Positions 1-64,000 of a stretch of DNA of 64,000 nucleotides are shown here, in pieces. Position numbers and translations under genes: made by a program. This DNA comes from Thermoplasmata archaeon (GTDB lineage: Archaea; Thermoplasmatota; Thermoplasmata; Lutacidiplasmatales; UBA184). Positions within the stretch are counted from its first letter, which is position 1; each line of letters begins with the position of its first letter. The stretch covers positions 1-64,000 of the forward strand of contig JAKIWV010000005.1 in the NCBI GenBank assembly GCA_022749815.1. The letters are read 5' to 3'. The notes beneath the pieces were generated by a model, which saw nothing but the letters and a program-made list of their open reading frames with translations, was not told the DNA's origin and did not search any database.

Positions 1-228
1 CTTCGACTCAGCCTCGACGAAGTCGAGCACCACGTCGCGGAGCGCCTTGTCGCCCATCTTCGCCAAAGCCTCAGGGCTGGTCTTCATCGCCCGACAGAAG
101 GCTGCGAGCCTCCGGGCGTAGACGTCCGCAGTGGCTCGACTTCCCTGGGCGACGTTTCGATGCCAGCGGCGGCGGTCCTCGCCTTCCGCCAGGAAGGGCT
201 CGAGGCGTGGGGTGCGATCTGGGGCCAT
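1..228 (-). CDS. Tyrosine recombinase/integrase, N-terminal fragment (partial)
   Basis: A minus-strand frame opens at ATG 228 and is still open at the left edge, so only the first 76 residues are visible. The residues (RRWHRNVAQGSRATADVYARR..., then ...FCRAMKTSPEALAKM) look like the SAM-like, core-binding N-terminal domain of XerC/D-type site-specific recombinases: an all-helical domain with a conserved small-residue turn followed by a YxRRL-type helix. The catalytic domain with its R-H-R-Y residues lies outside the window and cannot be checked. Such integrases are common in Thermoplasmata, both as chromosomal recombinases and in integrated elements. The family call rests on the N-terminal pattern only. 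Confidence 0.55.
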   Translation of the reverse strand, partial: MAPDRTPRLEPFLAEGEDRRRWHRNVAQGSRATADVYARRLAAFCRAMKTSPEALAKMGDKALRDVVLDFVEAESK

Positions 229-480
229 GAAGAGGCTATGGGAGGCTGGGTTCTAATAGCTTATCATCTTAGACCCGACTGGGCCCACTTCTCTTGAGAG
301 GACCGCGCTCGCCCTCAGACTTCCTCGAAGGTTGACTTGAGAAACCCCGGGCGGACAAGACTTGAACCCCTTCGTAATTGAATCCCACTAGGCCCCTGGA
401 TTGTGGGGGGATCGACTTCTTGACTCGACGGGTCCCGGCTCAATCTTCCAGCCCGCGTCTCCGTTCAAGCCGCCGAACCA

Positions 481-1977
481 CTAACCCGATTCGGGAATCT
501 TCGGGCCGTCTACGGCCCGTCGTCGGCCAATGAGTAGACCCGCTAACCCGACGGCAAGAGCCACGCCGCCAAACCCCAGCGCTACCGCGACGCCCGGAGT
601 AACGAGAGGGGCCGGCGGTGAGCTTGGACCCACCGTGACATTGGTCTCCCCCGTCGCCGATCGCCCTTGTGAGTCGGTCACGGTCACGAGCACCGTAAAG
701 CCCCCTGAGTGCGCGGGGGTGCAGTCCAGAGCAGTGGTGGACCGGGAGCTACACCCCGGGGGAAGGCCCGAATAGGAGACCGAGAGGGGGACCGCCCCCC
801 CAGAAACTATCACGACGAATGCGGTCGACCCCCCGAGCGTGATTGAAGTGGGGTCCGCAACGACGCCGTACACGTGAGGCGGGACGATCGGCAGGGGCCC
901 CACCGAGAGGTTCGCCTCACTGTTGGTTGACCGTCCAGTGGCATCGGTCACTTTCACCGCGACAGTATAGTTCCCGGCCGACGTGGGACTGCAGCCCAGT
1001 GCCAGCGTGGAACGGGAGTTGCAACCCGGAGGCAAGCCAGAGTAGACCGTCGTGAGAGGGCGGGTCCCGCCCGATACGAAGGTGTAGAGCACCGTGGACC
1101 CGCCAATCACAATGGAGCTTGGGTCGGCAAGCATACCGTCGATTGTCGGGGGAGGTGGCGACGTAGGGGTCTGGTTGACATACACCGAGCTCCAATCCGC
1201 GGAGTTGGCCCCCGTCGCCGGCGGTGTGTCCACGAACTGACCGAGGAACAGGTAGTACGCGCCCAAGCCGATGTAGTAGGATACAGTCCCGACGACGGCG
1301 GATCCCTGTGCGACGCTCACCGCCGCCACTCCGGACGCGTTGACATCGATGCTCAAAGTATACCAGGTGTCGAGCGACGGAGTCGCGTCCAAGACCCTAA
1401 CCCCGACCCACGGGAGGCCCGGTCCAACCGATGTCAGAGCCCCGATACTGTAGTACGGATTGGTGGCATTCAGGTCGCCGACCTGGTACATCCCCTGGCC
1501 GGCGTTTGCGGTCGTGAGGGCGAAAGCGAAGGTGTTTCCATGGGATGCGGTCGCCATGACCGTGGCCTGGGCGTCGAACGGTGGCAAGAAAGTCTGCAGC
1601 GTTTGCACGGCGTCGAACGTGTAGTCGGCGGTGGCGCCGCTCAGAGACATTCCTTGGGCCGACGAGAAGCCCAATGAGGGGGTCACGGGGGAGAGTAGCG
1701 AGGCCCCTTGATACGTCAGCATAGCGGTGGCTGCCGGACCGTTCGTCACCCACGCCGAGGAGTTGAGCGAGGAATCCGTGGTGAATTTATCCACGAATTC
1801 AACGACGCTCGGTCCAGCGCCAGACGTCGCCCTCGCGGAGGCGGTCGGCGTGGCCATCCGCTTGGCCGGCATCGCTGTGGAGAACGTCAGACCGCTCACC
1901 GCGAGTATAAGTAGCGCCGCGACCAGGACCGCAGGAATCGACCACCCCTTTCGCGCCTGAAGCCCGCCGGTCTTCAA
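481..1977 (-). CDS. Secreted, membrane-anchored protein with lectin-like domain and two Ig-like repeats
   Basis: 498 residues. A hydrophobic segment at about 13-35 acts as signal or anchor, and a second one at about 465-487 is followed by RRR, giving a C-terminal membrane anchor. Residues about 55-270 resemble a concanavalin-A-like beta-sandwich (alternating small hydrophobic strands, a WYTLSIDV segment), which would bind carbohydrate; this is inferred. Two tandem repeats of about 85 residues follow, each starting with ADPSSI/ADPTSI plus GGST, carrying YSGLPPGC, and ending with a VTD and NLSVGP/NVTVGP strand, typical of PKD/Ig-like cell-surface modules. N-glycosylation sequons (NxS/T) are frequent. 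It stands alone, convergent with nothing close. The protein is presumably displayed outside the cell; its ligand is unknown. Confidence 0.75.
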   Translation of the reverse strand: MKTGGLQARKGWSIPAVLVAALLILAVSGLTFSTAMPAKRMATPTASARATSGAGPSVVEFVDKFTTDSSLNSSAWVTNGPAATAMLTYQGASLLSPVTPSLGFSSAQGMSLSGATADYTFDAVQTLQTFLPPFDAQATVMATASHGNTFAFALTTANAGQGMYQVGDLNATNPYYSIGALTSVGPGLPWVGVRVLDATPSLDTWYTLSIDVNASGVAAVSVAQGSAVVGTVSYYIGLGAYYLFLGQFVDTPPATGANSADWSSVYVNQTPTSPPPPTIDGMLADPSSIVIGGSTVLYTFVSGGTRPLTTVYSGLPPGCNSRSTLALGCSPTSAGNYTVAVKVTDATGRSTNSEANLSVGPLPIVPPHVYGVVADPTSITLGGSTAFVVIVSGGAVPLSVSYSGLPPGCSSRSTTALDCTPAHSGGFTVLVTVTDSQGRSATGETNVTVGPSSPPAPLVTPGVAVALGFGGVALAVGLAGLLIGRRRAVDGPKIPESG

Positions 1978-2180
1978 AGTCCGTCGCCATTCCCGAGAGA
2001 AGTCTGCCGCTATTTCAACCCGTGGCCGAGGGACGACTCCGGCGGGCGCGATGGGGCGTCAAGCGGGGCAGGTGAGCAATCGGCCCATCGAGTCCGGTCG
2101 GTCGCTGCACCTGAGCGAGGTTCCGGAGATTTGGCCGCAGGCCTTTTGCACTGACCCCGGATTGTGGGTCCGGAATCAAC

Positions 2181-2960
2181 GTGCCCCCGTTTACTCCCTA
2201 TTGGAATGCTCGCTTCCTCCCGGTGGCTTGGCAGAAGCTGCTCCAGGCGATTGAGTATCGTCCGCTTCGGTCCTGGTTCTATTTCATCCTCCAGTATCAG
2301 GCCTGGGCCCACTCCACTGGATGGGGTCCGTTCGGAAATTATTACGAATTTGGCACAGGCGAAGGCTTGAGCCTCGCTCAGTACGCGGACGCGCTACGGA
2401 CCTTCTGCCGGCACACAGGCATGCCGCCGAACCGGTTTCGAATCGTCGGGTTTGACACTTTCCAGGGTCTCCCGCCCACCGAGAATTACCGGGACGCGCA
2501 CCCTGGCCTTCCTCCGGGCAGGTTCGCCGGCTCGACCAGCGAGATCATGGAGCTCCTACGCCGCAAGCGGGTAATCACCCAAGGAGTTGACGTGCGACTC
2601 GTGGAGGGCCGATTCGAGAAGAGCCTCACCCCCCAACTGCTTGAGCCGCTCCGCGCGTACCCGCCCTCACTAGTAAACATCGACGTGGACTACTACTCCG
2701 CCACCTCAGTGGTCTTGAACTGGCTCCGACCTTTGCTCTCGTCGGGAACTATCTTCCACTTTGATGATCTGTGGCTCTTCCACGCGAATCCAGCCTATGG
2801 AGAGCTCGCGGCGATTCGCGAGTTCAACGCCCGCGGAGAGGGCGCCTTGGAGCCCTTCCCTTTGTTCGCGTCGCCGGCCATTGCCGGCCATGCCTTCATG
2901 TTTCATCGACCCGAGTTCGAATGGAAACGAGATGAAAAAGCGCCGCCTCCGCCAGTCTGA
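2181..2960 (+). CDS. TylF/MycF-like SAM-dependent methyltransferase (copy 1)
   Basis: 259 residues from a GTG start. The order of motifs matches the macrocin O-methyltransferase (TylF) family. YYEFGTGEG is the SAM-binding glycine motif, VGFDTFQGLP is the acidic loop with the family-typical FDSFxGLP signature, and VNIDVDYYSAT then FHFDDLW supply the metal-ligating aspartates near the active site. Known members O-methylate sugars or hydroxylated substrates with Mg2+. The next gene is a paralogue about 240 bp downstream in the same direction, so the two probably arose by tandem duplication. The substrate is unknown; a surface-glycan sugar is a reasonable guess given the glycosyltransferase and secreted glycoproteins nearby. 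Confidence 0.8.
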   Translation: MPPFTPYWNARFLPVAWQKLLQAIEYRPLRSWFYFILQYQAWAHSTGWGPFGNYYEFGTGEGLSLAQYADALRTFCRHTGMPPNRFRIVGFDTFQGLPPTENYRDAHPGLPPGRFAGSTSEIMELLRRKRVITQGVDVRLVEGRFEKSLTPQLLEPLRAYPPSLVNIDVDYYSATSVVLNWLRPLLSSGTIFHFDDLWLFHANPAYGELAAIREFNARGEGALEPFPLFASPAIAGHAFMFHRPEFEWKRDEKAPPPPV

Positions 2961-3201
2961 CCCTATCGGTAGGGGGCGCTGCCTCAGTGGTCCGCTTTCG
3001 GTTCGTCGACGGTTCGGCAAAGGAGAAGGTTCCTGCAGCCTGCTGTCGCCCTTCGGAACCAAGGATTGCGTTGCCGACTGGGGAACCCAAAGAGACATGT
3101 GACTCTCGTCGTTGGGCCTGTGTTCGTTTCGCTATGAGTGTTGGACAGCCTCCATCCTGGCTTCGTGCGGCATTGAAACCTCTGTTGGTCAATCGTTACT
3201 G

Positions 3202-3996
3202 ATGTCGGGAACGCACGCGGGCCGGTTTTCTGCAAGGGGGATCGCCTCGTTCAGCCTAGAGCACCCCGAGTTTGTTGCTAATCTCCTTCGCAGAGTCTCC
3301 CCGAAGGGAAGCTACCGCGCGACGTTCTACTTTCTCCTCCTTCAACAAAGGCGCTTCTCTCTCGCTGGAGTTGGTCCGTGGGGGTCATACTACGAGTTCG
3401 GGGTCGGCGGAGGCGACACCCTGGTCGCCTTCGTTCGTGCGATTCGCGATTTCGAGCGGACGGCTGGTCGCCTGACAGACCCATTCCACGTCTTCGCGTT
3501 CGACAGCTTTCAAGGTCTCCCAGCGCCCACTTCGACCAAGGACCAACACTCCGACGGTAGGCGTGGCTGGAGATCCGGCGATTTCGCTCACTCATTGGGT
3601 GAGGTCCGACGCAAGATCGCTTTGCAAGAGCCGGATCTGGGGCGCATAGACCTCAACTACGTCTCCGGTTTTTACGAGAATTCGCTTACCGCCGAACTCC
3701 GCGGCCAGCTCCAAAGGCACCCGCCAGCGATCGTCTTGATCGACGTGGACTTCTACAGTTCTACGCGTACGATCCTCGACTGGTTGGGGCCGATTTTGAG
3801 GAGCGGAACGCAATTCTACTTCGACGATGTCTGGAGTTTTCGAGGAGACCCCGAGAAGGGGGAGCTAGCTGCTATCGCCGAATTCAACCGGAAAGGAAAC
3901 GGATTCCTGGTCAATTACCCGGTCGACGCGGGGATGAACCTAGTTTCGCCCCGCTATGTTTTCTTCCGCGAGGAAACTGGTCCCTCGATGTCCTGA
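3202..3996 (+). CDS. TylF/MycF-like SAM-dependent methyltransferase (copy 2)
   Basis: 264 residues from ATG 3202. An in-frame start at 3112 would add 30 residues that align with nothing in copy 1, so I prefer 3202. It shows the same motif order as its upstream neighbour: YYEFGVGGGD for SAM, FAFDSFQGLP, VLIDVDFYSST and FYFDDVW. It is longer than copy 1 in the central lid (residues about 115-160). All metal-ligand aspartates are present, so it should be active. The two copies have diverged strongly outside the motifs, which suggests different acceptor substrates rather than a recent duplication. Confidence 0.8.
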   Translation: MSGTHAGRFSARGIASFSLEHPEFVANLLRRVSPKGSYRATFYFLLLQQRRFSLAGVGPWGSYYEFGVGGGDTLVAFVRAIRDFERTAGRLTDPFHVFAFDSFQGLPAPTSTKDQHSDGRRGWRSGDFAHSLGEVRRKIALQEPDLGRIDLNYVSGFYENSLTAELRGQLQRHPPAIVLIDVDFYSSTRTILDWLGPILRSGTQFYFDDVWSFRGDPEKGELAAIAEFNRKGNGFLVNYPVDAGMNLVSPRYVFFREETGPSMS

Positions 3997-4918
3997 TTGA
4001 TCTTGCTTGACGCCGAGTTCTGCCCAGCGAATCTCCCTGGGGTGGGAATGGGGGGTTGAATCAAGGACGTCCGCTGGGCCCCGACCCAGGCTCGGGAACT
4101 GGGTCCTCGAGGGATAGCGAGTGTTACCCAAACCCATGCGGTCGCGGGGATTCTCGGGGGGTTCTGAGCGTGGCTAGTACTGTGCTCCGCGCCAACGGGC
4201 ATTTTCCTGCTCCACGGGTACCGGTCGTTTCCCATAGCACCGTTTCCCCTCTGGCTCCTCCTGTTGCTGGTCAGCGTGATTTTCCTCGCTGTCGGCGCGG
4301 TCGCCGCGACGCGAGAAACGACGGCGAGCATAGTCCGCCGACCCGATTCGCCGACAGGTAGCGGGCTAGGCCGTCCATTTGGGCCAGGGCTTTTTCCTCA
4401 GGGAGGGAGGCCCCGACCCGGGCTCCGAGTTGCTCGTGCACTTCCGAAGCGCCCCTGGAATTGGAGCCGTGCACCGATGCCTTTCCCACACCCGAAGTGT
4501 TCTGGATCGGGAGCCTACGCCACTGGAGCAGGCCTAGCAGCGCCCTCCCGCATCTCGCCCCTTACGCTTCCCTCGGGGCTCGTTCTTTTGGCCCAGTCGG
4601 ACGGGGTGGTGCGCCGGGTCCACTCCTTGACGGACCGGCGGCAATCCGACTCGGTTCCACGACCACGTTTGCGCGACGGGGGCCGACCCCCGTCACACTA
4701 GTGCGACACGAGGCGTTCCCATCCGATCCAGCCGCGGATTCCCACTCCTCCGCTGTTGGTCCTCTGAGTGCGACCCACTAGATCGCTGGGACACAGGGCT
4801 CGGATCAGGTGCTGAGCCGGGCGACCGATCGACTGCGTAAGGGGGAAATATACCTCGAGGTGGTCGACCCTCTCTCGCGCGGCTGGTTGCGCATGGGGTT
4901 CGGGAAGGCGATGTACTC
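3997..4918 (+). other. Intergenic stretch of about 0.9 kb without a convincing gene
   Basis: Several frames are open here, as expected at this GC content, but none has a good start, ribosome-binding site or recognisable protein pattern. The one coding-like trace is a hydrophobic run at about 4200-4310 (plus strand; a leucine-rich segment ending VIFLAVGAVAATR) with no usable ATG/GTG before it. It could be a decayed membrane-protein fragment. The right end carries the promoter of the following gene. Confidence 0.4.
4846..4853 (+). promoter_or_regulatory. Archaeal TATA box (box A) before the DUF1015 gene
   Basis: The AT-rich octamer AAATATAC stands out in GC-rich sequence. It lies 66 nt before the GTG start at 4919, which places transcription start near 4875 and leaves a leader of about 40 nt. 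Confidence 0.45.
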
Positions 4919-6229
4919 GTGGTCGAACTCCTTCCGTTTCGGGCCTACCACCCGGCGGACCCCGCCGCTTCCGAGCTGATCAGTCCGGTCTACGACACAC
5001 TCTCCGACGCGGAGTTGCGCCGGTTCTCTAGGACGCCTCACAACGCCGCCGGTTTTGTCGCCCGACCCAGTACGCTTACGTTGGCGGAATTTCTTCAGAA
5101 GGCTCCGGACCGGCTCCGATCGGCCTTTCGTGCCGGGGCATATGTCCAGGACTCCAAAGCCGCCCTGTACGTCTACGGGATCCGGTACTCTCCGCCCCCC
5201 GACGTCCTGGAGGCGCTTCCGCCGGACAGCCGACGGTCCGAGTACCTCCTGCTCGGTCTAGTCGGTGCGCTCGACCTGACACGTACGCCCGAGGATCTAA
5301 TCGCTCGACACGAGGACGCCTTCCCTGAACGGATCGAGGAACGAGTCCGACTCACCGAGGCGACGGGCATGCACTTCGCGCCGATAATGGCGGGGTACAC
5401 TCTGCCGAGCCATGCCATCAACGACCTCCTCGAAAAGTGCCTAGGGCTGGATCGTCGAGGGATGTCCCTCGAGGGAACGGCCGCTCCGCTCGTCCGGGCG
5501 ACCTTGGACGGCACCGAGCATCGCCTCTGGCGGTTGGAGGACCCAGACGTCGGCGGCCAGCTCGCAAGAATGCTCGCACCCTTGCGGATTCTAATTCTCG
5601 ACGGCCATCACCGCTATGGGGCGGCGCGCACGCTCTTCCACCGGGATCGGCCAGGGTCTTCCCCACTGGTCATGCTGGTTGAAAGTCGGGACCGCGCGCT
5701 ACATCTGCTTCCATGGCACCGAGCGGTGGCCCCAGGAACCGTCAGCACCGAGGCTTTGGTGGCTCGCGCGGGGTCCCGGTTCGTGTCGGTCCGACCTCTT
5801 GCTTCGGCGGCGTCGATTCCGGAACTGATCGAGGAGTTGGGCCGCATGTCCCGCCGCAATTTCCGGGGGTTCCTGGCGGTGGGGCCCGCCGGTGTCTGGG
5901 CGTTCCGAGGAACCGACAGCGCGGACGGCGGGTACGACTTCGACCTCCTTCATGGCTATCTGACCGAAGAGTTCCACGGAGATCCGCACGACTTCGGGGT
6001 GTTCAGGTCCCCCCGGCAGGCGATCGAGGCCATTCAGAGCCCCTCGGGCGGTTGGTCCGGAGGAGTCGCGTTTCTACTTCCGCGACTTCGGGAAGAAGCC
6101 ATCGAGGAACGCGCGTTCTCCTCCGGCCGAGTAATGGCCCACAAATCGACGATGTTTATTCCGAAGGTGGCCGAAGGCGTCTTGTTCGCGCCCACTCGGG
6201 ATCTCCCGCGGGAGGGACCCGGTCGCTGA
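4919..6229 (+). CDS. DUF1015 family protein (ParB/SerK-like fold)
   Basis: 436 residues, close to the usual length of about 410-430 for this family. The N-terminus (LLPFRAYHP, then PVYDTLSD) matches the conserved opening with the P-x-Y-D element, and the central ILDGHHRYGAA is the family signature. The GHHR motif is shared with ParB-like nucleotidases and with the archaeal free-serine kinase SerK, so a role in phosphoryl transfer or nucleotide handling is possible but not established for DUF1015. The GTG at 4919 is the first start that keeps the conserved N-terminus. A glycosyltransferase follows 50 bp downstream. No truncation or missing motif is seen. Confidence 0.75.
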   Translation: MVELLPFRAYHPADPAASELISPVYDTLSDAELRRFSRTPHNAAGFVARPSTLTLAEFLQKAPDRLRSAFRAGAYVQDSKAALYVYGIRYSPPPDVLEALPPDSRRSEYLLLGLVGALDLTRTPEDLIARHEDAFPERIEERVRLTEATGMHFAPIMAGYTLPSHAINDLLEKCLGLDRRGMSLEGTAAPLVRATLDGTEHRLWRLEDPDVGGQLARMLAPLRILILDGHHRYGAARTLFHRDRPGSSPLVMLVESRDRALHLLPWHRAVAPGTVSTEALVARAGSRFVSVRPLASAASIPELIEELGRMSRRNFRGFLAVGPAGVWAFRGTDSADGGYDFDLLHGYLTEEFHGDPHDFGVFRSPRQAIEAIQSPSGGWSGGVAFLLPRLREEAIEERAFSSGRVMAHKSTMFIPKVAEGVLFAPTRDLPREGPGR

Positions 6230-6278
6230 GGCTCAAATCCAACCGAGCTGACTTATCTCCCAAACCGGTGCAGTCGCC

Positions 6279-7316
6279 GTGAGGGTGCTCTTGGCCGGGA
6301 CGGGGGCGCATCCGATACCCCCGAAAGGCTACGGCGCTGTGGAACGGATCCTCTTCGAGTATGCTGCTGCGCTGCGGCGTGCGGGGAACTCAGTGGACAT
6401 ACTGGACCGAGTGTACGAGGGTGGTTCACTCGCTGAATACCGGTTCGCGCTCCGTCTTCCGGCCCTCGTCCGGCGAGAAGAGTACGACATTCTACATGCC
6501 AGCACTCCTGTCGTTGCAAATCGCCTCGCCCTCGCTGGGCTTCCATTCGTATACACTTCCCACTCGCGCCATTGGTTCTGGCGCGCGACGTGGCGGCATC
6601 GGTGGGGAGCCTGGCTCGAACGACGGGCCGTTCGTCGCGCGGCGGCGACGGTCGCATTGACCGTAGAGGTCGAGGCCGCCATGCGCCGGACGCTCCCTCA
6701 AGGATGGCCCCGTCCGCTCAGAGTGATCCCATTCGGCGTCGACACGTCTGAGTTCGCGCCCGCGTGGGACCGCAGAACCGGACGGAAGGCCCTGGGAGTG
6801 GGCGTCGTCCTCCCCCTGAAGCGCTGGGAGGTCGCCGCGGCGGCGTTGCGAGGCACCGGCCTGAAGTTGCAGATCGCGGGGCCGATACCGGACCCTCCCT
6901 ACGCCCGGCGCGTGCAAGCGGCCGGCGACGCCGTTGAGTTGCTCGGCGAAGTGGACGACGTCCGCTTGAGGAAGCTGTACTCGGAAGCGGACCTGCTCGT
7001 TCATCCGAGTGTGGTCGAGGTGCTCCCTCGCGCCGTTCTCGAGGCGATGGCCTCGGGATTGCCGGTCGTCGGCTCCTCCATGGTGGGGTCCCTCTTCCCG
7101 AACGGTCGCGGCGGGCTCGCGGCTCCGCCCGGGACGACGGCTGAGCAGCTGACCCGCTTCTTCCATGCCTCCGTCCTCCGACTCGCGGCCGACGAGAGGC
7201 TCCGGCGGGAGATGGGCGAAGCGGGAAGGCGTCGGGTGATCGAGGATTTCTCCTGGGACCGGATCGCATCGGCGCACTTGGAGCTGTATAGCGACTCCGG
7301 ACTCCGAGCGAGTTAG
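6279..7316 (+). CDS. Glycosyltransferase family 4 (GT-B fold)
   Basis: 345 residues from GTG 6279. The N-terminal Rossmann half begins MRVLLAGTGAHP and contains PPKGYGAVERI, typical of GT4 acceptor-side loops. The C-terminal half contains the donor-binding elements: RVIPFGVDTSEF, the HPSVVEVLPRAVLEAMASGL stretch with the E(x7)E pattern, and VVGSSMVG. These bind the nucleotide of an NDP- or GDP-sugar in known members. There is no membrane segment, so it acts in the cytosol or at the inner membrane face. Its 3' end overlaps the convergent KaiC-like gene by 4 bp. It probably serves surface polysaccharide or protein glycosylation; the sugar cannot be read from sequence. Confidence 0.85.
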   Translation: MRVLLAGTGAHPIPPKGYGAVERILFEYAAALRRAGNSVDILDRVYEGGSLAEYRFALRLPALVRREEYDILHASTPVVANRLALAGLPFVYTSHSRHWFWRATWRHRWGAWLERRAVRRAAATVALTVEVEAAMRRTLPQGWPRPLRVIPFGVDTSEFAPAWDRRTGRKALGVGVVLPLKRWEVAAAALRGTGLKLQIAGPIPDPPYARRVQAAGDAVELLGEVDDVRLRKLYSEADLLVHPSVVEVLPRAVLEAMASGLPVVGSSMVGSLFPNGRGGLAAPPGTTAEQLTRFFHASVLRLAADERLRREMGEAGRRRVIEDFSWDRIASAHLELYSDSGLRAS

Positions 7317-8080
7317 CCGACCTGAATGCCGGCGAGCGTGATGGTGAAGGGTCGCCTCTCGAGGTCGTGGGCGGACCCACGGAATCGGACGACCTTGATT
7401 TGGCGGACCGACTTGTCGCCCACCCACTTTCGAGTGAGGAGGATCTCCCCCCGACTGAGCATGATCTCCGGGGTGAGGATCCGCGGGTTGGCCGGGGCGG
7501 AAGTCAGTAAGGCCGTGACCCCCTGTTCGCTGACGAAGCGGAACATCGACTGAACCTCCGTCCGTTCGGCCTGGGGGTCGCTCGACGCTTTCAGCGCGAA
7601 CTTTCGGAGTGAGGTGAGTGAATCGATGACCAGGCGTTGGTATTGGCCCCCGGACATCTGCTGCCGGAGCTTCAGGTAAACGCTCTGGATCGATATCTCG
7701 TCCCCCGAGTCCGCCAGCCGACGCCCTTCAGCGCCGAGCGTGGCCATCGATTTCAGATTGCCAAGCGATCGGATTTCCTGGACGTCGGCCAAACGTCGCA
7801 GGCCGTGGGTCCCCGGATTCGCGTCAAGAGTCCGGATCGCGGAAAGGTCCCAGCCAAAGCTACGGACGTTTTCCATGATCTCCGTCGGCGGTTCATCGAC
7901 CGCCACGAGAAGGACGTTCTCGCCGTTCCGGATCCCTTCAAGGAGGAATCGAAGTCCGAGCAGTGTCTTGCCGCTCCCGGTCTCTCCGGTGACGAGGTAC
8001 GGGCGCCCGGGGAGCAATCCCCCGCCCAACATCCGGTCGATCCCTGGGACTCCGGTCGATACGCGTCCTTCGGCGACCAC
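7313..8080 (-). CDS. KaiC/RadA-like RecA-superfamily ATPase (short form)
   Basis: 255 residues, a single KaiC domain. VSTGVPGIDRMLGGGL is the conserved lead-in and TGETGSGKT (residues about 32-40) is Walker A. VAVDEPP carries the catalytic-glutamate position of the family, and LVIDSLTSL is Walker B. The C-terminus has the FRGSAHD element seen in archaeal KaiC-like proteins. Such proteins are signalling or regulatory ATPases in archaea; KaiC itself is a clock component in cyanobacteria, and a clock role is not implied. The start lies 5 nt after the stop of the larger KaiC-like gene, so the two are co-transcribed and may form mixed rings. Confidence 0.85.
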   Translation of the reverse strand: MVAEGRVSTGVPGIDRMLGGGLLPGRPYLVTGETGSGKTLLGLRFLLEGIRNGENVLLVAVDEPPTEIMENVRSFGWDLSAIRTLDANPGTHGLRRLADVQEIRSLGNLKSMATLGAEGRRLADSGDEISIQSVYLKLRQQMSGGQYQRLVIDSLTSLRKFALKASSDPQAERTEVQSMFRFVSEQGVTALLTSAPANPRILTPEIMLSRGEILLTRKWVGDKSVRQIKVVRFRGSAHDLERRPFTITLAGIQVG

Positions 8081-8085
8081 CGGGT

Positions 8086-10473
8086 TCAGCTCTCCGCCGG
8101 AGGGTCGGGCGGGTGTTTCGCGGCGGGCTCGGAGGATCTCCCCGCGGGGGATGCCGGGACCGCGGTTGCGGAACTGTTCGTCGGCATCGGTCCTAGGTCG
8201 GCACTCGTCACCGGCGGCGCCTTCCGTCGCCGGCGCGTCTGACGCTTCGGCGGGGCGATCCGCGCCCCGCCCGGTGCGCTGGACTCGGGCGGGGGGGTCG
8301 CGATCGCACTGATGGGAGAGGATGGAGCCGCCGCCGGTTCCGCGACTCGAGTTCGGCGGCTTCGTGGGGAACCGGCGGCCGGCGTTCGCCTGGTTTTCGG
8401 GATCGCCAGGTGGGGTGGGGCAGGAGTCGTGGTGTCCCTTGTCCGCATACCGGCAGGTCCTGCCGTGACTCCGGGCGGGACCGGGGGACTCGGAGTGAGG
8501 CTCGTTCCGGAAACACCGGTCGTCAATCCCGGGCCGGTTTCGACAGCTGGCATCCTCGGCGGCTCAGGTGCCGGGGGCGGGGCCGGCGTGCCGACCGGGG
8601 CGGCACCCGGAACGGCAGGAGAGAGCGAAGTGCCCCGCTCACCGGCGACCTCCACCGGAGGCTTCGGGAATGAAGCCGAGATTTCGGGAGGGGGGCGCAA
8701 TGGCGGTACCGGCTCGGCGGGTTGTAGCTTCACAGTAGGAGGTGTAGCGGCGGCCGGGAGCGATTCCTCCCTCCTCACCTGGGCGGGCGCAAGTGGGGGA
8801 GTCGGACTCGGCGTTTGGGGCGGAGGGGCGGGCATCATATCAATGGGTGGCCGCGCGACCCTGACGGTTGCGTGCGCGACGGGGGCCGTAGGCTTGGGAG
8901 CCCTCCGGAAGAATCGATGGACGAGTGTCGGCGCCGGAGGTCCTTCGATCGGTGGGAGGGGCGGCCGGGGCGGCTCGGGGACTCTCGGCCCGACTACGTT
9001 GGCGATCCGGGGCGCCTGCGGTGTTTCGGGGGGCGGGGGAGGCAACGTCAAGGGCGTGACGGGGGGGACGGCGGTGGGACCGGTTTGATTCACCGGTGGA
9101 GGGGCTGGGGGAGGCGGGGGGATCGGCACGACCGACGGGGGCATCGGGGCGGGGCGTTCGGTGGGTGTCTCGAGGACAGCGGCGGGAGTCCGGGACTGTA
9201 GGGGAAGCGCTGGCGCCGTCGAGCCCAAAAGGGCCGGCGAGGGGATTGGTTCGGGAAGGGGGGGTGGCGGCAGGGACTCGACCAAAGGCGGCATGGCCGG
9301 TGTGACCGCAGGTTGCGAGGACGGCATTGTCACTGCAACGGGCGACCGAACCGGCGCGACCCGGGACGGTACCGCGGCGGGTTGGCTCGCCTTCTCGGCG
9401 GCTTCACTCACTTGATACTCGTCGATGAGCCGGTCGGCCAATGCCCTTGTCTCCCGGAGTCGTATCAGCGCATCCTCGAAGCGATGGTCGGCGAGGGCGG
9501 TGAGGACGAAGCGAACGCCCTCGTGCATGGGGGTGACGTCGACTCGAACCTCGACGAGGTCACGGATGTCCTGGTCGAGGTTGAGCACCGATCGACGGAT
9601 TTCATAAGCGACTTCCTCGGGCGGGACACCCAACACTTCTTGGGTGTCGGCCTGCGCGGGGGCCGCGATACCTCCGGAGGAAATCGTGACGCTCAGATTG
9701 ATGTCGAGCCCATGGGGGGACATCCGGTATGGGTGCAGGTGGATGTCGTGGGCACTGCCCCGGAACTTCTCCACGCCGATGGCGTTCTGGGTCTTGCCCT
9801 CCGCCTCCCACCGGAACAGTCGTAACTCTCCGCGCGCGAGGAGATGCTCCTCGGACTGTTCGTCGGACGCCGGCACTTCGAGGGTGAGGAGGGTCGTGAG
9901 TCCGAGATCCGAGAGGAACCGTAGAAAGGTCTGGGCCCCCTGGGTGAGGTCGATGCCGGGCATGCAGAAGAACTGGAGCGCGGTGAGCGAATCGATCACC
10001 ATTCGCTTGTAATGTCGGCGCCGGACCTCCTGACGAAGCGTCGGCTGGAGCGAGGTCATTGTCACTTCGACGCTCTCAAATTCGGGGGTCTGACGGATCG
10101 TGAGAGGCACCTGGCCAAACCGAACGGCCTCTCGAACGGAGGCAATGTCCTTGAACGGCGTCCGCTCGTACCGCATCACGTCGGGGACCGCGTCAAACAC
10201 GTAGATCTGCTCGAACTCCGGCCCCATCGCTTGGTGGTTCTGCCGCACTTCGTTCGGGGGTTCCTCGAGCGTCACGAACAACACCTCCTCTCCCCGGCGG
10301 ATGCCCTCGATAAGGAATTGCAGAGAGAGGGTCGTTTTGCCGGCGCCCGGAGGTCCGACGACGAGGTAGGGACGGTGGGGCAGGAGCCCCCCGGCGAGCA
10401 TCTCGTCGAGCTCGGGGATGCCCGTGGAAATGCGCTCTAACGGCGGAACGGTTCGAGCATCAGTCGCCACCAC
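8086..10473 (-). CDS. KaiC-like ATPase with very long proline-rich C-terminal tail
   Basis: 795 residues if translation starts at GTG 10473 (GTG 10470 is equivalent). The frame stays open further upstream to 11064, but that part overlaps the isomerase gene on the other strand and has no family similarity. Residues 1-265 form a KaiC domain: ISTGIPELDEMLAGGL, Walker A GPPGAGKTT at about 40-48, VTLEEPP, Walker B RMVIDSLTAL at about 157, FRGSAHD at about 238. Residues about 280-360 form a small alpha-helical module rich in charged residues. From about 361 to the end the chain is low-complexity and dominated by Pro, Ala, Thr and Val, ending in a basic patch (RRRRK). That tail is unusual for the family and may be a flexible docking arm. 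It is followed at once by the short KaiC gene. Confidence 0.8.
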   Translation of the reverse strand: MVATDARTVPPLERISTGIPELDEMLAGGLLPHRPYLVVGPPGAGKTTLSLQFLIEGIRRGEEVLFVTLEEPPNEVRQNHQAMGPEFEQIYVFDAVPDVMRYERTPFKDIASVREAVRFGQVPLTIRQTPEFESVEVTMTSLQPTLRQEVRRRHYKRMVIDSLTALQFFCMPGIDLTQGAQTFLRFLSDLGLTTLLTLEVPASDEQSEEHLLARGELRLFRWEAEGKTQNAIGVEKFRGSAHDIHLHPYRMSPHGLDINLSVTISSGGIAAPAQADTQEVLGVPPEEVAYEIRRSVLNLDQDIRDLVEVRVDVTPMHEGVRFVLTALADHRFEDALIRLRETRALADRLIDEYQVSEAAEKASQPAAVPSRVAPVRSPVAVTMPSSQPAVTPAMPPLVESLPPPPLPEPIPSPALLGSTAPALPLQSRTPAAVLETPTERPAPMPPSVVPIPPPPPAPPPVNQTGPTAVPPVTPLTLPPPPPETPQAPRIANVVGPRVPEPPRPPLPPIEGPPAPTLVHRFFRRAPKPTAPVAHATVRVARPPIDMMPAPPPQTPSPTPPLAPAQVRREESLPAAATPPTVKLQPAEPVPPLRPPPEISASFPKPPVEVAGERGTSLSPAVPGAAPVGTPAPPPAPEPPRMPAVETGPGLTTGVSGTSLTPSPPVPPGVTAGPAGMRTRDTTTPAPPHLAIPKTRRTPAAGSPRSRRTRVAEPAAAPSSPISAIATPPPESSAPGGARIAPPKRQTRRRRKAPPVTSADLGPMPTNSSATAVPASPAGRSSEPAAKHPPDPPAES

Positions 10474-10635
10474 ATTCGACACCCTCCCCGCATCGGACCG
10501 GGGCCGCCGGCCGCATATCCGTAAGAGAGAGAGGGGACGAAATGCAGATAGTCGTTTCCGTCCGTGCTCGCGGCTCTTTGGGGCTTCGGCCACGTCGCGG
10601 CAAGCCGAAATACCGGGTCCACGCAATGCATCGGC

Positions 10636-11694
10636 ATGGCTACGTCCCGCGCGAGCGGATCGGCGCAGATGCGCGAGTGGACCCGAGCGTTTCCCGCGCA
10701 ACTTCGATCCGGCTTCGCCGCCGGCCGGGCCCTCGAGTTCCGATGGCCCCGCGGCGTTGACCGGAGCGTGGTCGTCGGGATGGGAGGCTCCGCGATCGGG
10801 GCCGACCTGCTCCGCTCGCTCACCGATGCGGAGACTGACCTTCTCGTGCAGCCCGTCCGGGAGCCGACGCTTCCACGGTGGGTCGGCCCGTCCACGCTCG
10901 CGGTGGCGGTCAGCTACTCCGGGGACACCTGGGAGACCCTCGCGGCGTTTGATGTTGCGGGACGACGAGGGGCGCCGCGCGTCGCGGTGAGTTCCGGGGG
11001 ACGCCTCCAGCAACTGGCCCGCGCGGAAGGGGTCCCCCACCTGATGGTTCCCCCGGGGCTGCAACCACGGGCGGCGCTGGGCTCATTGCTCGGGGGACTC
11101 CTCGGCCTCTTCGACCCGGCCTTCCCCGCCTCCAATCGGGATCGATTGGACCGGGCCTCCAAGGTTCTGTTGATGGGAGCGGACGAGCTGGGGGGAGCCG
11201 CAGGGCCACCGACGCGACTCGCGGCCCGAATCCGCGGGCGACTCCCTTGGATCTGTTCATCGGAGGAGCTAGCCCCGGTCGCCCGCCGATGGGCCACTCA
11301 AATCGAGGAGAACGCGAAGCGCCTCGCACATTGGGACGCGCTCCCGGAGAGTCTGCACAATGTGCTCGTCGCATGGGACGCGCTCACCCGGCGGGAAGCG
11401 GAGCGTTACTTCGTCGTTCGGCTCCAGGGAGCGGGCGATGACCAAGCTCTGCGTGACCGGTTCGAATATCTATCGAAATTGCTCGCTGGGCGCAAAGTCC
11501 CGGTCGCTACCGTCCGGTTCGAGGCCTCCGACCGTTTAGAGCGTACCCTCTCGGCCATCCAGTGGGGGGATTATCTCAGTCTTGCGCTGGCGGAGTTGGG
11601 CGGAGTGGATCCCTTTCCGGTCGAAGCAATCCAACGAATGAAGCACCGACTCGAGAAGGACCACAAGAGCCGGAACACTATCGACGACCGGTGA
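10636..11694 (+). CDS. Bifunctional phosphoglucose/phosphomannose isomerase (SIS domains)
   Basis: 352 residues from ATG 10636; ATG 10669 (MREWTRAFP) is almost equally good. GMGGSAIGADL and SYSGDTWETL are the two SIS-domain phosphosugar-binding loops of the archaeal/bacterial PGI/PMI family. Near the C-terminus PFPVEAIQRMKHRL matches the family's catalytic-helix region, and an EENAKRLAHWDALPE stretch gives the conserved N-E-hydrophobic acidic motif. The enzyme interconverts fructose-6-P with glucose-6-P and mannose-6-P in the cytosol, linking glycolysis with sugar-nucleotide synthesis. It is divergent from the KaiC operon, and the two starts are about 160 bp apart. The gene is complete with no missing motifs. 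Confidence 0.85.
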   Translation: MATSRASGSAQMREWTRAFPAQLRSGFAAGRALEFRWPRGVDRSVVVGMGGSAIGADLLRSLTDAETDLLVQPVREPTLPRWVGPSTLAVAVSYSGDTWETLAAFDVAGRRGAPRVAVSSGGRLQQLARAEGVPHLMVPPGLQPRAALGSLLGGLLGLFDPAFPASNRDRLDRASKVLLMGADELGGAAGPPTRLAARIRGRLPWICSSEELAPVARRWATQIEENAKRLAHWDALPESLHNVLVAWDALTRREAERYFVVRLQGAGDDQALRDRFEYLSKLLAGRKVPVATVRFEASDRLERTLSAIQWGDYLSLALAELGGVDPFPVEAIQRMKHRLEKDHKSRNTIDDR

Positions 11695-11729
11695 GGTTCT
11701 TATGTCGCGCCTTCTTGGCCGCGTCGGGT

Positions 11730-11849
11730 GCTGAGGTAGCCTAGCTCGGCCAAGGCGCCAGATTCGAGATCTGGTGGTGCGTATGCATCGCGGGAGTTCA
11801 AAGGGCCCTCGGGGAGAAGCCCGACCGCCGGAAAATCTCCCCCTCAGCG
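11730..11849 (+). tRNA. tRNA-Ser(CGA) with an intron of about 33 nt in the T-loop
   Basis: All class II tRNA parts can be placed. The acceptor strand GCTGAGG (11730-11736) pairs with CCTCAGC (11842-11848), followed by discriminator G73. TA is at 8-9, and the D-arm GCC/GGC has A14, G15, G18 and G19. The anticodon stem CCAGA/TCTGG has loop TTCGAGA, so the anticodon is CGA. There is a 5-bp variable-arm stem (GGTGC/GCATC). The T-stem GGGAG (11792-11796) pairs with CTCCC (11837-11841). The T-loop starts TTC and ends T, but 37 nt lie where 4 are expected, so about 33 nt must be removed to give TTCAAAT. AAA at the left junction and AAAA at the right leave the exact cut uncertain by a few bases. A long variable arm and G73 fit serine. 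CCA is not encoded. Confidence 0.85.
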
Positions 11850-11860
11850 CCTCCCCCGTC

Positions 11861-12073
11861 GTGCGGATCCATCTCGCGGTCGCGCGGGCGGGACGGTCCG
11901 ACCAGCACACGGTGGAAGTCGCGAGAGGCACGCCGCTTCGCGTCGTTCTCCGGTCGATCGGGCAAGCAGTCGAGGGTAGCGCGGTTCTCCTCGGGGGCCG
12001 GCCGGTGCCGCTCGACCTCCCGCTTGAGCGGAACGCTCGATTCACAGTGATTCCGACCTTCTCGGGGGGCTGA
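11861..12073 (+). CDS. Ubiquitin-like small modifier / sulfur carrier (SAMP/MoaD/ThiS type)
   Basis: 70 residues from GTG 11861. An upstream in-frame ATG would fall inside the tRNA gene, so I reject it. The pattern is a beta-grasp protein: a first strand RIHLAVARAG, a helix-preceding EVARGTPLRVVLRSI, VLLGGRPVPLD, and a final strand FTVIPTFSGG ending in the diglycine that is adenylated by E1-like enzymes. Archaeal members act as sulfur carriers for molybdopterin or tRNA thiolation and as protein tags. MoaC, MoaB and MocA are encoded in the window, but no E1-like activator is. Which of the two roles applies here is not decided by sequence. Confidence 0.75.
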   Translation: MRIHLAVARAGRSDQHTVEVARGTPLRVVLRSIGQAVEGSAVLLGGRPVPLDLPLERNARFTVIPTFSGG

Positions 12074-12137
12074 ACCACCTCTGACGTGCGCCGGCCCCGG
12101 TGCGAGGGCTCTTAGGGAGCGCCCGGCATTCTAACCC

Positions 12138-13640
12138 GTGGTGGAGGCGCTCGCGGGGGGGATGGTCGGACAGTGCGCGATCTGCGAGGCCACTGTCGCC
12201 GGCGAGGCAGACAATTGCGGGTCATGTGGATTCCCGATGGCCATGTCCGACCTGGCCGCCCGTCTCATCGTCGAATTGCCTGATCCCGCGACGTCTCCCA
12301 CGGTCCGGCCACCGGACCCGGACGGCGCCGTCAAACCGCGAATCGGGGATCGGACCAGTGGGGGAATCGGCCGAGACCCCCAGCTCGAGGTCGTTAACCG
12401 GATCGCACGGGACGTGAGCCATGCGGTTTCGCTCCTCCAGGACCTGGGAGGGGATGGAGGCGACGTCGCCAACGAGCTCGCCCAGGCCGCGTTCACGGAG
12501 GCCGAGGGACGGGTAGGCGAGGTCCTCGTCCTTCTCCGCGACGCCCAGGGCCGCGTCAGCATTCGTCTCAAGGAACAGTTCGATTCGCGGGTGAAACAGC
12601 TCGAGGATCGCCAGACATCGATGATCACATCGGGCGTCTCGATCAACCTCGCGGCCGAGATCGACCGGATCCGGACTGACATGCGGGCGGGCCGTCGAGA
12701 GGCCGCGCTCCAACGCATCGATATTGCCGACCGGACGCTGTCACGTATGGAGAGCGACTGGCGCGGGCTGCAGGGTCTCCTCCGCCAGATCGAAGCCCTC
12801 CGCGAGGCCGCCCGACTTCTGGAGTTGGACGTCGCCGAGTCCGACGATTCCCTTCGACAAGTCCGCGTCATCCTGGCCCAACCCGCGCTCGACATCGGCG
12901 GACTCGACCACGCCGCTGAGATGGCGGCGGAAGCACTGATGCGGCTCCACGACTCGATCCCCATCGCCGTGGAGGTGGTTCTCGACCGACTTTCGGGGGA
13001 GGTAGGCTCGTGGCCGGCGGGGTACGACGGGCGCCGGCGCGCGTTCGAGTTGGATCGCGAAGCCCACAAGCTGCTAAAGGCGAACCGTCTCGCCGAGGCG
13101 ACCCAACGCACCGTCGAACTGCGTCAGTTGGTCACCTCGACGGGAGTCCCTCCGGCGCCCCCGGCGAGGGAGGAGACCCCCTCGCCGCTTTCCGGGCCCG
13201 CGCATTCCGACGTGTCGGCCCCCGGCGGCGCGCGGTCCGTGGACCGAACCGCTCCCCGCAGAGTCGAACGCATCGACCGGCCCCCGCCCCAGCCCCGACC
13301 GCCGCTCCCGAGGGGGCCGGCCTCCTCGGGGCCGCAATCTCACCCTCCGCCGGACCCGACCGAGCCTTCTCCGACCGCCGTGATACCGCCCGCCGCCCCG
13401 GCGCCTCCGAAAGCGGCTCGACCGGCCGGGGACTCGGTGCGAGGACTGGTCGGTCAAGCGCGGGCGTTGGCCGCACGAATCCAACAACTCCCCGGCGACA
13501 GCGACCTCGCGCGGGCCGCGGCGGTCGAGATTCGGAACGCCACGGAACTCTTGCGGGAACGTAAGATGGATGAGGCCGAAAGGACACTCGACGAGCTGAA
13601 GGAACGGCTAGACCGCTCGCTGTTGGAGAAGGGAGAATGA
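12138..13640 (+). CDS. Zinc-ribbon plus long helical/coiled-coil protein, function unknown
   Basis: 500 residues from GTG 12138. Residues about 13-35 contain two Cys pairs (CAIC and CGSC), a zinc ribbon. Residues about 85-330 are almost entirely amphipathic helix with heptad character (for example a DRIRTDMRAGRREAALQRI stretch). A proline-rich linker of about 110 residues follows at about 335-440, then a helical hairpin at about 440-500. The helical part is similar in layout and local sequence to the next gene (a WRGLQGLLRQIEALREAARL block against WIWLKELLARVDELRDLARK), so the two are paralogues. The stop overlaps the next start by 4 bp (ATGA), implying translational coupling. No enzyme motif is seen; a scaffold role is possible. 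Confidence 0.7.
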   Translation: MVEALAGGMVGQCAICEATVAGEADNCGSCGFPMAMSDLAARLIVELPDPATSPTVRPPDPDGAVKPRIGDRTSGGIGRDPQLEVVNRIARDVSHAVSLLQDLGGDGGDVANELAQAAFTEAEGRVGEVLVLLRDAQGRVSIRLKEQFDSRVKQLEDRQTSMITSGVSINLAAEIDRIRTDMRAGRREAALQRIDIADRTLSRMESDWRGLQGLLRQIEALREAARLLELDVAESDDSLRQVRVILAQPALDIGGLDHAAEMAAEALMRLHDSIPIAVEVVLDRLSGEVGSWPAGYDGRRRAFELDREAHKLLKANRLAEATQRTVELRQLVTSTGVPPAPPAREETPSPLSGPAHSDVSAPGGARSVDRTAPRRVERIDRPPPQPRPPLPRGPASSGPQSHPPPDPTEPSPTAVIPPAAPAPPKAARPAGDSVRGLVGQARALAARIQQLPGDSDLARAAAVEIRNATELLRERKMDEAERTLDELKERLDRSLLEKGE

Positions 13641-14599
13641 CCGCGGGCCGGCCAGCAACCACTGCCTCGGCCTTGTCGGGCCGCGTCCGCGAGATCGTCC
13701 GGAAGGGAGATTCCCTAACCGCGGAAGGAATCCCCTACGACTCCGCCACTCTCGTCGGGGACGTCAAGAGCCAGATCGCTAAGCGGGACCTGGCGGGCGC
13801 GATCACTACAGTTCGCCGGGCGGAGGCGCTCCTTGACAAGACGCTCCGCGACTGGATCTGGCTCAAGGAACTCCTCGCTCGAGTGGATGAACTCCGCGAC
13901 CTTGCGCGCAAGAGCGGAGTCGACCTGGAAGTTGTCGACCAACGAGTCGGGAACGCTCGCCAGACGTTGCTGACGCTGCCCCTCTCCGAAGGGTCGCTCG
14001 AGAAGGCCGCTGCGAGCGCCTCGCTGGCCCTGGTCGTGCTCAACGACACGCTTCCCAAATTCTACACGCAGGAGTCACAGCAACTGGCTCGGTCGATCCA
14101 CGACGCGCGCGAACGGGGCGAGGATGTACGCGAGTCGGGGGTCCGCCTCGCTCAGCTGCTTCAGGCGTTCCGCGAGGGTCGCTTGGCGGAGATCGGACAG
14201 CGGTTCATCGACCTACGTCGCGCGGTCACCCGGATTCCGAGGGCTCCGGCGGTACCCCCCAAGGGGCTGAAGCGCGAAGAGGAGGAGATCCTGCTCGAGG
14301 CCCGGAATCTGGCCCGTCGGTTGAACCGGATGAAGTACCGGGCCCGCGACGCACAGGGAGCGGCGCGGTTGATGACCCAGGTGCGCGCCGCCCTCTCCGA
14401 GGACCGCCGGTATGGAAGCCCCGAGGAGGAGCTGGAGGAGCTCTGGGGCGAGGTCGACCGGTTGGCCCGGGAGCGGACGGACGCCCTTGCCGACCCCCCC
14501 ACGGTCGCAGACGGAGAGCCGCTCACTTCCGAGCCATCCTCCTCGGAGCCGGCCGTCAGCTACTCCTCATCCCGCCGGAGCCGACGGCCCCCCACGTAA
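13637..14599 (+). CDS. Helical coiled-coil protein, paralogue of the preceding gene
   Basis: 320 residues from ATG 13637, overlapping the upstream stop by 4 bp. It is all-helical: residues about 1-200 match the middle of the upstream protein, including the W-x2-L-K/Q-x-L-L core and a following LNDTLP / LHDSIP segment. Residues about 205-285 match its C-terminal hairpin (EEEILLEARNLARRLNRMK). It lacks the zinc ribbon and the long proline linker, and its C-terminus is a Ser/Glu-rich disordered tail. The pair probably forms a hetero-oligomer. It lies directly before gar1 and tfb, but a promoter-like region separates them. Confidence 0.65.
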   Translation: MTAGRPATTASALSGRVREIVRKGDSLTAEGIPYDSATLVGDVKSQIAKRDLAGAITTVRRAEALLDKTLRDWIWLKELLARVDELRDLARKSGVDLEVVDQRVGNARQTLLTLPLSEGSLEKAAASASLALVVLNDTLPKFYTQESQQLARSIHDARERGEDVRESGVRLAQLLQAFREGRLAEIGQRFIDLRRAVTRIPRAPAVPPKGLKREEEEILLEARNLARRLNRMKYRARDAQGAARLMTQVRAALSEDRRYGSPEEELEELWGEVDRLARERTDALADPPTVADGEPLTSEPSSSEPAVSYSSSRRSRRPPT

Positions 14600-14602
14600 C
14601 GC

Positions 14603-14630
14603 TTTAATACCCATCGCAAGTAGTTTATAC
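14603..14630 (+). promoter_or_regulatory. Two TATA-like boxes before gar1
   Basis: TTTAATAC (14603-14610) and TTTATAC (14624-14630) are AT-rich islands between the coiled-coil gene and gar1. The first is about 24 nt from the TTG start at 14634, the spacing expected for a leaderless mRNA. The second would place transcription start inside the gene, so the first is more likely the functional box. Confidence 0.45.
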
Positions 14631-14633
14631 CCC

Positions 14634-14927
14634 TTGTCTCGCCGGGAGAGCCGCGGCATTGGTCGTGGTCGTGACGTCGGTGTTGTCACCGCAATCACCC
14701 CCACAGGTCACGTGACGGTCCGGACGGCGGGCGGGTGGGTACCGGTCGAGGGAACCCACGTGATCGATTCGTCAGGTAGCTTTTCCGGTCGCATCGTCCG
14801 CGTCTTTGGCCCGGTCGCACGACCCTACGTGTCGGTGCGACCGCGCCGGCCCCCGCGCGAGGCCGAAGCGGCCCTGCTTCTGGGAGCTACACTCGTGGCA
14901 TCGGAGGGAGTTCACAATGCAGGGTGA
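14634..14927 (+). CDS. gar1: H/ACA RNP subunit Gar1-like protein
   Basis: 97 residues from TTG 14634, the only start near the promoter that keeps the core. The sequence [15 protein letters not shown], then a [11 protein letters not shown] segment, then [17 protein letters not shown] is the Gar1 beta-barrel core. FGPVxxPYV is its best-conserved stretch, as in known archaeal Gar1. Gar1 joins Cbf5, Nop10 and L7Ae in the guide-RNA pseudouridylation complex and helps product release. The last 11 bp overlap the TFB start, so gar1 and tfb are likely co-transcribed, an arrangement seen in several euryarchaea. Confidence 0.75.
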
Positions 14928-15885
14928 CGACGGAACGCACAACGAGGCGAAACCCACCGACCGGCCGAGTGACGTCGTGGTCCCGACCCGTTGCTCGAAC
15001 TGCGGCTCCACCCACCTGACCCGAGACTACGAACGGGGGGAGCTCGTCTGCGACGAGTGCGGCCTCGTGCTCGAAGAGGCGATGATCGACCAGGGGCCCG
15101 AGTGGCGCGCCTTCGACGCCGAGCAGGGCGAGAAGCGCACGCGCACTGGCGCCCCGACGACTCTTACCATCCACGACAAGGGCCTCTCCACGGAGATCGG
15201 GTGGAAGAATCGGGACCCGTACGGCAAATCGATTCCCACGCGAAATCGGGCGCAGCTGTACCGGCTGCGCAAGTGGCAGCGGCGCATCCGGGTGTCGAAC
15301 GCGACCGAGCGGAACTTGGCCTTCGCTCTCGCCGAGCTCGACCGTCTTGCGTCGAGCATGGCGCTGCCGCGAAACGTCCGGGAGACGGCCGCCATGATCT
15401 ACCGAAAGGCGGTGGCAAGAAACCTCATCCGGGGCCGCTCGATCGAAGGCGTGGTGGCGGCGTCCCTGTATGGGAGCTGTCGTCAGTGCAACGTCCCCCG
15501 TACCCTCGACGAGATCGCCAGCAAATCCCGGATCGGCCGGAAAGAGATCGGCCGCACGTACCGCTTCATGACGCGGGAGTTGAAGCTCAAATTGCTCCCG
15601 ACTCGGCCCCAGGACTACATCCAGCGGTTTTGCTCCGAGCTCAAGCTCAAGGGAGAGGTCCAGACGCGCGCCAACGAGATCCTCAAGCTCGCGACGGAGC
15701 GGGAGCTGACGAGTGGTCGGGGACCGACCGGCGTCGCGGCCGCGGCGATCTACATCTCCTCGGTCCAATGCGGCGAGCGGCGCACTCAGCGCGAGGTGGC
15801 CGAAGTCGCGGGGGTTACCGAAGTCACGATCCGGAACCGGTACAAGGAGCTCACCGAGAAGCTCGGCCTCCGCGTGATGCTATAG
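14917..15885 (+). CDS. tfb: Transcription initiation factor TFB
   Basis: 322 residues from ATG 14917, preceded by GGAGGGAG. It has an N-terminal zinc ribbon with C26, C29, C45 and C48 (CSNCG...CDECG). The B-finger/reader region EWRAFDAEQ with a following KRTRTG sits at about 70-90. Two cyclin-fold repeats follow at about 125-215 and 220-315; the second holds [17 protein letters not shown], the helix-turn-helix that contacts the BRE. TFB recruits RNA polymerase to TBP-bound promoters. All elements are present and length is normal, so this is a full general factor rather than a truncated variant. A longer frame upstream is unlikely because it overlaps gar1 fully. Confidence 0.95.
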
Positions 15886-15924
15886 CGGTCCGGCCCTTCG
15901 GCTCGACGCACGTCGAGAATCGGC

Positions 15925-16596
15925 ATGACGCGGCTGATTGCCCTCGGAGTTCTAGTGTCGGGCGAGGGCACCACGTTGGACGCCCTGGCCGAGCAGGCGG
16001 CCGGGGGGCACGTGCCGGCGCGGGTCGCCATGGTGCTGTCCGACCGTCCTTCGGCCCCCGCCCTCGAGAAAGCCCGACGACGCGGCCTCGTGACGGCCGT
16101 TCTGCCGCTCCGGCGCACGCCCGCCGACGAATGGGCCACCCAAGCGACCCGTCTGCTCTCGAACGCCGGAGTGGAATTGATCCTCCTCGCGGGATTCCTC
16201 TCGATCTTGCCACCTTCGTTCGTGAAGAGCTGGGAAGGTCGGGCGATCAACCTTCATCCGTCGCTCCTGCCGCGTCACGGCGGCAAGGGATTCTACGGCG
16301 ACCGAGTTCACGCGGCCGTGCTCGCCGCGGGGGATGCCGAGACCGGCGCAACGGTCCACCTCGTTACCGATGCGGTGGACGGGGGACCGATCCTCGCCCA
16401 GCAACGGATCCCCGTCGAACCCGGGGACACCACCGAGCGACTGCGCCTGAGGGTCCGGGACGCCGAGCGCGTCGCCCTCTACTCCGTCCTCACGCGATTC
16501 GCCGAGGGGGAGTGGCCGTTGCCCTACCGTGACCCGTCCGGGCGGACACCCTCGCGGCGGTCCGGCCCCGAGTCACCCTCGGGGCCATCGGCCTGA
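15925..16596 (+). CDS. purN: Phosphoribosylglycinamide formyltransferase
   Basis: 223 residues from ATG 15925. LGVLVSGEGTTLDAL is the phosphate-binding P-loop of the PurN family. INLHPSLLP supplies catalytic N109 and H111, and TGATVHLVTDAVDGGPIL contains the third catalytic residue, D149. It transfers a formyl group from 10-formyl-THF to GAR in purine synthesis. Many archaea use formate-dependent PurT instead, so a PurN implies a folate-type one-carbon donor. The C-terminal 25 residues are Pro/Ser/Arg-rich and overlap the convergent ParB-like gene by 73 bp, so this tail is probably unimportant. Confidence 0.9.
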   Translation: MTRLIALGVLVSGEGTTLDALAEQAAGGHVPARVAMVLSDRPSAPALEKARRRGLVTAVLPLRRTPADEWATQATRLLSNAGVELILLAGFLSILPPSFVKSWEGRAINLHPSLLPRHGGKGFYGDRVHAAVLAAGDAETGATVHLVTDAVDGGPILAQQRIPVEPGDTTERLRLRVRDAERVALYSVLTRFAEGEWPLPYRDPSGRTPSRRSGPESPSGPSA

Positions 16597-16991
16597 AGTT
16601 CGGCGAGCGTCGTGGGGTGGGGCTCGGGCACCGGTCCCCGCCAGACATGTCGACTCGTTTTGGGGGGAAATAGCGCGCCGGCGCGCGCCCGCCGGATCAC
16701 GTCGTCCTTCTCCAACGGGGGACCCTTCCCCCACCGGCCGAGAGCCATCGCGGGGTTCGAGTAGTCGACCACCCAAGCCGGTACGCGTCGCACCCCCAGG
16801 GTCCGCAAGGCGGCGTACCGGTGGTGTCCGTTCAGGATGACTCCCTCGGCCCGGGTCACCCAGATCGGCTCCCGCACAAGCCCGCGCGTTCGGATCTCCC
16901 GGGCGAGGCGGCCCACGTCGGCCTCGTCGACCTGCTCGTGCGGAAGGAGCGATGTCACCGGCACGAGTCGAAATTCGGGGGGCCGCGTCAC
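16524..16991 (-). CDS. ParB/SerK-like nuclease/kinase-fold protein coupled to the Mo hydroxylase operon
   Basis: 155 residues from GTG 16991, which overlaps the TGA of the FAD-subunit gene by 4 bp and so fixes the start. Residues about 6-95 form a ParB-like domain: VPVTSLLPHE, LAREIRTRGLVREPI, and ILNGHHRYAALRTLGV with the GHHR signature. The rest is polar and probably disordered. ParB-fold proteins can bind DNA with CTP or phosphorylate small molecules (SerK); the short form with no HTH domain fits the latter better. Its position at the end of a hydroxylase operon is odd, and no role there is established. Confidence 0.65.
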   Translation of the reverse strand: MTRPPEFRLVPVTSLLPHEQVDEADVGRLAREIRTRGLVREPIWVTRAEGVILNGHHRYAALRTLGVRRVPAWVVDYSNPAMALGRWGKGPPLEKDDVIRRARAGALFPPKTSRHVWRGPVPEPHPTTLAELQADGPEGDSGPDRREGVRPDGSR

Positions 16992-17974
16992 GAGGCCCCG
17001 CGACCTTCCCACAACGCGCGAACGGCACGTCGCACGAAGACCCCCGTCATCCGCTTCCGGTAGTCGGGCGGATACGCCGTATTGTGGACGGGGCGGACCG
17101 CCGCTTGGATCGCGGCCGCCAGCTCTCGGATCCGATCGTCGGTGAACGTGCCCCCGACGAAGCCCTCGGTGATCGAGCGGAACCGGCGAGGGTACGTTTC
17201 GAGGCCGCCGGCAGCGACCTCGAGGGAACTCAGCCGGTCCCCGTCTCGGGTGAGAGCCGCCGCCAGTCCTAACTCCGGGAAATCGAACGACGGCCTGGGT
17301 CGGAGCTTGAGGTAGGTGCTCCGGACACGACGGGCTTCGGGAGGAAGATGGACCGCGACCAGCAACTCGCCCGGACCCAGCCGGTGCCGCTGGATGCCGT
17401 CTCCGTCGGCGGCGTAGAGCTCGTCGAGGGGGAGCCGTCGGTTCCCCTCGGGAGCCGCCACCTCGACCGTGGCTCCGAGCACTTGGAGCGCCGGAGCGAG
17501 GTCGCCCGAGAAGGTGGCGTAGCACTTCTCCTTCTGCGGGACGACGTGGCAGCGATCTCCGTCGGCTTTGAGGCAGAACCCGAGGCTGGCCCGCCAGAAA
17601 AAGCTCTGATTGAAGAAGAAGCACCGCGTTTCGACCAGCAAATTCCCGCCGACGGTCCCGCTCGCCCGGACGAGCGGCGTCGCGACGCCGTGCACGGCCT
17701 CTCCCAGCGCGGGGTACCAGCGGGCGATCTCGGGGTCGGCGTCGAGGTTGGCGAGCCGGGTCATCGCGCCGATCCGTTCGGGCGTGTACCCTTGGAGTTC
17801 CCGGACCTGATCCAACGCGATCAGATGCGGTCGGACGTTGAGGTGCATCTTGTAGTTCGGCAGCAGGTCCGTCCCTCCGGCGAGATAGTCGAAACCTGGC
17901 CCGAGGTCGCGCGCCAGGCGGACGGTTTCCTCGACCGACTCCGGCCGATGCAGCTCGAACGGATCCAGGTGCAT
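16988..17974 (-). CDS. hcrB: FAD-binding subunit of a Mo hydroxylase, 4-hydroxybenzoyl-CoA reductase beta type
   Basis: 328 residues. LAGGTDLLPNYK and ASGTVGGNLL are the two FAD-binding loops of the xanthine oxidase family medium subunit. Between them and the C-terminal CO-dehydrogenase-flavoprotein domain sits an insertion with C118, C134, C142 and C151. These spacings (16, 8, 9) are the same as those of the four cysteines that hold the extra [4Fe-4S] cluster in Thauera HcrB (122, 138, 146, 155). Ordinary xanthine or CO dehydrogenases lack this loop. In HcrABC the cluster lets electrons flow from ferredoxin to the Mo site for reductive dehydroxylation. The gene is flanked by hcrA-like and the ParB-like gene. 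Confidence 0.85.
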   Translation of the reverse strand: MHLDPFELHRPESVEETVRLARDLGPGFDYLAGGTDLLPNYKMHLNVRPHLIALDQVRELQGYTPERIGAMTRLANLDADPEIARWYPALGEAVHGVATPLVRASGTVGGNLLVETRCFFFNQSFFWRASLGFCLKADGDRCHVVPQKEKCYATFSGDLAPALQVLGATVEVAAPEGNRRLPLDELYAADGDGIQRHRLGPGELLVAVHLPPEARRVRSTYLKLRPRPSFDFPELGLAAALTRDGDRLSSLEVAAGGLETYPRRFRSITEGFVGGTFTDDRIRELAAAIQAAVRPVHNTAYPPDYRKRMTGVFVRRAVRALWEGRGAS

Positions 17975-17990
17975 TGGTCCGGCCCCGACC

Positions 17991-20315
17991 TTAGTGCCCT
18001 TTCCAGACCCGCGACTCGGCCCGGCGGCGGTCGAGCCCCTTGAGGACCCGGTCGGGAGTAACGGGGAGGTCGTAGAACCTCACCCCGACCGCGTCGTAGA
18101 GAGCGTTGGCGGCCGCGGGCAGCGTGGCGACCAATGGGCCTTCCCCCGCCTCCTTCGCTCCGAACGGTCCTTCGGGATCGTCCTCGCCCACGAGGAGACA
18201 CTCGACCTCGGGCATCTGGTGCGGCATGATGATCTTGTAGTCGAGCAGGGACGGGTTCATGAGCCGCGTTCCGCGGTAGTCCATCGATTCCCCCATGAAC
18301 TGACCGAGGCCCATATGGATCGAGCCCTGGATCTGGCCTTCGACGGCGAGCCGATTGAGCGGCCGGCCGCAGTCGAAGGCCGCCCAGACCTTCTCCACAT
18401 CGTACACCCCGGTCTCGTCATCGACCGCCACCTGGGCCACGTACGCCGCGAACGAGTAGGCCGGAGCCGTTCCCGCCCGGGCGCCTTTGAACGTCCCTCC
18501 GACCGGCGGGGAAATGTACGCGCCGGTCGACTGCACCGCGCCGGTGCTCTGGATCGCCTGGTGAAGGGCCTCGAGGTAGGTCGCCCCGATGTCGGGACGG
18601 TGGACCACCTCGTACCGTTCCACGCCGACGCGCAGCGCGTCGCGCGGGTACCCGGTCAGCTGATGCGTCGCGTCGAGCAACCGGTCCCGGAGACCTTCGG
18701 CGGCCTTGCGGGCCGCGTTGCCCATCATGAAAGTGACCCGGCTGGAATAGCTGCCGATGTCGACCGGTGTCACGTCTGAATCGACCGGGCTGATGTGTAT
18801 CCGGTCGAGGGAGACTCCGACGACTTCCGCGACGATGGCGGCGAGGAGGGTATTGGAGCCCTGGCCGATGTCGGCCTGCATGCAGTGCACCGTGATCCCC
18901 CCGTCCATGTCGGCCTTGAGGTGGACGGTGCACTGCGGCATCTTGGGCGTGAAATGGATCGGGCTGTTCGAGCCCGAGATGTAGAACCCGCAGCCTAGGC
19001 CAACGCCGTGCCCGTACGGGAGTCGTCTCCATTTCTCGGCCCAGCCGCTGCGCTCGCGAACGGCCTCGAGGCACCTCAGGAACGACGTCGAGGTCACCCG
19101 GAACTCGTTGACGGTGGTGGAGTGAGGGGGGAGCGCGTTGCGGCTCCGGAGGTCGAACGGGTCGAGGTTCAGCTTCTCCGCCAGCTCGTCGAGTCCCACC
19201 TCGACCGAGTAGCGGATGTTGGTGCCGCCGTGGGCACGCATCGCGCCCGACGGAGGTCGGTTGGTGAACACGCGCTGGCCCTTGTACCGGAAGCTTGGAA
19301 GGGCGTACGGGCCCATCGCCATGACCCCGTTGTAGTACGTGGTGACCGTGCCGAACGAACTCCACGCGCCGCCTTCGATGAGGGCCTCGATATCGTAGCC
19401 GAGGAGCTGTCCGTCCGCCGTCGACGCGATCCGGACCTCGTTGAAGGTCGGGTGGCGTCCGTGGTTCGTGAGGAACACCTCGTCCCGGTCGAAGAGTATC
19501 TTCACCGGACGACCCGTCTCCAAGGCGAGCGCGGCGCAGGCGATCTCGTGCGGAAGCGGGTCGGATTTTCCCCCAAAGCCGCCCCCGACCTCTGGTTTCA
19601 CGACCCGGATCCGATGCATCGGGAGCCGGAGCACCTCCGAGAGCGCCCGGTGCAGGTAATGCGGAACCTGGGTCGAGCTCCACACCGTCAGCCGACCGTC
19701 GGGGGTAGCCTCCGCCACGGTGCATTGCGGCTCGGTGAAGGCGTGTGTCACGCCCGCGAACGAAGCGCGTACCCGGACCGTTGCGGCGGCGTCCCGGAAC
19801 GCCGCGTCGACGTCCCCGAAGTGCTGGACGACCTCCTTCTGGATGTTCGAGTGATTGAGCCCCTTCTCATGGATGGGCACGTCGACGCGAGTCCTTCCTA
19901 CTCGGGGGTCGGAGTACTCGGGAAGGAGTTCCACCTCGATCTCCACCAGCGCAAGCGCCCGCTCCGCCGTGAGCTCATCCTGCGCGGCTACGGCGGCGAT
20001 GATGTCGCCAATGTAGCGGGCCCGATCGACCGCGATGGCGGTCTCGTCCTTTGTGATGGGAAGTACACCGAACGGCGTGGGATACTTCTCGCCGGTGAGC
20101 ACGGCGAAGACGCCGGGAAACGCCCGCGCCTTCGTCACGTCCACGCGGAGCAGCTTGGCGTGGGCCCACGGCGCTCGCAGGAGCTTTCCGACGAGCATCC
20201 CAGGCCGCTTGATGTCGTCCGTGTACTCCGACCGCCCCGACACCTTGAGCGGACCTTCGATGTACGGGATCTCCCGCCCGAGCAGCCGGAGTTCAGGAGA
20301 TGGAGCGGCGGTCAT
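17991..20315 (-). CDS. hcrA: Molybdopterin-binding large subunit of the Mo hydroxylase (HcrA-like)
   Basis: 774 residues from ATG 20315; the frame is open further upstream but that part overlaps the small-subunit gene. The N-terminal a/b hammerhead domain (about 20-135) begins EIPYIEGPLKVSG and is followed by the Mo-pterin domain. Cofactor loops visible are VGGGFGGK, RPPSGAMRAHGG, IGQGSNT and, near the end, GPFGAKEAGEGP with the family's catalytic glutamate. It would catalyse hydroxylation or reductive dehydroxylation at the Mo centre; with an HcrB-type partner, 4-hydroxybenzoyl-CoA to benzoyl-CoA is the best guess. It starts 2 nt after the small-subunit stop, so the order is small, large, FAD subunit. 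Confidence 0.85.
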   Translation of the reverse strand: MTAAPSPELRLLGREIPYIEGPLKVSGRSEYTDDIKRPGMLVGKLLRAPWAHAKLLRVDVTKARAFPGVFAVLTGEKYPTPFGVLPITKDETAIAVDRARYIGDIIAAVAAQDELTAERALALVEIEVELLPEYSDPRVGRTRVDVPIHEKGLNHSNIQKEVVQHFGDVDAAFRDAAATVRVRASFAGVTHAFTEPQCTVAEATPDGRLTVWSSTQVPHYLHRALSEVLRLPMHRIRVVKPEVGGGFGGKSDPLPHEIACAALALETGRPVKILFDRDEVFLTNHGRHPTFNEVRIASTADGQLLGYDIEALIEGGAWSSFGTVTTYYNGVMAMGPYALPSFRYKGQRVFTNRPPSGAMRAHGGTNIRYSVEVGLDELAEKLNLDPFDLRSRNALPPHSTTVNEFRVTSTSFLRCLEAVRERSGWAEKWRRLPYGHGVGLGCGFYISGSNSPIHFTPKMPQCTVHLKADMDGGITVHCMQADIGQGSNTLLAAIVAEVVGVSLDRIHISPVDSDVTPVDIGSYSSRVTFMMGNAARKAAEGLRDRLLDATHQLTGYPRDALRVGVERYEVVHRPDIGATYLEALHQAIQSTGAVQSTGAYISPPVGGTFKGARAGTAPAYSFAAYVAQVAVDDETGVYDVEKVWAAFDCGRPLNRLAVEGQIQGSIHMGLGQFMGESMDYRGTRLMNPSLLDYKIIMPHQMPEVECLLVGEDDPEGPFGAKEAGEGPLVATLPAAANALYDAVGVRFYDLPVTPDRVLKGLDRRRAESRVWKGH

Positions 20316-20316
20316 C

Positions 20317-20793
20317 CTAGGCCGTTCCCGCCGGCCGCGCGGCCAGGATCGCCTCAATGATCTTGGAGTAGCCCGTGCACCGGCACAAGTTCCCCGAGAT
20401 CGCGTCCACGACCTCGGCGCGGGAGGCGTGCGGATGATCGCGCAGGAGGGCCACAGCGCTGAGGACGAATCCGGGAGTACAGAATCCGCATTGGGTGGCG
20501 CCGTGCTCCACGAAGCTTTTCTGTACTCGATGGAGCTCCGTGGCCGAAGCGACGCCCTCGATGGTGGTGATCGCCTTCCCCTCCGCCAGGACCGCGAGCG
20601 TGAGGCAGGACAGGGTCGGCCGCCCATCGAGAAGGACGGTACAGCACCCACAGGTTCCGAGGTCGCATCCACGCTTCGTGCCGGTCAGGTTGAGGTCCTC
20701 CCGAAGCAAGTCCAACAGGATTCGCTCGGGCGGCGACGGAACCTCGACGGGCTGACCGTTGATCGACAGCCGAAGCACGCGTTGGGTACTCAC
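20317..20793 (-). CDS. hcrC: [2Fe-2S] small subunit of the Mo hydroxylase (HcrC-like)
   Basis: 158 residues from GTG 20793. The N-terminal plant-type [2Fe-2S] domain shows the GCDLGTCGCCTV loop plus a later LSC cysteine. The C-terminal four-helix domain carries CGFCTPG and NLCRCTGY, which hold the second [2Fe-2S] cluster next to the Mo cofactor. All eight cluster cysteines are present. The length is normal for the family. The start overlaps the XdhC-like gene by 4 bp. Confidence 0.9.
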   Translation of the reverse strand: MSTQRVLRLSINGQPVEVPSPPERILLDLLREDLNLTGTKRGCDLGTCGCCTVLLDGRPTLSCLTLAVLAEGKAITTIEGVASATELHRVQKSFVEHGATQCGFCTPGFVLSAVALLRDHPHASRAEVVDAISGNLCRCTGYSKIIEAILAARPAGTA

Positions 20794-21623
20794 GTGGATA
20801 GCTCCCGGGTCACATTGGACGTCCGGTGAGACGCACCCCGCCGCGGCACCGGCCCTCGCATCGATCGCACAATCTCGGCGACGACGCTGATCGCGATCTC
20901 CGCTGGACTCTCCGCGCCGATCGGGAGACCGATCGGTGCGTGCACCCGTCCGAGCTTGGCCGCGCTGACCCCTCGGCGTCGGAGGTCCGCGAACATGTGC
21001 GCTCGCTTCGGAGCACTCGAGATGAGACCAATGTATCCCGGGAAACGATCGAGCGAGAGCGCGAGCAGCTCTAGATCTTTCTTGGCGTCGTATCCAAGGA
21101 GATAGAGGTGTGAAAACTCCGCCGGGTCGAAAACCGCCCATACCTCCGACGGGGTCACGGCTTCGCGTCGGTCGGCCTCAGGGAACCGTTCCGCCGTTAC
21201 CCACTCGGGGCGGTCATCGGCCACGCTGTAGTCGTACTCGAGCCGAGGAAGGAAGTGCGCGATCGCCTCGGCCACGTGGCCCCCTCCCCACAGAAGGAGG
21301 TTCGGTCGCGCCGGCACATACTCCACGGCGATGTCGACCGAGCCTCCACAGAGGCTAGGCAGGCCGCCGGGCTTCCACGCTTGAAGGTCGAAGTGGTACA
21401 GGTCGCCCTTCCGGCTTGCGAGCGCAGCCCGGACATGATCCTTGACCTGTTCTTCGAGTCCGGCGCCGCCGATCGTTCCGAGAAACGTACCGTCTGGACG
21501 CAGAATCATCGCAGCGCCGACCTTCCCTGGTACCGAGCCGACCGCCTTTACGACCGTGGCTCGCACGAACGGTTCGTGGCGGTCCATGAGCCGAACAACC
21601 TCCCGGGCGACTCGGCGATTCAC
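20790..21623 (-). CDS. xdhC: XdhC/CoxI family Mo-hydroxylase maturation factor
   Basis: 277 residues. The N-terminal XdhC_CoxI domain includes VKAVGSVPGKVGAAM and IGGAGLEEQV, and the C-terminal Rossmann domain starts LLLWGGGHVAEAIA. Known members bind sulfurated molybdenum cofactor and insert it into hydroxylases while protecting the sulfido ligand. The 4-bp overlaps with both neighbours show it is an integral part of this operon, which supports the neighbouring enzyme using a sulfurated cofactor. Confidence 0.9.
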   Translation of the reverse strand: MNRRVAREVVRLMDRHEPFVRATVVKAVGSVPGKVGAAMILRPDGTFLGTIGGAGLEEQVKDHVRAALASRKGDLYHFDLQAWKPGGLPSLCGGSVDIAVEYVPARPNLLLWGGGHVAEAIAHFLPRLEYDYSVADDRPEWVTAERFPEADRREAVTPSEVWAVFDPAEFSHLYLLGYDAKKDLELLALSLDRFPGYIGLISSAPKRAHMFADLRRRGVSAAKLGRVHAPIGLPIGAESPAEIAISVVAEIVRSMRGPVPRRGASHRTSNVTRELST

Positions 21624-22234
21624 AGACGCCTCTCCGTGGAGTCAAATTGGGCCTGGTAACGTCGAAATTCTTCCTCGGTGTCGATGTTAGCGCGTACCCC
21701 GGGATCGTCGACGGGGACCCGCACCACCTGGGGGCCGAACACGGGGAGGAGGGTCCTTAGCGGCACGGAAGGACCCAACAGGCGGAGCCGCGGTAGGACC
21801 GATGGCTCCAGCAGCACCGGGTGACCACCGACTCCTTCGAACGTCGGAATGAACCAAATTCCCATGGTCTCGCGGTCCGCAACGGTCCGGAGCCGACGAA
21901 GGGTCATAGCTTGAACGAACGGATGGTCGACCGGCCACAGGAGAACCCGGGTGAGCGCCCCTACCTCTTCGAGGCCCTTCTGAATTGATCCGGTTCGGCC
22001 CGACGCCCACGCTTTGTTCTCGATGACTTCGGGGAAGGGCGAAGTAAGCACCGCGCGAATTGCAGGGGCATGGGCGCCCACGACGATCCGCGGAACGAAC
22101 CCCTCCTCGCGGCTTAGGCGAACCAGCCGAACGACCGCGGGCTCCTCGCCAATCTTTACGAGGGCCTTAGAACGGCCTCCGAACCGCGCGGAGGCTCCGG
22201 CGGCCAGGATCAACGAAACGGGGTCTGGGCTCAT
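21620..22234 (-). CDS. mocA: MocA-like molybdenum cofactor cytidylyltransferase
   Basis: 204 residues from ATG 22234. LILAAGASARFGGRSKAL is the nucleotide-binding signature (LAAGxSxRxG...K) of the MobA/MocA NTP-transferase family. WPVDHPFV gives the metal-binding aspartate region, GIWFIPTFEGVGGHPVLL matches the MocA GHP element, and a short C-terminal VDDPGVRANIDTEEE follows. MocA makes the CMP form of the cofactor used by XdhC-served hydroxylases, whereas MobA makes the GMP form. GHP and the operon position favour MocA. It is the first gene of the operon, divergent from rps19e. Confidence 0.85.
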   Translation of the reverse strand: MSPDPVSLILAAGASARFGGRSKALVKIGEEPAVVRLVRLSREEGFVPRIVVGAHAPAIRAVLTSPFPEVIENKAWASGRTGSIQKGLEEVGALTRVLLWPVDHPFVQAMTLRRLRTVADRETMGIWFIPTFEGVGGHPVLLEPSVLPRLRLLGPSVPLRTLLPVFGPQVVRVPVDDPGVRANIDTEEEFRRYQAQFDSTERRL

Positions 22235-22369
22235 GGTGACCCTCGTTCGGACATTGCGTCGGCCTTTAGGAGGAGGCGCTCCTTCGGATGGTGCACGACG
22301 TTCATCGCATTGCCCGCCCGAACGACAAAATCGGTCGTCGAGTCCGGGCGCCGACTTTGACTCAGTCGG

Positions 22370-22377
22370 TTTAAATA
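22370..22377 (+). promoter_or_regulatory. TATA box of the rps19e operon
   Basis: TTTAAATA lies 24 nt before the ATG at 22402. This spacing predicts transcription starting at or next to the start codon, so the rps19e mRNA is probably leaderless. Confidence 0.7.
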
Positions 22378-22401
22378 GGCCAGCCGGGTGGCGCCGCGCG
22401 C

Positions 22402-22857
22402 ATGCCACACCCCACGGACGTTCCCCCCGCGGTCCTTCTTCCGCGCCTCGCCCAGGAGCTGGAAAGCCGGAAAGCCGTGCGTCCGCCCGAATGGGCCGCG
22501 TTTGCCCGAACAGGGGTGCACACCCAGAACGCTCCGTACCAACTGGGGTGGTGGTACCTTCGCAGCGCCTCGGTCCTCCGGAAGCTCTACGTCCGGGGCG
22601 CGAGAGGAGTTCAGCGCCTGTCGTCGGAATACGGCGGCCGCCGGGACCGTGGGTCGGCTCCCTATCATGCGCGGAGCGGATCTCGGTCCATCTTGCGAGA
22701 GATCCTCCAGCAGCTCGAGGGGGCCGGGCTCGTACGCAAGCAGAAGAACGGCGGACGCGCTCTGACCCCCGACGGGCACCGGCTGTTGGATCAACTTGCC
22801 AAGGAGCTGCTGAAGGGACTCGCCGCCAAGGACACCCAACTCGCCAAGTACCTTTGA
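22402..22857 (+). CDS. rps19e: 30S ribosomal protein S19e
   Basis: 151 residues. RPPEWAAFARTGVHTQNAP, then WWYLRSASVLRKLY and later SRSILREILQQLE with GLV and a G-rich turn follow the S19e winged-helix pattern from start to end. Length matches archaeal S19e. S19e is needed for small-subunit maturation. It opens a string of archaeal translation genes running to aIF6. Confidence 0.95.
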   Translation: MPHPTDVPPAVLLPRLAQELESRKAVRPPEWAAFARTGVHTQNAPYQLGWWYLRSASVLRKLYVRGARGVQRLSSEYGGRRDRGSAPYHARSGSRSILREILQQLEGAGLVRKQKNGGRALTPDGHRLLDQLAKELLKGLAAKDTQLAKYL

Positions 22858-22890
22858 AGCGTACCGAATCTTACCGACAGTTGAGGGGCG

Positions 22891-23256
22891 ATGTCCTACC
22901 AAGAGGATCCCGAACTCGCAGCCCTGCGTCAACGACGCCTCCGAGAGCTGCAGGAGATGCAGGCGCGGGCCGGGGCGGGAGCCGACCCGATGGGAATGAC
23001 GGCGCAGAACGCGGAAGCCCAACGGCGAGAGGCCGAGCGATTCGAGGTCATGCGACGGCTTCTCACGCCGGAAGCGCGGGAACGGCTCGCGCGCATCCGT
23101 TTGGCGAAACCCGACGTCGCGGCGTCGATCGAACAGCAGATCATGAGTCTGGCCGCCTCCGGCCGTCTCCAGCGACAGATTGACGACGGCACGCTTCGTG
23201 CGCTGCTCGAGCGTATCACGCCGGAAAAGCGGGAGATCCACATCACCCGTCGCTAA
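22891..23256 (+). CDS. PDCD5-family DNA-binding protein
   Basis: 121 residues. A highly charged N-terminal helix ([17 protein letters not shown]) precedes a compact three-helix core: the first core helix has [21 protein letters not shown], split here by the conserved LTPEARERL. It is followed by a QQIMSLA helix and a basic end with ITPEKREI. This is the TFAR19/PDCD5 family, small proteins found next to S19e and L39e in many archaea. They bind DNA or ribosomal partners; the exact archaeal role is unknown. Confidence 0.9.
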
Positions 23257-23279
23257 CGGCCTGTAGGGAGGAATCATCG

Positions 23280-23438
23280 ATGGCAACACGTCGCAAGAGC
23301 TTGGCACGAAAGATCCGCATGTTCCGGCGCGTCAACGGCAACCGACGGGTCCCCGCTTGGGTGATGCAACGGACGAACCGGTCGGTGACCCGGCACCCGA
23401 AACGGCGGAGCTGGAAGCGCGGACACCTGCAACCGTAG
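23280..23438 (+). CDS. rpl39e: 50S ribosomal protein L39e
   Basis: 52 residues (ATG 23280, TAG ends 23438), too short for standard gene calls. The chain is strongly basic, with the L39e hallmarks: [15 protein letters not shown], then WVMQRTN and a final [16 protein letters not shown]39e lines the nascent-peptide tunnel. A GGAGGA ribosome-binding site precedes the start. It sits between PDCD5 and L31e, the usual archaeal order. Confidence 0.95.
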
Positions 23439-23448
23439 GAGCAGTTCG

Positions 23449-23745
23449 ATGGCACGCACCCCGGACAAGACCCGAACTGAAGAACTCGAACGGGAATTCG
23501 TGGTACCCCTTCGCGCGAGTAAACACCAGCCGGCACGTCATCGCCGCGCCGGACACGCGCTTCAGACCGTCCGTCGATTCATGGTCCGCCACATGCATGG
23601 TGCACCCGAGAAGATCTGGATCGACCCTCGTCTCAACACGTACATTTGGCAGTGGGGCGCCCAGCACATTCCCTCGAAGATCCGGGTGAAAGCGATCCGG
23701 TTCGAGGACGGCCTGATCGAGGTCGACCTCGCCGAGGAATCGTAG
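23449..23745 (+). CDS. rpl31e: 50S ribosomal protein L31e
   Basis: 98 residues. The first strand EREFVVPLR, the RRAGHALQTVRRFMVRHM helix, the IWIDPRLNTYIW strand and IPSKIRVKAIRFEDG follow the L31e pattern. It begins 10 nt after L39e and precedes aIF6. L31e lies near the tunnel exit. Confidence 0.95.
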   Translation: MARTPDKTRTEELEREFVVPLRASKHQPARHRRAGHALQTVRRFMVRHMHGAPEKIWIDPRLNTYIWQWGAQHIPSKIRVKAIRFEDGLIEVDLAEES

Positions 23746-23767
23746 GGTTCGGGGTCGGAGCGACGGA

Positions 23768-24433
23768 GTGCCGGTCAACCGCCTGTCGATCGCCGGAAGT
23801 CCCTACCTTGGAGTGTACCTCAGAGTCTCGGACCGTGGTGTGGTAGCGTCGCCGTCGCTCTCGGAGGCCGCCGGCCGCGAAGTCGAGCGTCTGTTCGGGG
23901 TTCCCGTAATTCGGACCACTGTGCTCGATTCCGAATTGGTGGGGTCCTTTCTTGCGCTGAATTCCTTCGGCGCGATCGTCGCGGAGGAGCCCGACGCCAG
24001 AGAGCTCCAACGACTCGATGCGTTCGGCCCGGTGACGGTGGTCCGGACGCTCCAAAACGCGCTCGGCAACAACGTTCTCGCGAATGACCTCGGGGCGCTG
24101 CTCCACCCCAGCTTGTCCGATGCCGCGGCGACCCGGATCGGTGAAGCGCTGCGCGTCCCGGTCACGCGGGGCACCGTGGCGGGTCTGGGGACGGTGGGGA
24201 TGGCCGCGGTGGCCACCAACCGGGGCGTCGTAGTGCATCCTCGGGCCACCGACGCCGAAGCCGCAGTACTCCGGGAGACGCTCAAGGTCCCGGTCCATCG
24301 GTCCACGGCGAACTTCGGGGTCCCGATTGTGGGGGCCTGCGTAACGGCCAATTCCCGGGGGATCCTCGCCGGATCCCTGACGACGCCGGTCGAGTTCGTC
24401 CATCTCCAAGAGGGATTTCAGATCCTGGAGTGA
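23768..24433 (+). CDS. eif6: Translation initiation factor aIF6
   Basis: 221 residues from GTG 23768. The protein is a pseudo-fivefold repeat of about 45 residues: each unit has a strand, a helix and a turn such as VTRGTVAGLGTVG, and NALGNNVLANDLGALLHP and ATNRGVVVHPRAT are the family-typical turns. aIF6 binds the large subunit and blocks premature joining with the small subunit. It closes the ribosomal string. Length is normal. Confidence 0.93.
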   Translation: MPVNRLSIAGSPYLGVYLRVSDRGVVASPSLSEAAGREVERLFGVPVIRTTVLDSELVGSFLALNSFGAIVAEEPDARELQRLDAFGPVTVVRTLQNALGNNVLANDLGALLHPSLSDAAATRIGEALRVPVTRGTVAGLGTVGMAAVATNRGVVVHPRATDAEAAVLRETLKVPVHRSTANFGVPIVGACVTANSRGILAGSLTTPVEFVHLQEGFQILE

Positions 24434-24465
24434 ACCGAACCCGCGGCCCGGAGCACAGACCCGCT

Positions 24466-25260
24466 TCAATCGACGGAGGTTCGCTCAAAAATCGAAACGA
24501 CGCTCACGCCCTCGAAGCCACACGGGCGGTACAGCTGTTCCCCGAGGGTTACGGAGCGGGTGGTCAACTGTACCCCCCGGGCGCCGTCATGGACCGCCTC
24601 TTCGGTGGCCCGGAGGACGACCGCGGTGGCAACACCCTGTCCCCGCCATTCCGGCGCCGTTTGCACGTGCTCGATGGAGGCGAGAGATCCGATCCGGCTG
24701 AGGTCGCACGAGCCAGCCATCGAGTCCCCCATGAATCCCGCGAAGGTCCGACGACCGGGTTTGTCGGCCTGGCTGGAATAGAAACTCACCCGGTCCGAGG
24801 CACCCGGGCCCGACTCCCCCCTTTCCTGTTCGACCCGGTAGGAGAGGGTAAGCCAGGCCGGTCGGAGGAACGGGTCCACGCGCCGGACCGTGATCTCGGG
24901 TTGGGGCCGCGCCGTGACCACGCCACGGAACGCGAGGAGCCCGAGCGGACGCTCGTGGAAACCCTCCCCGAGGAGAGATCCTCCCAGCCGGCTCCGGACC
25001 TCCTCGCCGAACAGCATCACCCTTCGACCTGGGATGCCGAGCGCGCGGAACGTCGGTTCGGCCTGGGCCCGGATCTCTTCCCATTCAACCGGGGGTTCCG
25101 TCGCACCGACCAGAATCTGGTTGGCCCAGAGAACGGCCCGGTACCGGGGGTTTGTAACGACACGGGCCCCGCGCAGGCGTCGTACCTTGCCGACCCATCC
25201 TCGTCGTTCTCGCTCGGCTTCAAGAAAGTCGACGACCGTCGGATGGGACAAGAACGGCAC
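24466..25260 (-). CDS. GNAT-family N-acetyltransferase
   Basis: 264 residues from GTG 25260. A longer frame exists upstream but runs through rps17e. The C-terminal half carries the GNAT acetyl-CoA site: a strand ending IEHVQTAPEWRGQGVATA, with the R/Q-x-x-G-x-G/A pyrophosphate loop, and the following LYRPCGFEGV segment typical of the last helix and strand. The N-terminal half (about 1-130) is unassigned. It starts 17 nt after the rps17e stop on the same strand, so the two may be co-transcribed. The substrate is unknown. Confidence 0.75.
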   Translation of the reverse strand: MPFLSHPTVVDFLEAERERRGWVGKVRRLRGARVVTNPRYRAVLWANQILVGATEPPVEWEEIRAQAEPTFRALGIPGRRVMLFGEEVRSRLGGSLLGEGFHERPLGLLAFRGVVTARPQPEITVRRVDPFLRPAWLTLSYRVEQERGESGPGASDRVSFYSSQADKPGRRTFAGFMGDSMAGSCDLSRIGSLASIEHVQTAPEWRGQGVATAVVLRATEEAVHDGARGVQLTTRSVTLGEQLYRPCGFEGVSVVSIFERTSVD

Positions 25261-25277
25261 GTACCCGTGCGCTCCCG

Positions 25278-25502
25278 TTACGTTGCCCGGCGACGCTTGA
25301 CGTACCGAGTGCAGTACCCGGCGATCCGATTGGCGAGCTTCTTGTAGACAACGCGCGCGTGGCCGTCGACTTCGACCCGGAGGTCGGTGAGCTCGAGGAC
25401 CTTCTCCTTGTTGTGCGCGAAATCTCCGGTGAACGCTTCGGGATAGTGTCGGACGAGGTCGATGGCGACCCGTTTGATGTAGGTTTGCCGGATGCTCCCC
25501 AT
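25278..25502 (-). CDS. rps17e: 30S ribosomal protein S17e
   Basis: 74 residues from ATG 25502. MGSIRQTYIKRVAIDLV, then FAHNKEKVLELT and KKLANRIAGYCTRYVKRR are the S17e hallmarks: a three-helix protein found only in archaea and eukaryotes. A longer open frame upstream is excluded because a TATA box lies 25 nt before this ATG. Confidence 0.95.
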   Translation of the reverse strand: MGSIRQTYIKRVAIDLVRHYPEAFTGDFAHNKEKVLELTDLRVEVDGHARVVYKKLANRIAGYCTRYVKRRRAT

Positions 25503-25527
25503 GCGCGGCGCGCCGACCCACGGTCGG

Positions 25528-25535
25528 TTTATAAC
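25528..25535 (-). promoter_or_regulatory. TATA box of rps17e
   Basis: On the minus strand GTTATAAA sits about 25 nt upstream of the rps17e ATG, again suggesting a leaderless transcript. Confidence 0.65.
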
Positions 25536-25737
25536 CCTATCTTTGCGACGGGAACCGTTGTCCGAGTGGGTCCCACCGCCGAGCCGGGACCGGTTTCCGA
25601 CGCGCGGGGTCGGGACAAGAACCATATAGCTTTCGGACCCTAAAACGAAGGGTGACCGGGAGCAGCGAGAACCGCCTCCGGGCCCTGCGCGGTCCGCCGT
25701 CGGGTTCCGTCCTCGTTTGATCGTAGGTGACCCCTCG

Positions 25738-27249
25738 ATGTTAGCCGACGATATGGAGCCCCTTCCAGCACCGGTCGTTCGGCCTCGCCACGTCCTCGTT
25801 CTCGACCTATCGAAGAGCATGCTCGCCCCACTGCCGGACCCTTCCGGGGTCCAAGGCACGCGGCGGAAGATCGAAGTCGCGCGCACCGCGGTGTATCGCA
25901 TCCTGGAGAACGCCGAGGCCACCGGAGCGTTCTTCGGACTCGTCACGTTCACGGACAGCGCGCGCGTCGCGGTGCCGCTCACGGAGATCCGACACGAGAA
26001 CCTTCCGTACATCGAGAGCCTCATCTCGATGCTGACCCCCTCGGGCCGGTCGGCGATATGGGACGGCATCGCGCTCGGAGCCGACCTGCTGCGCAGACCC
26101 ACCGGCGAGGTCGCTGGCACTCTTGCGCTCGTGACGGACGGGTGGGACAATGCATCGAGCCGGTTCCGTGCTCCGGCCTCGGAGCCCTTGACCCCCGAAT
26201 CGAGTCGGCGGCTCGACGTGGTTCCCCACATCCTGCCCAACTCCTCCCAACTTACGTTGCGCATCATCGGCATCGGGAGCGGGTCCGAGCGCGACAAGGG
26301 CGTCGACTCGGAACAGATGAACGGCCTGGTCGAACAGCTGCGGGGGCGGGCGAACGCGGGCGGCATCGCCGCCGAAGTGACCTACCAAGAAGTCGTTACC
26401 AGCACTGACCTGTTCTCCCAGATGGTCAACTCCTTCATCGACGTGGGCTATGAAGGGGCGCGTCCCCTCGAGGATCTCCATCCGGATGAGCTCGCGGAGC
26501 ACGCGGCGCGGGCCGCGAAGGCGCTGAAAGCACCGGGGGAGCACGCCACCATCTCGCAGCTCAGGAACCGACGGGACCTTCCCTCTGCTCCCGCCGAGAC
26601 GGGGGCCGGTGCGCTGCCCGCCGATGTCGACGTGCTCGAGCTTCAGGGAGGGACCTTGCCTCCCCATCTCACAGAGCGATACGGTCCTCTTGGTGAAGTG
26701 GTCGAGGCGTTCGTCGCGCGGGACTACGCCAGTGCGATGAACCGTTTGTTCCGCGCCCAGTCGCTCCTTCCCGCGCTGAGCCGATATTACTGGGAGGCCC
26801 GAATCCACTACGCCCGGGGCGAAGTGGTCGAGGCCGCTCGGTCGTTACTTCACGCCTGGGTCGAAGCCGACCGGCTGCCGGCCGAGGCCCGCGGCCGGAT
26901 CGGCCGACGGTTGGCGCTGCTCCAAAGCCGCATCCAGAACGACTCCGAAACCGAGACGCTGGTCCGCTTCATGGACGAGACGCAACACCGGCTCGAGCGG
27001 AAGGAACCCGAGCTCGGTCGCCTGCTCGAGGGGATCTTCGAAAAGCTCCTCGAGCTCCGGACCACCTACCAACTCGCCCGGGTCGGGGGCACTGACCAGT
27101 CCTTAATGCAGGGGGCGATCCAGCACGAGAATTCCGTCGAGGAGATCTTCGGGCTGTTGCAGGATATACGTCTCCGGAACACCCAGCGGGACACGGTCGC
27201 CGACGGGGCGCTTGATTTTATGGAAATATGCCTCGCGGAGATGCGCTGA
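25738..27249 (+). CDS. VWA-domain protein heading a GTPase operon
   Basis: 503 residues from ATG 25738, preceded by AGGTGA (a TTG at 25717 is possible). Residues about 18-245 form a von Willebrand A domain with a complete MIDAS metal site: D23, S25 and S27 (DLSKS), T100 and D134 (VTDGWDN). The C-terminal half (about 310-500) is all-helical with TPR-like spacing (for example YYWEARIHYARGEVVEAARS), suited to protein binding. No signal peptide is present, so it is cytosolic. It is followed 23 nt later by a P-loop GTPase and then a giant coiled-coil protein. VWA plus GTPase neighbours are known from bacterial conflict and signalling loci. Its partner here is presumably one of those two. Confidence 0.8.
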   Translation: MLADDMEPLPAPVVRPRHVLVLDLSKSMLAPLPDPSGVQGTRRKIEVARTAVYRILENAEATGAFFGLVTFTDSARVAVPLTEIRHENLPYIESLISMLTPSGRSAIWDGIALGADLLRRPTGEVAGTLALVTDGWDNASSRFRAPASEPLTPESSRRLDVVPHILPNSSQLTLRIIGIGSGSERDKGVDSEQMNGLVEQLRGRANAGGIAAEVTYQEVVTSTDLFSQMVNSFIDVGYEGARPLEDLHPDELAEHAARAAKALKAPGEHATISQLRNRRDLPSAPAETGAGALPADVDVLELQGGTLPPHLTERYGPLGEVVEAFVARDYASAMNRLFRAQSLLPALSRYYWEARIHYARGEVVEAARSLLHAWVEADRLPAEARGRIGRRLALLQSRIQNDSETETLVRFMDETQHRLERKEPELGRLLEGIFEKLLELRTTYQLARVGGTDQSLMQGAIQHENSVEEIFGLLQDIRLRNTQRDTVADGALDFMEICLAEMR

Positions 27250-27272
27250 AGCCGCTGTCAGAGGGGTAATCG

Positions 27273-28463
27273 ATGACCGTCAAGACGACGCCCAAAACGA
27301 AGGTCAAGCGGGCGCCGCGCAAGGCCGACGAAACCGGCCCCTCCGCTGCCGCCGCGCGAATCGCTGTCGTAGGGATCCCCGCCTCCGGGAAGACGACTTA
27401 CTTCCGCTTCCTTTCGGGGCACTTCGGCCTGAACTTGCCGATCACCTACGTCCCCGCCCGCGTCGACTCCAACTCCCTCCCGATCTACGGTGACCTCGAA
27501 TCCGACGTGATCCTCGAAGAGACGACCTACGAGACCACGGACCCAACCGACCCAGAGGGGAGTCTCGAGGCGACGACCCGGTACTACGTGAATCGCCCGA
27601 TGGAAGACCCCAAGAAACTGTGGGTCGAACTCGCCGCATCGCGCGAAGAGCAGGGCGTCCTCACCAAGTATCCGTTGCCCACGAAATTCAACCAGTTCGT
27701 CGAAATGAAGATGCGCTTTCGGTTCGGCAGCAAGGACCCGACAGCGCCCGGCTCCCGGCCCATGATCATGCATACCATCGACGAAGCCGGCGGAATCATC
27801 TCGGATTACTTCACCTATGACCGTCTTTGGCTCACGTCGCCCGAGGGTCAGGTCGATGAGAAGACGTGCCGGGTCATTCCTCATTTCGAAACGTGGCGCC
27901 CGGACCGGCAAGAACTCTGGCGCCGGGGCCTGACGCTCCTCGGCCGATTCGTCGTGGAAGCCGACGGGATCATCCTCCTGCTCTCTCCGTCGCTCCCCTC
28001 GTTGCGGGACCAGGCCCAACAGGTGAACCTGGCCCGCGGGGTTCTCCGCTACGTGAAGGCCCGCAAGATCCCGCTCGTGATCGCGATCTCCAAGGCGGAC
28101 CTGCTCAAGGACTTCTACAGCGAGATCGACCATGTGCTGAAGGACCGGTCCTACCAGAGCGAGTTCGATTCCCAGGAGTTCTTACTGCGCCGCGACGGGG
28201 CGGGCATGGGCACGATACTCGTCGCCCACGAAGGGCAGGGAATCTCCACGAAAGACGACGTGTTCCTGGTCTCGTCGGCGGTCTCGACCGGCGAGGGGCG
28301 TCCGCTGCTGTGGACGGATTCCGGGACGGTGGAAACCGGTCCGGCGGGAACGAGCTCCGGGACCCCGGCCCATGCGGGGATACCGGTGATGGTCAACACG
28401 CCCCTGCCTCTCGCCCGGATATGCGAACGGGTGCTCTCGAAGGAGTCGGCCGGAGCGAAGTGA
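27273..28463 (+). CDS. P-loop GTPase of the VWA operon
   Basis: 396 residues. It has a basic N-terminal tail (about 1-28), Walker A/G1 GIPASGKTT at 34-42, a DxxG-type G3 in TIDEAGG (D170-G173), and G4 SKAD at 273-276 in place of canonical NKxD. A large insertion of about 90 residues, rich in aromatic and acidic residues, lies between G1 and G3. The hydrophobic strand FVVEADGIILLLSPS precedes G4. This layout recalls the 'double-GTPase' (DO-GTPase) groups described in bacterial conflict systems more than Ras or Era GTPases; that placement is inference. Its TGA overlaps the ATG of the next gene (TGATG), so the two are translationally coupled. Confidence 0.8.
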   Translation: MTVKTTPKTKVKRAPRKADETGPSAAAARIAVVGIPASGKTTYFRFLSGHFGLNLPITYVPARVDSNSLPIYGDLESDVILEETTYETTDPTDPEGSLEATTRYYVNRPMEDPKKLWVELAASREEQGVLTKYPLPTKFNQFVEMKMRFRFGSKDPTAPGSRPMIMHTIDEAGGIISDYFTYDRLWLTSPEGQVDEKTCRVIPHFETWRPDRQELWRRGLTLLGRFVVEADGIILLLSPSLPSLRDQAQQVNLARGVLRYVKARKIPLVIAISKADLLKDFYSEIDHVLKDRSYQSEFDSQEFLLRRDGAGMGTILVAHEGQGISTKDDVFLVSSAVSTGEGRPLLWTDSGTVETGPAGTSSGTPAHAGIPVMVNTPLPLARICERVLSKESAGAK

Positions 28464-31400
28464 TGGCATCCCCGGGCCCCAAGGCCGCCGATCCCACCGC
28501 CGGCGGGTCAACGGAACCCATCGCGGTCGTATGGTGTCGCCAGGTCGACAACGAGGCCGAGAGTCCCGGGTACACGGCCCTTCCCAACGACTTCACCGGC
28601 TACCAGGAGACACTGGACGCGATTCGAATCGTCGGGAACCTGGCCGTAAACATCTCCGACACCCAGGATTACTGGGATCCGGATCCGGCGCTGCCGCTCT
28701 CGTACTACCGGAACCTGTTCCTGTACCCTGCGTACGGCGGCACCTACACGTGCCTCGGTCGGATGTTCCTCTCGACCGAGGACCGTCCACGTCTGGGCAT
28801 GAAGACCCTCGTCCTCGACACGGCGCGTTTGTTGGCGACGCCCTCCTTCGGCGAGACGATCCTTCGATGGTACGAATCGATGGGCGGCGGACGCCACGAC
28901 CAGCGACCCCCACCGCCGCCCGACCCCAAGCTCTACCCGCTCGTCGGGGAAGGCTTCCTGTTCTACCGGGGTTCGACGGAGCCTGTCCTCTTGATCGCTG
29001 CCGACGAATGGGAGGCGACGATGGAGACGATCTTCGACTACGTGCGCGCGCTCCCGGCCTCGCTGCTGACGCTCGGCGCTATCTTGGCCTTCCCGTACTT
29101 CCTCCCCGAGCCGAAGACCAACCTTGCCGAATTCGCCGAAGCGACTCCTTTGGCGCTCGCCACCCTCCGGGTTCCTCGAGGCGAGTCGACCGGTGAACGC
29201 CATCGGAAGCGGGTCCAGAGCTGGGAGGAGGCCCCTTTCACGCTCTACGACCTGACGGCCGGGATCCCGGCGCCGGCGGGGAAAGGGAAGGAAGTCGTGC
29301 CGCTGATCGTACAGTACGTTCGCGACCACGCATCGGCCAAACTATCGCCGGTGACCGAGCGGGTAGACCGCGTCGAGCTTCGCACGTTGCGCGCGCGCCT
29401 CGCCGACCCGGATCGACAAGGAGGGAAGGACCGGCGCAAGGAAATGTGGCGTCTCGCGACGGCGATGGAGAGCACCGCGCTCTTGCTCCAACGGCCCCGA
29501 GGCCGACGGCTGGAACTCAGTCCCGAGCTCTCTCGGCGAGCTCAGGAGTATCTCCGGGCCCACGCCGGGGAGGAACCCACGGAGGAGATCCGGCCGGCCG
29601 ACCTTCCTCCGTCGGCCCCGGCGTTCGTGCCGGATGCCCAGGTAGCCGGCCAGCTCCCGCCGTGGTTGCAGCGGGGGAGCGCGCCTCCCCCCGCCCTCCA
29701 GCGAGCCAGCAAGGTCGAAGTGATCCCGATGTCCGTAAAGGACGACCCTTCGCTCCTCAAAGTCGCCGAGCCGACGGCCGGTGCCGCCGCGGCGACCGCC
29801 GGAGGCGGGGCGCTTCGTCGGCAAGTCGAGGCCGACCTCATGAGGTACCTCGACGAGCGGTTGTCCAATGTGAATCCGGTGCCCCCCTCGACCTGGACCC
29901 AAGCGCTCGAGGACCGGCTCGCGACCCGATTCAATTCGGCCGTGGAGCGACGTCTCCAAGAGCTTCCGGCGCCGGTATCGGCGACCCCGCTCGACCCTCT
30001 CCGCCTGGACGGGGTCGTCCAGGAACGCCTCCGACCGGCCCTCGCGGACCAGGCAGCCCGGCAAGCGGAGGCCGTCAAGGAGGTGCGGACCGCCCTGGAG
30101 CAACGATTCGGCGCGTGGACCGCCGTCCAACAGCAGGCGCTGAGCTCGCTGACCGACCGGCTCCTGGCGCGGACCGCCGAGCTCGAAGCCCGCCTCGGCC
30201 AAGACTCGTCGACCCGGATCTCCCAGGCCGAGGAACGAGTTCGAGCCGACCTTCGCACGATCGTGAATCAGGAACTGGACCGCGGTGTGCGGAGTCTCGT
30301 CGAACCGAAACTGCAGGATCTGAAGGCCCGCTCCGAGGAGACTCTCCGTCAATCCACATTGGAGATCCGCGCCCAATTGCGGGACTCCCTGAACCAAGCC
30401 CTGACCGACGTGAAACAACGGGCGCAAGCGTCCGAGGAGAACCTGCGCGGGGCGCTGGTGGCCCAGCTCGACCTCCACTTGCGCGAGGCCCAGGACCGCG
30501 ACGAGACCCAACTCAAGGAGCTCGAACAAAAGCTCCGGGCGGCGGGCGAATCCCGTATCACGGAAGCCGAACAGCGGCGAGTCAAAGAACTCCAGGAGAT
30601 CGAACGACGCCTCTCCCTTCTAATCGACGGGCGAGCGCGCGAGGTACAGGAAAAGGTGTCGGCGGCGCTGCGCGAAACCGAGACCCGGACCGCGGGCCAG
30701 CTCGACGAGCAACTCGGCGCGCTGGAAGCCCGCGGTGACCGAAAGGTCGATTCGAAGCTCGACGAGCTGCGCGAATCCGAGATGCACTCGGTCGCAGACC
30801 TGCAGGTTCGCCTTCAGTCCTACGCCGACCAGAAGCTCCGAGAGAGCATGGATCGGGAACGGGAAAAGGTCCTCGAGCTGTTGGCTCGCCTGAAAGGCGA
30901 GACCGAAGCGTCCCTGGCCCACGCGCTGGACGCCCCGACGGCCGAGCGGATCGCCAAGGACCAGTTCCAGCGCAGCACCGACACCTTCAAGGCGGACATT
31001 CAGCAGCTCATCGACCTGCGCGCCATGGCGGTCGAGGAACGGTTCTCCCGGGAACACGCCGACCTGACGCAACGTCTTGAAGGCCTGCGGACCGACGTTG
31101 CCGACCGGAGTCGCGACAACACCCGGCTCGAAGACGCCGTTCGGGCCGAGCTGGAAGAGTTGGACCGCAAGATCGTCGTGCTGACCGACCGACTCGTGCC
31201 CGTCGTCCGGAAGGCGTGGACCCGTCTCGCCGAGGTCGAGCGGGGCTCCTCGAGCTCGGCCGAATCGGACCTGAAGTACGCCCAGCTGCGCCGGGAGTTC
31301 ACGCACGACCTCCGGCGGATCGAGACCGACCTCGCAGAACGCACGAGAGAGATCCGCGAGCGCGTGGAAGGCACCATCGCCAACCAAGGCCGAGTTTGGC

Positions 31401-31642
31401 TTACGCTGGTCCGCCAGCTCTCCCAGATGACCGAGGAGCGACGCGCCATCGAGGAGGCCCGGGCGCCCACCGTTCTGACCCGGCCCCGCGCCAATTCGCC
31501 CCCCGACAGCGTGGACCGGGAGCTGGCCTCGCTCTCCGACCTGACGCGTTCGGGTCTGGGGGGGGAGGAGGCGGTTGAAGACGCGCCCGAAGAGCCGGAG
31601 ACGAACTCGCGCCGGCGCACGCGCCGTCCTTCGGGGCGATAG
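28463..31642 (+). CDS. Giant coiled-coil protein coupled to the GTPase, possible GTPase-associated protein
   Basis: 1059 residues from ATG 28463, overlapping the GTPase stop. Residues about 1-280 are globular, with many aromatic residues (an ESPGYTALP segment, FLYPAYGGTYTCLGRMF, and FDYVRALPASLLTLGAIL). The layout resembles the N-terminal and middle parts of bacterial GTPase-associated protein 1, a resemblance judged by eye only. A low-complexity linker follows at about 365-440. Residues about 450-1000 are continuous heptad coiled coil, with Glu/Arg/Leu/Gln making up most positions. The C-terminus is acidic then basic (RRRTRRPSGR). No membrane segment is seen. It could act as an effector, a filament or a scaffold for the GTPase. 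Confidence 0.7.
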   Translation: MASPGPKAADPTAGGSTEPIAVVWCRQVDNEAESPGYTALPNDFTGYQETLDAIRIVGNLAVNISDTQDYWDPDPALPLSYYRNLFLYPAYGGTYTCLGRMFLSTEDRPRLGMKTLVLDTARLLATPSFGETILRWYESMGGGRHDQRPPPPPDPKLYPLVGEGFLFYRGSTEPVLLIAADEWEATMETIFDYVRALPASLLTLGAILAFPYFLPEPKTNLAEFAEATPLALATLRVPRGESTGERHRKRVQSWEEAPFTLYDLTAGIPAPAGKGKEVVPLIVQYVRDHASAKLSPVTERVDRVELRTLRARLADPDRQGGKDRRKEMWRLATAMESTALLLQRPRGRRLELSPELSRRAQEYLRAHAGEEPTEEIRPADLPPSAPAFVPDAQVAGQLPPWLQRGSAPPPALQRASKVEVIPMSVKDDPSLLKVAEPTAGAAAATAGGGALRRQVEADLMRYLDERLSNVNPVPPSTWTQALEDRLATRFNSAVERRLQELPAPVSATPLDPLRLDGVVQERLRPALADQAARQAEAVKEVRTALEQRFGAWTAVQQQALSSLTDRLLARTAELEARLGQDSSTRISQAEERVRADLRTIVNQELDRGVRSLVEPKLQDLKARSEETLRQSTLEIRAQLRDSLNQALTDVKQRAQASEENLRGALVAQLDLHLREAQDRDETQLKELEQKLRAAGESRITEAEQRRVKELQEIERRLSLLIDGRAREVQEKVSAALRETETRTAGQLDEQLGALEARGDRKVDSKLDELRESEMHSVADLQVRLQSYADQKLRESMDREREKVLELLARLKGETEASLAHALDAPTAERIAKDQFQRSTDTFKADIQQLIDLRAMAVEERFSREHADLTQRLEGLRTDVADRSRDNTRLEDAVRAELEELDRKIVVLTDRLVPVVRKAWTRLAEVERGSSSSAESDLKYAQLRREFTHDLRRIETDLAERTREIRERVEGTIANQGRVWLTLVRQLSQMTEERRAIEEARAPTVLTRPRANSPPDSVDRELASLSDLTRSGLGGEEAVEDAPEEPETNSRRRTRRPSGR

Positions 31643-31689
31643 CGTAGGCCGTCCGACCGGAACGATCCCTCGGCAGGGTCTAGCACCCC

Positions 31690-32241
31690 GTGGAGGTATC
31701 GGGTGCTCTCGTGACGAGGCGTGCGACGCGCCGGCCTTCGGTCGCGGTGCTCGGCGGAACCTTCGACCATTTGCATGTCGGCCACCGGGCGCTGCTCGAG
31801 GCCGCTTTTGCTCGGGCCGACGTGGTCAAGATCGGCCTCACGTCGGACCGCTTTGTCCGTTCCGAACGGAAGCCGATCGCCGGCCGCGTCCAGTCCTACC
31901 CCGTGCGCCGGCGCCACCTTCGGACCTTCCTGCGTCAGCGGTTCGGCCGCCGGGCCTGGTCGATCGTCGTCCTGAACGACATGTGGGGCCGGGCAGTGGC
32001 CCCGGGCGCCGATCTCCTGGTGCTCTCGGTGGAAACCCGCCGAGCGGCGCGACCGATCAACGCCGAGCGCCGCCGACGGGGACTCGCTCCCCTTCGGGTG
32101 TACGCCGTGCCACTCGTTCGGGCCCGCGACGGACGGCCGGTCGCCTCTCGACGGATCCGCGCGGGGGAGATCGACGTCGCGGGAAATCCTCTCCGAACGG
32201 CGCGCCCACCTCGCCCAAGTGCCGGGCCGGCGAAGGGTTAA
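31690..32241 (+). CDS. coaD: Phosphopantetheine adenylyltransferase, archaeal type
   Basis: 183 residues from GTG 31690; GTG 31711 is also possible. GGTFDHLHVGHRALL is the nucleotidyltransferase signature with the HxGH motif, and the following SERKPIAGRVQSYPVR matches the archaeal CoaD family's basic loop. The enzyme adenylates 4'-phosphopantetheine, the next-to-last step of CoA synthesis. The C-terminal 20 residues are Pro/Arg-rich and probably not structured. Confidence 0.9.
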   Translation: MEVSGALVTRRATRRPSVAVLGGTFDHLHVGHRALLEAAFARADVVKIGLTSDRFVRSERKPIAGRVQSYPVRRRHLRTFLRQRFGRRAWSIVVLNDMWGRAVAPGADLLVLSVETRRAARPINAERRRRGLAPLRVYAVPLVRARDGRPVASRRIRAGEIDVAGNPLRTARPPRPSAGPAKG

Positions 32242-32267
32242 TCTAAGCTAGTCCGGTCGGACGGGCG

Positions 32268-32489
32268 ATGGAAACGTACCTCCGCGTGAGCTTCCACAGC
32301 GAGGGCGCGAAGCCCTCCGAGATCGCGGACCGTCTCGTCGGCTTCGGGTTTGTCCCCACTCAGGGCAACTACGATTTCCTCTACGATTGGCGCGGTCCCG
32401 CCACGCCGGACCAACTGCTGGACCTGAGCGACGAAGTGTCTCGGCTCCTTCGGGGCTACCGGGTCATCTTCGAGATCGAGACGGTGTAG
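32268..32489 (+). CDS. Small conserved-looking protein, function unknown
   Basis: 73 residues. It has two beta-strand segments flanking a helix: METYLRVSFHSEGAKPSE, a PTQGNYDFLYDW turn, then a LLDLSDEVSRLLRG helix and the last strand YRVIFEIETV. The size and layout suggest a ferredoxin-like or ACT-like alpha/beta fold. The start is well placed 26 nt after coaD. No motif identifies a function. Confidence 0.6.
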   Translation: METYLRVSFHSEGAKPSEIADRLVGFGFVPTQGNYDFLYDWRGPATPDQLLDLSDEVSRLLRGYRVIFEIETV

Positions 32490-32672
32490 CCCGCTTCCGC
32501 GAACCAGCCGTCGACCGACCCTGAGCCGGCCGCTCGGAACGGGAGCCGAATGTTTACCACCTACGGCGGTCACTCGAATGTAACCGCCGAGGGTGCCCCG
32601 GGGGAATTCGGCCGGTCCCGAGACGAACTCGGCGGTCAAGCTTATGCTCCGCCGGCGATAGAACGTCGCGCC

Positions 32673-32999
32673 GTGGGGAGCTACAGCGTACGCCCGGCCG
32701 TACGGGCCGAGTTGACCGTGGACCGTATCGTCGCCGCATGTGAGGCCGAGTTCGGTTTCGCCGAGCGGTCCGGAGACGCCGTCTCCAGCCGGTACGGAGC
32801 GATCGACTCGCTCGTTGTGCGCCCGGGAAAGGGCGAGTTGCTCGTCGAGCTGCGAATGAACCCGAAGGTGGCCAACGACGTCGCCGGCGAAACCGTCCGT
32901 CGGTACAACCGGTTCCTCGCGACGCTGACGGGGTACACGGCGAAGGAACGGGCCAAGAAGGCCCAGAAGGCGGCGAAAGCGGCCGCGCCGGCAGGGTAG
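32673..32999 (+). CDS. DUF5611 family protein
   Basis: 108 residues from GTG 32673. An upstream ATG at 32550 would add 41 residues that look unstructured and carry AT-rich promoter-like sequence, so the shorter form is preferred. The sequence has a SSRYGAIDSLVVR strand pair, a VANDVAGETVRRYNRFL helix and the hallmark LTGYTAKERAKK end, as in the archaeal DUF5611 family. The C-terminal tail is Lys/Ala-rich. The role of the family is unknown. It ends 2 nt before the site-2 protease gene. Confidence 0.75.
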   Translation: MGSYSVRPAVRAELTVDRIVAACEAEFGFAERSGDAVSSRYGAIDSLVVRPGKGELLVELRMNPKVANDVAGETVRRYNRFLATLTGYTAKERAKKAQKAAKAAAPAG

Positions 33000-33001
33000 T
33001 C

Positions 33002-34576
33002 GTGGCCACGCCCCTTCCCGCACCGCCGGGCCCGGAGATCGACTGGCTCCGGGCGGAGGTGTCCCGCTACTTTCCCGTCTACGAGGTCCGGATCACGCCG
33101 GTGTCCCTCGTCTTGTTGGTCCACGCGGATGCCACGACCCTCGAGGAAAGGTTCGACGGGCTGCGTCGGGATCTATGGCCCAAATTCTACGTCCCCCAAC
33201 TACGGTACGTTCAAGGAGAATACACCCTCGAGATAGTTCGGCGAACCGTTCGGCGCAGCTCGGGGTTCTGGGTCAACCTGGCCCTCCTCGCGGCCACCGT
33301 CGTTTCCACCGCATTCGCGGGCTCATTTCTCTGGCTCTCCTACGTGGGCAGCGCTACGTTGGTCCCGGCGGACTTCCTGTGGGGTGGACTCTACTTCGCC
33401 GCGCCCCTGCTGGCGATCCTCGGTCTCCACGAACTTGCCCATTACGTCGTGGCGCGGCACCATCACGTGGAGGCCTCGCTCCCCTTCTTTCTCCCGGTCC
33501 CGCCGCCCTACCTGATCTTCGGCACATTCGGCGCCTTCATCAGTCTCCGCGAGCCAATCCCCTCGCGGAAGGTCCTCTTCGACATCGGCGCCTCGGGGCC
33601 CCTGGCCGGGTTCCTAGTGGCGATCCCGGTCACGATCGCGGGGATGTTCCTGAGCCTCCACGCGCCGGTGCTGCCCCTCACCAACTGTGGCCCCACGATC
33701 CTGGGGGTGAACTACGGCAACCTGCTGGTCGGACTCCCTCTCGCCTGGCAGCTCCTCGCCCTCTTCGTTCCCAACGCCGCGGCGATCGTGAGCCTTCATC
33801 CCCTCGCATTGGCCGGGTGGGTCGGCCTGTTGGTCACGTCCATCAACTTGCTTCCGGCCGGTCAGCTGGACGGGGGCCACGTCTTTCGGGCGCTCTTCGG
33901 CGACCGATCGCGCTACGTGAGCTACGCGGCGGTGATCTTCCTCGCCCTCATCGGATTCGTTACGCTGTACCTCGGATGGCTGCTCTTCGCCGTGTTGATC
34001 ATCCTCCTGGGCGTTCGCCATCCGCCCCCCCTCAACGACGTGAGTCCACTCGGTGGGCGACGCGCCCTCGTCGGTGCGCTCGTCGTGGCGGTGCTCGTCG
34101 GGGGATTCGTACTCGTCCCCATCTCCACGCCCGGCGATAGCTTCTCCCTCGAGAAGCTGACGGCCTCGCACGTTTCTGGAACGGGGTTCGGGGTCGCCTC
34201 GGTGATCAACGTGACGGTGGCGAACCACGATTCGGTAGTGCATGGCTACGGGGTCGCGGCCAACGTAACCCAGGTTACCCTCCAGAACACGTCGATCGGC
34301 GGCCCACTGTCGGGGCCAAGGCTGGCTGCCTTCCTCGCGAATTCTACATGGACCATTGTGCTCCCCGATGGGACCATCGTCACGGAGAAGGGCGTCGGGA
34401 AATGGGCGCTGCCGAGCAACGAGTTCCTCACGCTCGCCGCGCAGCACAACGGTACGCTGAGGATCACCTACACGAACACCCAGACCGCGACGGTGGACGT
34501 CAGCTTCACCGCTTCCCAGTTCTGTAACGCCTCCGGGGGCGGGCCGACCAAACCGCAGACCGTCTCCGTCTATTGA
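33002..34576 (+). CDS. Site-2 protease family (M50) membrane metalloprotease
   Basis: 524 residues from GTG 33002. A soluble N-terminal domain (1-85) is followed by about seven membrane segments. HELAH at 143-147 is the zinc site, and NLLPAGQLDGGH is the second M50 signature with the third ligand Asp. Both lie in membrane-embedded segments as expected. A large C-terminal domain (about 375-524) rich in NxS/T sequons faces outside. M50 enzymes cleave transmembrane substrates such as anti-sigma factors or signal-peptide remnants; the archaeal target is unknown. All catalytic residues are present. Confidence 0.9.
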   Translation: MATPLPAPPGPEIDWLRAEVSRYFPVYEVRITPVSLVLLVHADATTLEERFDGLRRDLWPKFYVPQLRYVQGEYTLEIVRRTVRRSSGFWVNLALLAATVVSTAFAGSFLWLSYVGSATLVPADFLWGGLYFAAPLLAILGLHELAHYVVARHHHVEASLPFFLPVPPPYLIFGTFGAFISLREPIPSRKVLFDIGASGPLAGFLVAIPVTIAGMFLSLHAPVLPLTNCGPTILGVNYGNLLVGLPLAWQLLALFVPNAAAIVSLHPLALAGWVGLLVTSINLLPAGQLDGGHVFRALFGDRSRYVSYAAVIFLALIGFVTLYLGWLLFAVLIILLGVRHPPPLNDVSPLGGRRALVGALVVAVLVGGFVLVPISTPGDSFSLEKLTASHVSGTGFGVASVINVTVANHDSVVHGYGVAANVTQVTLQNTSIGGPLSGPRLAAFLANSTWTIVLPDGTIVTEKGVGKWALPSNEFLTLAAQHNGTLRITYTNTQTATVDVSFTASQFCNASGGGPTKPQTVSVY

Positions 34577-35604
34577 GTCTCGGACGCGTTGCCGTCCCTC
34601 ACGTACACCCGGAACTCCCGGCTCAGACTCCGATGGACGCGCTGAAGGATCGCGAGCTCCTGTCGCGCGTCGAGGGACGGCAACTCGGTCCCTTCGGGAA
34701 CGACGATCGCCAGTCGACCGCCGGAGCGGACCCGTGGGGCCCAGGCTTCGAGCGTCCGGCGCCACAGTCGGTCGGGCCGCTCGCCCCGGGTTCCGGAGGC
34801 ACGCCCGTAGGGCGGGTCGGTGATGAGGGCATCGAAACTGCCGGCGGGAAACTCCACGGCCGCCTCCGCGGCGTCGGCCTGTCGGAGCGTTTCGGGGGTC
34901 TGCCCGAAGTGGGTGAAGTTTTCGAGGGCGCCGCGGACCATCGTCGCGCTCATGTCGATCCCGACGGTTCGCGCGCCGAGCAGCGCCGCTTCGAGTAAGA
35001 GTGACCCTGTGCCTACGAACGGGTCGACCACGCGGTCGTGAACCCCCACATGAGCCAGATTGACGAGTGCTCGGGCCCAGGTCGGCGCGAGGGTGACCGG
35101 CCGCTGGAACGGGAGCCGGGGCGTCCGTCGTTCCGAGACGGCGGCGCGTCCAGCCACTCCAACCTCCTCGTAGAACTGAATCATGCTGGGAGACGCAGCT
35201 TCGAGCCAGAACCGCCGGTTCGGGTTACCGAGCGCGATCCGCCCGCCTCCTGAGACGTAGGCGTGCCCGAGTCGACGGACCAGTTCCGGAGGCCTCATGC
35301 TCGTACTCCCCGACACCCATTGAATGGCGGCCGACGTCCGGGACTCGCCGGCCTGTACGAGCCGGCCCTCCAGCTCCTCGATGCTCGCCTCCGGCCACGC
35401 CTCGGCGCAACGGTGAGCGAGCGCCAACCGGCCCGCGAGCTCGATGGCAGCCTCTCGGTCGGGGAGCTCGACCCAACCACGCCCGGCGGATTGGGCAGGC
35501 CCCAAGGATTCGGCCACCCGACCCCCGAGACGTTCTGCCGTCGCGACTAGCTCCGCGCGAGCGAGAGACCTATTCTCGCCGGACAGCCAGACCGTTACGA
35601 TCAC
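34570..35604 (-). CDS. trmG10: tRNA (guanine-N2) methyltransferase, TrmG10/Trm11-like
   Basis: 344 residues from GTG 35604, overlapping the TGA of the Mut7-C gene by 4 bp. The N-terminal half (about 1-150) fits a ferredoxin-like plus THUMP RNA-binding module. The C-terminal half is a Rossmann methyltransferase with VDPFVGTGSLLLEAAL for SAM and the catalytic DPPYGRASG (D/N-P-P-Y). This combination matches the archaeal enzyme that makes N2-methyl and N2,N2-dimethylguanosine at tRNA position 10. It could also be another THUMP methyltransferase. Confidence 0.85.
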   Translation of the reverse strand: MIVTVWLSGENRSLARAELVATAERLGGRVAESLGPAQSAGRGWVELPDREAAIELAGRLALAHRCAEAWPEASIEELEGRLVQAGESRTSAAIQWVSGSTSMRPPELVRRLGHAYVSGGGRIALGNPNRRFWLEAASPSMIQFYEEVGVAGRAAVSERRTPRLPFQRPVTLAPTWARALVNLAHVGVHDRVVDPFVGTGSLLLEAALLGARTVGIDMSATMVRGALENFTHFGQTPETLRQADAAEAAVEFPAGSFDALITDPPYGRASGTRGERPDRLWRRTLEAWAPRVRSGGRLAIVVPEGTELPSLDARQELAILQRVHRSLSREFRVYVRDGNASETQ

Positions 35605-36083
35605 AGGCTCGCGGGCTCCGACCGGTGCCAGCGAGTCAGCCGGGTTCGCACGGACCTGGTGTGGTAGCCCTCCCAGTAGAGATGGCCGCAGAGGGAGCAG
35701 GCATACACCGCCGTTCCTCCCGAGAGCACATCGGCGGGCAAGGTCTCGCGGTCCGCGTTGGGTGGAACGGCGGACAGTGGCGTGAGGGAACCATTGCACA
35801 GCGAGCAACGTTCGAACCGAACTTCCTGGCGGAGTGTCGGAAACGCGGCCCCGAGCTCCTCCATTTGACCGCCGATATCGGTCCGGGTGAGGAGGATCGA
35901 GTCGGGCAGGCGAACGGCAAGGCCCCGGTCTCGGGTCAGCACCCGCCGGCCTTCTTCCTTCGCTCGAAACACGATGGCGTCATCGGTCGCGCCGTGGGCG
36001 TACTCGGTGTCGTACCCGAGGAAGCGAAGATACCGGGCGAGCCGGCCGAGCATCTCGTCGACCAACCACCGGGGCTCGCTCAT
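35601..36083 (-). CDS. Mut7-C RNase domain protein (PIN-like fold plus zinc ribbon)
   Basis: 160 residues from ATG 36083. WLVDEMLGRLARYLRFLGYD is the Mut7-C opening with its acidic residue; a DDAIVFRAKEEGRRVLTRDRGLA stretch gives further PIN-type acidic positions. Two Cys pairs (CSLC at about 113 and CSLCGHLYW near 149) form a zinc ribbon. It is a probable RNase or RNA-processing factor and is translationally coupled to the tRNA methyltransferase. Confidence 0.85.
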   Translation of the reverse strand: MSEPRWLVDEMLGRLARYLRFLGYDTEYAHGATDDAIVFRAKEEGRRVLTRDRGLAVRLPDSILLTRTDIGGQMEELGAAFPTLRQEVRFERCSLCNGSLTPLSAVPPNADRETLPADVLSGGTAVYACSLCGHLYWEGYHTRSVRTRLTRWHRSEPASL

Positions 36084-36104
36084 CCCCTAGGAAGCGGGCC
36101 GAGT

Positions 36105-36147
36105 CGATAAACCGCTTTTCCAAGGGCCCCCGACGCAGGAATTATCT
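36105..36147. promoter_or_regulatory. Divergent promoter pair between Mut7-C gene and glmM
   Basis: On the minus strand TTTATCG (36105-36111) lies 21 nt before the Mut7-C ATG. On the plus strand AATTATCT (36140-36147) lies 23 nt before the glmM GTG. Both spacings fit leaderless transcripts. Confidence 0.5.
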
Positions 36148-36170
36148 GTCCGGCTCCCCACCCGGAGTTC

Positions 36171-37556
36171 GTGCGTCTCTTCGGTACGAACGGGATCCGG
36201 GAAGTCGTCGGCGAGCGGATGACCGCCCCGTTCGTCACCTCGATCGCGGCGGCGATCGGCCGTGCCTACCCTGTGGGGGTCCCCGTCGCCGTCGGCTGGG
36301 ACGGGCGAACCTCGAGCCCGGCGTTCGCCCGGTTGGTCTCCGGCACGCTCGCGGCGGCGGGTCACTCGGTCGTCGAGCTTGGGTTGCTGCCCACGCCGGC
36401 GATCCAGTACAGCCTGCGTTCCGTGGGCGCCCAGCTCGGAGTGGTCATCACCGCCTCGCACAATCCCCCGGAGTACAACGGGATCAAGTGCATCGGAGCC
36501 GACGGACTCGAACTCCCCCGCATCGACGAGGAGCGCATCGAGGCCGCCGTAGATGCCGGCGAGGGGCGGAGTGTCTCCTACGATCGAGTCGGTGAGATTC
36601 GCTCGGACGACCATGGGGCCGAACGATACCTGCACGGCATTCTCTCGATGGTACGCCGCGACGCGATCATCCAGAAACACTTCCGCGTACTCCTCGACTG
36701 CGGCAACGGCGCGTCGGCGCAGACGAGCCCCTCCCTCCTCCGGCGCTTGGGATGCCGCTTCACGACGCTCAATGGCCAGGTCGACGGGACCTTCCCGGGC
36801 CATTTGTCAGAACCCACCGAGCAGAACCTGCAAGAGCTGGTCCGCTCAGTTCCCGCTCTCGCCGTGGAATTCGGAGTGGCGCACGACGGCGACGCGGACC
36901 GCGCGGTCTTCGTCGACGGGCGAGGGCACTACGTGCCTGGCGAGCGGATCCTCACCTGGTTCGCTCGAGAGTACGTGCGGCGGCACCGGGGGGGATTGGT
37001 CGTGATCCCAGTGACCGCCTCCCAGAGCGTGGAGGAGGTCGTCGAGGCCGAGGGGGGCCATGTGCTGTACACTCGTGTGGGCTCTCCATCGATAACGCAC
37101 GCCATGCAAGAACGAGGGGCCGTGTTCGGTGGAGAGGACAACGGCGGGTACGTCTTCCCCCAATTCCAACTCGCTCGTGACGGAGCGATGACGCTCGCTG
37201 CCGCCCTCGACCTCCTGACCCAGCTAGGGACTACGCTCGAAGAAGCGTTGCGGGATCTCCCGCAGTACCACGTCTCGAAGGAGAAAGTCCCCTGCCCCGT
37301 GGCGCTTCGAGACGAGGTCATGGCTCGTCTGACCGTGGAGCTCGGTCAGGGGGCCGAGCGCGTCGTCACCCTCGATGGGATCAAAGTGTATCAAGGCCGT
37401 GGATGGGTGCTCGTTCGGCCCTCCGGCACCGAAGCGTTCTTCCGGATTTTCTCCGAGGACCGCGACCCGGACGCTGCTCGACGACGCGCGACGGGGCTGG
37501 TCGCCCGCGTCACGTCGATCGTGGCGGAGCTCGAGGGGCCGGCGGGCCGGTCCTGA
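36171..37556 (+). CDS. glmM: Phosphoglucosamine mutase / phosphomannomutase
   Basis: 461 residues from GTG 36171. It is a four-domain phosphohexomutase: MRLFGTNGIR at the start, catalytic TASHNPP with phosphoserine S96, the metal site DGDADR at about 243-248, the sugar-binding GGEDNGGYVFP (E-N loop) and phosphate-binding RPSGTEAFFRIF near the end. The FGTNGIR opening fits the archaeal GlmM/ManB group. It supplies glucosamine-1-P or mannose-1-P for cell-surface glycans. Confidence 0.92.
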   Translation: MRLFGTNGIREVVGERMTAPFVTSIAAAIGRAYPVGVPVAVGWDGRTSSPAFARLVSGTLAAAGHSVVELGLLPTPAIQYSLRSVGAQLGVVITASHNPPEYNGIKCIGADGLELPRIDEERIEAAVDAGEGRSVSYDRVGEIRSDDHGAERYLHGILSMVRRDAIIQKHFRVLLDCGNGASAQTSPSLLRRLGCRFTTLNGQVDGTFPGHLSEPTEQNLQELVRSVPALAVEFGVAHDGDADRAVFVDGRGHYVPGERILTWFAREYVRRHRGGLVVIPVTASQSVEEVVEAEGGHVLYTRVGSPSITHAMQERGAVFGGEDNGGYVFPQFQLARDGAMTLAAALDLLTQLGTTLEEALRDLPQYHVSKEKVPCPVALRDEVMARLTVELGQGAERVVTLDGIKVYQGRGWVLVRPSGTEAFFRIFSEDRDPDAARRRATGLVARVTSIVAELEGPAGRS

Positions 37557-37618
37557 GCCCCATCTTTCGTGGGAATCCCAAAGGGTTAATCGGCCGACGC
37601 CGTCCCGCCCTGCGGCGC

Positions 37619-38581
37619 ATGGGGGACCAGGATCTTTCGGCGGAGCTGTCGAACCAGGGGTACCAGCTCGTCGGCCGCCACAGCGCCGTCAAAACATGCT
37701 ACTGGACCCGACAGTCGTTGCTGAACGGACGCGATTGTTACAAGGGAAAGTTCTACGGGATCCAGAGCCACCGCTGCGTGCAGATGTCCCCCGCCATCGA
37801 TTCGTGCAATCTCCACTGCCGGTTCTGTTGGCGGAACCAGGGGTGGGAGAACGACGAATCGATGCCCGAGTACGACGACCCAGAAACCCTGCTCGACAAG
37901 TCGATCGAGGCCCAGCAACGGGCCATCTCGGGGTTCAAAGGCGACGCCGACGTGGCAGAGGCCCGGTGGGAGGAGGCCCGACAGCCGCGGCACATCGCCA
38001 TTTCGCTCACGGGCGAGCCGACGCTCTACCCGAAGATGAACCGGTTCCTCGAGCTCTGCCACGAGCGGGGCATCACGACGTTTCTAGTCACGAACGGGAC
38101 GAATCCGGACGCGCTCCGGCACTTGGACCCGCTGCCGACGCAGCTCTACGTATCGGTCACTGCGCCCAACGCGGCAGTGTTCCGGCGTCTCACGCTGCCG
38201 GCCCAGGCGGACGCCTGGCAGCGTCTCGGGGAGTCGCTCCAGATCGTTCGCGGACTTCGGACGCGGCGAGTGATCCGTCACACGCTGGTCCAAGGGTGGA
38301 ACCTGGGCTGGGAAGACCAGTACGCCGAGCTCGACCTGATGGCCCGACCGGACTTCATCGAGCCGAAGGGGTACGTGTACATGGGCAAGTCGCGGCAACG
38401 GCTCTCCTGGGCGCACGTGCCGACCCACGAGGCGATCCGAGCGTTCGCGCGCCGGCTGGCGGCCCGCGTCGACTACCGTTTCCTGGATGAATCGCCGGAG
38501 TCAAAGGTCGTGTTGCTCGGCCTGCGGGAGGAGGGACAGTTCCTCCCCGGACTCGGCCCACTCTCCTCCGCCGCCGGCTGA
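37619..38581 (+). CDS. taw1: tRNA 4-demethylwyosine synthase (Taw1/TYW1)
   Basis: 320 residues from ATG 37619. It is a radical SAM enzyme: CNLHCRFCW carries C63, C67 and C70 for the SAM-binding [4Fe-4S] cluster. C27, C40 and C53 match the three ligands of the second cluster in archaeal TYW1. A SLTGEPTLYPKM stretch is the GGE-like SAM-binding motif, and EPKGYVYMGKSR is typical of the family. The enzyme condenses pyruvate carbons onto m1G37 of tRNA-Phe. Length is normal and all six cysteines are present. Confidence 0.93.
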   Translation: MGDQDLSAELSNQGYQLVGRHSAVKTCYWTRQSLLNGRDCYKGKFYGIQSHRCVQMSPAIDSCNLHCRFCWRNQGWENDESMPEYDDPETLLDKSIEAQQRAISGFKGDADVAEARWEEARQPRHIAISLTGEPTLYPKMNRFLELCHERGITTFLVTNGTNPDALRHLDPLPTQLYVSVTAPNAAVFRRLTLPAQADAWQRLGESLQIVRGLRTRRVIRHTLVQGWNLGWEDQYAELDLMARPDFIEPKGYVYMGKSRQRLSWAHVPTHEAIRAFARRLAARVDYRFLDESPESKVVLLGLREEGQFLPGLGPLSSAAG

Positions 38582-38605
38582 ACCGCGACGGCGGTGCGCC
38601 TGCGG

Positions 38606-38770
38606 TCAGCCGAACTTCCAGTTGAGAACTTCCACGAGAATGGCCGCGCTGACCCCGAGGATGAGGACGATGTACGGATCGATCTTGAGCGCCCGGGTCT
38701 CCTCCATGTCGTAGTATTGGATGAGGCCGGCGGCGGAACTGAACGCGCGCTGGCGGCCTTCGGGGGGCAT
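38606..38770 (-). CDS. secG: Preprotein translocase subunit SecG / Sec61-beta
   Basis: 54 residues (ATG 38770, TGA ends 38606), too short for usual gene calls. It has an N-terminal cytosolic part with AGLIQYYDMEE, then LKIDPYIVLILGV starting a single C-terminal membrane helix. This is the archaeal Sec61-beta pattern (G-L-x-x-Y-x-E...I-D-P). It binds SecYE at the membrane. A TATA box lies about 23 nt before the ATG. Confidence 0.92.
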   Translation of the reverse strand: MPPEGRQRAFSSAAGLIQYYDMEETRALKIDPYIVLILGVSAAILVEVLNWKFG

Positions 38771-38792
38771 CGAGCGGTTGAGGGCGCGGACC

Positions 38793-38800
38793 GATATTTA
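38793..38800 (-). promoter_or_regulatory. TATA box of secG
   Basis: On the minus strand TAAATATC lies 22 nt before the secG ATG, which fits a leaderless mRNA. Confidence 0.65.
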
Positions 38801-38828
38801 ACCCCAATGGGCGGGCGACGGCTCGAGC

Positions 38829-39614
38829 CTAGCGGCCGTAGAGCGAGTTAAACGCTAGGTCCTCGACCGCCTCTTGTATCCCTTCGCGGAGTCGATTCCC
38901 GAGGAGGCTGGACCCGCCGGAGAAGAAACGCTCCATGAACGGTCTCGGCGGTGCGACCCGCACGGTGCGCTGGACCGGGACGCCCGTCGACTGCGCGAGT
39001 TCCTGGAGCGCAGCCTCACGGTCTCCGAGGGCGTCGATAAGCCCTAGCTCGAGGGCCCGTCGGCCCGACCAGAACTCTCCCGTGGCGAGCGGCAGGATCT
39101 GCTCGATCGGGCGGTGACGTTCTCGGGCGACCGTCTCCACGAAGCCCCGATAGCTGTCAGCGATCACGGCCTGGAGCTTGGTGCGTTCCTCGTCGGTCAG
39201 GTCCCGGAAACCCTGGTAGGCGTCCTTGTGCCTGCCTTCGTGCAGGAGCTCGAGATGAATTCCGAGCTTGTCTAGGAGCTCTCGGACCGCCACGTGGGGA
39301 GCCACCACCCCAATCGACCCGACGACCGACTCAGGATACGCGTAGATCTTTCGTGCCCCGAGGGCCGCCATATACGCGCCGGAGGCGCCGACGGAACCGA
39401 TCGACGCGACGACCGGCTTGGTGGCATTGAGGCGCTTCACCGCCAGATAGAAGTCCTGCGATGGGATGTCGGCGCCGCCTCCGCTCGAGATATCGAGCAA
39501 CACACCACGAACCCGGCGCTTCGTCTGGAGTGCCTTGAGGATCCGAACGTAGGGCTCGACCGACCGCTCGCGGATCGTTCCGCGGAATTGTAGGTGCGCG
39601 AGGAGAGGCCGCAT
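38829..39614 (-). CDS. sppA: Signal peptide peptidase SppA-like serine protease (S49)
   Basis: 261 residues from ATG 39614; the longer frame to 39686 runs through the promoter and is rejected. SIGSVGASGAYMAAL contains the likely catalytic serine S78, and an EGRHKDA segment gives the lysine (K130) of the Ser-Lys dyad. The ClpP-like core includes LLDISSGGGADIP. No clear membrane anchor is seen in this short form, unlike many SppA proteins. It likely degrades signal-peptide remnants or membrane-associated peptides. It is divergent from the RFC gene. Confidence 0.85.
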   Translation of the reverse strand: MRPLLAHLQFRGTIRERSVEPYVRILKALQTKRRVRGVLLDISSGGGADIPSQDFYLAVKRLNATKPVVASIGSVGASGAYMAALGARKIYAYPESVVGSIGVVAPHVAVRELLDKLGIHLELLHEGRHKDAYQGFRDLTDEERTKLQAVIADSYRGFVETVARERHRPIEQILPLATGEFWSGRRALELGLIDALGDREAALQELAQSTGVPVQRTVRVAPPRPFMERFFSGGSSLLGNRLREGIQEAVEDLAFNSLYGR

Positions 39615-39647
39615 GCAGGGAACCGGAGCGGACAGAGGCCCGTCGCG

Positions 39648-39655
39648 GATATATC
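39648..39655 (-). promoter_or_regulatory. TATA box of sppA
   Basis: GATATATC (self-complementary core) lies about 34 nt before the sppA ATG and supports the 39614 start over the longer form. Confidence 0.55.
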
Positions 39656-39725
39656 GTGCATCTATCGGGAGATTCACCGCCGACAAACCCTAAGTGCGCA
39701 GTCCGGTCCGGGTCCGACTACTCGC

Positions 39726-40709
39726 ATGCCGGCGGAAGAACGGGACACGGTCTGGGTCGAGAAGTACCGGCCTCGGAGCCTCGCTGATATGGTGGGCCAA
39801 GAGACCATCGTGCCCGTGCTGCGGGCGTATGCCCAGAAGCGGTCGATGCCCCACTTGCTCCTGGCCGGGCCCCCGGGGACGGGAAAGACCACCGCCGCGA
39901 TCGCGTTGGCCCGCGACCTCTTCGGATCGGAGTGGCGCCAGAACTTCCTCGAGTTGAACGCCTCCGACGAACGCGGGATCGACACGGTACGGACAACAAT
40001 CAAGAGCTATGCCCGCAGCGCTCCGATCGGTGGGACGGGATTCAAGATCCTGTTCCTGGACGAAGCCGACAACCTGACGGCCGAGGCGCAGGCTTCGCTA
40101 CGGAGGCTCATGGAGAGGTACTCCGCCGCGTGCCGGTTCATCCTGTCGTGCAACTATTCCTCCCGGATCATCGAGCCGATCCAGTCCCGTTGCGCGGTGT
40201 TCCGGTTCCGGATCTACTCTCCGGACCAGATCCAGGAACAGCTGCGGAGGATCGCTACAGCGGAGAAGCGCGACGTTTCCGCCGACGCTTTCAAGGCGAT
40301 CATTGAGGCGAGCGACGGGGACCTTCGACGTGCGATCAATCTCCTCCAGCTGGCCGCGACGTTTCGCGAGAAGGTCGATATCGCCGCGATCAAAGACGTG
40401 GTCACCGCTCCGATGCGGGACGAGGTCGAGGCCATCTTCGGGACCGCTCTCGCGGGCGACTTCCTCGCTGCGCGGGAGCAGCTGTTCCGTCTCTTCGTCG
40501 AGCGCGGGGCCAGCGGGGAGGACATCCTGCGGTCGTTGCACAGCTACGTCGTCGGTGAACCGGGACCCCCGATCCCCCCTGCAGAGAAGATCCAACTGAT
40601 CCAGCACCTCGCCGACGTCGACTTCCGTCTCGCCCAGGGGGCTACGGACCGGATCCAGCTCGAATCGATCCTCGCGCGAATCGCGACGCTCAAGGCGCGG
40701 GGCCCGTGA
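39726..40709 (+). CDS. rfcS: Replication factor C small subunit (clamp loader)
   Basis: 327 residues from ATG 39726. WVEKYRPRSLADMVGQ is the RFC opening. GPPGTGKTT is Walker A, FLDEADN is Walker B, SCNYSSRIIEPIQSRC contains sensor 1 and the SRC arginine finger, and GDLRRAINLLQ is sensor 2. RFC opens and loads PCNA. The C-terminal collar domain is complete. It begins a run with moaC and moaB only 4 nt and 4-bp-overlap apart. Confidence 0.95.
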   Translation: MPAEERDTVWVEKYRPRSLADMVGQETIVPVLRAYAQKRSMPHLLLAGPPGTGKTTAAIALARDLFGSEWRQNFLELNASDERGIDTVRTTIKSYARSAPIGGTGFKILFLDEADNLTAEAQASLRRLMERYSAACRFILSCNYSSRIIEPIQSRCAVFRFRIYSPDQIQEQLRRIATAEKRDVSADAFKAIIEASDGDLRRAINLLQLAATFREKVDIAAIKDVVTAPMRDEVEAIFGTALAGDFLAAREQLFRLFVERGASGEDILRSLHSYVVGEPGPPIPPAEKIQLIQHLADVDFRLAQGATDRIQLESILARIATLKARGP

Positions 40710-40713
40710 GCCG

Positions 40714-41169
40714 ATGACTGCTCAGCGGAGGGTTCACCGAAAGCCGATCGTCTACCGGCGGGCGCTGGTCGAAGGTGCGCTGACCCTCACCGAGCGCAGT
40801 CGAACCGCGATCCGCTCGGGAAAGGTCGAGAAGGGCGACCCGCTGGCCGCCGGCGAGTTGGCGGGCCTGATGGCGATGCGCAGAACCGCCGAGTTGATCC
40901 CCCACTGCCATTCCATCCCACTGACCGGTAGCCGAGTCGTCCTCCGCTCGAGCCGATCGGGGGTCCGGGTGGAGGCCGAAGCGGAGGCGCTGTGGCGGAC
41001 GGGCGTAGAGATGGAGGCGCTCGTGGGCGCTTCGGTGGCGCTGCTCACGGTATGGGACATGGTCAAGTACCTGGAGAAAAATCGCGCTGGGACCTATCCC
41101 GGGACCCGGCTCGGTCCGATCCGAGTCGTGTCCCGAGAGAAACGCGCTTTGGCACGGGGAATGAAATGA
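40714..41169 (+). CDS. moaC: Cyclic pyranopterin monophosphate synthase
   Basis: 151 residues. LIPHCHSIPL, GVEMEALVGASVALLTVWDMVK and the EKGDPLAAGELAG stretch are the signatures of MoaC, which converts the MoaA product to cPMP in molybdopterin synthesis. The expected histidines, aspartate and lysine are all present. It starts 4 nt after rfcS and overlaps moaB by 4 bp. Confidence 0.95.
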   Translation: MTAQRRVHRKPIVYRRALVEGALTLTERSRTAIRSGKVEKGDPLAAGELAGLMAMRRTAELIPHCHSIPLTGSRVVLRSSRSGVRVEAEAEALWRTGVEMEALVGASVALLTVWDMVKYLEKNRAGTYPGTRLGPIRVVSREKRALARGMK

Positions 41170-41684
41170 CCGAGAATCCGTCGGCGCTAGGACGTCACCA
41201 TCTCGGGGGCGATCGGTCGATCGGCTTCGCTGTCCTGAGTGTGTCGGACACCCACACGCCCGACGACGATCCGTCGGGGCATCTGGCGCGCGATCTGCTC
41301 GCCCAGGCTGGCCACAAGGTGCTTCACTACGACATGGTCGCGAACAGCGTCGCAGACGTGCGCGACCGGCTCGACCCGATCCTTCGCGAGATCCCTGTCG
41401 AAGCGGCGGTGACCGTGGGGGGCACGGGCGTCAGCTCCCGGGACCTAACCGTCACCGCGCTTGAGGCGATGGGGGGCCGCCGGCTCGAGGGGTTTGGGGA
41501 TCTCTACCGGACTCTCAGCTACCAGGAGGTTGGCCCTCTCGCGATGTTGAGCCGGGCCTCTTTGTTCCTGGTCCGGGACAAGCCCGTCTTTGCTCTCCCC
41601 GGCTCCGAACGCGCCGTACGGACGGCGCTCGAGAAGCTCGTGCTCCCCGCCGTGCAGCACCTGATCGAAGAGCTGGAGCGGTAG
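41166..41684 (+). CDS. moaB: MoaB-type molybdopterin adenylyltransferase
   Basis: 172 residues from ATG 41166, overlapping the moaC stop (ATGA). A LSVSDTHTPDDD opening, VTVGGTGVSSRDLTV (the MPT-binding loop GGTG-x-S-RD) and FALPGSERAV are typical. MoaB adenylates molybdopterin before metal insertion in archaea. With moaC and mocA it supports the Mo hydroxylase encoded at 17-21 kb. Confidence 0.93.
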   Translation: MTENPSALGRHHLGGDRSIGFAVLSVSDTHTPDDDPSGHLARDLLAQAGHKVLHYDMVANSVADVRDRLDPILREIPVEAAVTVGGTGVSSRDLTVTALEAMGGRRLEGFGDLYRTLSYQEVGPLAMLSRASLFLVRDKPVFALPGSERAVRTALEKLVLPAVQHLIEELER

Positions 41685-41698
41685 CGCGTGGACCCGGC

Positions 41699-42502
41699 CT
41701 ACCGGGCAGGCCCGGGGGCCATACCGACTGCCCCAAGACGCGGGGGCCCGGGGTCGAGAATTTGCTCGGCGACTCCCTGGGCGCGGCAGAACTCCGACCA
41801 CGCGGGATTGGCATCGACGTGGTGAGCGAGCAGGATACCGCGGGGGGAGAGCGCCCCCCAGGCCGAGTGGAGCTCGAACCGGGCGCGCGTCACATCGGGA
41901 CCATTGTCGTACAGGAAGAGGTCTACGGGCCGGTGCTCAGCCAGAAGCGTCCGAAGATTGGCCTCGGTGTTGCCCAGCACGAGGGTCCAACGGCCCCGGA
42001 GCGCCGGGGGTACAAACTGTCCGACGGTCACGTCGCGAACGCTCTGACTCCGATGCCCCGCGGGTCCAGGTCCGAGGGAGTGTAGCGTCCCCTCGCCGTT
42101 CGCCTCGAGCGCGGCGAGTATCCAGGCTGTGGTATAGCCGGGGCGCACGCCCGTCTCGATCACGGTTTTCGGCCGTTGACCTCGGACCAGCAGGTACAGC
42201 AACCCCGCTTGAGGAAACTCGAGCGTGAACGGAAAGCCGGCCCCACGTTGGATCAGGGTGTCGGGGAGTGTGCTGCTGGTCACTTCCCGCCGAAAGCCGC
42301 GGATCTCGGACTCCGGACGCCCGGCCAACACCGCGAGACGGTCCACCGACGCCTGGCGGAACCGAACCATGCGCTGACGGAGGGCCCGCCGGGTCGCGGG
42401 ACGGAGAAGTACCGGGGGACGGGTCCGGAAGGTGGGAGGCAGGGTGAGCGGAGACGGTTCCACTGACAGGGAACCCGCCGATGGAGGGTAGGCCGGTTCC
42501 AT
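41699..42502 (-). CDS. Class I SAM-dependent methyltransferase (Methyltransf_24 type)
   Basis: 267 residues from ATG 42502. After a Pro/Arg-rich leader (1-45), VIETGVRPGYTTAWILAAL gives the SAM-binding loop with the E-T-G-V pattern, and VDLFLYDNGP and GILLAHHVDANPAW give the acidic and metal-binding positions. It is similar in plan to the methyltransferase at 45608 (VIVETGVHYGISSAYWLMAL), so the two are distant paralogues. Typical acceptors are sugars or small molecules. An AT-rich patch at about 42528-42535 may be its promoter. Confidence 0.75.
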   Translation of the reverse strand: MEPAYPPSAGSLSVEPSPLTLPPTFRTRPPVLLRPATRRALRQRMVRFRQASVDRLAVLAGRPESEIRGFRREVTSSTLPDTLIQRGAGFPFTLEFPQAGLLYLLVRGQRPKTVIETGVRPGYTTAWILAALEANGEGTLHSLGPGPAGHRSQSVRDVTVGQFVPPALRGRWTLVLGNTEANLRTLLAEHRPVDLFLYDNGPDVTRARFELHSAWGALSPRGILLAHHVDANPAWSEFCRAQGVAEQILDPGPPRLGAVGMAPGPAR

Positions 42503-42617
42503 CGTTTCACGGAAAGATTCGCCCCTACTTTATTCATCCGGCGAGGAGTAGAATCCGTGCCCGGGCGCCCGCCAGTCCGCGGTCAGGCTTCGAGTTACGG
42601 CAGTTCCACGACAACCG

Positions 42618-42624
42618 TTTAAAG
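42618..42624 (+). promoter_or_regulatory. TATA-like box and strong ribosome-binding site of trxA
   Basis: TTTAAAG at 42618-42624 lies 41 nt before the ATG at 42666. GGGAGG at 42652-42657 is a good Shine-Dalgarno site, so unlike several neighbours this gene has a leader. Confidence 0.5.
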
Positions 42625-42665
42625 ACCCGAGGGCTCGTTGGCTCATCCCTCGGGAGGAAATCGAA

Positions 42666-42983
42666 ATGTCAGTCTCCACACTCGACAGCGCGAACTTCGA
42701 TAAATTCACCCAGCAAAACACCGCGGCGGTCATCGACATCTGGGCCCCCTGGTGCGGGCCGTGCCGGATGGTCTCCCCGATCGTCGATCGGTTGTCGGAG
42801 AAGTACCAGGGCAAGGTCGCTTTCGGGAAGCTGAACTCGGACGACAATTCCGACAAAGCCGGCGCCCTCGGGATCATGAGCATCCCAACCATCCTGTTCT
42901 ACAAGCAGGGAAAGCTGGTCGACCGTATCGTCGGCGCGTACCCCGAAGACACGATCTCCGAACACGTCCAGCAGCTGCTCTGA
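42666..42983 (+). CDS. trxA: Thioredoxin
   Basis: 105 residues. WAPWCGPCRM has the redox pair C30 and C33. The cis-proline loop is MSIPTILFY, and the last strand is KLVDRIVGAYPED. It is a single-domain cytosolic thioredoxin of normal length and serves disulfide reduction. A ribosome-binding site precedes the ATG. Confidence 0.96.
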   Translation: MSVSTLDSANFDKFTQQNTAAVIDIWAPWCGPCRMVSPIVDRLSEKYQGKVAFGKLNSDDNSDKAGALGIMSIPTILFYKQGKLVDRIVGAYPEDTISEHVQQLL

Positions 42984-43073
42984 CTGCGCAGCGCCAGGAC
43001 GGGCGCCCCCCCGTCGACGCCCGCGCAGATCGTCGCTCGCCCGAGTTCTTCCAGCACACGATTGGAGGCCTGA

Positions 43074-44372
43074 ATGCCCGCCACCCCCGAGCCCGACACA
43101 CAGCTGGCCCGGTACACCTTCAAACGGAAGATGGACGAGATCGGGGCCGCCCGCGGTCGCGCGACCGAGTTGATATCCCTCTTCGTCCCCCCCGGGAAGC
43201 AACTCTCAGACGTCATGGCGTACCTTCGCAATGAGTACGCGCAAAGCTCGAACATCAAGAGCCGGACGACCCGGAAGAACGTCATGTGGGCGATCGAATC
43301 GCTCATGGGCCGGGTACGGCAGTTCAAGGAGGCCCCTAAGAAGGGAGTGGCGTTCTTTGTGGGCAGCAAAGCGGTGGGCGCCGACAAATCCGTGCCCGTG
43401 ACCTTCATTGTGGAGCCCCCGGAGCCCCTCAACACCTACCTCTACCGCTGCGACTCGACCTTCTTCCTCGACCCGCTCCTGGAGATGATCCATGAGCCCG
43501 AGCTCTGGGGCCTTATCGTTCTCGATCGGGCGGAAGTCACGCTCGGGTTCCTGCGGGGCAAGCGGGTCGAAGCGGTTCGGAACAAACAGTCCCAGGTTCC
43601 GTCGAAGCACGGGCGGGGAGGTCAGTCCCAGCACCGGTTCGAGCGGCTGATCGAGCACGCGGCGCACGACTTCTTCGTCCGCGTGGGCGAAATGTCGAAC
43701 GAGCTGTTCCTCCCGAAGAAGGACTCACTCAAAGGCATCTTGGTCGGTGGCCCGGGCGCGACGAAGGACTTCTTTGTGAAGGAAGGGTTCCTGCACTACG
43801 AGCTCCAGCAGAAGGTGGTCCAGCCGCTCTTCGATACGGGCTACACCGACGAGTATGGTCTCAAGGAGCTGGTCGAGAGGGCCACCCAGACCCTGCACGG
43901 TCTGGAGATCCACGACGAGAAGCGGCTGGTGCAGCGGTTCCTGAACGAGGTTAGAAAATCCGAGGCCGGCCTCGCCGCCTATGGAGAATCGGAGGTGCTC
44001 GGGGCCCTCGAGGCTGGCGCCGTGGATACCCTGCTCGTCTCCGAGGGCCTTCGCAAGAAGAGGGTCCATTTCCGTTGCAGTTCCTGCGGACACGAGTTCA
44101 CCCGCACCCTGCCCGATGCCGAGGTCGACAAGGTTGCCTCCGCTCCGTGTCCGAAATGCGGGGGGTCGCCGCCGGAAATCGTCTCGGAAGAGGACTACGT
44201 CGAGCAGCTGTTCCGCAAGGCGGAGGGATCGGGAGCCAGCGTCCGGCTGGTCTCGACGGAGAGCGAGGAGGGCGAGATGCTCTCCAAGGCGTTCGCCGGC
44301 GTCGCTGCCATCCTGCGCTACCCGATGCCCCGCGGCTCGACGGCCCGTCCATCGGCCCCGGCGCCTGGATAA
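43074..44372 (+). CDS. prf1: Peptide chain release factor aRF1
   Basis: 432 residues. Domain 1 holds the stop-codon-reading NIKS motif at 60-63. Domain 2 has the catalytic GGQ at 182-184 in a HGRGGQSQHRFER context. Domain 3 has two Cys pairs (CSSCG and CPKCGG) that form a zinc minidomain. aRF1 ends translation at all three stop codons. The last 13 residues are Ser/Pro-rich and not part of the fold. Intact, single copy here. Confidence 0.95.
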   Translation: MPATPEPDTQLARYTFKRKMDEIGAARGRATELISLFVPPGKQLSDVMAYLRNEYAQSSNIKSRTTRKNVMWAIESLMGRVRQFKEAPKKGVAFFVGSKAVGADKSVPVTFIVEPPEPLNTYLYRCDSTFFLDPLLEMIHEPELWGLIVLDRAEVTLGFLRGKRVEAVRNKQSQVPSKHGRGGQSQHRFERLIEHAAHDFFVRVGEMSNELFLPKKDSLKGILVGGPGATKDFFVKEGFLHYELQQKVVQPLFDTGYTDEYGLKELVERATQTLHGLEIHDEKRLVQRFLNEVRKSEAGLAAYGESEVLGALEAGAVDTLLVSEGLRKKRVHFRCSSCGHEFTRTLPDAEVDKVASAPCPKCGGSPPEIVSEEDYVEQLFRKAEGSGASVRLVSTESEEGEMLSKAFAGVAAILRYPMPRGSTARPSAPAPG

Positions 44373-44499
44373 TTCCTCCCGGCTCGCATCGACGCCCTGA
44401 CCCCCTTGGGCGCTCCTCAGGCGAGCGCTGCAGCCGAAGACGTGAGGAAGGAGAACAGGGGGAAGGGGTTGGCGAAGAAGCTGGTCCCTTTCTTCAGGC

Positions 44500-45024
44500 C
44501 TAGCTGCCTGTGACCGTTGCGGAAATGCTTGTCACAGTCCCCGGGCTGGCGGTTGCCGCACCCATGTCGAAGAAGACATTCAGCGTGACCGCGCCAGTGT
44601 AAGTGACCGACTGCGCGACGGTGAACGATTGGTCGGCAGCGTTCGCCCCGCCCACTACGTACCAGTGGAAGGTGTCACTGTTAGTTGCCACTTCGGTCGC
44701 AGTGAGCTGGAACTCTTCATACCAGTGGGTCGCCCCGCCCGTGGCGCAAGCCAAGGAGCCGGCGAGGTAGACGTTGGCGGCGGTCCCTGTGTACGAAAGG
44801 GCGCACGAAGCCACCGGCGACGCCGCCTGAACAAGGGCGACCGAAGCCCCCGCGCTCCAGATCGTGCTGCCCCCAGTGAACGTGCCGGTGTTTTGGCCCG
44901 AACTCGTGCCACCAAAAAGTGTGAACGTGCCCGGGAATGCGGCGAGGGCGAACCCACCCGCCATCGCAAGCACCGCCACGATCGTTCCGATGTAGACACT
45001 TCTCCGACGCATGTTGAGTCGCAT
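44500..45024 (-). CDS. Small secreted protein with N-terminal hydrophobic helix, unknown function
   Basis: 174 residues from ATG 45024, chosen because AGGAGAG sits just upstream; a start 36 nt earlier is weaker. RRR precedes a hydrophobic segment VYIGTIVAVLAMAGGFALA, a class-III-like or ordinary signal/anchor. The rest is Ser/Thr/Gly/Ala-rich beta-strand sequence with only two cysteines, about 29 residues apart (CALSYTG and a later LACATGG), that could form a disulfide. It might be a pilin-like or TasA-like surface subunit; the sequence alone does not decide. Confidence 0.6.
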   Translation of the reverse strand: MRLNMRRRSVYIGTIVAVLAMAGGFALAAFPGTFTLFGGTSSGQNTGTFTGGSTIWSAGASVALVQAASPVASCALSYTGTAANVYLAGSLACATGGATHWYEEFQLTATEVATNSDTFHWYVVGGANAADQSFTVAQSVTYTGAVTLNVFFDMGAATASPGTVTSISATVTGS

Positions 45025-45060
45025 ATCTCTCCTGAACACCGAACCGCGCCCGGTGCGCAT

Positions 45061-45607
45061 CCATACACATCATTGTAGGGGTATAAAAATCTGCATGCCT
45101 ACGAGAACCCCCCCCGTAGCCGAGGGAACGCCCTCCGTCGACCCCGTCCAAGGACTCTGCGATGTCGTGCTCCGCCGGGTCGACACTCTGGCACGGGAGC
45201 CCGGCTGTCGCCCGATTCCGGGGGTTGGGGGGGGCCGCGAGAGGAAGCATGTCTGGGGGGTAACTCTCCAGATCCCACGCCGAAGGCGCGGTAAGCACAC
45301 GCTCGGGCCGGAAACCCCTGGCCGCCTTTAGGCACCACGAGCTTCCACAAGCCTCCGGGCGGCGCGCCAGCATGGATGCACCTGGGAGGCAATAGGTCAG
45401 CCCAACCGGCCCGGGACAGCGACAGAACCCGGGCCGCTCAATTCGACATATGGGCTCTGGGCCCCCGCATTGCGCCGGATATAGTTAGGCAACCATAATG
45501 CGAAACTCCTACTGGGCTCGGAGCGCGGGGAAGGGCGAAGGTCTGTTGCAATCGAGGCGACTTCTGCGCGGGCGACGACCCGGCCACAATCGATTTGCTC
45601 CGGGCCG
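45061..45607. other. Intergenic region of about 550 bp with one TATA box
   Basis: The AT-rich TATAAAAA (45082-45089; TTTTTATA on the minus strand) lies about 58 nt upstream of the secreted-protein gene and is its likely promoter. GGATATAG at about 45478-45485 may serve the methyltransferase gene to the right. Between them the sequence is GC-rich; the open frames there have no supporting features. No repeat or RNA gene is seen. Confidence 0.4.
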
Positions 45608-46375
45608 ATGCGGGGGGATCGAAGGTTGATTAAGGCGAAAACGTCGCTCGGAGCCTACTGGCGCGAGCTGAAAGCGCGAACAATCGTCCCATGGAGACTT
45701 GGGCGGGATTTTCACCGCACCTACCGGGTCGAACCTCTGCCCGGAGCAAGAGCGCGGCGACGTCTCGTCGACAAGGCGGTTCGCGAGTGCGGTCTCGGCG
45801 AGCGATACAGCGTTGGCCCGTGGTTGAATGAGGTGCTCTACAACTTCACCCGGATTGCCCGGCCGGATGTCATCGTCGAGACGGGGGTTCATTACGGTAT
45901 TTCGAGCGCCTATTGGCTGATGGCCCTCGAGGCTAACCAGAAGGGAACCCTGTACTCCATCGACCTCCCGTGTCTGACGCCCGAAGGACAGGTCAACGCC
46001 GACGGCGTTCGGGACTTGAGCTATGTTACGGGGGTCGACCAGACCGGGGTCGTAGTGAAGCGGATGGGGCTCACGGCACGCTGGAAGCTGCTTCTCGGCG
46101 ATGCGAGGACCCTTTTGCCGGGCCTCCTCGCCGACCTGGGGCGGGTCGGTTTCTTCTACCATGACTCGGATCATTCGTACGAGCATCAATCATGGGAGTA
46201 TCGTACCGCATGGCCCTACATCGCGGCCGGCGGGTGGCTGATGTCCGATGATGTCCAATGGACCCCGGCCTTCACCGAATTCTCCCAGGGAGTGGGTCAG
46301 GCCCCCAAGACATGGCTGAATCAGCTGGGGGTACTTCAGAAAGGGACGCTGGTTCCTTCGCTCCGGTCAGCCTAG
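45608..46375 (+). CDS. Class I SAM-dependent methyltransferase (Methyltransf_24 type)
   Basis: 255 residues from ATG 45608. A basic N-terminal region of about 70 residues precedes VIVETGVHYGISSAYWLMAL (SAM loop), LYSIDLP (acidic end of strand 2), WKLLLGDARTLLPGLL and a FFYHDSDHSYEHQ stretch, whose Asp/His cluster is typical of this family's active site. The end of the fold is GGWLMSDDVQW. It is related to the gene at 41699. The acceptor is unknown; surface-glycan modification is plausible. Confidence 0.8.
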   Translation: MRGDRRLIKAKTSLGAYWRELKARTIVPWRLGRDFHRTYRVEPLPGARARRRLVDKAVRECGLGERYSVGPWLNEVLYNFTRIARPDVIVETGVHYGISSAYWLMALEANQKGTLYSIDLPCLTPEGQVNADGVRDLSYVTGVDQTGVVVKRMGLTARWKLLLGDARTLLPGLLADLGRVGFFYHDSDHSYEHQSWEYRTAWPYIAAGGWLMSDDVQWTPAFTEFSQGVGQAPKTWLNQLGVLQKGTLVPSLRSA

Positions 46376-46483
46376 CTTCCTGCCCCGTCCAGAGTCCCGA
46401 CGAAGCTGAGAGCCAATGCGAGTGCATGGAAGTCCCGCCGTGCCAGCGAGCCCGCCGATGACCGCAGGCGCGGTGCATCCAGC

Positions 46484-47470
46484 CTAGAGATCAAGGCGGG
46501 CCGGGCGCCGTTTTCGAACCGTCGCCACCGCGGCGAGGATCGCCACCACGGCCAGGGCCCCTGCCGAGGTCTCCAGCGTGGCGGGAGTGAAGACCCACGC
46601 GAGGGCCTTGAACGCCGAGGGGTTGAGAGTGATCCAGGGGTCGTATTCCAGGGAAGAGTACCCGCCCGTCACCGATCCGAAGTCCAGTCGGACGAACGAC
46701 TGACTGGTCCAGCGGGACTGGTTCTGGTCGGCCTCGATCACGCTCAGGCCAGAGGTACCGTCGGAGTAGCTCACGCGGGCGCCGGTGCCCCACTGAAATG
46801 TCGCAATGGTCGTGCTACCAGAGACCTCGGCGATGGAGGTCAACGAGGTCGGCTTCCAGAGCGCTCCGTTTTGGCTGGCGCTAGAGTTCACCTGCAGCCC
46901 GATATAGTCCGCCCGGTGGCTCCAGGGCCACCCCGTCACCGAGAGGGTATACGCCACGGTCCGCGCCGAGATGCTCGAAGAGGAGTTGATGTAGAATTGG
47001 ATGGTCGCATGGGTCATCCCGACGTTCCCCGTACCATTCTCGTTCGCGTCGTCTCCCTCCTCCCAGTCTCCGTGGGCCCGCGCCACGGACAGGTTCGACG
47101 CCATGGCGACGGCGATGCCGTTGGCCGTCGGGCGCGACTGGAAGCTCCACGCGACACTCGGAGAGGCGAATGAGGCCAGCGCAACGACGATGCCCGTGCT
47201 GTTGACCTCGGCGAGGCCCGACAAGGTCTGGCCCATGCTGACTCGCGAATCGGCGAGGGACTGGACCGTGAAGACCGGACCGGGCCCGAGGAAGTCGATT
47301 TTGAGCAGCCCGTTCGACCACGAAGGGTTCGAGGGCGTTGGAAGAGCCTGGGAGACAACGCCGCCGGGAGCCGACGCGCCCTCGCCGAGTGGCAGGATCC
47401 CCACGAGAAGGACGCCGACCAGAACGGAAAAGGCTACCACCCCGGCTCGGGCAGGCCCGGATCCCGGCAT
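46484..47470 (-). CDS. Secreted, C-terminally anchored protein, unknown function
   Basis: 328 residues from ATG 47470. A signal segment lies at about 8-32 (VVAFSVLVGVLLVGILPLG). The ectodomain is beta-rich with about ten NxS/T sequons and aromatic residues, and a membrane helix at about 300-320 (LAVVAILAAVATV) is followed by RKRRPARL. No known repeat is recognised. A minus-strand GATATAC at 47543-47549 may be the promoter. It is presumably exposed on the cell surface. Confidence 0.65.
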   Translation of the reverse strand: MPGSGPARAGVVAFSVLVGVLLVGILPLGEGASAPGGVVSQALPTPSNPSWSNGLLKIDFLGPGPVFTVQSLADSRVSMGQTLSGLAEVNSTGIVVALASFASPSVAWSFQSRPTANGIAVAMASNLSVARAHGDWEEGDDANENGTGNVGMTHATIQFYINSSSSISARTVAYTLSVTGWPWSHRADYIGLQVNSSASQNGALWKPTSLTSIAEVSGSTTIATFQWGTGARVSYSDGTSGLSVIEADQNQSRWTSQSFVRLDFGSVTGGYSSLEYDPWITLNPSAFKALAWVFTPATLETSAGALAVVAILAAVATVRKRRPARLDL

Positions 47471-47574
47471 ACGGGACCTGCATTCGGACCTTTGGGATAC
47501 CTCCCTTTTGGCGCAAGCTCCGTAACCCTTGGTGCGATGGACGTATATCGCTGAGACCAGCGGTTGGGGTCCCG

Positions 47575-48096
47575 TCATTGCAGGAGAGGGGCCCAGGCTC
47601 GTACGAACCTGTCGACAAGCCGATCTTCAAAGGAATCGTGGTATTCCTTCAGGAGTTCAGCGACCCGCTGGGGGCGGAGCGCCTTGTAGCGGCGGAGATT
47701 CCCGTCCCGGAGCGCCTCGACTTGTCCCTGGGCGAGGAGGAACCTCAAGTGAAAAGAGGTAGTCGAAAGGCTGATCCCGGCCCGTTCCCGAAGCTCCGCG
47801 AGCGTCAGCCCGGGTGACTCGCTCAGCAACAGCAGGAGACGTCGGGCGGTTTCGCTCCGGAGCGTTAGGAACAGCTTCCGGTCCTCCCAGGTCATGTCCG
47901 GTCGGAAGTAGTAGTCGCGACGACCTCCGCGCTCTCGGCGCACCAGGTTCCCCTTCGTGAGCTGCTCCAGATGGTAGGCGGTCTCCCCCCAGGCGAGGCC
48001 GACGAGTCGCTGGATGTCCCGCGCGCTCGCTCCAGGATGTCCGCAAACGGCGTCGTAGATCCGTCGTCGGGTGGGCTGCCCGAGGAGGTCGTTCAT
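47575..48096 (-). CDS. Transcription regulator with two winged-helix domains
   Basis: 173 residues from ATG 48096. Two wHTH units lie in tandem. The first (about 1-70) has PTRRRIYDAVCGHPGASAR then YHLEQLTKGNLVRRE; the second (about 80-150) has a LLLLLSESPGLTLAELRER helix, then FHLRFLLAQGQVEALRDG. This MarR/ArsR-like double-winged form is common in Thermoplasmata and haloarchaea. It follows a small membrane protein by 1 nt, so the pair forms one operon and the membrane protein may sense or be regulated. Confidence 0.8.
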   Translation of the reverse strand: MNDLLGQPTRRRIYDAVCGHPGASARDIQRLVGLAWGETAYHLEQLTKGNLVRRERGGRRDYYFRPDMTWEDRKLFLTLRSETARRLLLLLSESPGLTLAELRERAGISLSTTSFHLRFLLAQGQVEALRDGNLRRYKALRPQRVAELLKEYHDSFEDRLVDRFVRAWAPLLQ

Positions 48097-48097
48097 G

Positions 48098-48388
48098 CTA
48101 TGGTGACGGGGCCTTTGGCCGACCGCGTATCAACGCCACATACAGCAGCGCCACGGCCGCGACCGCCAGGGCCAGTGGGACGGGCGCGACTTCGAAGGGG
48201 CCCCCGTAGAGCGGGGAGACCTCGTGAAGGAATGCCAACACACCGATCCCGGCGAGAAATGCCAGGCCCCCCGCCACCAGCCCCAGCCGGGAATCCCCGA
48301 ACCGGCGGGACGCCGCCGCCCCAATCGTCGCGAGGATCGCGGACAGGCCGGTCAGCAGTATGGCGATGAACTCGGTGAGTAACTCCAT
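48098..48388 (-). CDS. Small three-helix membrane protein partnered with the regulator
   Basis: 96 residues from ATG 48388. Three hydrophobic segments are at about 5-27, 34-54 and 67-87. The loop between the second and third has LHEVSPLYGGPFE. It ends 1 nt before the regulator's start. Small membrane proteins of this shape often sit next to double-wHTH regulators in archaea; their function is unknown. Confidence 0.65.
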   Translation of the reverse strand: MELLTEFIAILLTGLSAILATIGAAASRRFGDSRLGLVAGGLAFLAGIGVLAFLHEVSPLYGGPFEVAPVPLALAVAAVALLYVALIRGRPKAPSP

Positions 48389-48896
48389 GACGCTAGACCA
48401 ACCCGCTGGACTAAGTGACTTTGCTTTTTTTCGGGCATTGCACCAAATCGTCCGTATGCTGCACCAAAAGGAGGGTCAACCCCGCGCCCCCTTGAGGGAA
48501 GCCAATGACAGGACCTTCGCGGCCCCGGGCCCACTTCAGCCCCCCTGGGTGGAGCGGAACCGCGCAGGCCCTGTCGTTCTCAGGGCACGGGGAGTTCGGG
48601 TCTCCTCGATTCGCCTCTCTAATTCCTGACGCGGACGCGACTCCCCCGATTGCCGCCCTGGGGGCGGGATACGGACCGGCGATCCAGCTCGCGATCCCGG
48701 ATGACGGATCGATCGGGCGTGAAGTGGAACTGTTCGACTGGCCCATGTGGACGTTTCCGCGCTCCTGGCCCGCCTGGTTAGCGGAGGAGTAGGCCAGCCG
48801 CTCACCCACTCCCACTTTGGGAGAGGAACGGGCGACCGCCCGCAGACTCGATAATCTTACGCCGTCCCGGACGCTCGCCCCGCATCGGGGTAGACC
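48389..48896. other. Intergenic region of about 500 bp
   Basis: A run of seven T (48425-48431, plus strand) just upstream of the small membrane gene may be part of its promoter on the minus strand. The frame at 48505-48792 (plus, 95 codons) ends in a Trp/Pro-rich segment and has no recognisable pattern, so it is left uncalled. No repeat seen. Confidence 0.35.
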
Positions 48897-49361
48897 ATGA
48901 AGTGGGTAACTCGAGAGAAAGCAAGGGTTGACCGAATCGCCTGTCCGTGGTTGATACGGAAGTTCATCGACCCGGGCGCGGAGTTTCTCTATGTTCCGAA
49001 GGAGAGGGTCAGGGACGTGGCCCGGAAGGAGGGAGCCATCCCATTCGACACTCCGGGGGCAGAGCTGCACCATTTCGAAGCGGACGGAAAGGAGTACGTA
49101 AGCTTCGACGCGGTGATCAAGAAATACGATCTGCAGGACGCTGCCCTTATGGAACTCGCGAAGATCGTGCGCGTAGCCGACGGTGGCGCCGGTGCTGAAC
49201 CGGAGGCCGCTGGCCTAGAGGCTGCGGCTACGGGCTTCCGTCTGATCGCCCGCGACGACCTCGAGAACCAACGGCTTCAGTTCCCTCTGTACGACGCATT
49301 GTACGCCTATTGTTCATGGAAGGTCACCCAGGGAGGCAGGCTCGAGCCCACGGGCGGGTGA
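48897..49361 (+). CDS. Chromate resistance ChrB-like protein (C-terminal domain only)
   Basis: 154 residues. KWVTREKARVDRIACPWLIRKFIDPGAEFLYVP is the opening of the ChrB/Chrome_Resist domain, with the invariant D-R-I-x-C-P-W-L-I-x-K/R-F-I-D. It continues through FDTPGAELHH and ends at a conserved LYDALYAYC. Full ChrB has an extra N-terminal regulator domain, which is absent, so this short form may be an enzyme or sensor rather than a repressor. No ChrA chromate pump is next to it; an MFS transporter follows. Confidence 0.8.
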   Translation: MKWVTREKARVDRIACPWLIRKFIDPGAEFLYVPKERVRDVARKEGAIPFDTPGAELHHFEADGKEYVSFDAVIKKYDLQDAALMELAKIVRVADGGAGAEPEAAGLEAAATGFRLIARDDLENQRLQFPLYDALYAYCSWKVTQGGRLEPTGG

Positions 49362-49493
49362 GGCTATTCCGGAGCCACCTCGGTGCCTTTCCGACCGATT
49401 CGGCGCCATCCTCGACGCGTTAGCAGTTTCGCGCGCTCGGCTGGTGGCTCGGGCGTGAATGTAGGCGTCCCGACGCCTCCGGGTTCCTCGTCG

Positions 49494-50732
49494 ATGCAAA
49501 GGGACCAGGTCCTCTTGATGGGGGCCCGAACCGCCCGAGGGTTCGGGGCCGGCGCCCTTTCGATCGTCATTGCGCTCGACCTGGCTGGAACCGGTTACTC
49601 GACGCTTGCGATCGGGCTGCTCCTCGGCCTCGCCCTTGGCGGAGGCGCTTCATGGGCCCTGGCGGTACCATACCTCGAACGCTACTGGCGACGCCGATCG
49701 GTGTTCGCCCTGTCGGCCGGGGCGCTTGCACTGGGGGGTCTTCTGCTTTGGATCGATCTAGCAAACCCAGGATTCCTCCTCGTAGCGTTGCTGCTCGGGG
49801 GCATCGTTGCGAGTTCGGCCGATGTGAGTCCTCTCGGCGCACTTGAGCAGGCCGCCCTCGCCGGCACCACGGGGGACCGGGGACGGACCCGGACGTACGC
49901 GGTCTACAATCTGCTGGGCTACGTCGGCGCGGCGGTGGGGGCGCTCGCCGCCGGGCCTCTGAACGGGTCGAGAGCTCTAAGCATCGCCGGGTTGCCCTCG
50001 GTCCCGCACGATGCCACCCTTCTCCTCTACGCCCTGCTTGGCCTCGGACTGATTCCGGCATACCGCGGACTCTCGCGCGACGTGGACCGCCAGGCCGGGC
50101 GGGAGCGACCGGCGCTCCTTTCGGCGCCGAGCCGATCGATCGTGTACGCCCTGTCGGAGCTGTTCGCGGTCGATGCCTTCGCAGGCGGACTCATCGTGAA
50201 CAGCCTCCTGGTATACTACTTCTCGATCCGGTTTCACCCGGCCGTCGATTTGTTGGGGGTGGTGTTCTTCTTGAGCAATCTGATGGCCGGAGTCTCCCTG
50301 CTCCTCGCCGTGCCCCTCGCCCGACGGTTCGGTCTCGTGAATACCATGGTGTTCACTCATCTCCCCTCCAACGTTCTCCTCATTGTGGTCGTCTTCGCCC
50401 CCTCTTTCGCGCTGGCTTCTTTGCTGTGGGTCGCGCGAGCGACGCTCTCGCAGATGGACGTTCCTACCCGCCAATCCTACACCCAGGCCGTCGTTTGGCC
50501 CGGAGACCGCGCCGCCGCGGCGGGCTACACGACGGCGGCGCGGAGTTGTCAGGCCTTTGGGGCCCCCGTTACGGGAGGCTTCCTTGCCCTCGGCGGACCC
50601 TGGGTCGCGGCCCCGTTCGCTCTTGCGGGTAGCCTGAAGATCGCGTATGACCTGGCGATCTACCGCCGCTTCCGTCGGCTCCGCCCACCGGAGGAGAGCG
50701 GAGACGAGGCGCAGTCGGACTCCAACGATTGA
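49494..50732 (+). CDS. MFS transporter
   Basis: 412 residues from ATG 49494; an earlier start at 49383 would add 37 polar residues that precede no known motif. About 11-12 membrane helices are visible. Helix 1 begins LLMGARTARGFGAGALSIVI. The loop after helix 2 has basic residues (YWRRRS) typical of motif A. A GRTRTYAVYNLLGYVGAAVGAL stretch is seen at helix 5. The substrate is unknown; the ChrB-like neighbour suggests metal-oxyanion or stress efflux, but only by proximity. Confidence 0.8.
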   Translation: MQRDQVLLMGARTARGFGAGALSIVIALDLAGTGYSTLAIGLLLGLALGGGASWALAVPYLERYWRRRSVFALSAGALALGGLLLWIDLANPGFLLVALLLGGIVASSADVSPLGALEQAALAGTTGDRGRTRTYAVYNLLGYVGAAVGALAAGPLNGSRALSIAGLPSVPHDATLLLYALLGLGLIPAYRGLSRDVDRQAGRERPALLSAPSRSIVYALSELFAVDAFAGGLIVNSLLVYYFSIRFHPAVDLLGVVFFLSNLMAGVSLLLAVPLARRFGLVNTMVFTHLPSNVLLIVVVFAPSFALASLLWVARATLSQMDVPTRQSYTQAVVWPGDRAAAAGYTTAARSCQAFGAPVTGGFLALGGPWVAAPFALAGSLKIAYDLAIYRRFRRLRPPEESGDEAQSDSND

Positions 50733-50870
50733 ACCGGTTCGGAACTGGGTGGGTCCCATAGTTGGTCCGGACATTGGGCAGGGGGAAGAGCTCGGAGAAT
50801 GCGGGAGCGGATGGCACTCCCCCGACATGCCTCAATGAGCACAGGTCTTGTACCGTCTTCGGGCCTTCGT

Positions 50871-51899
50871 GTCCCACTATTCCCCTATTGTATGGTATCG
50901 CGTCCGGCCGATCCCCGGATTTCCTCGGTAGTTGCCGTCCAAACGAAGGGCCTCGAGAAGGATCGCCGAGTTCCGAGGTGGGACTGAATCGCCCGATGGA
51001 GTCGCATCACGCTCGGAAGGGCGGTCCGTCGGATCCGCTTCTTGGTGAACTCCCCGAACCACCGGTCGACCAGGTTTGGATGCGTCGCCTCCGCGGGCAG
51101 GAAGTGTAGGTAAAATCTCGGATGTCGCACGAGCCACCGGTGAACCGTGGGCGAGCTGGGCGCTAGGAGCCGATCCAGCACCAGATGCAGATCAAATCCT
51201 TTCGGTGTCTCGCGGTCGACGGCCTGTAGGAAGGAGAGAAAACGGGCCCCTCGGTCCGGTTCTCCCAGTTCCGCGATCGCGTCGCGTTCCCTCTGGTCAA
51301 GGGACGCAGCCCGGGCCTTGTCGTCCACACAGAAGGCCATCGCCCTCTCGGGGGGGTTCAAATAAAGCCCGACAAAGTCGGTCACCCGGTCCACGAAGCC
51401 GGATCCGGGAACTGCCGGGGAATTGCCGGCCCCTCGGGGCCGGATCCGTCGAGTCTGCCAGACGCGATGCACCGTGGTCTTGCTGACACCCATCGCCCGT
51501 GCGAGACTCCGCGTCGTCCAGGATGTCCCGTCGGGCGCCTTGCGCTCCAATGTGGCCCGGACGAGTGCTTGGATCGAAGAGGCGGGAATCGCCGGCGGCC
51601 TCCCCGGCCGAGGGGCCTCCTTCTTGACCCCAGGAATCCGTTGGGCGAGGAACCTCTGGCGCCACCGGGCCACGGTACCCGGGTCCGTGTGCAGCTCGTT
51701 CGCGATGTCGCGATTGCGGACGCCCTCGGATGCACGTAGTACGATCCGGGACCGGAACGCCGTCGGGGACCGAGCCGGTCCACTCCGGGAGAGGGAGACC
51801 AACGTTCGCCTTTCTTCTCGAGAGAGCCGAATCTCGGGCGCCGTCCGCATGGCGACCTCTCTTACCGGCCCTCATCATAAAGTGTTGTATTAATGGGAC
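50871..51899 (-). mobile_element. IS630-family insertion sequence, probably degenerate
   Basis: The element encloses one transposase gene. The ends show a short imperfect inverted repeat: GTCCCACTA (50871-50879) at the left and, reverse-complemented, GTCCCATTA at the right (to 51899), with further patchy similarity inward. IS630 elements insert at TA, but I could not define a clean target duplication, so both ends are approximate. Confidence 0.45.
50885..51850 (-). CDS. IS630-family transposase, likely inactive
   Basis: 321 residues. The N-terminal helix-turn-helix part (RNRDIANELHTDPGTVARWRQRF) and second HTH are normal. The catalytic part is altered. The first acidic region reads CVDDKARA where CVDEK is usual. 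The segment between it and the second Asp (HLVLDRL) is about 40 residues shorter than in typical IS630 transposases and lacks the RHGT block. The third catalytic Glu (usually NQVERWF) is Asp in PNLVDRWF. Together these suggest an internal deletion and loss of activity. Confidence 0.75.
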   Translation of the reverse strand: MRTAPEIRLSREERRTLVSLSRSGPARSPTAFRSRIVLRASEGVRNRDIANELHTDPGTVARWRQRFLAQRIPGVKKEAPRPGRPPAIPASSIQALVRATLERKAPDGTSWTTRSLARAMGVSKTTVHRVWQTRRIRPRGAGNSPAVPGSGFVDRVTDFVGLYLNPPERAMAFCVDDKARAASLDQRERDAIAELGEPDRGARFLSFLQAVDRETPKGFDLHLVLDRLLAPSSPTVHRWLVRHPRFYLHFLPAEATHPNLVDRWFGEFTKKRIRRTALPSVMRLHRAIQSHLGTRRSFSRPFVWTATTEEIRGSAGRDTIQ

Positions 51900-51922
51900 G
51901 GGGGAAATCGGACCGAACGCTT

Positions 51923-52135
51923 ATGAGCCGACCTCGCCCAGTCTCGTCGGTGCGGAGCTCCCGTCATCGGTCTCGGCAGGGTGGAACGGACGTCCGCGAA
52001 CCTCCGCGAGTTCTCGTCGCTTCGGAGGGGAGCGCGTTCGAGCGCTCGGAGAAGCTCCCTCGTGCCGCGTTCTCGGAGATTTTGGACCGAGCGGCGGCTC
52101 GAGTGCAGGAGGTTCTCGCGTCGTGGACCCCCTGA
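51923..52135 (+). CDS. Possible small protein upstream of the exporter gene
   Basis: 70 residues from ATG 51923, preceded by a TTATGA-like AT patch. The N-terminus is basic and probably disordered; the C-terminus has a helix AFSEILDRAAARVQEVL. It overlaps the next gene by 13 bp. Coding status is uncertain: base composition is neutral and no family is recognised. Confidence 0.3.
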   Translation: MSRPRPVSSVRSSRHRSRQGGTDVREPPRVLVASEGSAFERSEKLPRAAFSEILDRAAARVQEVLASWTP

Positions 52136-53085
52136 CCGCGATCTGGCTGGCCATCGTAGCCCTTGGGGCCGCGCTGGTCAATGGGGCCGTCGGGTACGGC
52201 TTCTCCTCGATCATCACCCCGATTGCGATCCTCTGGTACTCGAACAAGGTCCTGAACCCGGCGCTCGTCATCGTGGAGGTAGCGGTAAACCTCGTCCTCC
52301 TAACCCGCGAGCGGAGGCTCATTCGCCTCACTTGGCCACGCGCACGCCCAGTAATACAGACCATCCTTCCCGGAATTCTCCTTGGAACGGCGGGGCTTGC
52401 CTACCTCGCAGTGAACGACGTGAAATTGGTGGTCTATGCCACCTTGCTCCCCCTCGTCGCTCTCCAGCTCCTGGGTTTCATGTGGCCGGTCCAGAATGAG
52501 AAACGGGCCGGGGCCGCTATCGGCCCCGGTATCGGCTTCCTGTACGCCCTCACGACCATTTCGGGACCCCCCCTCGCGCTGTTCTTGAGGAATCAGGGCC
52601 TCTCAAAGAACGAGTTTCGGTGCGCCATCGCCCAGATCCGTGTCGCCGAGTCGACGCTCACCCTCGGCACATACCTGGCCTTCGACCATTTCCTCAACTC
52701 GGGGCTGGTCAGCTTTCCCGCGTTGAGCCTCCTCCCATTCCTGTTTGTACCCGTGCTGATCGGAGTCCCGTTGGGAACCCTCCTTTTGCGATCGGTTTCT
52801 CCCGAGTTTTTCCGTCGCTTCGTGATGGCGATCGACGGGGTACTCGTCTCCTACGGTCTCAGCCGAGTCCTGGTCGCTTTGAAGTGGTTTTCCAACACCG
52901 CAAGCGAGTATCTCGTCGCGACCCTCCTTGCACTGATCGGACTGATGGCTTGGCTCGCCCTTCGAGGGTTGCCGGTACTGGCGCCAAGCGAGTGGCGCTC
53001 GGGCGCCCCAGGACACCCCGCTGGATCTTCACCGGCGGATTCCTCCGTCCCGGTGCCCGATTCCCCACCGGACTCGCCCCCCTAG
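52123..53085 (+). CDS. TauE/SafE-family membrane exporter
   Basis: 320 residues from GTG 52123, with GGAGG about 12 nt upstream; the open frame continues further 5' but runs into the IS element. There are eight membrane segments in two similar halves. Helix 1 has the family motif GAALVNGAVGYGFSSI, and the fourth region reads LYALTTISGPPLALFL (the G-x-P-P motif of the second half). TauE/SafE proteins export sulfite, sulfoacetate or related anions. The last 45 residues are Pro/Ser-rich. Substrate not determined. Confidence 0.85.
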   Translation: MDPLTAIWLAIVALGAALVNGAVGYGFSSIITPIAILWYSNKVLNPALVIVEVAVNLVLLTRERRLIRLTWPRARPVIQTILPGILLGTAGLAYLAVNDVKLVVYATLLPLVALQLLGFMWPVQNEKRAGAAIGPGIGFLYALTTISGPPLALFLRNQGLSKNEFRCAIAQIRVAESTLTLGTYLAFDHFLNSGLVSFPALSLLPFLFVPVLIGVPLGTLLLRSVSPEFFRRFVMAIDGVLVSYGLSRVLVALKWFSNTASEYLVATLLALIGLMAWLALRGLPVLAPSEWRSGAPGHPAGSSPADSSVPVPDSPPDSPP

Positions 53086-53335
53086 GTTTCGGAACTGTGC
53101 TTCGGTTTTCTGATGGATCGACCCCAAGTACGCCCCGGCGTAAAGGGCGTACGATTGGCTCGCCCGGCGGGAACTGCGCTCCAGCGCCCCCCGCGAGACG
53201 TTCCTCTCCTATCCACGGGCGCGACGTCCGCGATCGACTGAGTGAAAGACCACAAGCTCTCCGGGACCCAACCCATCGAACCTAACGCTGTCTCAACTCG
53301 GTGCCCTTATCAATCAGAAGACGGTCTGGGGGTGC

Positions 53336-53575
53336 ATGCCGAAGTTCATCGACACGCATCCCATGGGCAAGCTGACCGCGGATCAATTGAAGCACCTTCA
53401 GACTGCCGCGAAGGACGAGTTCGGCGTCACTCACCACGACATCCTGTTCAACGCGCAAGAGGACAGGGTCTACTGCGTCCTGGACGCGCCGAACCGCGCC
53501 GCCGTGGAGCGCCATCACCAGCACGCGGGCATCAAGTGCGAGTGGGTCCGCGAAGTCGAGTCGACGAGAGTTTAG
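53336..53575 (+). CDS. DUF4242 family small protein
   Basis: 79 residues from ATG 53336. MPKFIDTHPMGKLTADQL, then VTHHDILFNAQEDRVYCVLDAPN and VERHHQHAGI follow the DUF4242 ('nickel-binding SCO4226-like') pattern with its conserved histidines. The fold is a ferredoxin-like dimer in known structures, and the His-rich stretches may bind a metal. It stands alone between the exporter gene and a hairpin-rich noncoding region. Confidence 0.75.
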   Translation: MPKFIDTHPMGKLTADQLKHLQTAAKDEFGVTHHDILFNAQEDRVYCVLDAPNRAAVERHHQHAGIKCEWVREVESTRV

Positions 53576-53666
53576 ACTCGTTAACACATAGCCGCCACGC
53601 TAAGGGCCTGAGGCCTCCACACCCGACGTCTACTCCTCGGGTCTCCCGCTGCCTTGGGGGTCAAAA

Positions 53667-53995
53667 CCCTCTCCGTTCGCATCGCGCTCGCAGAGGGGAC
53701 ACGATGAGATCGGTCATCCGTCGGTAGTGAAGTTCGGGCCCCAGGTAACAGTATCTAGCGTCAGGGTCCATCGGTCGTGGGGTATCCGGCCACCTCCCAC
53801 GATTCGAATCCTCGAAGGCTAACTCCGGTTTGAGCTGGGCGGAGTCAGCGACCTACTGCTCACAACAGGCGCCCCGCCTACCTCGCTGCGATAGGCGGAG
53901 TGGAGAGCTAACCCGGACTTCGCGAAACTCCGACCCCCACAGGAGTTAACCGCGCTACAACGCTTTGCGCGGGGGATGTGCGGTCCGTATCCCCC
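53667..53995. other. Hairpin-rich noncoding stretch, candidate structured RNA
   Basis: Seven perfect stems of 5-7 bp occur in about 330 nt with no gene: 53667-53672/53692-53697; 53775-53781/53796-53802; 53822-53827/53840-53845; 53874-53880/53892-53898; 53926-53931/53942-53947; 53951-53955/53967-53971; 53971-53977/53989-53995. Loops are 9-19 nt. Some stems are expected by chance at this GC content, but three stems of 7 bp are more than I would expect. I looked for RNase P, SRP and 5S signatures and found none. The strand is unknown. The segment at 53773-53810 also resembles the tRNA-derived repeat at 54630. Confidence 0.3.
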
Positions 53996-54080
53996 CGTCG
54001 CTCCGACCTCTTATCCGGGGATGGCCGAAATCAAAGAACAGCAAGGTCCCAAGACTTACATTGAAGATGACTTCTGATCG

Positions 54081-54500
54081 ATGGAGGACTCGGTCCCTCG
54101 TTGGAGAGCCGTCGGGCTTCTAGGGGGGCTCGTCACAGTTGAAGGGTTGGTTTTGTGGGGGGATCTCAGCGGAACGAGCATAGGTCTCCCCCCAGCACCT
54201 GCCAACCCCGGAATCGTCCGTATCGGAGGGGCGTTTCTCCTGAGCCTGGGTGGGGTCACGACCATCCTTGTCGGGTTCACTGAGGAGGGTGTGGCCTTCT
54301 TCGGCGCGGAGACCATTGGGATTGCCGTGGACCTGGTCTTCCCTCTGAGCGGAGCCCCCGCAGGCTAACCGCTGCCCGTCAATCCAGGACCGTTCGGAAC
54401 TGACCTTGCCGTCATTCGGGGCCTGCTGGCCGCCGGCGCCTTCCTTCTCGTTATCGGCGTTGCCAAATCGGTGAAGGCCTATCGGGCGCCTGATGAGTAG
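54081..54500 (+). pseudogene. Small membrane protein gene interrupted by an in-frame stop
   Basis: The frame from ATG 54081 runs 95 codons, stops at TAA 54366-54368, and continues open in the same frame to TAG 54500. The continuation adds 43 codons, including a clear membrane segment (AVIRGLLAAGAFLLVIGVAK). The first part has two hydrophobic segments (about 11-28 and 46-66). The coding character on both sides of the TAA suggests one protein of about 139 residues with a nonsense mutation. A genuine 95-residue protein, or a sequencing error, remain possible. Confidence 0.4.
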
Positions 54501-54920
54501 GAATAGGTCGTACCTCTGGCGCGGCGTAAGTGCCCCCTAACCGGTCGCTCGCTTCAGATGGGTTCGAACCACCAGGTGAAGGGCCGCGTCCGCGAGGTCC
54601 GCCCGCACCAGTTCTGGGCTGCGCCCACCGGGCGTGGGGGTATCCGAAACCTCCGGGGGTTCGAATATCGGTGACTTCTAGCAGCACGCGTGCCTGCCGA
54701 CGAGCTAGGGGACCCCCCTATTACACGACCCCGTCGTTAGCAATCCGTCCAGGTGGCCCAATCAACATCGATGGGCCCAGAACCCGCCCGTTGGCAGCCC
54801 TGCTCGCGGCTTGGGCCTCCGACTACCACTTGAGACCGACCACGTAGAGGCTACAAAGAAGGCCCAACAGGGACACGTCAGGGTCCCACTTCGGAAGGAA
54901 AGCACTGGCGGAACCGCGGG
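54501..54920. other. Noncoding region holding a degraded tRNA 3' end
   Basis: No convincing gene. Positions 54627-54640 are identical to 56680-56693 at the 3' end of tRNA-Arg(CCT), and weaker similarity continues about 14 nt into the T-arm. A palindromic stretch (CTAGC at 54678-54682 against GCTAG at 54704-54708) follows. This looks like debris of integration at the tRNA gene. Confidence 0.4.
54627..54640. repeat. Direct repeat of the tRNA-Arg 3' end (candidate att site, left)
   Basis: ACCGGGCGTGGGGG is shared exactly with 56680-56693, in the same orientation. The right copy is the tRNA 3' terminus plus 3 nt. The two copies enclose about 2 kb that contains only the hydrolase-cyclase fusion gene. 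Confidence 0.45.
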
Positions 54921-56273
54921 CTAGTTAACGGCATCGACAGAGAACAGGCGCCTCTTCTCCTCAATTCCCTTGAGTTCATGTTCACCTTGATCCTTGAAGG
55001 ATATTCCCGAGCCGTAGACGAGATCTCTCACGGTGCTTGAGACCAACACCTGTCCCGCGGAGGCTTCGTTCAGAATACGTGACGCCACATGAACCGCGAT
55101 CCCGCTGACGTCCGTCGCTCCGAAAATACATTCTCCGGTGTGGGCTGCCGCCCTGATTTCGATGCCGAGGTCCTTGGCTGACCTTGTGACCGCCCAAGCA
55201 AATCTCAGCGCCCGGGTAGGGCCGTCAAAAGTAACGAGGAAGCCATCACCGGTGTTCTTGACCACCGATCCGGTGAATCTCTCCACTTCGTTTTTCACCA
55301 TCGAATTGTGACGTTCAAGAATGACCTGCCACTTACTGTCTCCAAGCTCGGCGGCTCTTTTCGTCGAGCCAACGATGTCCGTGAACAGGACCGTGGTCAG
55401 CATCCTGTCCGGATGCCACATTGGCTCCGTGCGCGTCACGAAATTCTTGATCTCCTGCAGAATCCGGTCGGTAAGGCGTTCGTCAACGTAGAACAGATGG
55501 TCAACCCCGGGCAACTCCAGCAGTCGTGCATTCGGGACATGTGCGGCGATGTAGCGGCCCTCTCCTACGTCACAAACTCTGTCCTCGCTCAGGTGGATGA
55601 CGAGCGTCGGGATATGGACGGCGGGAAGTATGCTCCTCACATCCATCGCCATCTCTGATTTGCCGAGGGCCAGGGCGGCGCCTGGGCTCCCTCCCATACG
55701 AGAGGTGTCGCCTAGCCAGCGCGTGAACTCCTCATCGCCACGGCGACTGGGGGCAAGAGCAGACACCCTTCGATCTTCCCACTCCTTCGTGCCCCACGTG
55801 CGCTCTATCCTGTCGAACGCCGATTTCCACTGCTCCTCTGTGCTTGCCCACGGATAATCAGGGTCCCAGCTCCCTTTCGCTTCGCCTCCGTACAGAATGA
55901 GACTTCTCGTTCGTGCGGGGTAGCTTGCCGCGAATAAGATACTCATTGCCACACCTCCCGACATCCCAAACAATACGGCATCGCGAAAGTCCGCGGCATC
56001 CATGACCGCTCGAATATCATCCATGTTCTGTTCGAAGGTGGGAATTCCGGTGTCGCGGTCGGAACGGCCTGTTCCCCGTTTGTCGAAAATCGCGACCCGC
56101 GCAAATTTCCCGAGGGCTTCGAAGAATCGCTTGGAACTCGGATACCCCCAGCGGTAATCTAGGTGGGTAACCGAGCCCGGAGCGTACACCAGATTGATGG
56201 GGCCGCTTCCATAGACCTGGTAGGCTATGTGGACGTCGGCACTCTTCGCATACCTAACCTCGGGTGCGTCCAT
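54921..56273 (-). CDS. Alpha/beta hydrolase fused to class III adenylate/guanylate cyclase
   Basis: 450 residues from ATG 56273. Residues 1-275 are an alpha/beta hydrolase: oxyanion and strand region VYAPGSVTH, nucleophile elbow GMSGG with S105, acid region VIHLSEDRV, and the catalytic His in LPGVDHLF. Residues about 285-450 are a class III cyclase: VLFTDIVGST with the metal Asp, KNTGDGFLVTF with the second metal Asp, and a GIAVHVASRI stretch. This exact fusion is common in bacteria, where it is thought to link a ligand-sensing hydrolase to cNMP output. It is rare in archaea. Base composition here is clearly lower in GC than the surrounding genes, supporting recent gain. Confidence 0.85.
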   Translation of the reverse strand: MDAPEVRYAKSADVHIAYQVYGSGPINLVYAPGSVTHLDYRWGYPSSKRFFEALGKFARVAIFDKRGTGRSDRDTGIPTFEQNMDDIRAVMDAADFRDAVLFGMSGGVAMSILFAASYPARTRSLILYGGEAKGSWDPDYPWASTEEQWKSAFDRIERTWGTKEWEDRRVSALAPSRRGDEEFTRWLGDTSRMGGSPGAALALGKSEMAMDVRSILPAVHIPTLVIHLSEDRVCDVGEGRYIAAHVPNARLLELPGVDHLFYVDERLTDRILQEIKNFVTRTEPMWHPDRMLTTVLFTDIVGSTKRAAELGDSKWQVILERHNSMVKNEVERFTGSVVKNTGDGFLVTFDGPTRALRFAWAVTRSAKDLGIEIRAAAHTGECIFGATDVSGIAVHVASRILNEASAGQVLVSSTVRDLVYGSGISFKDQGEHELKGIEEKRRLFSVDAVN

Positions 56274-56682
56274 GTGAATCTTCCCCTGACGAAATCCAAT
56301 CTATCTCATAGCTCATTCGCGACCACGGCGGAGAAAGCATGGTCGTGTATGATGCCCATGCTGGAAACCCTCCAGTTGCTGACGATTCTCGAGTTGGGCG
56401 AGGTCTAATTGCCGTTATCGTGTCCGGCCCGAGCTTTCGTCGCCGGGATCGCGGCATTCCTCATTTTTGGCTGGCTTCGAAGGTACCGTATTCGAGGCTC
56501 CTTGAAACAGATGGGAGTTACGAATCCTCTCGAGTCGGAGAAACCCACCCCTTCCCGGAGGATGGTAGCAGAATAGTTCTGGCGCCCTGCACGTGAACGT
56601 CGATCCGGCGCGAACACTCAGCGATAAATCCACGAAAAGAGTCCTAAGGCATTCAGAGAGCAGGGGCGGTTCGAATCCGACC
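56274..56682. other. Noncoding region between the cyclase and tRNA-Arg
   Basis: About 400 bp, somewhat less GC-rich than the rest, like the cyclase gene. Short open frames here lack support. A T-arm-like string GGTTCGAATCC occurs at 56669-56679 next to the tRNA 3' end, possibly another tRNA remnant. Confidence 0.35.
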
Positions 56683-56693
56683 GGGCGTGGGGG
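56680..56693. repeat. Direct repeat at the tRNA-Arg 3' end (candidate att site, right)
   Basis: Right-hand copy of the 14-bp repeat at 54627-54640. Positions 56683-56693 are the last 11 nt of the tRNA gene, the classic target of tyrosine-recombinase integration. Confidence 0.45.
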
Positions 56694-56756
56694 GATTCGA
56701 ACCCCCGACCCTCGGGTTAGGAACCCGATGCCCTATCCAGACTAGGCCACACGCCC
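56683..56756 (-). tRNA. tRNA-Arg(CCT)
   Basis: 74 nt on the minus strand. The acceptor GGGCGTG pairs with CACGCCC. D-stem GCCT pairs with GGGC (one G-T). Anticodon stem TCGGG/CCCGA holds the loop TTCCTAA, anticodon CCT. The variable loop is 5 nt. T-stem GGGGG/CCCCC has loop TTCGAAT. No intron. CCA is not encoded. Its 3' end carries a repeat also found 2 kb away. Confidence 0.95.
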
Positions 56757-56819
56757 ACTCGTCCGGGGACGTTCGGCGCCTTAGCGCTTGCCGCGAGCGG
56801 TCGGGGCCGAGGCGCGCCC

Positions 56820-57779
56820 CTAGCGTTGGGGCCCCGGCGGCATCGCGCCGCCCGTGGGGGGGGTACCGCCTGATCCGCCCGACGCCCCCTCCGGAGTCTC
56901 TTCCCTACCCATGCGGCCGGCGCGTTCCTCCCGCCTCGCCTGGAACAAGAGCGCGACGGTAACGAGGCCCCCAACGACTAGGATGCCAATGACGATCGCC
57001 CAGCCTGTCGTACCGATACCCGAGGAAGCCGTTGTCTTCACGGCGGGGGTAACGGTGACGGTGACATTCTTGAGGGGTGATGCCAGACCGAACAGGTCGA
57101 TGGCAGAGACCGTCACATTGTAGACCCCCGCCCGTGAGGGCACGCAAGAGAAGGACGAAGTGTTGCCCGTGCAACCGATGGGAAGACCAGTGTAGCGGTA
57201 CGTGTAGGGGCCCGTCCCGGAGGCGCCTGTGGCGTTGAACCAAATAGTGGAATTTACCGCGGCCGGGGTCTTGCTGACGGCAAATACTGATACGACGGGA
57301 GGCGGATTCACAGTGATGACCAGCGGGCTTGACGTCGCGTGGACATTTGCACTCGTGTCGTTAACGGTGACCGTCACCGAGTAGCTGCCTGCCGTTGTCG
57401 GAGTGCAGCTCGTAGGGTCCAGCCCGTCATTCACGCAGCCGGTGGGTAGGCCTTTCCAGGTGTAGGTGTAGTTGCTCGCGTTGTTGGTGCCTCCGGTCGC
57501 GGTAACGGACAGGTTGAAGGCCACCGTAACGTCGACCGTCGTGTTGTTGGCGGACACGGGACTGAGCATCATCGGGGGGAACGCCGGGAACACCGCACGA
57601 TCGATGCCGACAGTTAGGAGGGGGTTGAGCCCCCTCGCCAAAACCCCGGGGCCACCCGCCCCAGCAAGCAGCAGCAGGGTCACGACCGCGGTCGCGGCGA
57701 CCAAGAGGGCCCAGGTCTTCACGGCGGGCGGGTCTTTCGAACCGTGGACCGGGGGGGAGGTGAGACGCTCTCCCGACAT
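56820..57779 (-). CDS. Secreted, membrane-anchored protein with two Ig-like/PKD repeats
   Basis: 319 residues from ATG 57779 (ATG 57797 is possible). A hydrophobic helix at about 20-42 is the signal or anchor. Two repeats follow: residues about 70-150 with WKGLPTGCVNDGLDPTSCTPTTAG compressed into strands ending VTVNDTSA, and about 155-235 with YTGLPIGC and CVPSRAG then VTVSAIDLFG. These are the same GLP-x-GC module as in the protein at 481-1977. A membrane helix at about 258-282 (WAIVIGILVVGGLVTVALLF) and a cytosolic Gly/Pro tail end the protein. Likely surface-exposed. Confidence 0.75.
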   Translation of the reverse strand: MSGERLTSPPVHGSKDPPAVKTWALLVAATAVVTLLLLAGAGGPGVLARGLNPLLTVGIDRAVFPAFPPMMLSPVSANNTTVDVTVAFNLSVTATGGTNNASNYTYTWKGLPTGCVNDGLDPTSCTPTTAGSYSVTVTVNDTSANVHATSSPLVITVNPPPVVSVFAVSKTPAAVNSTIWFNATGASGTGPYTYRYTGLPIGCTGNTSSFSCVPSRAGVYNVTVSAIDLFGLASPLKNVTVTVTPAVKTTASSGIGTTGWAIVIGILVVGGLVTVALLFQARREERAGRMGREETPEGASGGSGGTPPTGGAMPPGPQR

Positions 57780-57910
57780 GCGCGCGAGGACCCGCACCTA
57801 CGACAAAAACCTATCGGCGGACCCCTGAGGGAGCGGAGGCATGTCTGCGGGGTGAACCCACCCTCTCGAACTGTTCCAGTCCGGCCTGAAGGAGGGGGAG
57901 CCTCTTTCCG

Positions 57911-58234
57911 TCAGTACCGGGGGACCGAGGCGTCGATGATCCGAGACCATTCGTCGATACCGCCGGTGAGGTTCGCGACGTTTTCGAATCCTTCGGTCTC
58001 TAGATAACCCGCCACTGCGAAGGAGCGATTTCCGTGGTGGCAGTAGACGATGATCCGACGATCTTTGGGGAGCTCCTCCAAGTGATCCGGCACCGTGCTC
58101 ATCGGGAAGTGGGTCGAGGGCTCGATGAGGGCCACTGCCCGCTCTTCGTCTTCACGGACGTCGAGCAGCACGATAGTCTCCGGCGCAGTATTCAAGAGAG
58201 ATGCCAACTCCGTCGTCGCGATCGAGTCGACCAC
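57911..58234 (-). CDS. Rhodanese-domain protein
   Basis: 107 residues. LLDVREDEERAVALIEPSTH is the rhodanese opening. The active-site loop is YCHHGNRS with C65 as the sulfur-carrying cysteine. The end NLTGGIDEWS matches the family. This single-domain form transfers sulfane sulfur, for example to thiol acceptors. No clear partner is next to it, though a SAMP-like sulfur carrier and Mo cofactor genes are in the window. Confidence 0.9.
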   Translation of the reverse strand: MVDSIATTELASLLNTAPETIVLLDVREDEERAVALIEPSTHFPMSTVPDHLEELPKDRRIIVYCHHGNRSFAVAGYLETEGFENVANLTGGIDEWSRIIDASVPRY

Positions 58235-58340
58235 ATTTCCCTAGAAACCATCGACCGAATAGAGACTTCGGGGTCCGGAGGTACCGGATGTTCGATCCGC
58301 CGTTACGAAGTCGACTGATCGCCGGTAGGAGCTTCGGCGC

Positions 58341-59285
58341 CTAATACCAGGCATCGACGGACGCGAGGGCGGTCACCTGCTGGCTCCACACCAGGTCGCT
58401 GTTGAACAGAACTAGATAGACCGTCTGTCCGGGGAGCTCGCTCAGGTCCACGCTCATGGACACGTTCTGGGCCGCGGTGCAGGTTTCCTCGATGTCGAGG
58501 CACCAAATGGGATTGCTGATCGCCTTCCCGAGGGTGAGGTTCGTTTCATCGTTTACATTCAAGACTTCCACGTAGGCGAGGCAGTTGCCGCCGAGCGAGC
58601 ATCCTGTGACATTCGTTGTCCCATTGATCCAAGCCGAGATCGCCGTCACGGGGATCGTTACGGGAATGATCCATGCGTTCGACATGCCAGCTCCGAGAGT
58701 CTGGGCAGACGCGTTGAGCACCACGGGGCTCTCCCGCACTGGATCGACCTCCACGGCGGCGCCAGCCGCCGCCCCGTGGCCGACATGGTCCGTCACTCGG
58801 AGCAAAAGCTGATACGAGCCGTGAGTCGTGTACACGTGGTCGGCCTCGGACGTAGTGCCGGAAGCGCCGTCGCCAAAGCTCCAGTTGTAGACGTACGGTG
58901 GGGTCCCGCCGCTCACATTTGCGGTCACTGCGATCGACAGAGGATGCGCGCCGGTCGTCCGGTTGATCAGGATCGATGCGAGAAGAGGCGACGGGGTGAC
59001 GGGCCGGGGGAAAGGCCAGTAGGCCGCCACGACGACGCTCGTGAGGATCACGAGCGTCGCCACGAGGAGGGGCACGAGCCATCGGGGAGGCGGTTTGCGG
59101 ACCGGGGACCCTCGACGCGCGGCGGCGTACAACGCGAGCGGTGGGGGAAGGTCCCGGATGCGTTCCCGGCGGGCAGAGGGCGGTTGCGTGGCGGACCCAA
59201 GACGGCAAAATCGAAAAGGGTTGCGTTGACGACCCCGGCGGCTCGGGTCCCGGAGGACCACGACGTGGCCGTCTTCGTCTCGCAT
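58341..59285 (-). CDS. Membrane-anchored protein with a PKD domain
   Basis: 314 residues if ATG 59285 is used; a later TTG near 59136 would remove about 50 polar residues and give a more usual short cytosolic leader. A membrane helix lies at about 69-89 (LVPLLVATLVILTSVVVAAYW). The PKD domain spans about 100-180 and has the hallmark YNWSFGDGASG and a following YTTHGSYQLLLRVTD. The rest is a beta-rich domain with two Cys pairs. The orientation is N-in, with the PKD domain outside. Confidence 0.7.
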   Translation of the reverse strand: MRDEDGHVVVLRDPSRRGRQRNPFRFCRLGSATQPPSARRERIRDLPPPLALYAAARRGSPVRKPPPRWLVPLLVATLVILTSVVVAAYWPFPRPVTPSPLLASILINRTTGAHPLSIAVTANVSGGTPPYVYNWSFGDGASGTTSEADHVYTTHGSYQLLLRVTDHVGHGAAAGAAVEVDPVRESPVVLNASAQTLGAGMSNAWIIPVTIPVTAISAWINGTTNVTGCSLGGNCLAYVEVLNVNDETNLTLGKAISNPIWCLDIEETCTAAQNVSMSVDLSELPGQTVYLVLFNSDLVWSQQVTALASVDAWY

Positions 59286-59623
59286 CGGAATCGAGGAAAC
59301 AGGCGTGCAGCGGCCGGGAACAACCCGACCACGAACAGCGCGAGCAGAATCCGTCCGTTGTGAAGGTAGAACGTTACCGAGTACTATGGGCCGTTCCGTT
59401 GCTCCCCGCTATGGGTCCCCCCGCGAAGACGCTCAATCGATGCGGGGTTCGGGAAGGCATCGCAAGCGGCCCCCCACGGGGGGGATCCCCCGCCAGCTTC
59501 GATCCAGTCGCGGACATCGAACGCGTCACCTCTGGCTCGGGGAGGTGTCTCTGACGCGAGTGGCCGTCGATGGCTCCGGCACGGCGCGTTCGGTGCCATA
59601 CATCCTCCGACGGATGGTGGCGG
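59286..59623. other. Intergenic region of about 340 bp
   Basis: Nothing convincing is seen. A few open frames on both strands lack ribosome-binding sites, motifs or promoters. Confidence 0.3.
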
Positions 59624-60499
59624 TCAGCTGAACTCGTCCAATCGCCGGGACCCGGCGGGACGAGGAGGCGCGGGGGGGGACACCTCGTGACTCCGCTCGG
59701 CCGCTCCTTCCACGAACCGGCGGTAGGCAATGGTTGGCAGCCCCAGCAGTTCCCGGAAAAGATTGACGGACTCGGGAGCGAATCCGGCATAGTGGTTATT
59801 GAAGAAGACCAGGGCCCGGATCAGCTCACTCGACCGGGCACTGACGCGGTCCGCCCAGCGCTTGGTCTCGGCGGTTCGGTCGGCGCGGACCTCCCCGTGG
59901 GTCTCGGCGGGGATCGACGTATGGTCGCCGATGAAGCGGAGGTAGATCTCATCTGAGGTGAGCTCGGGGGGAATCTCCACGTAGTTCAGACTGGCCCAGG
60001 CGAGCGTGATGTGCTGGTCCCGGAGGTCGCGAAGGAGTCGCTCGCGCGTCTCGCCCAAGAACCAACCGGCATCCCGGAGTTCGACGGCGTACGTCGGTCC
60101 GGGAGGAAGGACGCTCAACAAATCGGACAAGAACTGCGTGCTCCTGCCCGGTTTCACCCACGGGGGGAACTGGAGAAGGATCGGGCCCAGTTTCTCGTGG
60201 AGGGTCAGTGCGGCGGCGACGAATTCCTTCAGTTTCTCGGCATTGACGGGTTTCTTCGGGTCGAGCAGGTCTCGGGTGAGTTTCAGCGCGAATAGGAACT
60301 CCGCGGGGGTCCGGGCGTACCAGGCCTCGACCATCCGGCGGGCCGGCAGGGTGTAGTATGTGGCGTCGACTTCGACGCAGTCGAACAGGCGGGCGTACAG
60401 ACCGAGCCGGTCCGACGGGGGAGTCCCTTCGGGATAGACCCGGCCCCACCACGCCTCGGAAGTCCAAGACGAGGTGCCGGTTCGAAGCTCGGCGACCAC
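59624..60499 (-). CDS. DUF72 (YecE-like) family protein
   Basis: 291 residues from GTG 60499. ELRTGTSSWTSEAWWGRVYP, then FDCVEVDATYYTLP, FLFALKLTRDLL, LQFPPWVK, and IYLRFIGDH followed by LVFFNNHYAGFAPES are the conserved blocks of the DUF72 TIM-barrel family in order. The family has an unknown activity; conserved acidic and aromatic residues in the barrel suggest an enzyme. The last 20 residues are Pro/Arg-rich. It is divergent from the HNH gene. Confidence 0.85.
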   Translation of the reverse strand: MVAELRTGTSSWTSEAWWGRVYPEGTPPSDRLGLYARLFDCVEVDATYYTLPARRMVEAWYARTPAEFLFALKLTRDLLDPKKPVNAEKLKEFVAAALTLHEKLGPILLQFPPWVKPGRSTQFLSDLLSVLPPGPTYAVELRDAGWFLGETRERLLRDLRDQHITLAWASLNYVEIPPELTSDEIYLRFIGDHTSIPAETHGEVRADRTAETKRWADRVSARSSELIRALVFFNNHYAGFAPESVNLFRELLGLPTIAYRRFVEGAAERSHEVSPPAPPRPAGSRRLDEFS

Positions 60500-60604
60500 A
60501 TGCCCCGAAGGAGCGGCCAGGCAAAGGAGCTTGCGAGTGGGTGACGGTCCAAACGTACTTCACGTAGCGAGGGCTCCGAGTAACCCCTCTTCGAGGCGCA
60601 GTTG

Positions 60605-61159
60605 GTGCTGATCTTGCGACGCCGACAACAGACTCAACTTCCACGAGGGGAGGGGGAGGCGCCGGAGCCCGAGGTTGCCCCGAGCACCTTTCTCCCCGGC
60701 CGGACCCCTCCCCGCTACCTCGCAGACCCGAGGGGAACCCCTGCCTGGCGCCGGGTGCGCGCGGCAATACTGGCTCGAGATCACTCCACGTGTCGCGGCT
60801 GTCGTCAGACCGCTTCTGACGTCGACCACATCGTCGAGTTGATCGACGGGGGTGCACCCTACGACCCCGAGAACCTGCAGGCGTTATGCGCTCCGTGTCA
60901 CGATGCGAAGTCTTCCGAGGCGCGGTATCAACGTGCGACCCGAGCCACGAGCTCCTGGGGACGGATGGCGCTCTGTCCGTGGTGTTCCGGAACCGGCCGC
61001 TGCGCCACCTGCGCCAAACTCGCCCATCCATGTCCCGGATGCCTCGGCGTTCGTGTCGTCCCCGAGCGCAGCGAACTGCTGGAGGAGATCCCGAGCCAGT
61101 CCGTTCTCTCCGAGGTCAGCTCCCTCGCCTGGGTCGGGGCCCGGCCCCGAGAGGACTGA
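60605..61159 (+). CDS. HNH endonuclease with extra zinc-finger region
   Basis: 184 residues from GTG 60605 (TTG 60602 is equivalent). The HNH core runs from a PAWRRVRAAILARD lead through CRGC, DVDHIVELIDGG (the catalytic D-H), PENLQALCAPCHDAKS (N and second His with the zinc Cys pair). A second cluster CPWC...CATC...CPGC follows at about 130-155, an unusual addition that may bind DNA or a partner. No mobile element or restriction gene is beside it. Confidence 0.85.
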   Translation: MLILRRRQQTQLPRGEGEAPEPEVAPSTFLPGRTPPRYLADPRGTPAWRRVRAAILARDHSTCRGCRQTASDVDHIVELIDGGAPYDPENLQALCAPCHDAKSSEARYQRATRATSSWGRMALCPWCSGTGRCATCAKLAHPCPGCLGVRVVPERSELLEEIPSQSVLSEVSSLAWVGARPRED

Positions 61160-61166
61160 ATCCCGT

Positions 61167-62195
61167 TCAGGTCCGTTGCGCGGAGGGGCGTGCCGATGTG
61201 GGCGCGCCCGAGTGTATTGTGTCGAGGAGAGAGCACAACGGGCATACATTCGGCGTGCCTTCCGAGCGGGAACGGTCCCGGCACTCGGAACAGAGCGGCT
61301 CGCCGCAGACTTGGCACTGAGAGATCGTTCCCTCGTCGATGATCACTGACCCGCACCCACCGCAGGTCGCGATCTTCCCGGGCGCTTCCGACTCGAGATC
61401 GTCCAATGGATCATTGGACGGGCGCGAGTCGGTCGGCCGCGATTCCACCCGGGAGGAATTGGTTGACGGGGGTTCCACCGAAGGCACCGAGGTCTCCGGC
61501 AGGCTCGGTGTCGAGGGGGCCGCCTCACTCGCAGCACCCGAGGAATGCAGGTCGGCCTCGATCCGGTCGATCTCCTTCAGCAGCGCGCCCACATCGTCGG
61601 GGGGGACAGGGGGTGCCGGAGCCCCGGCCGTCGTTTCGGGTGGGGGTGACGAGGCCATGCCGCGGGCCCTCACCGGGCTTCTTTGGGGCCGGGGGCGGGG
61701 GAGCTCCTGCCGCTTCACCACAGAATCGACGCGAGGGGGTTTGAACTGACCGGGTGGAACGGCCGGCGGCGAGTAGCTCACCGGGCGGACGGGCGTCGGG
61801 AGGTTGCGCTCGATCGAGCCGTTCTCGATCGGATGGTCGGGCTCGGCAAAGACGGAAAGCGTACCGCCAACGAGAGCGATAGTTCCGAGGGCGAGGAACG
61901 GAAGCCAGAGCGGGATCCGGCCGAGGGCGGCCCCATGCCCCTCCAAGATGACGAAGGTCGCGGCGACGACACAGCCTGCTCCGAAAAAGAACAACGGAAA
62001 GCTGGCGGCGAGGTTCCCTGCCACGGGTGAGACGGGTGTGATATTACGATCTCGCGGCCGGCTCTCTGTGGCCGGGCCCTCGGTCGGGTCCGGCGGGGCG
62101 GGTCGTCCCGATTCAAATCCGGGGTCGATGCGGACCCGGGGCAAGCTCCGGTGCCGTTGCGAGGGCCGGTTCCCTAAAGACGTCTCGGCGTTCAT
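61167..62195 (-). CDS. Membrane protein with C-terminal zinc-ribbon cluster, unknown function
   Basis: 342 residues from ATG 62195. A polar leader of about 60 residues is followed by two membrane helices (about 60-84 and 94-113). A long Pro/Ser-rich linker runs to about 270. At about 285-325 lies a dense Cys cluster: CGGCGS, CQVCGEPLCSEC and CPLC, as in RING/B-box-like or double zinc ribbons. The end faces the cytosol if the helices form a hairpin. The gene follows the coiled-coil gene on the same strand by about 115 bp and may belong with it. Confidence 0.65.
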   Translation of the reverse strand: MNAETSLGNRPSQRHRSLPRVRIDPGFESGRPAPPDPTEGPATESRPRDRNITPVSPVAGNLAASFPLFFFGAGCVVAATFVILEGHGAALGRIPLWLPFLALGTIALVGGTLSVFAEPDHPIENGSIERNLPTPVRPVSYSPPAVPPGQFKPPRVDSVVKRQELPRPRPQRSPVRARGMASSPPPETTAGAPAPPVPPDDVGALLKEIDRIEADLHSSGAASEAAPSTPSLPETSVPSVEPPSTNSSRVESRPTDSRPSNDPLDDLESEAPGKIATCGGCGSVIIDEGTISQCQVCGEPLCSECRDRSRSEGTPNVCPLCSLLDTIHSGAPTSARPSAQRT

Positions 62196-62310
62196 GCGAC
62201 GGAGGGGCCCCTGCGGGGGAGGCCCCCTACCCTAGGCTAGTAATCGCTCTTCGGGGGAGTTCAACCTGTCGGAGGGCCCGAGGGGGCGCGGGTGGAGTCC
62301 GTCGCTGCCT

Positions 62311-64000
62311 TCAGCGGTCCCGAGACCGTTCCCGCGGGGGGGTCGGGGCGGGCTTTTCCGCCGCGGGCTGGTACGGCTCCGCGACGGCCCCTGGAGGGAG
62401 CTCTCCGGGGGAGGGAGCCCCTCCGCTGCGCCGGCTGGCCCGTTCGGAGTACCCCCGTCGGATGTCGGCCGCTTGCTTGGCACTGATCCAGCCGGCAGTG
62501 CGGAGCTCGGCGAGCCCTTCGTCGAACCTCTGGAACAGGTCCGGGTCCACGAGCACATCGGCGGCGCGGCTCAGTTCCTGGGTCGCGACGCTCAGCCAAG
62601 GGTCCTTCTGGAGCGAGTCCTCCATGGTCGACCGTAACACCTTGTCGAACTGGGCGGTCTTCGGCTCGAGGGGGAGGACGACGCCACCGAAGAGGCTCTT
62701 TAACGAATCGACGAACCCCGTGCCGGTCCGGAGCTGCATCGGCGGGAACACGAGCTGGCGGACGCCGCGCGGTCCTCGGAGGGTCGCCGTCCACAGGGGG
62801 AACCAGATCACCCGCACGTCGTTGAGGGATGGGAGCGGGAGAAAGTAGCCGCCGAGGAGGTTCTTCTGCATCGACCTCGCCGCCACCTGGCCATCGATCC
62901 CGTTGATCAGGTCGGAGGCGGTCCCCAGAAATTCGTCGCGGGCCAGCTCGCGCTCGGCCAGTCGGCCGGCGTGCTCCTTTTCCACCTGACCGGCCCGGGC
63001 GATCGAACGTTCGAGATCTGCGCGGGCCTGGGTATGCACCCGCTCGAGTTCCCGCCGGTGGTCCTCCACGTCACGGTCGGCCTGCCGGATGATCCGATCC
63101 GCTTCCCGGCCACGGGCCACGTGGTGGTCGGTCTCCACCTGTCGGTATTTCGCCCGCTGTAGGAGTGTGTCGGCGGTGGCATACGAGGCCTGCGCATGGG
63201 CCGCCTGCGCTTGGGCAACCCGGATTCCTTCGAGGTGCCCTCGGATCGCTTGCTGGTGCCGGGCTTCGAGGGTGGTCATTTCGGCTTGGATCGATTGCAA
63301 GGTCTCTAGCCGCTCATGCTCGACCACCTCCTGCAGCTGCTGGAGTTCCGCGTCGAGCTCGACGGTCAGCTGGGCGACGCGTTCGACTACTCGTTCGCGG
63401 ACCCCCGTCAGAGTGGCCAGGTCTAGCTCGAATCGGTCCAGCCAGCGCTGCATCTGCGCGACGACTTCCTGGTACCAGGGCGCGTCGTGGCGAGCGGGAA
63501 GGAATCCGGCATGGGGGACCTGAGGGTCGCTGCGGAAGTCGCTGTGGGAAAGAACGTCGAAGAGGAGCGGCGGGTCGACTGGGAGGAATCCCTCGACCGT
63601 CAACGTCTCCGCCCCCGGGTCGTGGCCAAACAGGGGAAGAATGCTTCTCGACTGGTTCACGAATTCCGCCGCGGATCCGCGTCGGCCCAGCGTCTGGTGG
63701 ACCTGATCCATGGGCGGTAGCAAGGTGTACCGGAAGGTCCGCGTCCACACTCCGGTCCCGTCAAAGATCGCGACCTGAGGCGCGGCGGGGCCCCGCAGCA
63801 CGATCAATGGCCAGAAGACACTCGCGATCGCTTCGATCTCCTCGGTCCCCCCGCCGGTGAGCAGGTGGACGAGCCGGCGCCGTTCAGCCTCGACCGCGAT
63901 CAGGATGGTAGCGAGTACGATGGAGGCCGGCAGTTCCTCGTGGGTGCCATCCGCGAGCCACCGCATGGCGAACGACAACGTGACCTCGTCCGGCTGCCAC
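62311..64000 (-). CDS. Large coiled-coil protein with flanking globular domains (5' partial)
   Basis: The frame is open to the right edge; in-frame residues continue past the first start at 63978, so the true start is probably outside. At least 562 residues. An N-terminal alpha/beta region (to about 190) has IASVFWPLIVLRG and FRYTLLPPMDQV. A continuous coiled coil spans about 195-375, rich in Glu, Arg, Gln and Ala. A second globular part (about 380-520) begins LLGGYFLPLPSLNDVRVIWFPLW. The C-terminal tail is Pro/Glu-rich. The globe-coil-globe plan recalls SMC/Rad50-like folding, but no ATPase motif is visible, so this is only a shape analogy. Not recognised. Confidence 0.65.
   Translation of the reverse strand, partial: WQPDEVTLSFAMRWLADGTHEELPASIVLATILIAVEAERRRLVHLLTGGGTEEIEAIASVFWPLIVLRGPAAPQVAIFDGTGVWTRTFRYTLLPPMDQVHQTLGRRGSAAEFVNQSRSILPLFGHDPGAETLTVEGFLPVDPPLLFDVLSHSDFRSDPQVPHAGFLPARHDAPWYQEVVAQMQRWLDRFELDLATLTGVRERVVERVAQLTVELDAELQQLQEVVEHERLETLQSIQAEMTTLEARHQQAIRGHLEGIRVAQAQAAHAQASYATADTLLQRAKYRQVETDHHVARGREADRIIRQADRDVEDHRRELERVHTQARADLERSIARAGQVEKEHAGRLAERELARDEFLGTASDLINGIDGQVAARSMQKNLLGGYFLPLPSLNDVRVIWFPLWTATLRGPRGVRQLVFPPMQLRTGTGFVDSLKSLFGGVVLPLEPKTAQFDKVLRSTMEDSLQKDPWLSVATQELSRAADVLVDPDLFQRFDEGLAELRTAGWISAKQAADIRRGYSERASRRSGGAPSPGELPPGAVAEPYQPAAEKPAPTPPRERSRDR

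Follow-up and report, generated by a model that had tools for sequence, protein, structure and literature searches.

A predicted T-loop intron with a bulge-helix-bulge motif in a tRNA-Ser(CGA) gene of an intron-rich Thermoplasmata lineage

The interrupted tRNA-Ser(CGA) gene

The window, the whole 64,000-nucleotide stretch of DNA that was analysed, contains a complete class II tRNA-Ser(CGA) gene with an intron at 11730–11849 on the forward strand, recognised by a stem complementarity parse, its orthologues and a partial Rfam match. The parts of the tRNA gene, the AT-rich element ahead of it and the small modifier candidate behind it lie on the same strand. The acceptor stem joins GCTGAGG (11730–11736) to CCTCAGC (11842–11848) in seven of seven pairs, the discriminator base G73 is at 11849, and the anticodon CGA occupies 11765–11767 within the loop TTCGAGA. 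The long variable arm is of the serine type, and the parse thus bears out the class II tRNA-Ser(CGA) with G73 proposed in the initial annotation. The T-stem, GGGAG (11792–11796) with CTCCC, forms all five pairs and closes a loop of 40 nt, which equals a normal 7 nt loop plus 33 nt. The 5’ exon ends with T-loop nucleotides 54–59, TTCAAA (11797–11802), the same as in intronless orthologues; the intron fills 11803–11835, between tRNA positions 59 and 60; and the 3’ exon (11836–11849) contributes T60, the T-stem strand CTCCC, the acceptor strand CCTCAGC and G73. The split had indeed been placed in the T-loop, and its estimated length of about 33 nt is exact. The mature tRNA would measure 87 nt including G73, CCA being absent from the gene. 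Folding of the whole precursor gives z = -3.16, which, with the orthologues and the pairing statistics below, speaks against a chance arrangement.

Upstream, the AT-rich sequence TTCTTATG (11697–11704, at -33) is a candidate archaeal box A (TATA) element; in the studied genome, AT content ahead of 35 tRNA genes is highest at about -36 to -30, the stretch into which TTCTTATG falls. Scans for bacterial promoters and terminators found nothing, as expected in an archaeon. The 5’ neighbour (10564–11694) is a gene resembling bifunctional phosphoglucose/phosphomannose isomerase. On the 3’ side lies a weak SAMP2-like small modifier gene (~11861–12073); this ubiquitin-like candidate scores below the cut-off, has GG at its end and begins about 11 nt past the tRNA.

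Standard callers miss the tRNA gene, as had been anticipated. ARAGORN does not report it at 11730–11849, nor does the same program with intron options detect T-loop introns. The Rfam tRNA model puts the 3’ end wrongly at 11814, and its score of 26.8 bits falls short of the 29-bit cut-off. Twelve introns of the studied genome and three of relatives served to train R1, a covariance model of the intron-bearing T-arm. Because the Ser(CGA) intron is among these 15 training sequences, the 58.8 bits that R1 gives it are not independent evidence. Censuses of such genomes with standard callers will overlook tRNA genes.

Splice motif and orthologues

The bulge-helix-bulge (BHB) motif expected of an archaeal intron is present at both exon-intron junctions and spans 11797–11836. 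Loop nucleotides 54–57, TTCA (11797–11800), pair with four intron nucleotides, GGAA (11830–11833), that end two nucleotides before the 3’ cut, leaving bulges of 3 nt each, AAG (11801–11803) and AAT (11834–11836), while the intron helix lies within 11804–11829. The central helix comprises three standard pairs and an A57-G mismatch, and strictly the motif is a near-BHB owing to this fourth pair. A cut after loop nucleotide 6 would release the 33 nt and leave TTCAAAT, restoring the canonical T-arm GGGAG-TTCAAAT-CTCCC.

The same pattern recurs in other genes. Excision of each of the 12 T-loop introns first analysed in the studied genome yields TTCAAAT, TTCGAAT or TTCGATT; the central helix has four standard pairs in seven of them and an A-G fourth pair in the other five. 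G57 stands opposite an intron C in 5/5 cases, and A57 opposite U or G. Across 15 T-arm introns, 94.1% of paired cells hold versus 67.2% in shuffles (0/500), the intron helix covaries, and register shifts of one to three columns abolish pairing. Taken alone, the Ser(CGA) intron hairpin exceeds shuffled sequence in stability by a moderate margin only (z = -1.74).

Intron-bearing tRNA-Ser(CGA) genes occur in ten genomes of the family, with the BHB kept. Their exons are identical at 82–87 of 87 positions (94–100%), and their introns, 33 nt long in nine of the ten, are 58–76% identical. Other genomes carry tRNA-Ser(CGA) without an intron, and those of the same family read GGGAG-TTCAAAT-CTCCC exactly. 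One intronless gene is found in genome G019, whose genus (g5) also includes three intron carriers (G009, G014 and G024), indicating that the Ser(CGA) intron was gained or lost recently. Gain or loss of a T-loop intron is observable within one genus. The initial annotation had asked for a check for an intact tRNA-Ser(CGA) elsewhere; searches with RF00005 and R1 found no second copy in the studied genome, where the other serine tRNAs have the anticodons TGA, GCT and GGA. This assembly of 5 contigs is 93% complete, so a second copy could be missing from it.

These comparisons bear on two other readings of the locus. First, it could be a tRNA pseudogene produced by random insertion. An intact tRNA-Ser(TGA) is present in the genome and could serve the codon UCG through wobble, and standard callers reject 11730–11849. 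However, the exons are nearly invariant across ten genomes while the insert diverges, the insertion site is constant and the length nearly so, the BHB is kept, and the exons of intronless orthologues are the same. Thirteen more tRNAs of this genome share the insertion site, including the sole copies found for Asn, Asp and His, and a pseudogene is very improbable. Second, the mature tRNA could retain the insert and so have an enlarged T-loop, with the stem-loop fold of the insert stacked beyond the T-stem. The T-loop is required for the tRNA elbow, a need with which a retained insert would conflict; moreover, orthologues without the intron exist and the motif for the splicing endonuclease EndA is preserved. 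This second alternative is hardly credible at all. With high confidence, the region is instead read as encoding a functional tRNA-Ser(CGA), its gene interrupted at 59/60 by a BHB intron that is predicted to be excised by EndA, with RtcB joining the exons, in an intron-rich lineage. Sequence comparison identifies the gene, its intron and motif, their conservation, the intronless orthologues and the enzyme genes, and the tRNA would then be transcribed, cleaved and ligated.

Introns in the studied genome and across Thermoplasmata

The tRNA family search with RF00005 (43 genes) and R1 (two more) yields 45 tRNA genes in the studied genome; the R1-only genes are Leu(TAG), at C3:341333–341389, and a weaker His(GTG), at C3:239472–239528. 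Twenty-one of the 45 (47%) are interrupted, by 23 introns in all, and some genes carry two each. Fourteen introns are in T-loops (Ser CGA, GCT and GGA; Arg TCT and TCG; Asn; Glu CTC; Gly TCC; Ala GGC; Gln CTG; Asp; Lys TTT; Leu TAG; His), five are in D-loops (a Met-type CAT, Arg GCG, Lys TTT, Pro TGG and Leu TAG) and four are at 37/38 in anticodon loops (Met, Tyr, Glu TTC and Leu TAA). The four anticodon-loop introns have the same geometry as the T-loop introns, with an A-G fourth pair in two. RF00005 and R1 gave no match for tRNA-Trp or tRNA-Pro(GGG) in the studied genome; these may be absent, in assembly gaps, or more heavily interrupted. In tRNA-Glu(TTC) (C1:436056–436156, reverse strand), the loop after removal of the 37/38 intron reads CCTTCGA, so that position 33 is apparently C in place of the near-universal U. 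Two genes with T-loop introns, Gln(CTG) and Leu(TAG), lie side by side in the studied genome (C3:341094–341400) and in G009 (C12:4757–4990).

T-loop introns had been described as rare in euryarchaea, which fails for Thermoplasmata: all 61 family genomes searched have R1 matches, 7–14 in each, and the parse is just as clean for the T-loop-intron loci of three more genomes, from other genera of the family. R1 counts are 11 for UBA184, 11 for UBA61 and 10 for AcS1-67. A sample of 250 genomes from the class gave one or more matches at E <= 0.01 in 161; beyond the family, one or two per genome is the usual number, and zero is frequent. Sixteen chosen genomes outside the family have 1–10 matches each at a looser cut-off, the larger R1 searches having run under stricter filters, and the overall range in non-family Thermoplasmata is 0–10. 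All 30 loci parsed from outside the family are tRNAs interrupted at 59/60, often Lys(TTT) with a D-loop intron as well. This double-intron tRNA-Lys(TTT), with D-loop and T-loop introns (L213, L217, L219, L220, L226, L227 and L230), appears in many Thermoplasmata families, and its recurrence suggests that it is old. T-loop introns can be as short as 13–15 nt (L218 and L231; G026, a genome of the same order).

UBA184 and AcS1-67 have been assigned to the Lutacidiplasmatales (PMC9287336), in a paper in whose main text ‘intron’ never occurs. The EndA of the studied genome is ~66% identical to theirs. The host is an acid-soil archaeon, and its lineage is most likely Lutacidiplasmatales of the Thermoplasmata.

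A recent spread of the T-loop introns by tRNA-to-tRNA copying, as proposed for Thermoproteales by Fujishima et al. 2010 (as cited in PMC8450103 and PMC4390854), would fit the identical site and motif in 14 tRNAs. However, intron cores of different tRNAs in the studied genome resemble one another no more than shuffled sequences do, and Ser(CGA) introns are common to several genera, which renders recent copying unlikely; old copying followed by divergence is possible. Similar introns in different tRNAs, the hallmark of transposed introns of the Thermoproteales type, were not found, and that candidate was rejected. Alternatively, introns may be kept for disrupting tRNA 3’ halves that serve virus or plasmid integration, a role that Randau and Soll suggested for introns of archaeal tRNAs generally (as cited in PMC4090602). 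T-loop introns do sit within the segment that Sulfolobus viruses use as attB, but about half of the tRNAs found are uninterrupted and still available, and this explanation is about as doubtful as recent copying. We infer that the spread of T-loop introns was largely neutral.

Splicing enzymes and known intron systems

The studied genome has one EndA gene, coding for 355 aa with two PF01974 and two PF02778 domains (two endonuclease repeats), and no gene for a second EndA subunit scores above the cut-off. This EndA is assigned to the duplicated single-gene, alpha’2 type. Y291, H299 and K330, the catalytic Tyr, His and Lys of the C-terminal repeat, were matched through an alignment with 1a79 and are invariant in 21 aligned EndA proteins. 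At the level of sequence, the catalytic repeat shows no visible CSL/ASL insertion (Lys-bearing, 11–18 residues near the active site) relative to 1a79, and the YK insertion of ARMAN-2 is not seen in the alignment of the studied EndA. The predicted structure, a monomer model, has a pLDDT of 92.7; it best matches the Archaeoglobus homodimer and, closest of all, the subunit-fusion enzyme of Methanopyrus kandleri, 5x89 (TM 0.88 by query length). An RtcB ligase gene is also present (E=1.8e-171).

The proposed splicing rests on the likeness of the T-arm to the anticodon arm. Each has a 5-bp stem and a 7-nt loop (54–60 versus 32–38), and the sixth and seventh loop nucleotides meet at 59/60 in the T-arm as they do at 37/38 in the anticodon arm. 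Loop nucleotides 1–4 (TTCA) would pair with the end of the intron to form the two 3-nt bulges, EndA would cut between nucleotides 6 and 7 with the geometry of a classical 37/38 intron, and RtcB would ligate the exons. The lineage appears to have gathered such introns in many tRNAs with a duplicated single-gene EndA and no visible CSL/ASL loop.

Canonical euryarchaeal introns at 37/38 share the 5-bp stem, 7-nt loop, 4-position helix, 3-nt bulges and 6/7 cut, but the Ser(CGA) intron lies in the T-arm. Fewer than 10% of euryarchaeal tRNA genes are reported to have introns, one each in the canonical position, a pattern linked to alpha4/alpha2 enzymes (PMC4090602). Intron diversity, in turn, is linked to CSL/ASL loops (PMC6379350, PMC12397907), and reviews tie noncanonical introns to heteromeric or loop-bearing endonucleases (PMC4090602, PMC6379350, PMC12397907). 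The Thermoplasmata family departs from both statements, intron scarcity and the enzyme-loop link. Similar to this family, Thermoproteota such as Thermoproteales have noncanonical BHB introns in D- and T-loops, several per genome and two in some genes. However, those hosts have an (alpha-beta)2 EndA with a Crenarchaea-specific loop (PMC6379350), unlike the one single-gene EndA here, and in the studied genome most introns are in T-loops, with no visible sign of intron copying. At 23/45 = 0.51 introns per gene, density lies between the overall figure of 0.21 and the 0.84 of Thermoproteales (PMC8450103). Taken singly, the introns belong to a known kind; what is new is their load and the enzyme context, of which no published report was found in the mainly open-access literature.

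On balance, we lean slightly towards an alpha’2-type EndA without CSL or ASL handling this heavy noncanonical load, at times two introns per gene. If so, intron diversity would be separable from the broad specificity conferred by the loops, the decisive feature would be a hairpin whose loop has 7 nt, and A-G as the fourth pair of the central helix may also be tolerated by the EndA of this lineage. The family makes it possible to test directly whether enzymes and introns have coevolved, as has been proposed. The homodimeric EndA of Ferroplasma cuts minimal BHB substrates at 30 C and needs no tRNA body (PMC8707768), making position-independent cutting plausible. Similar to the studied EndA, those of Ferroplasma acidarmanus and Thermoplasma acidophilum are alpha’2 enzymes of the same archaeal class, each from a single gene with two repeats, but they measure 288–290 aa rather than 355. 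Residues 104–128 in the N-terminal repeat of the studied EndA form a loop, PRGG...KTP...W, that Thermoplasmata conserve well and that is shorter in Archaeoglobus.
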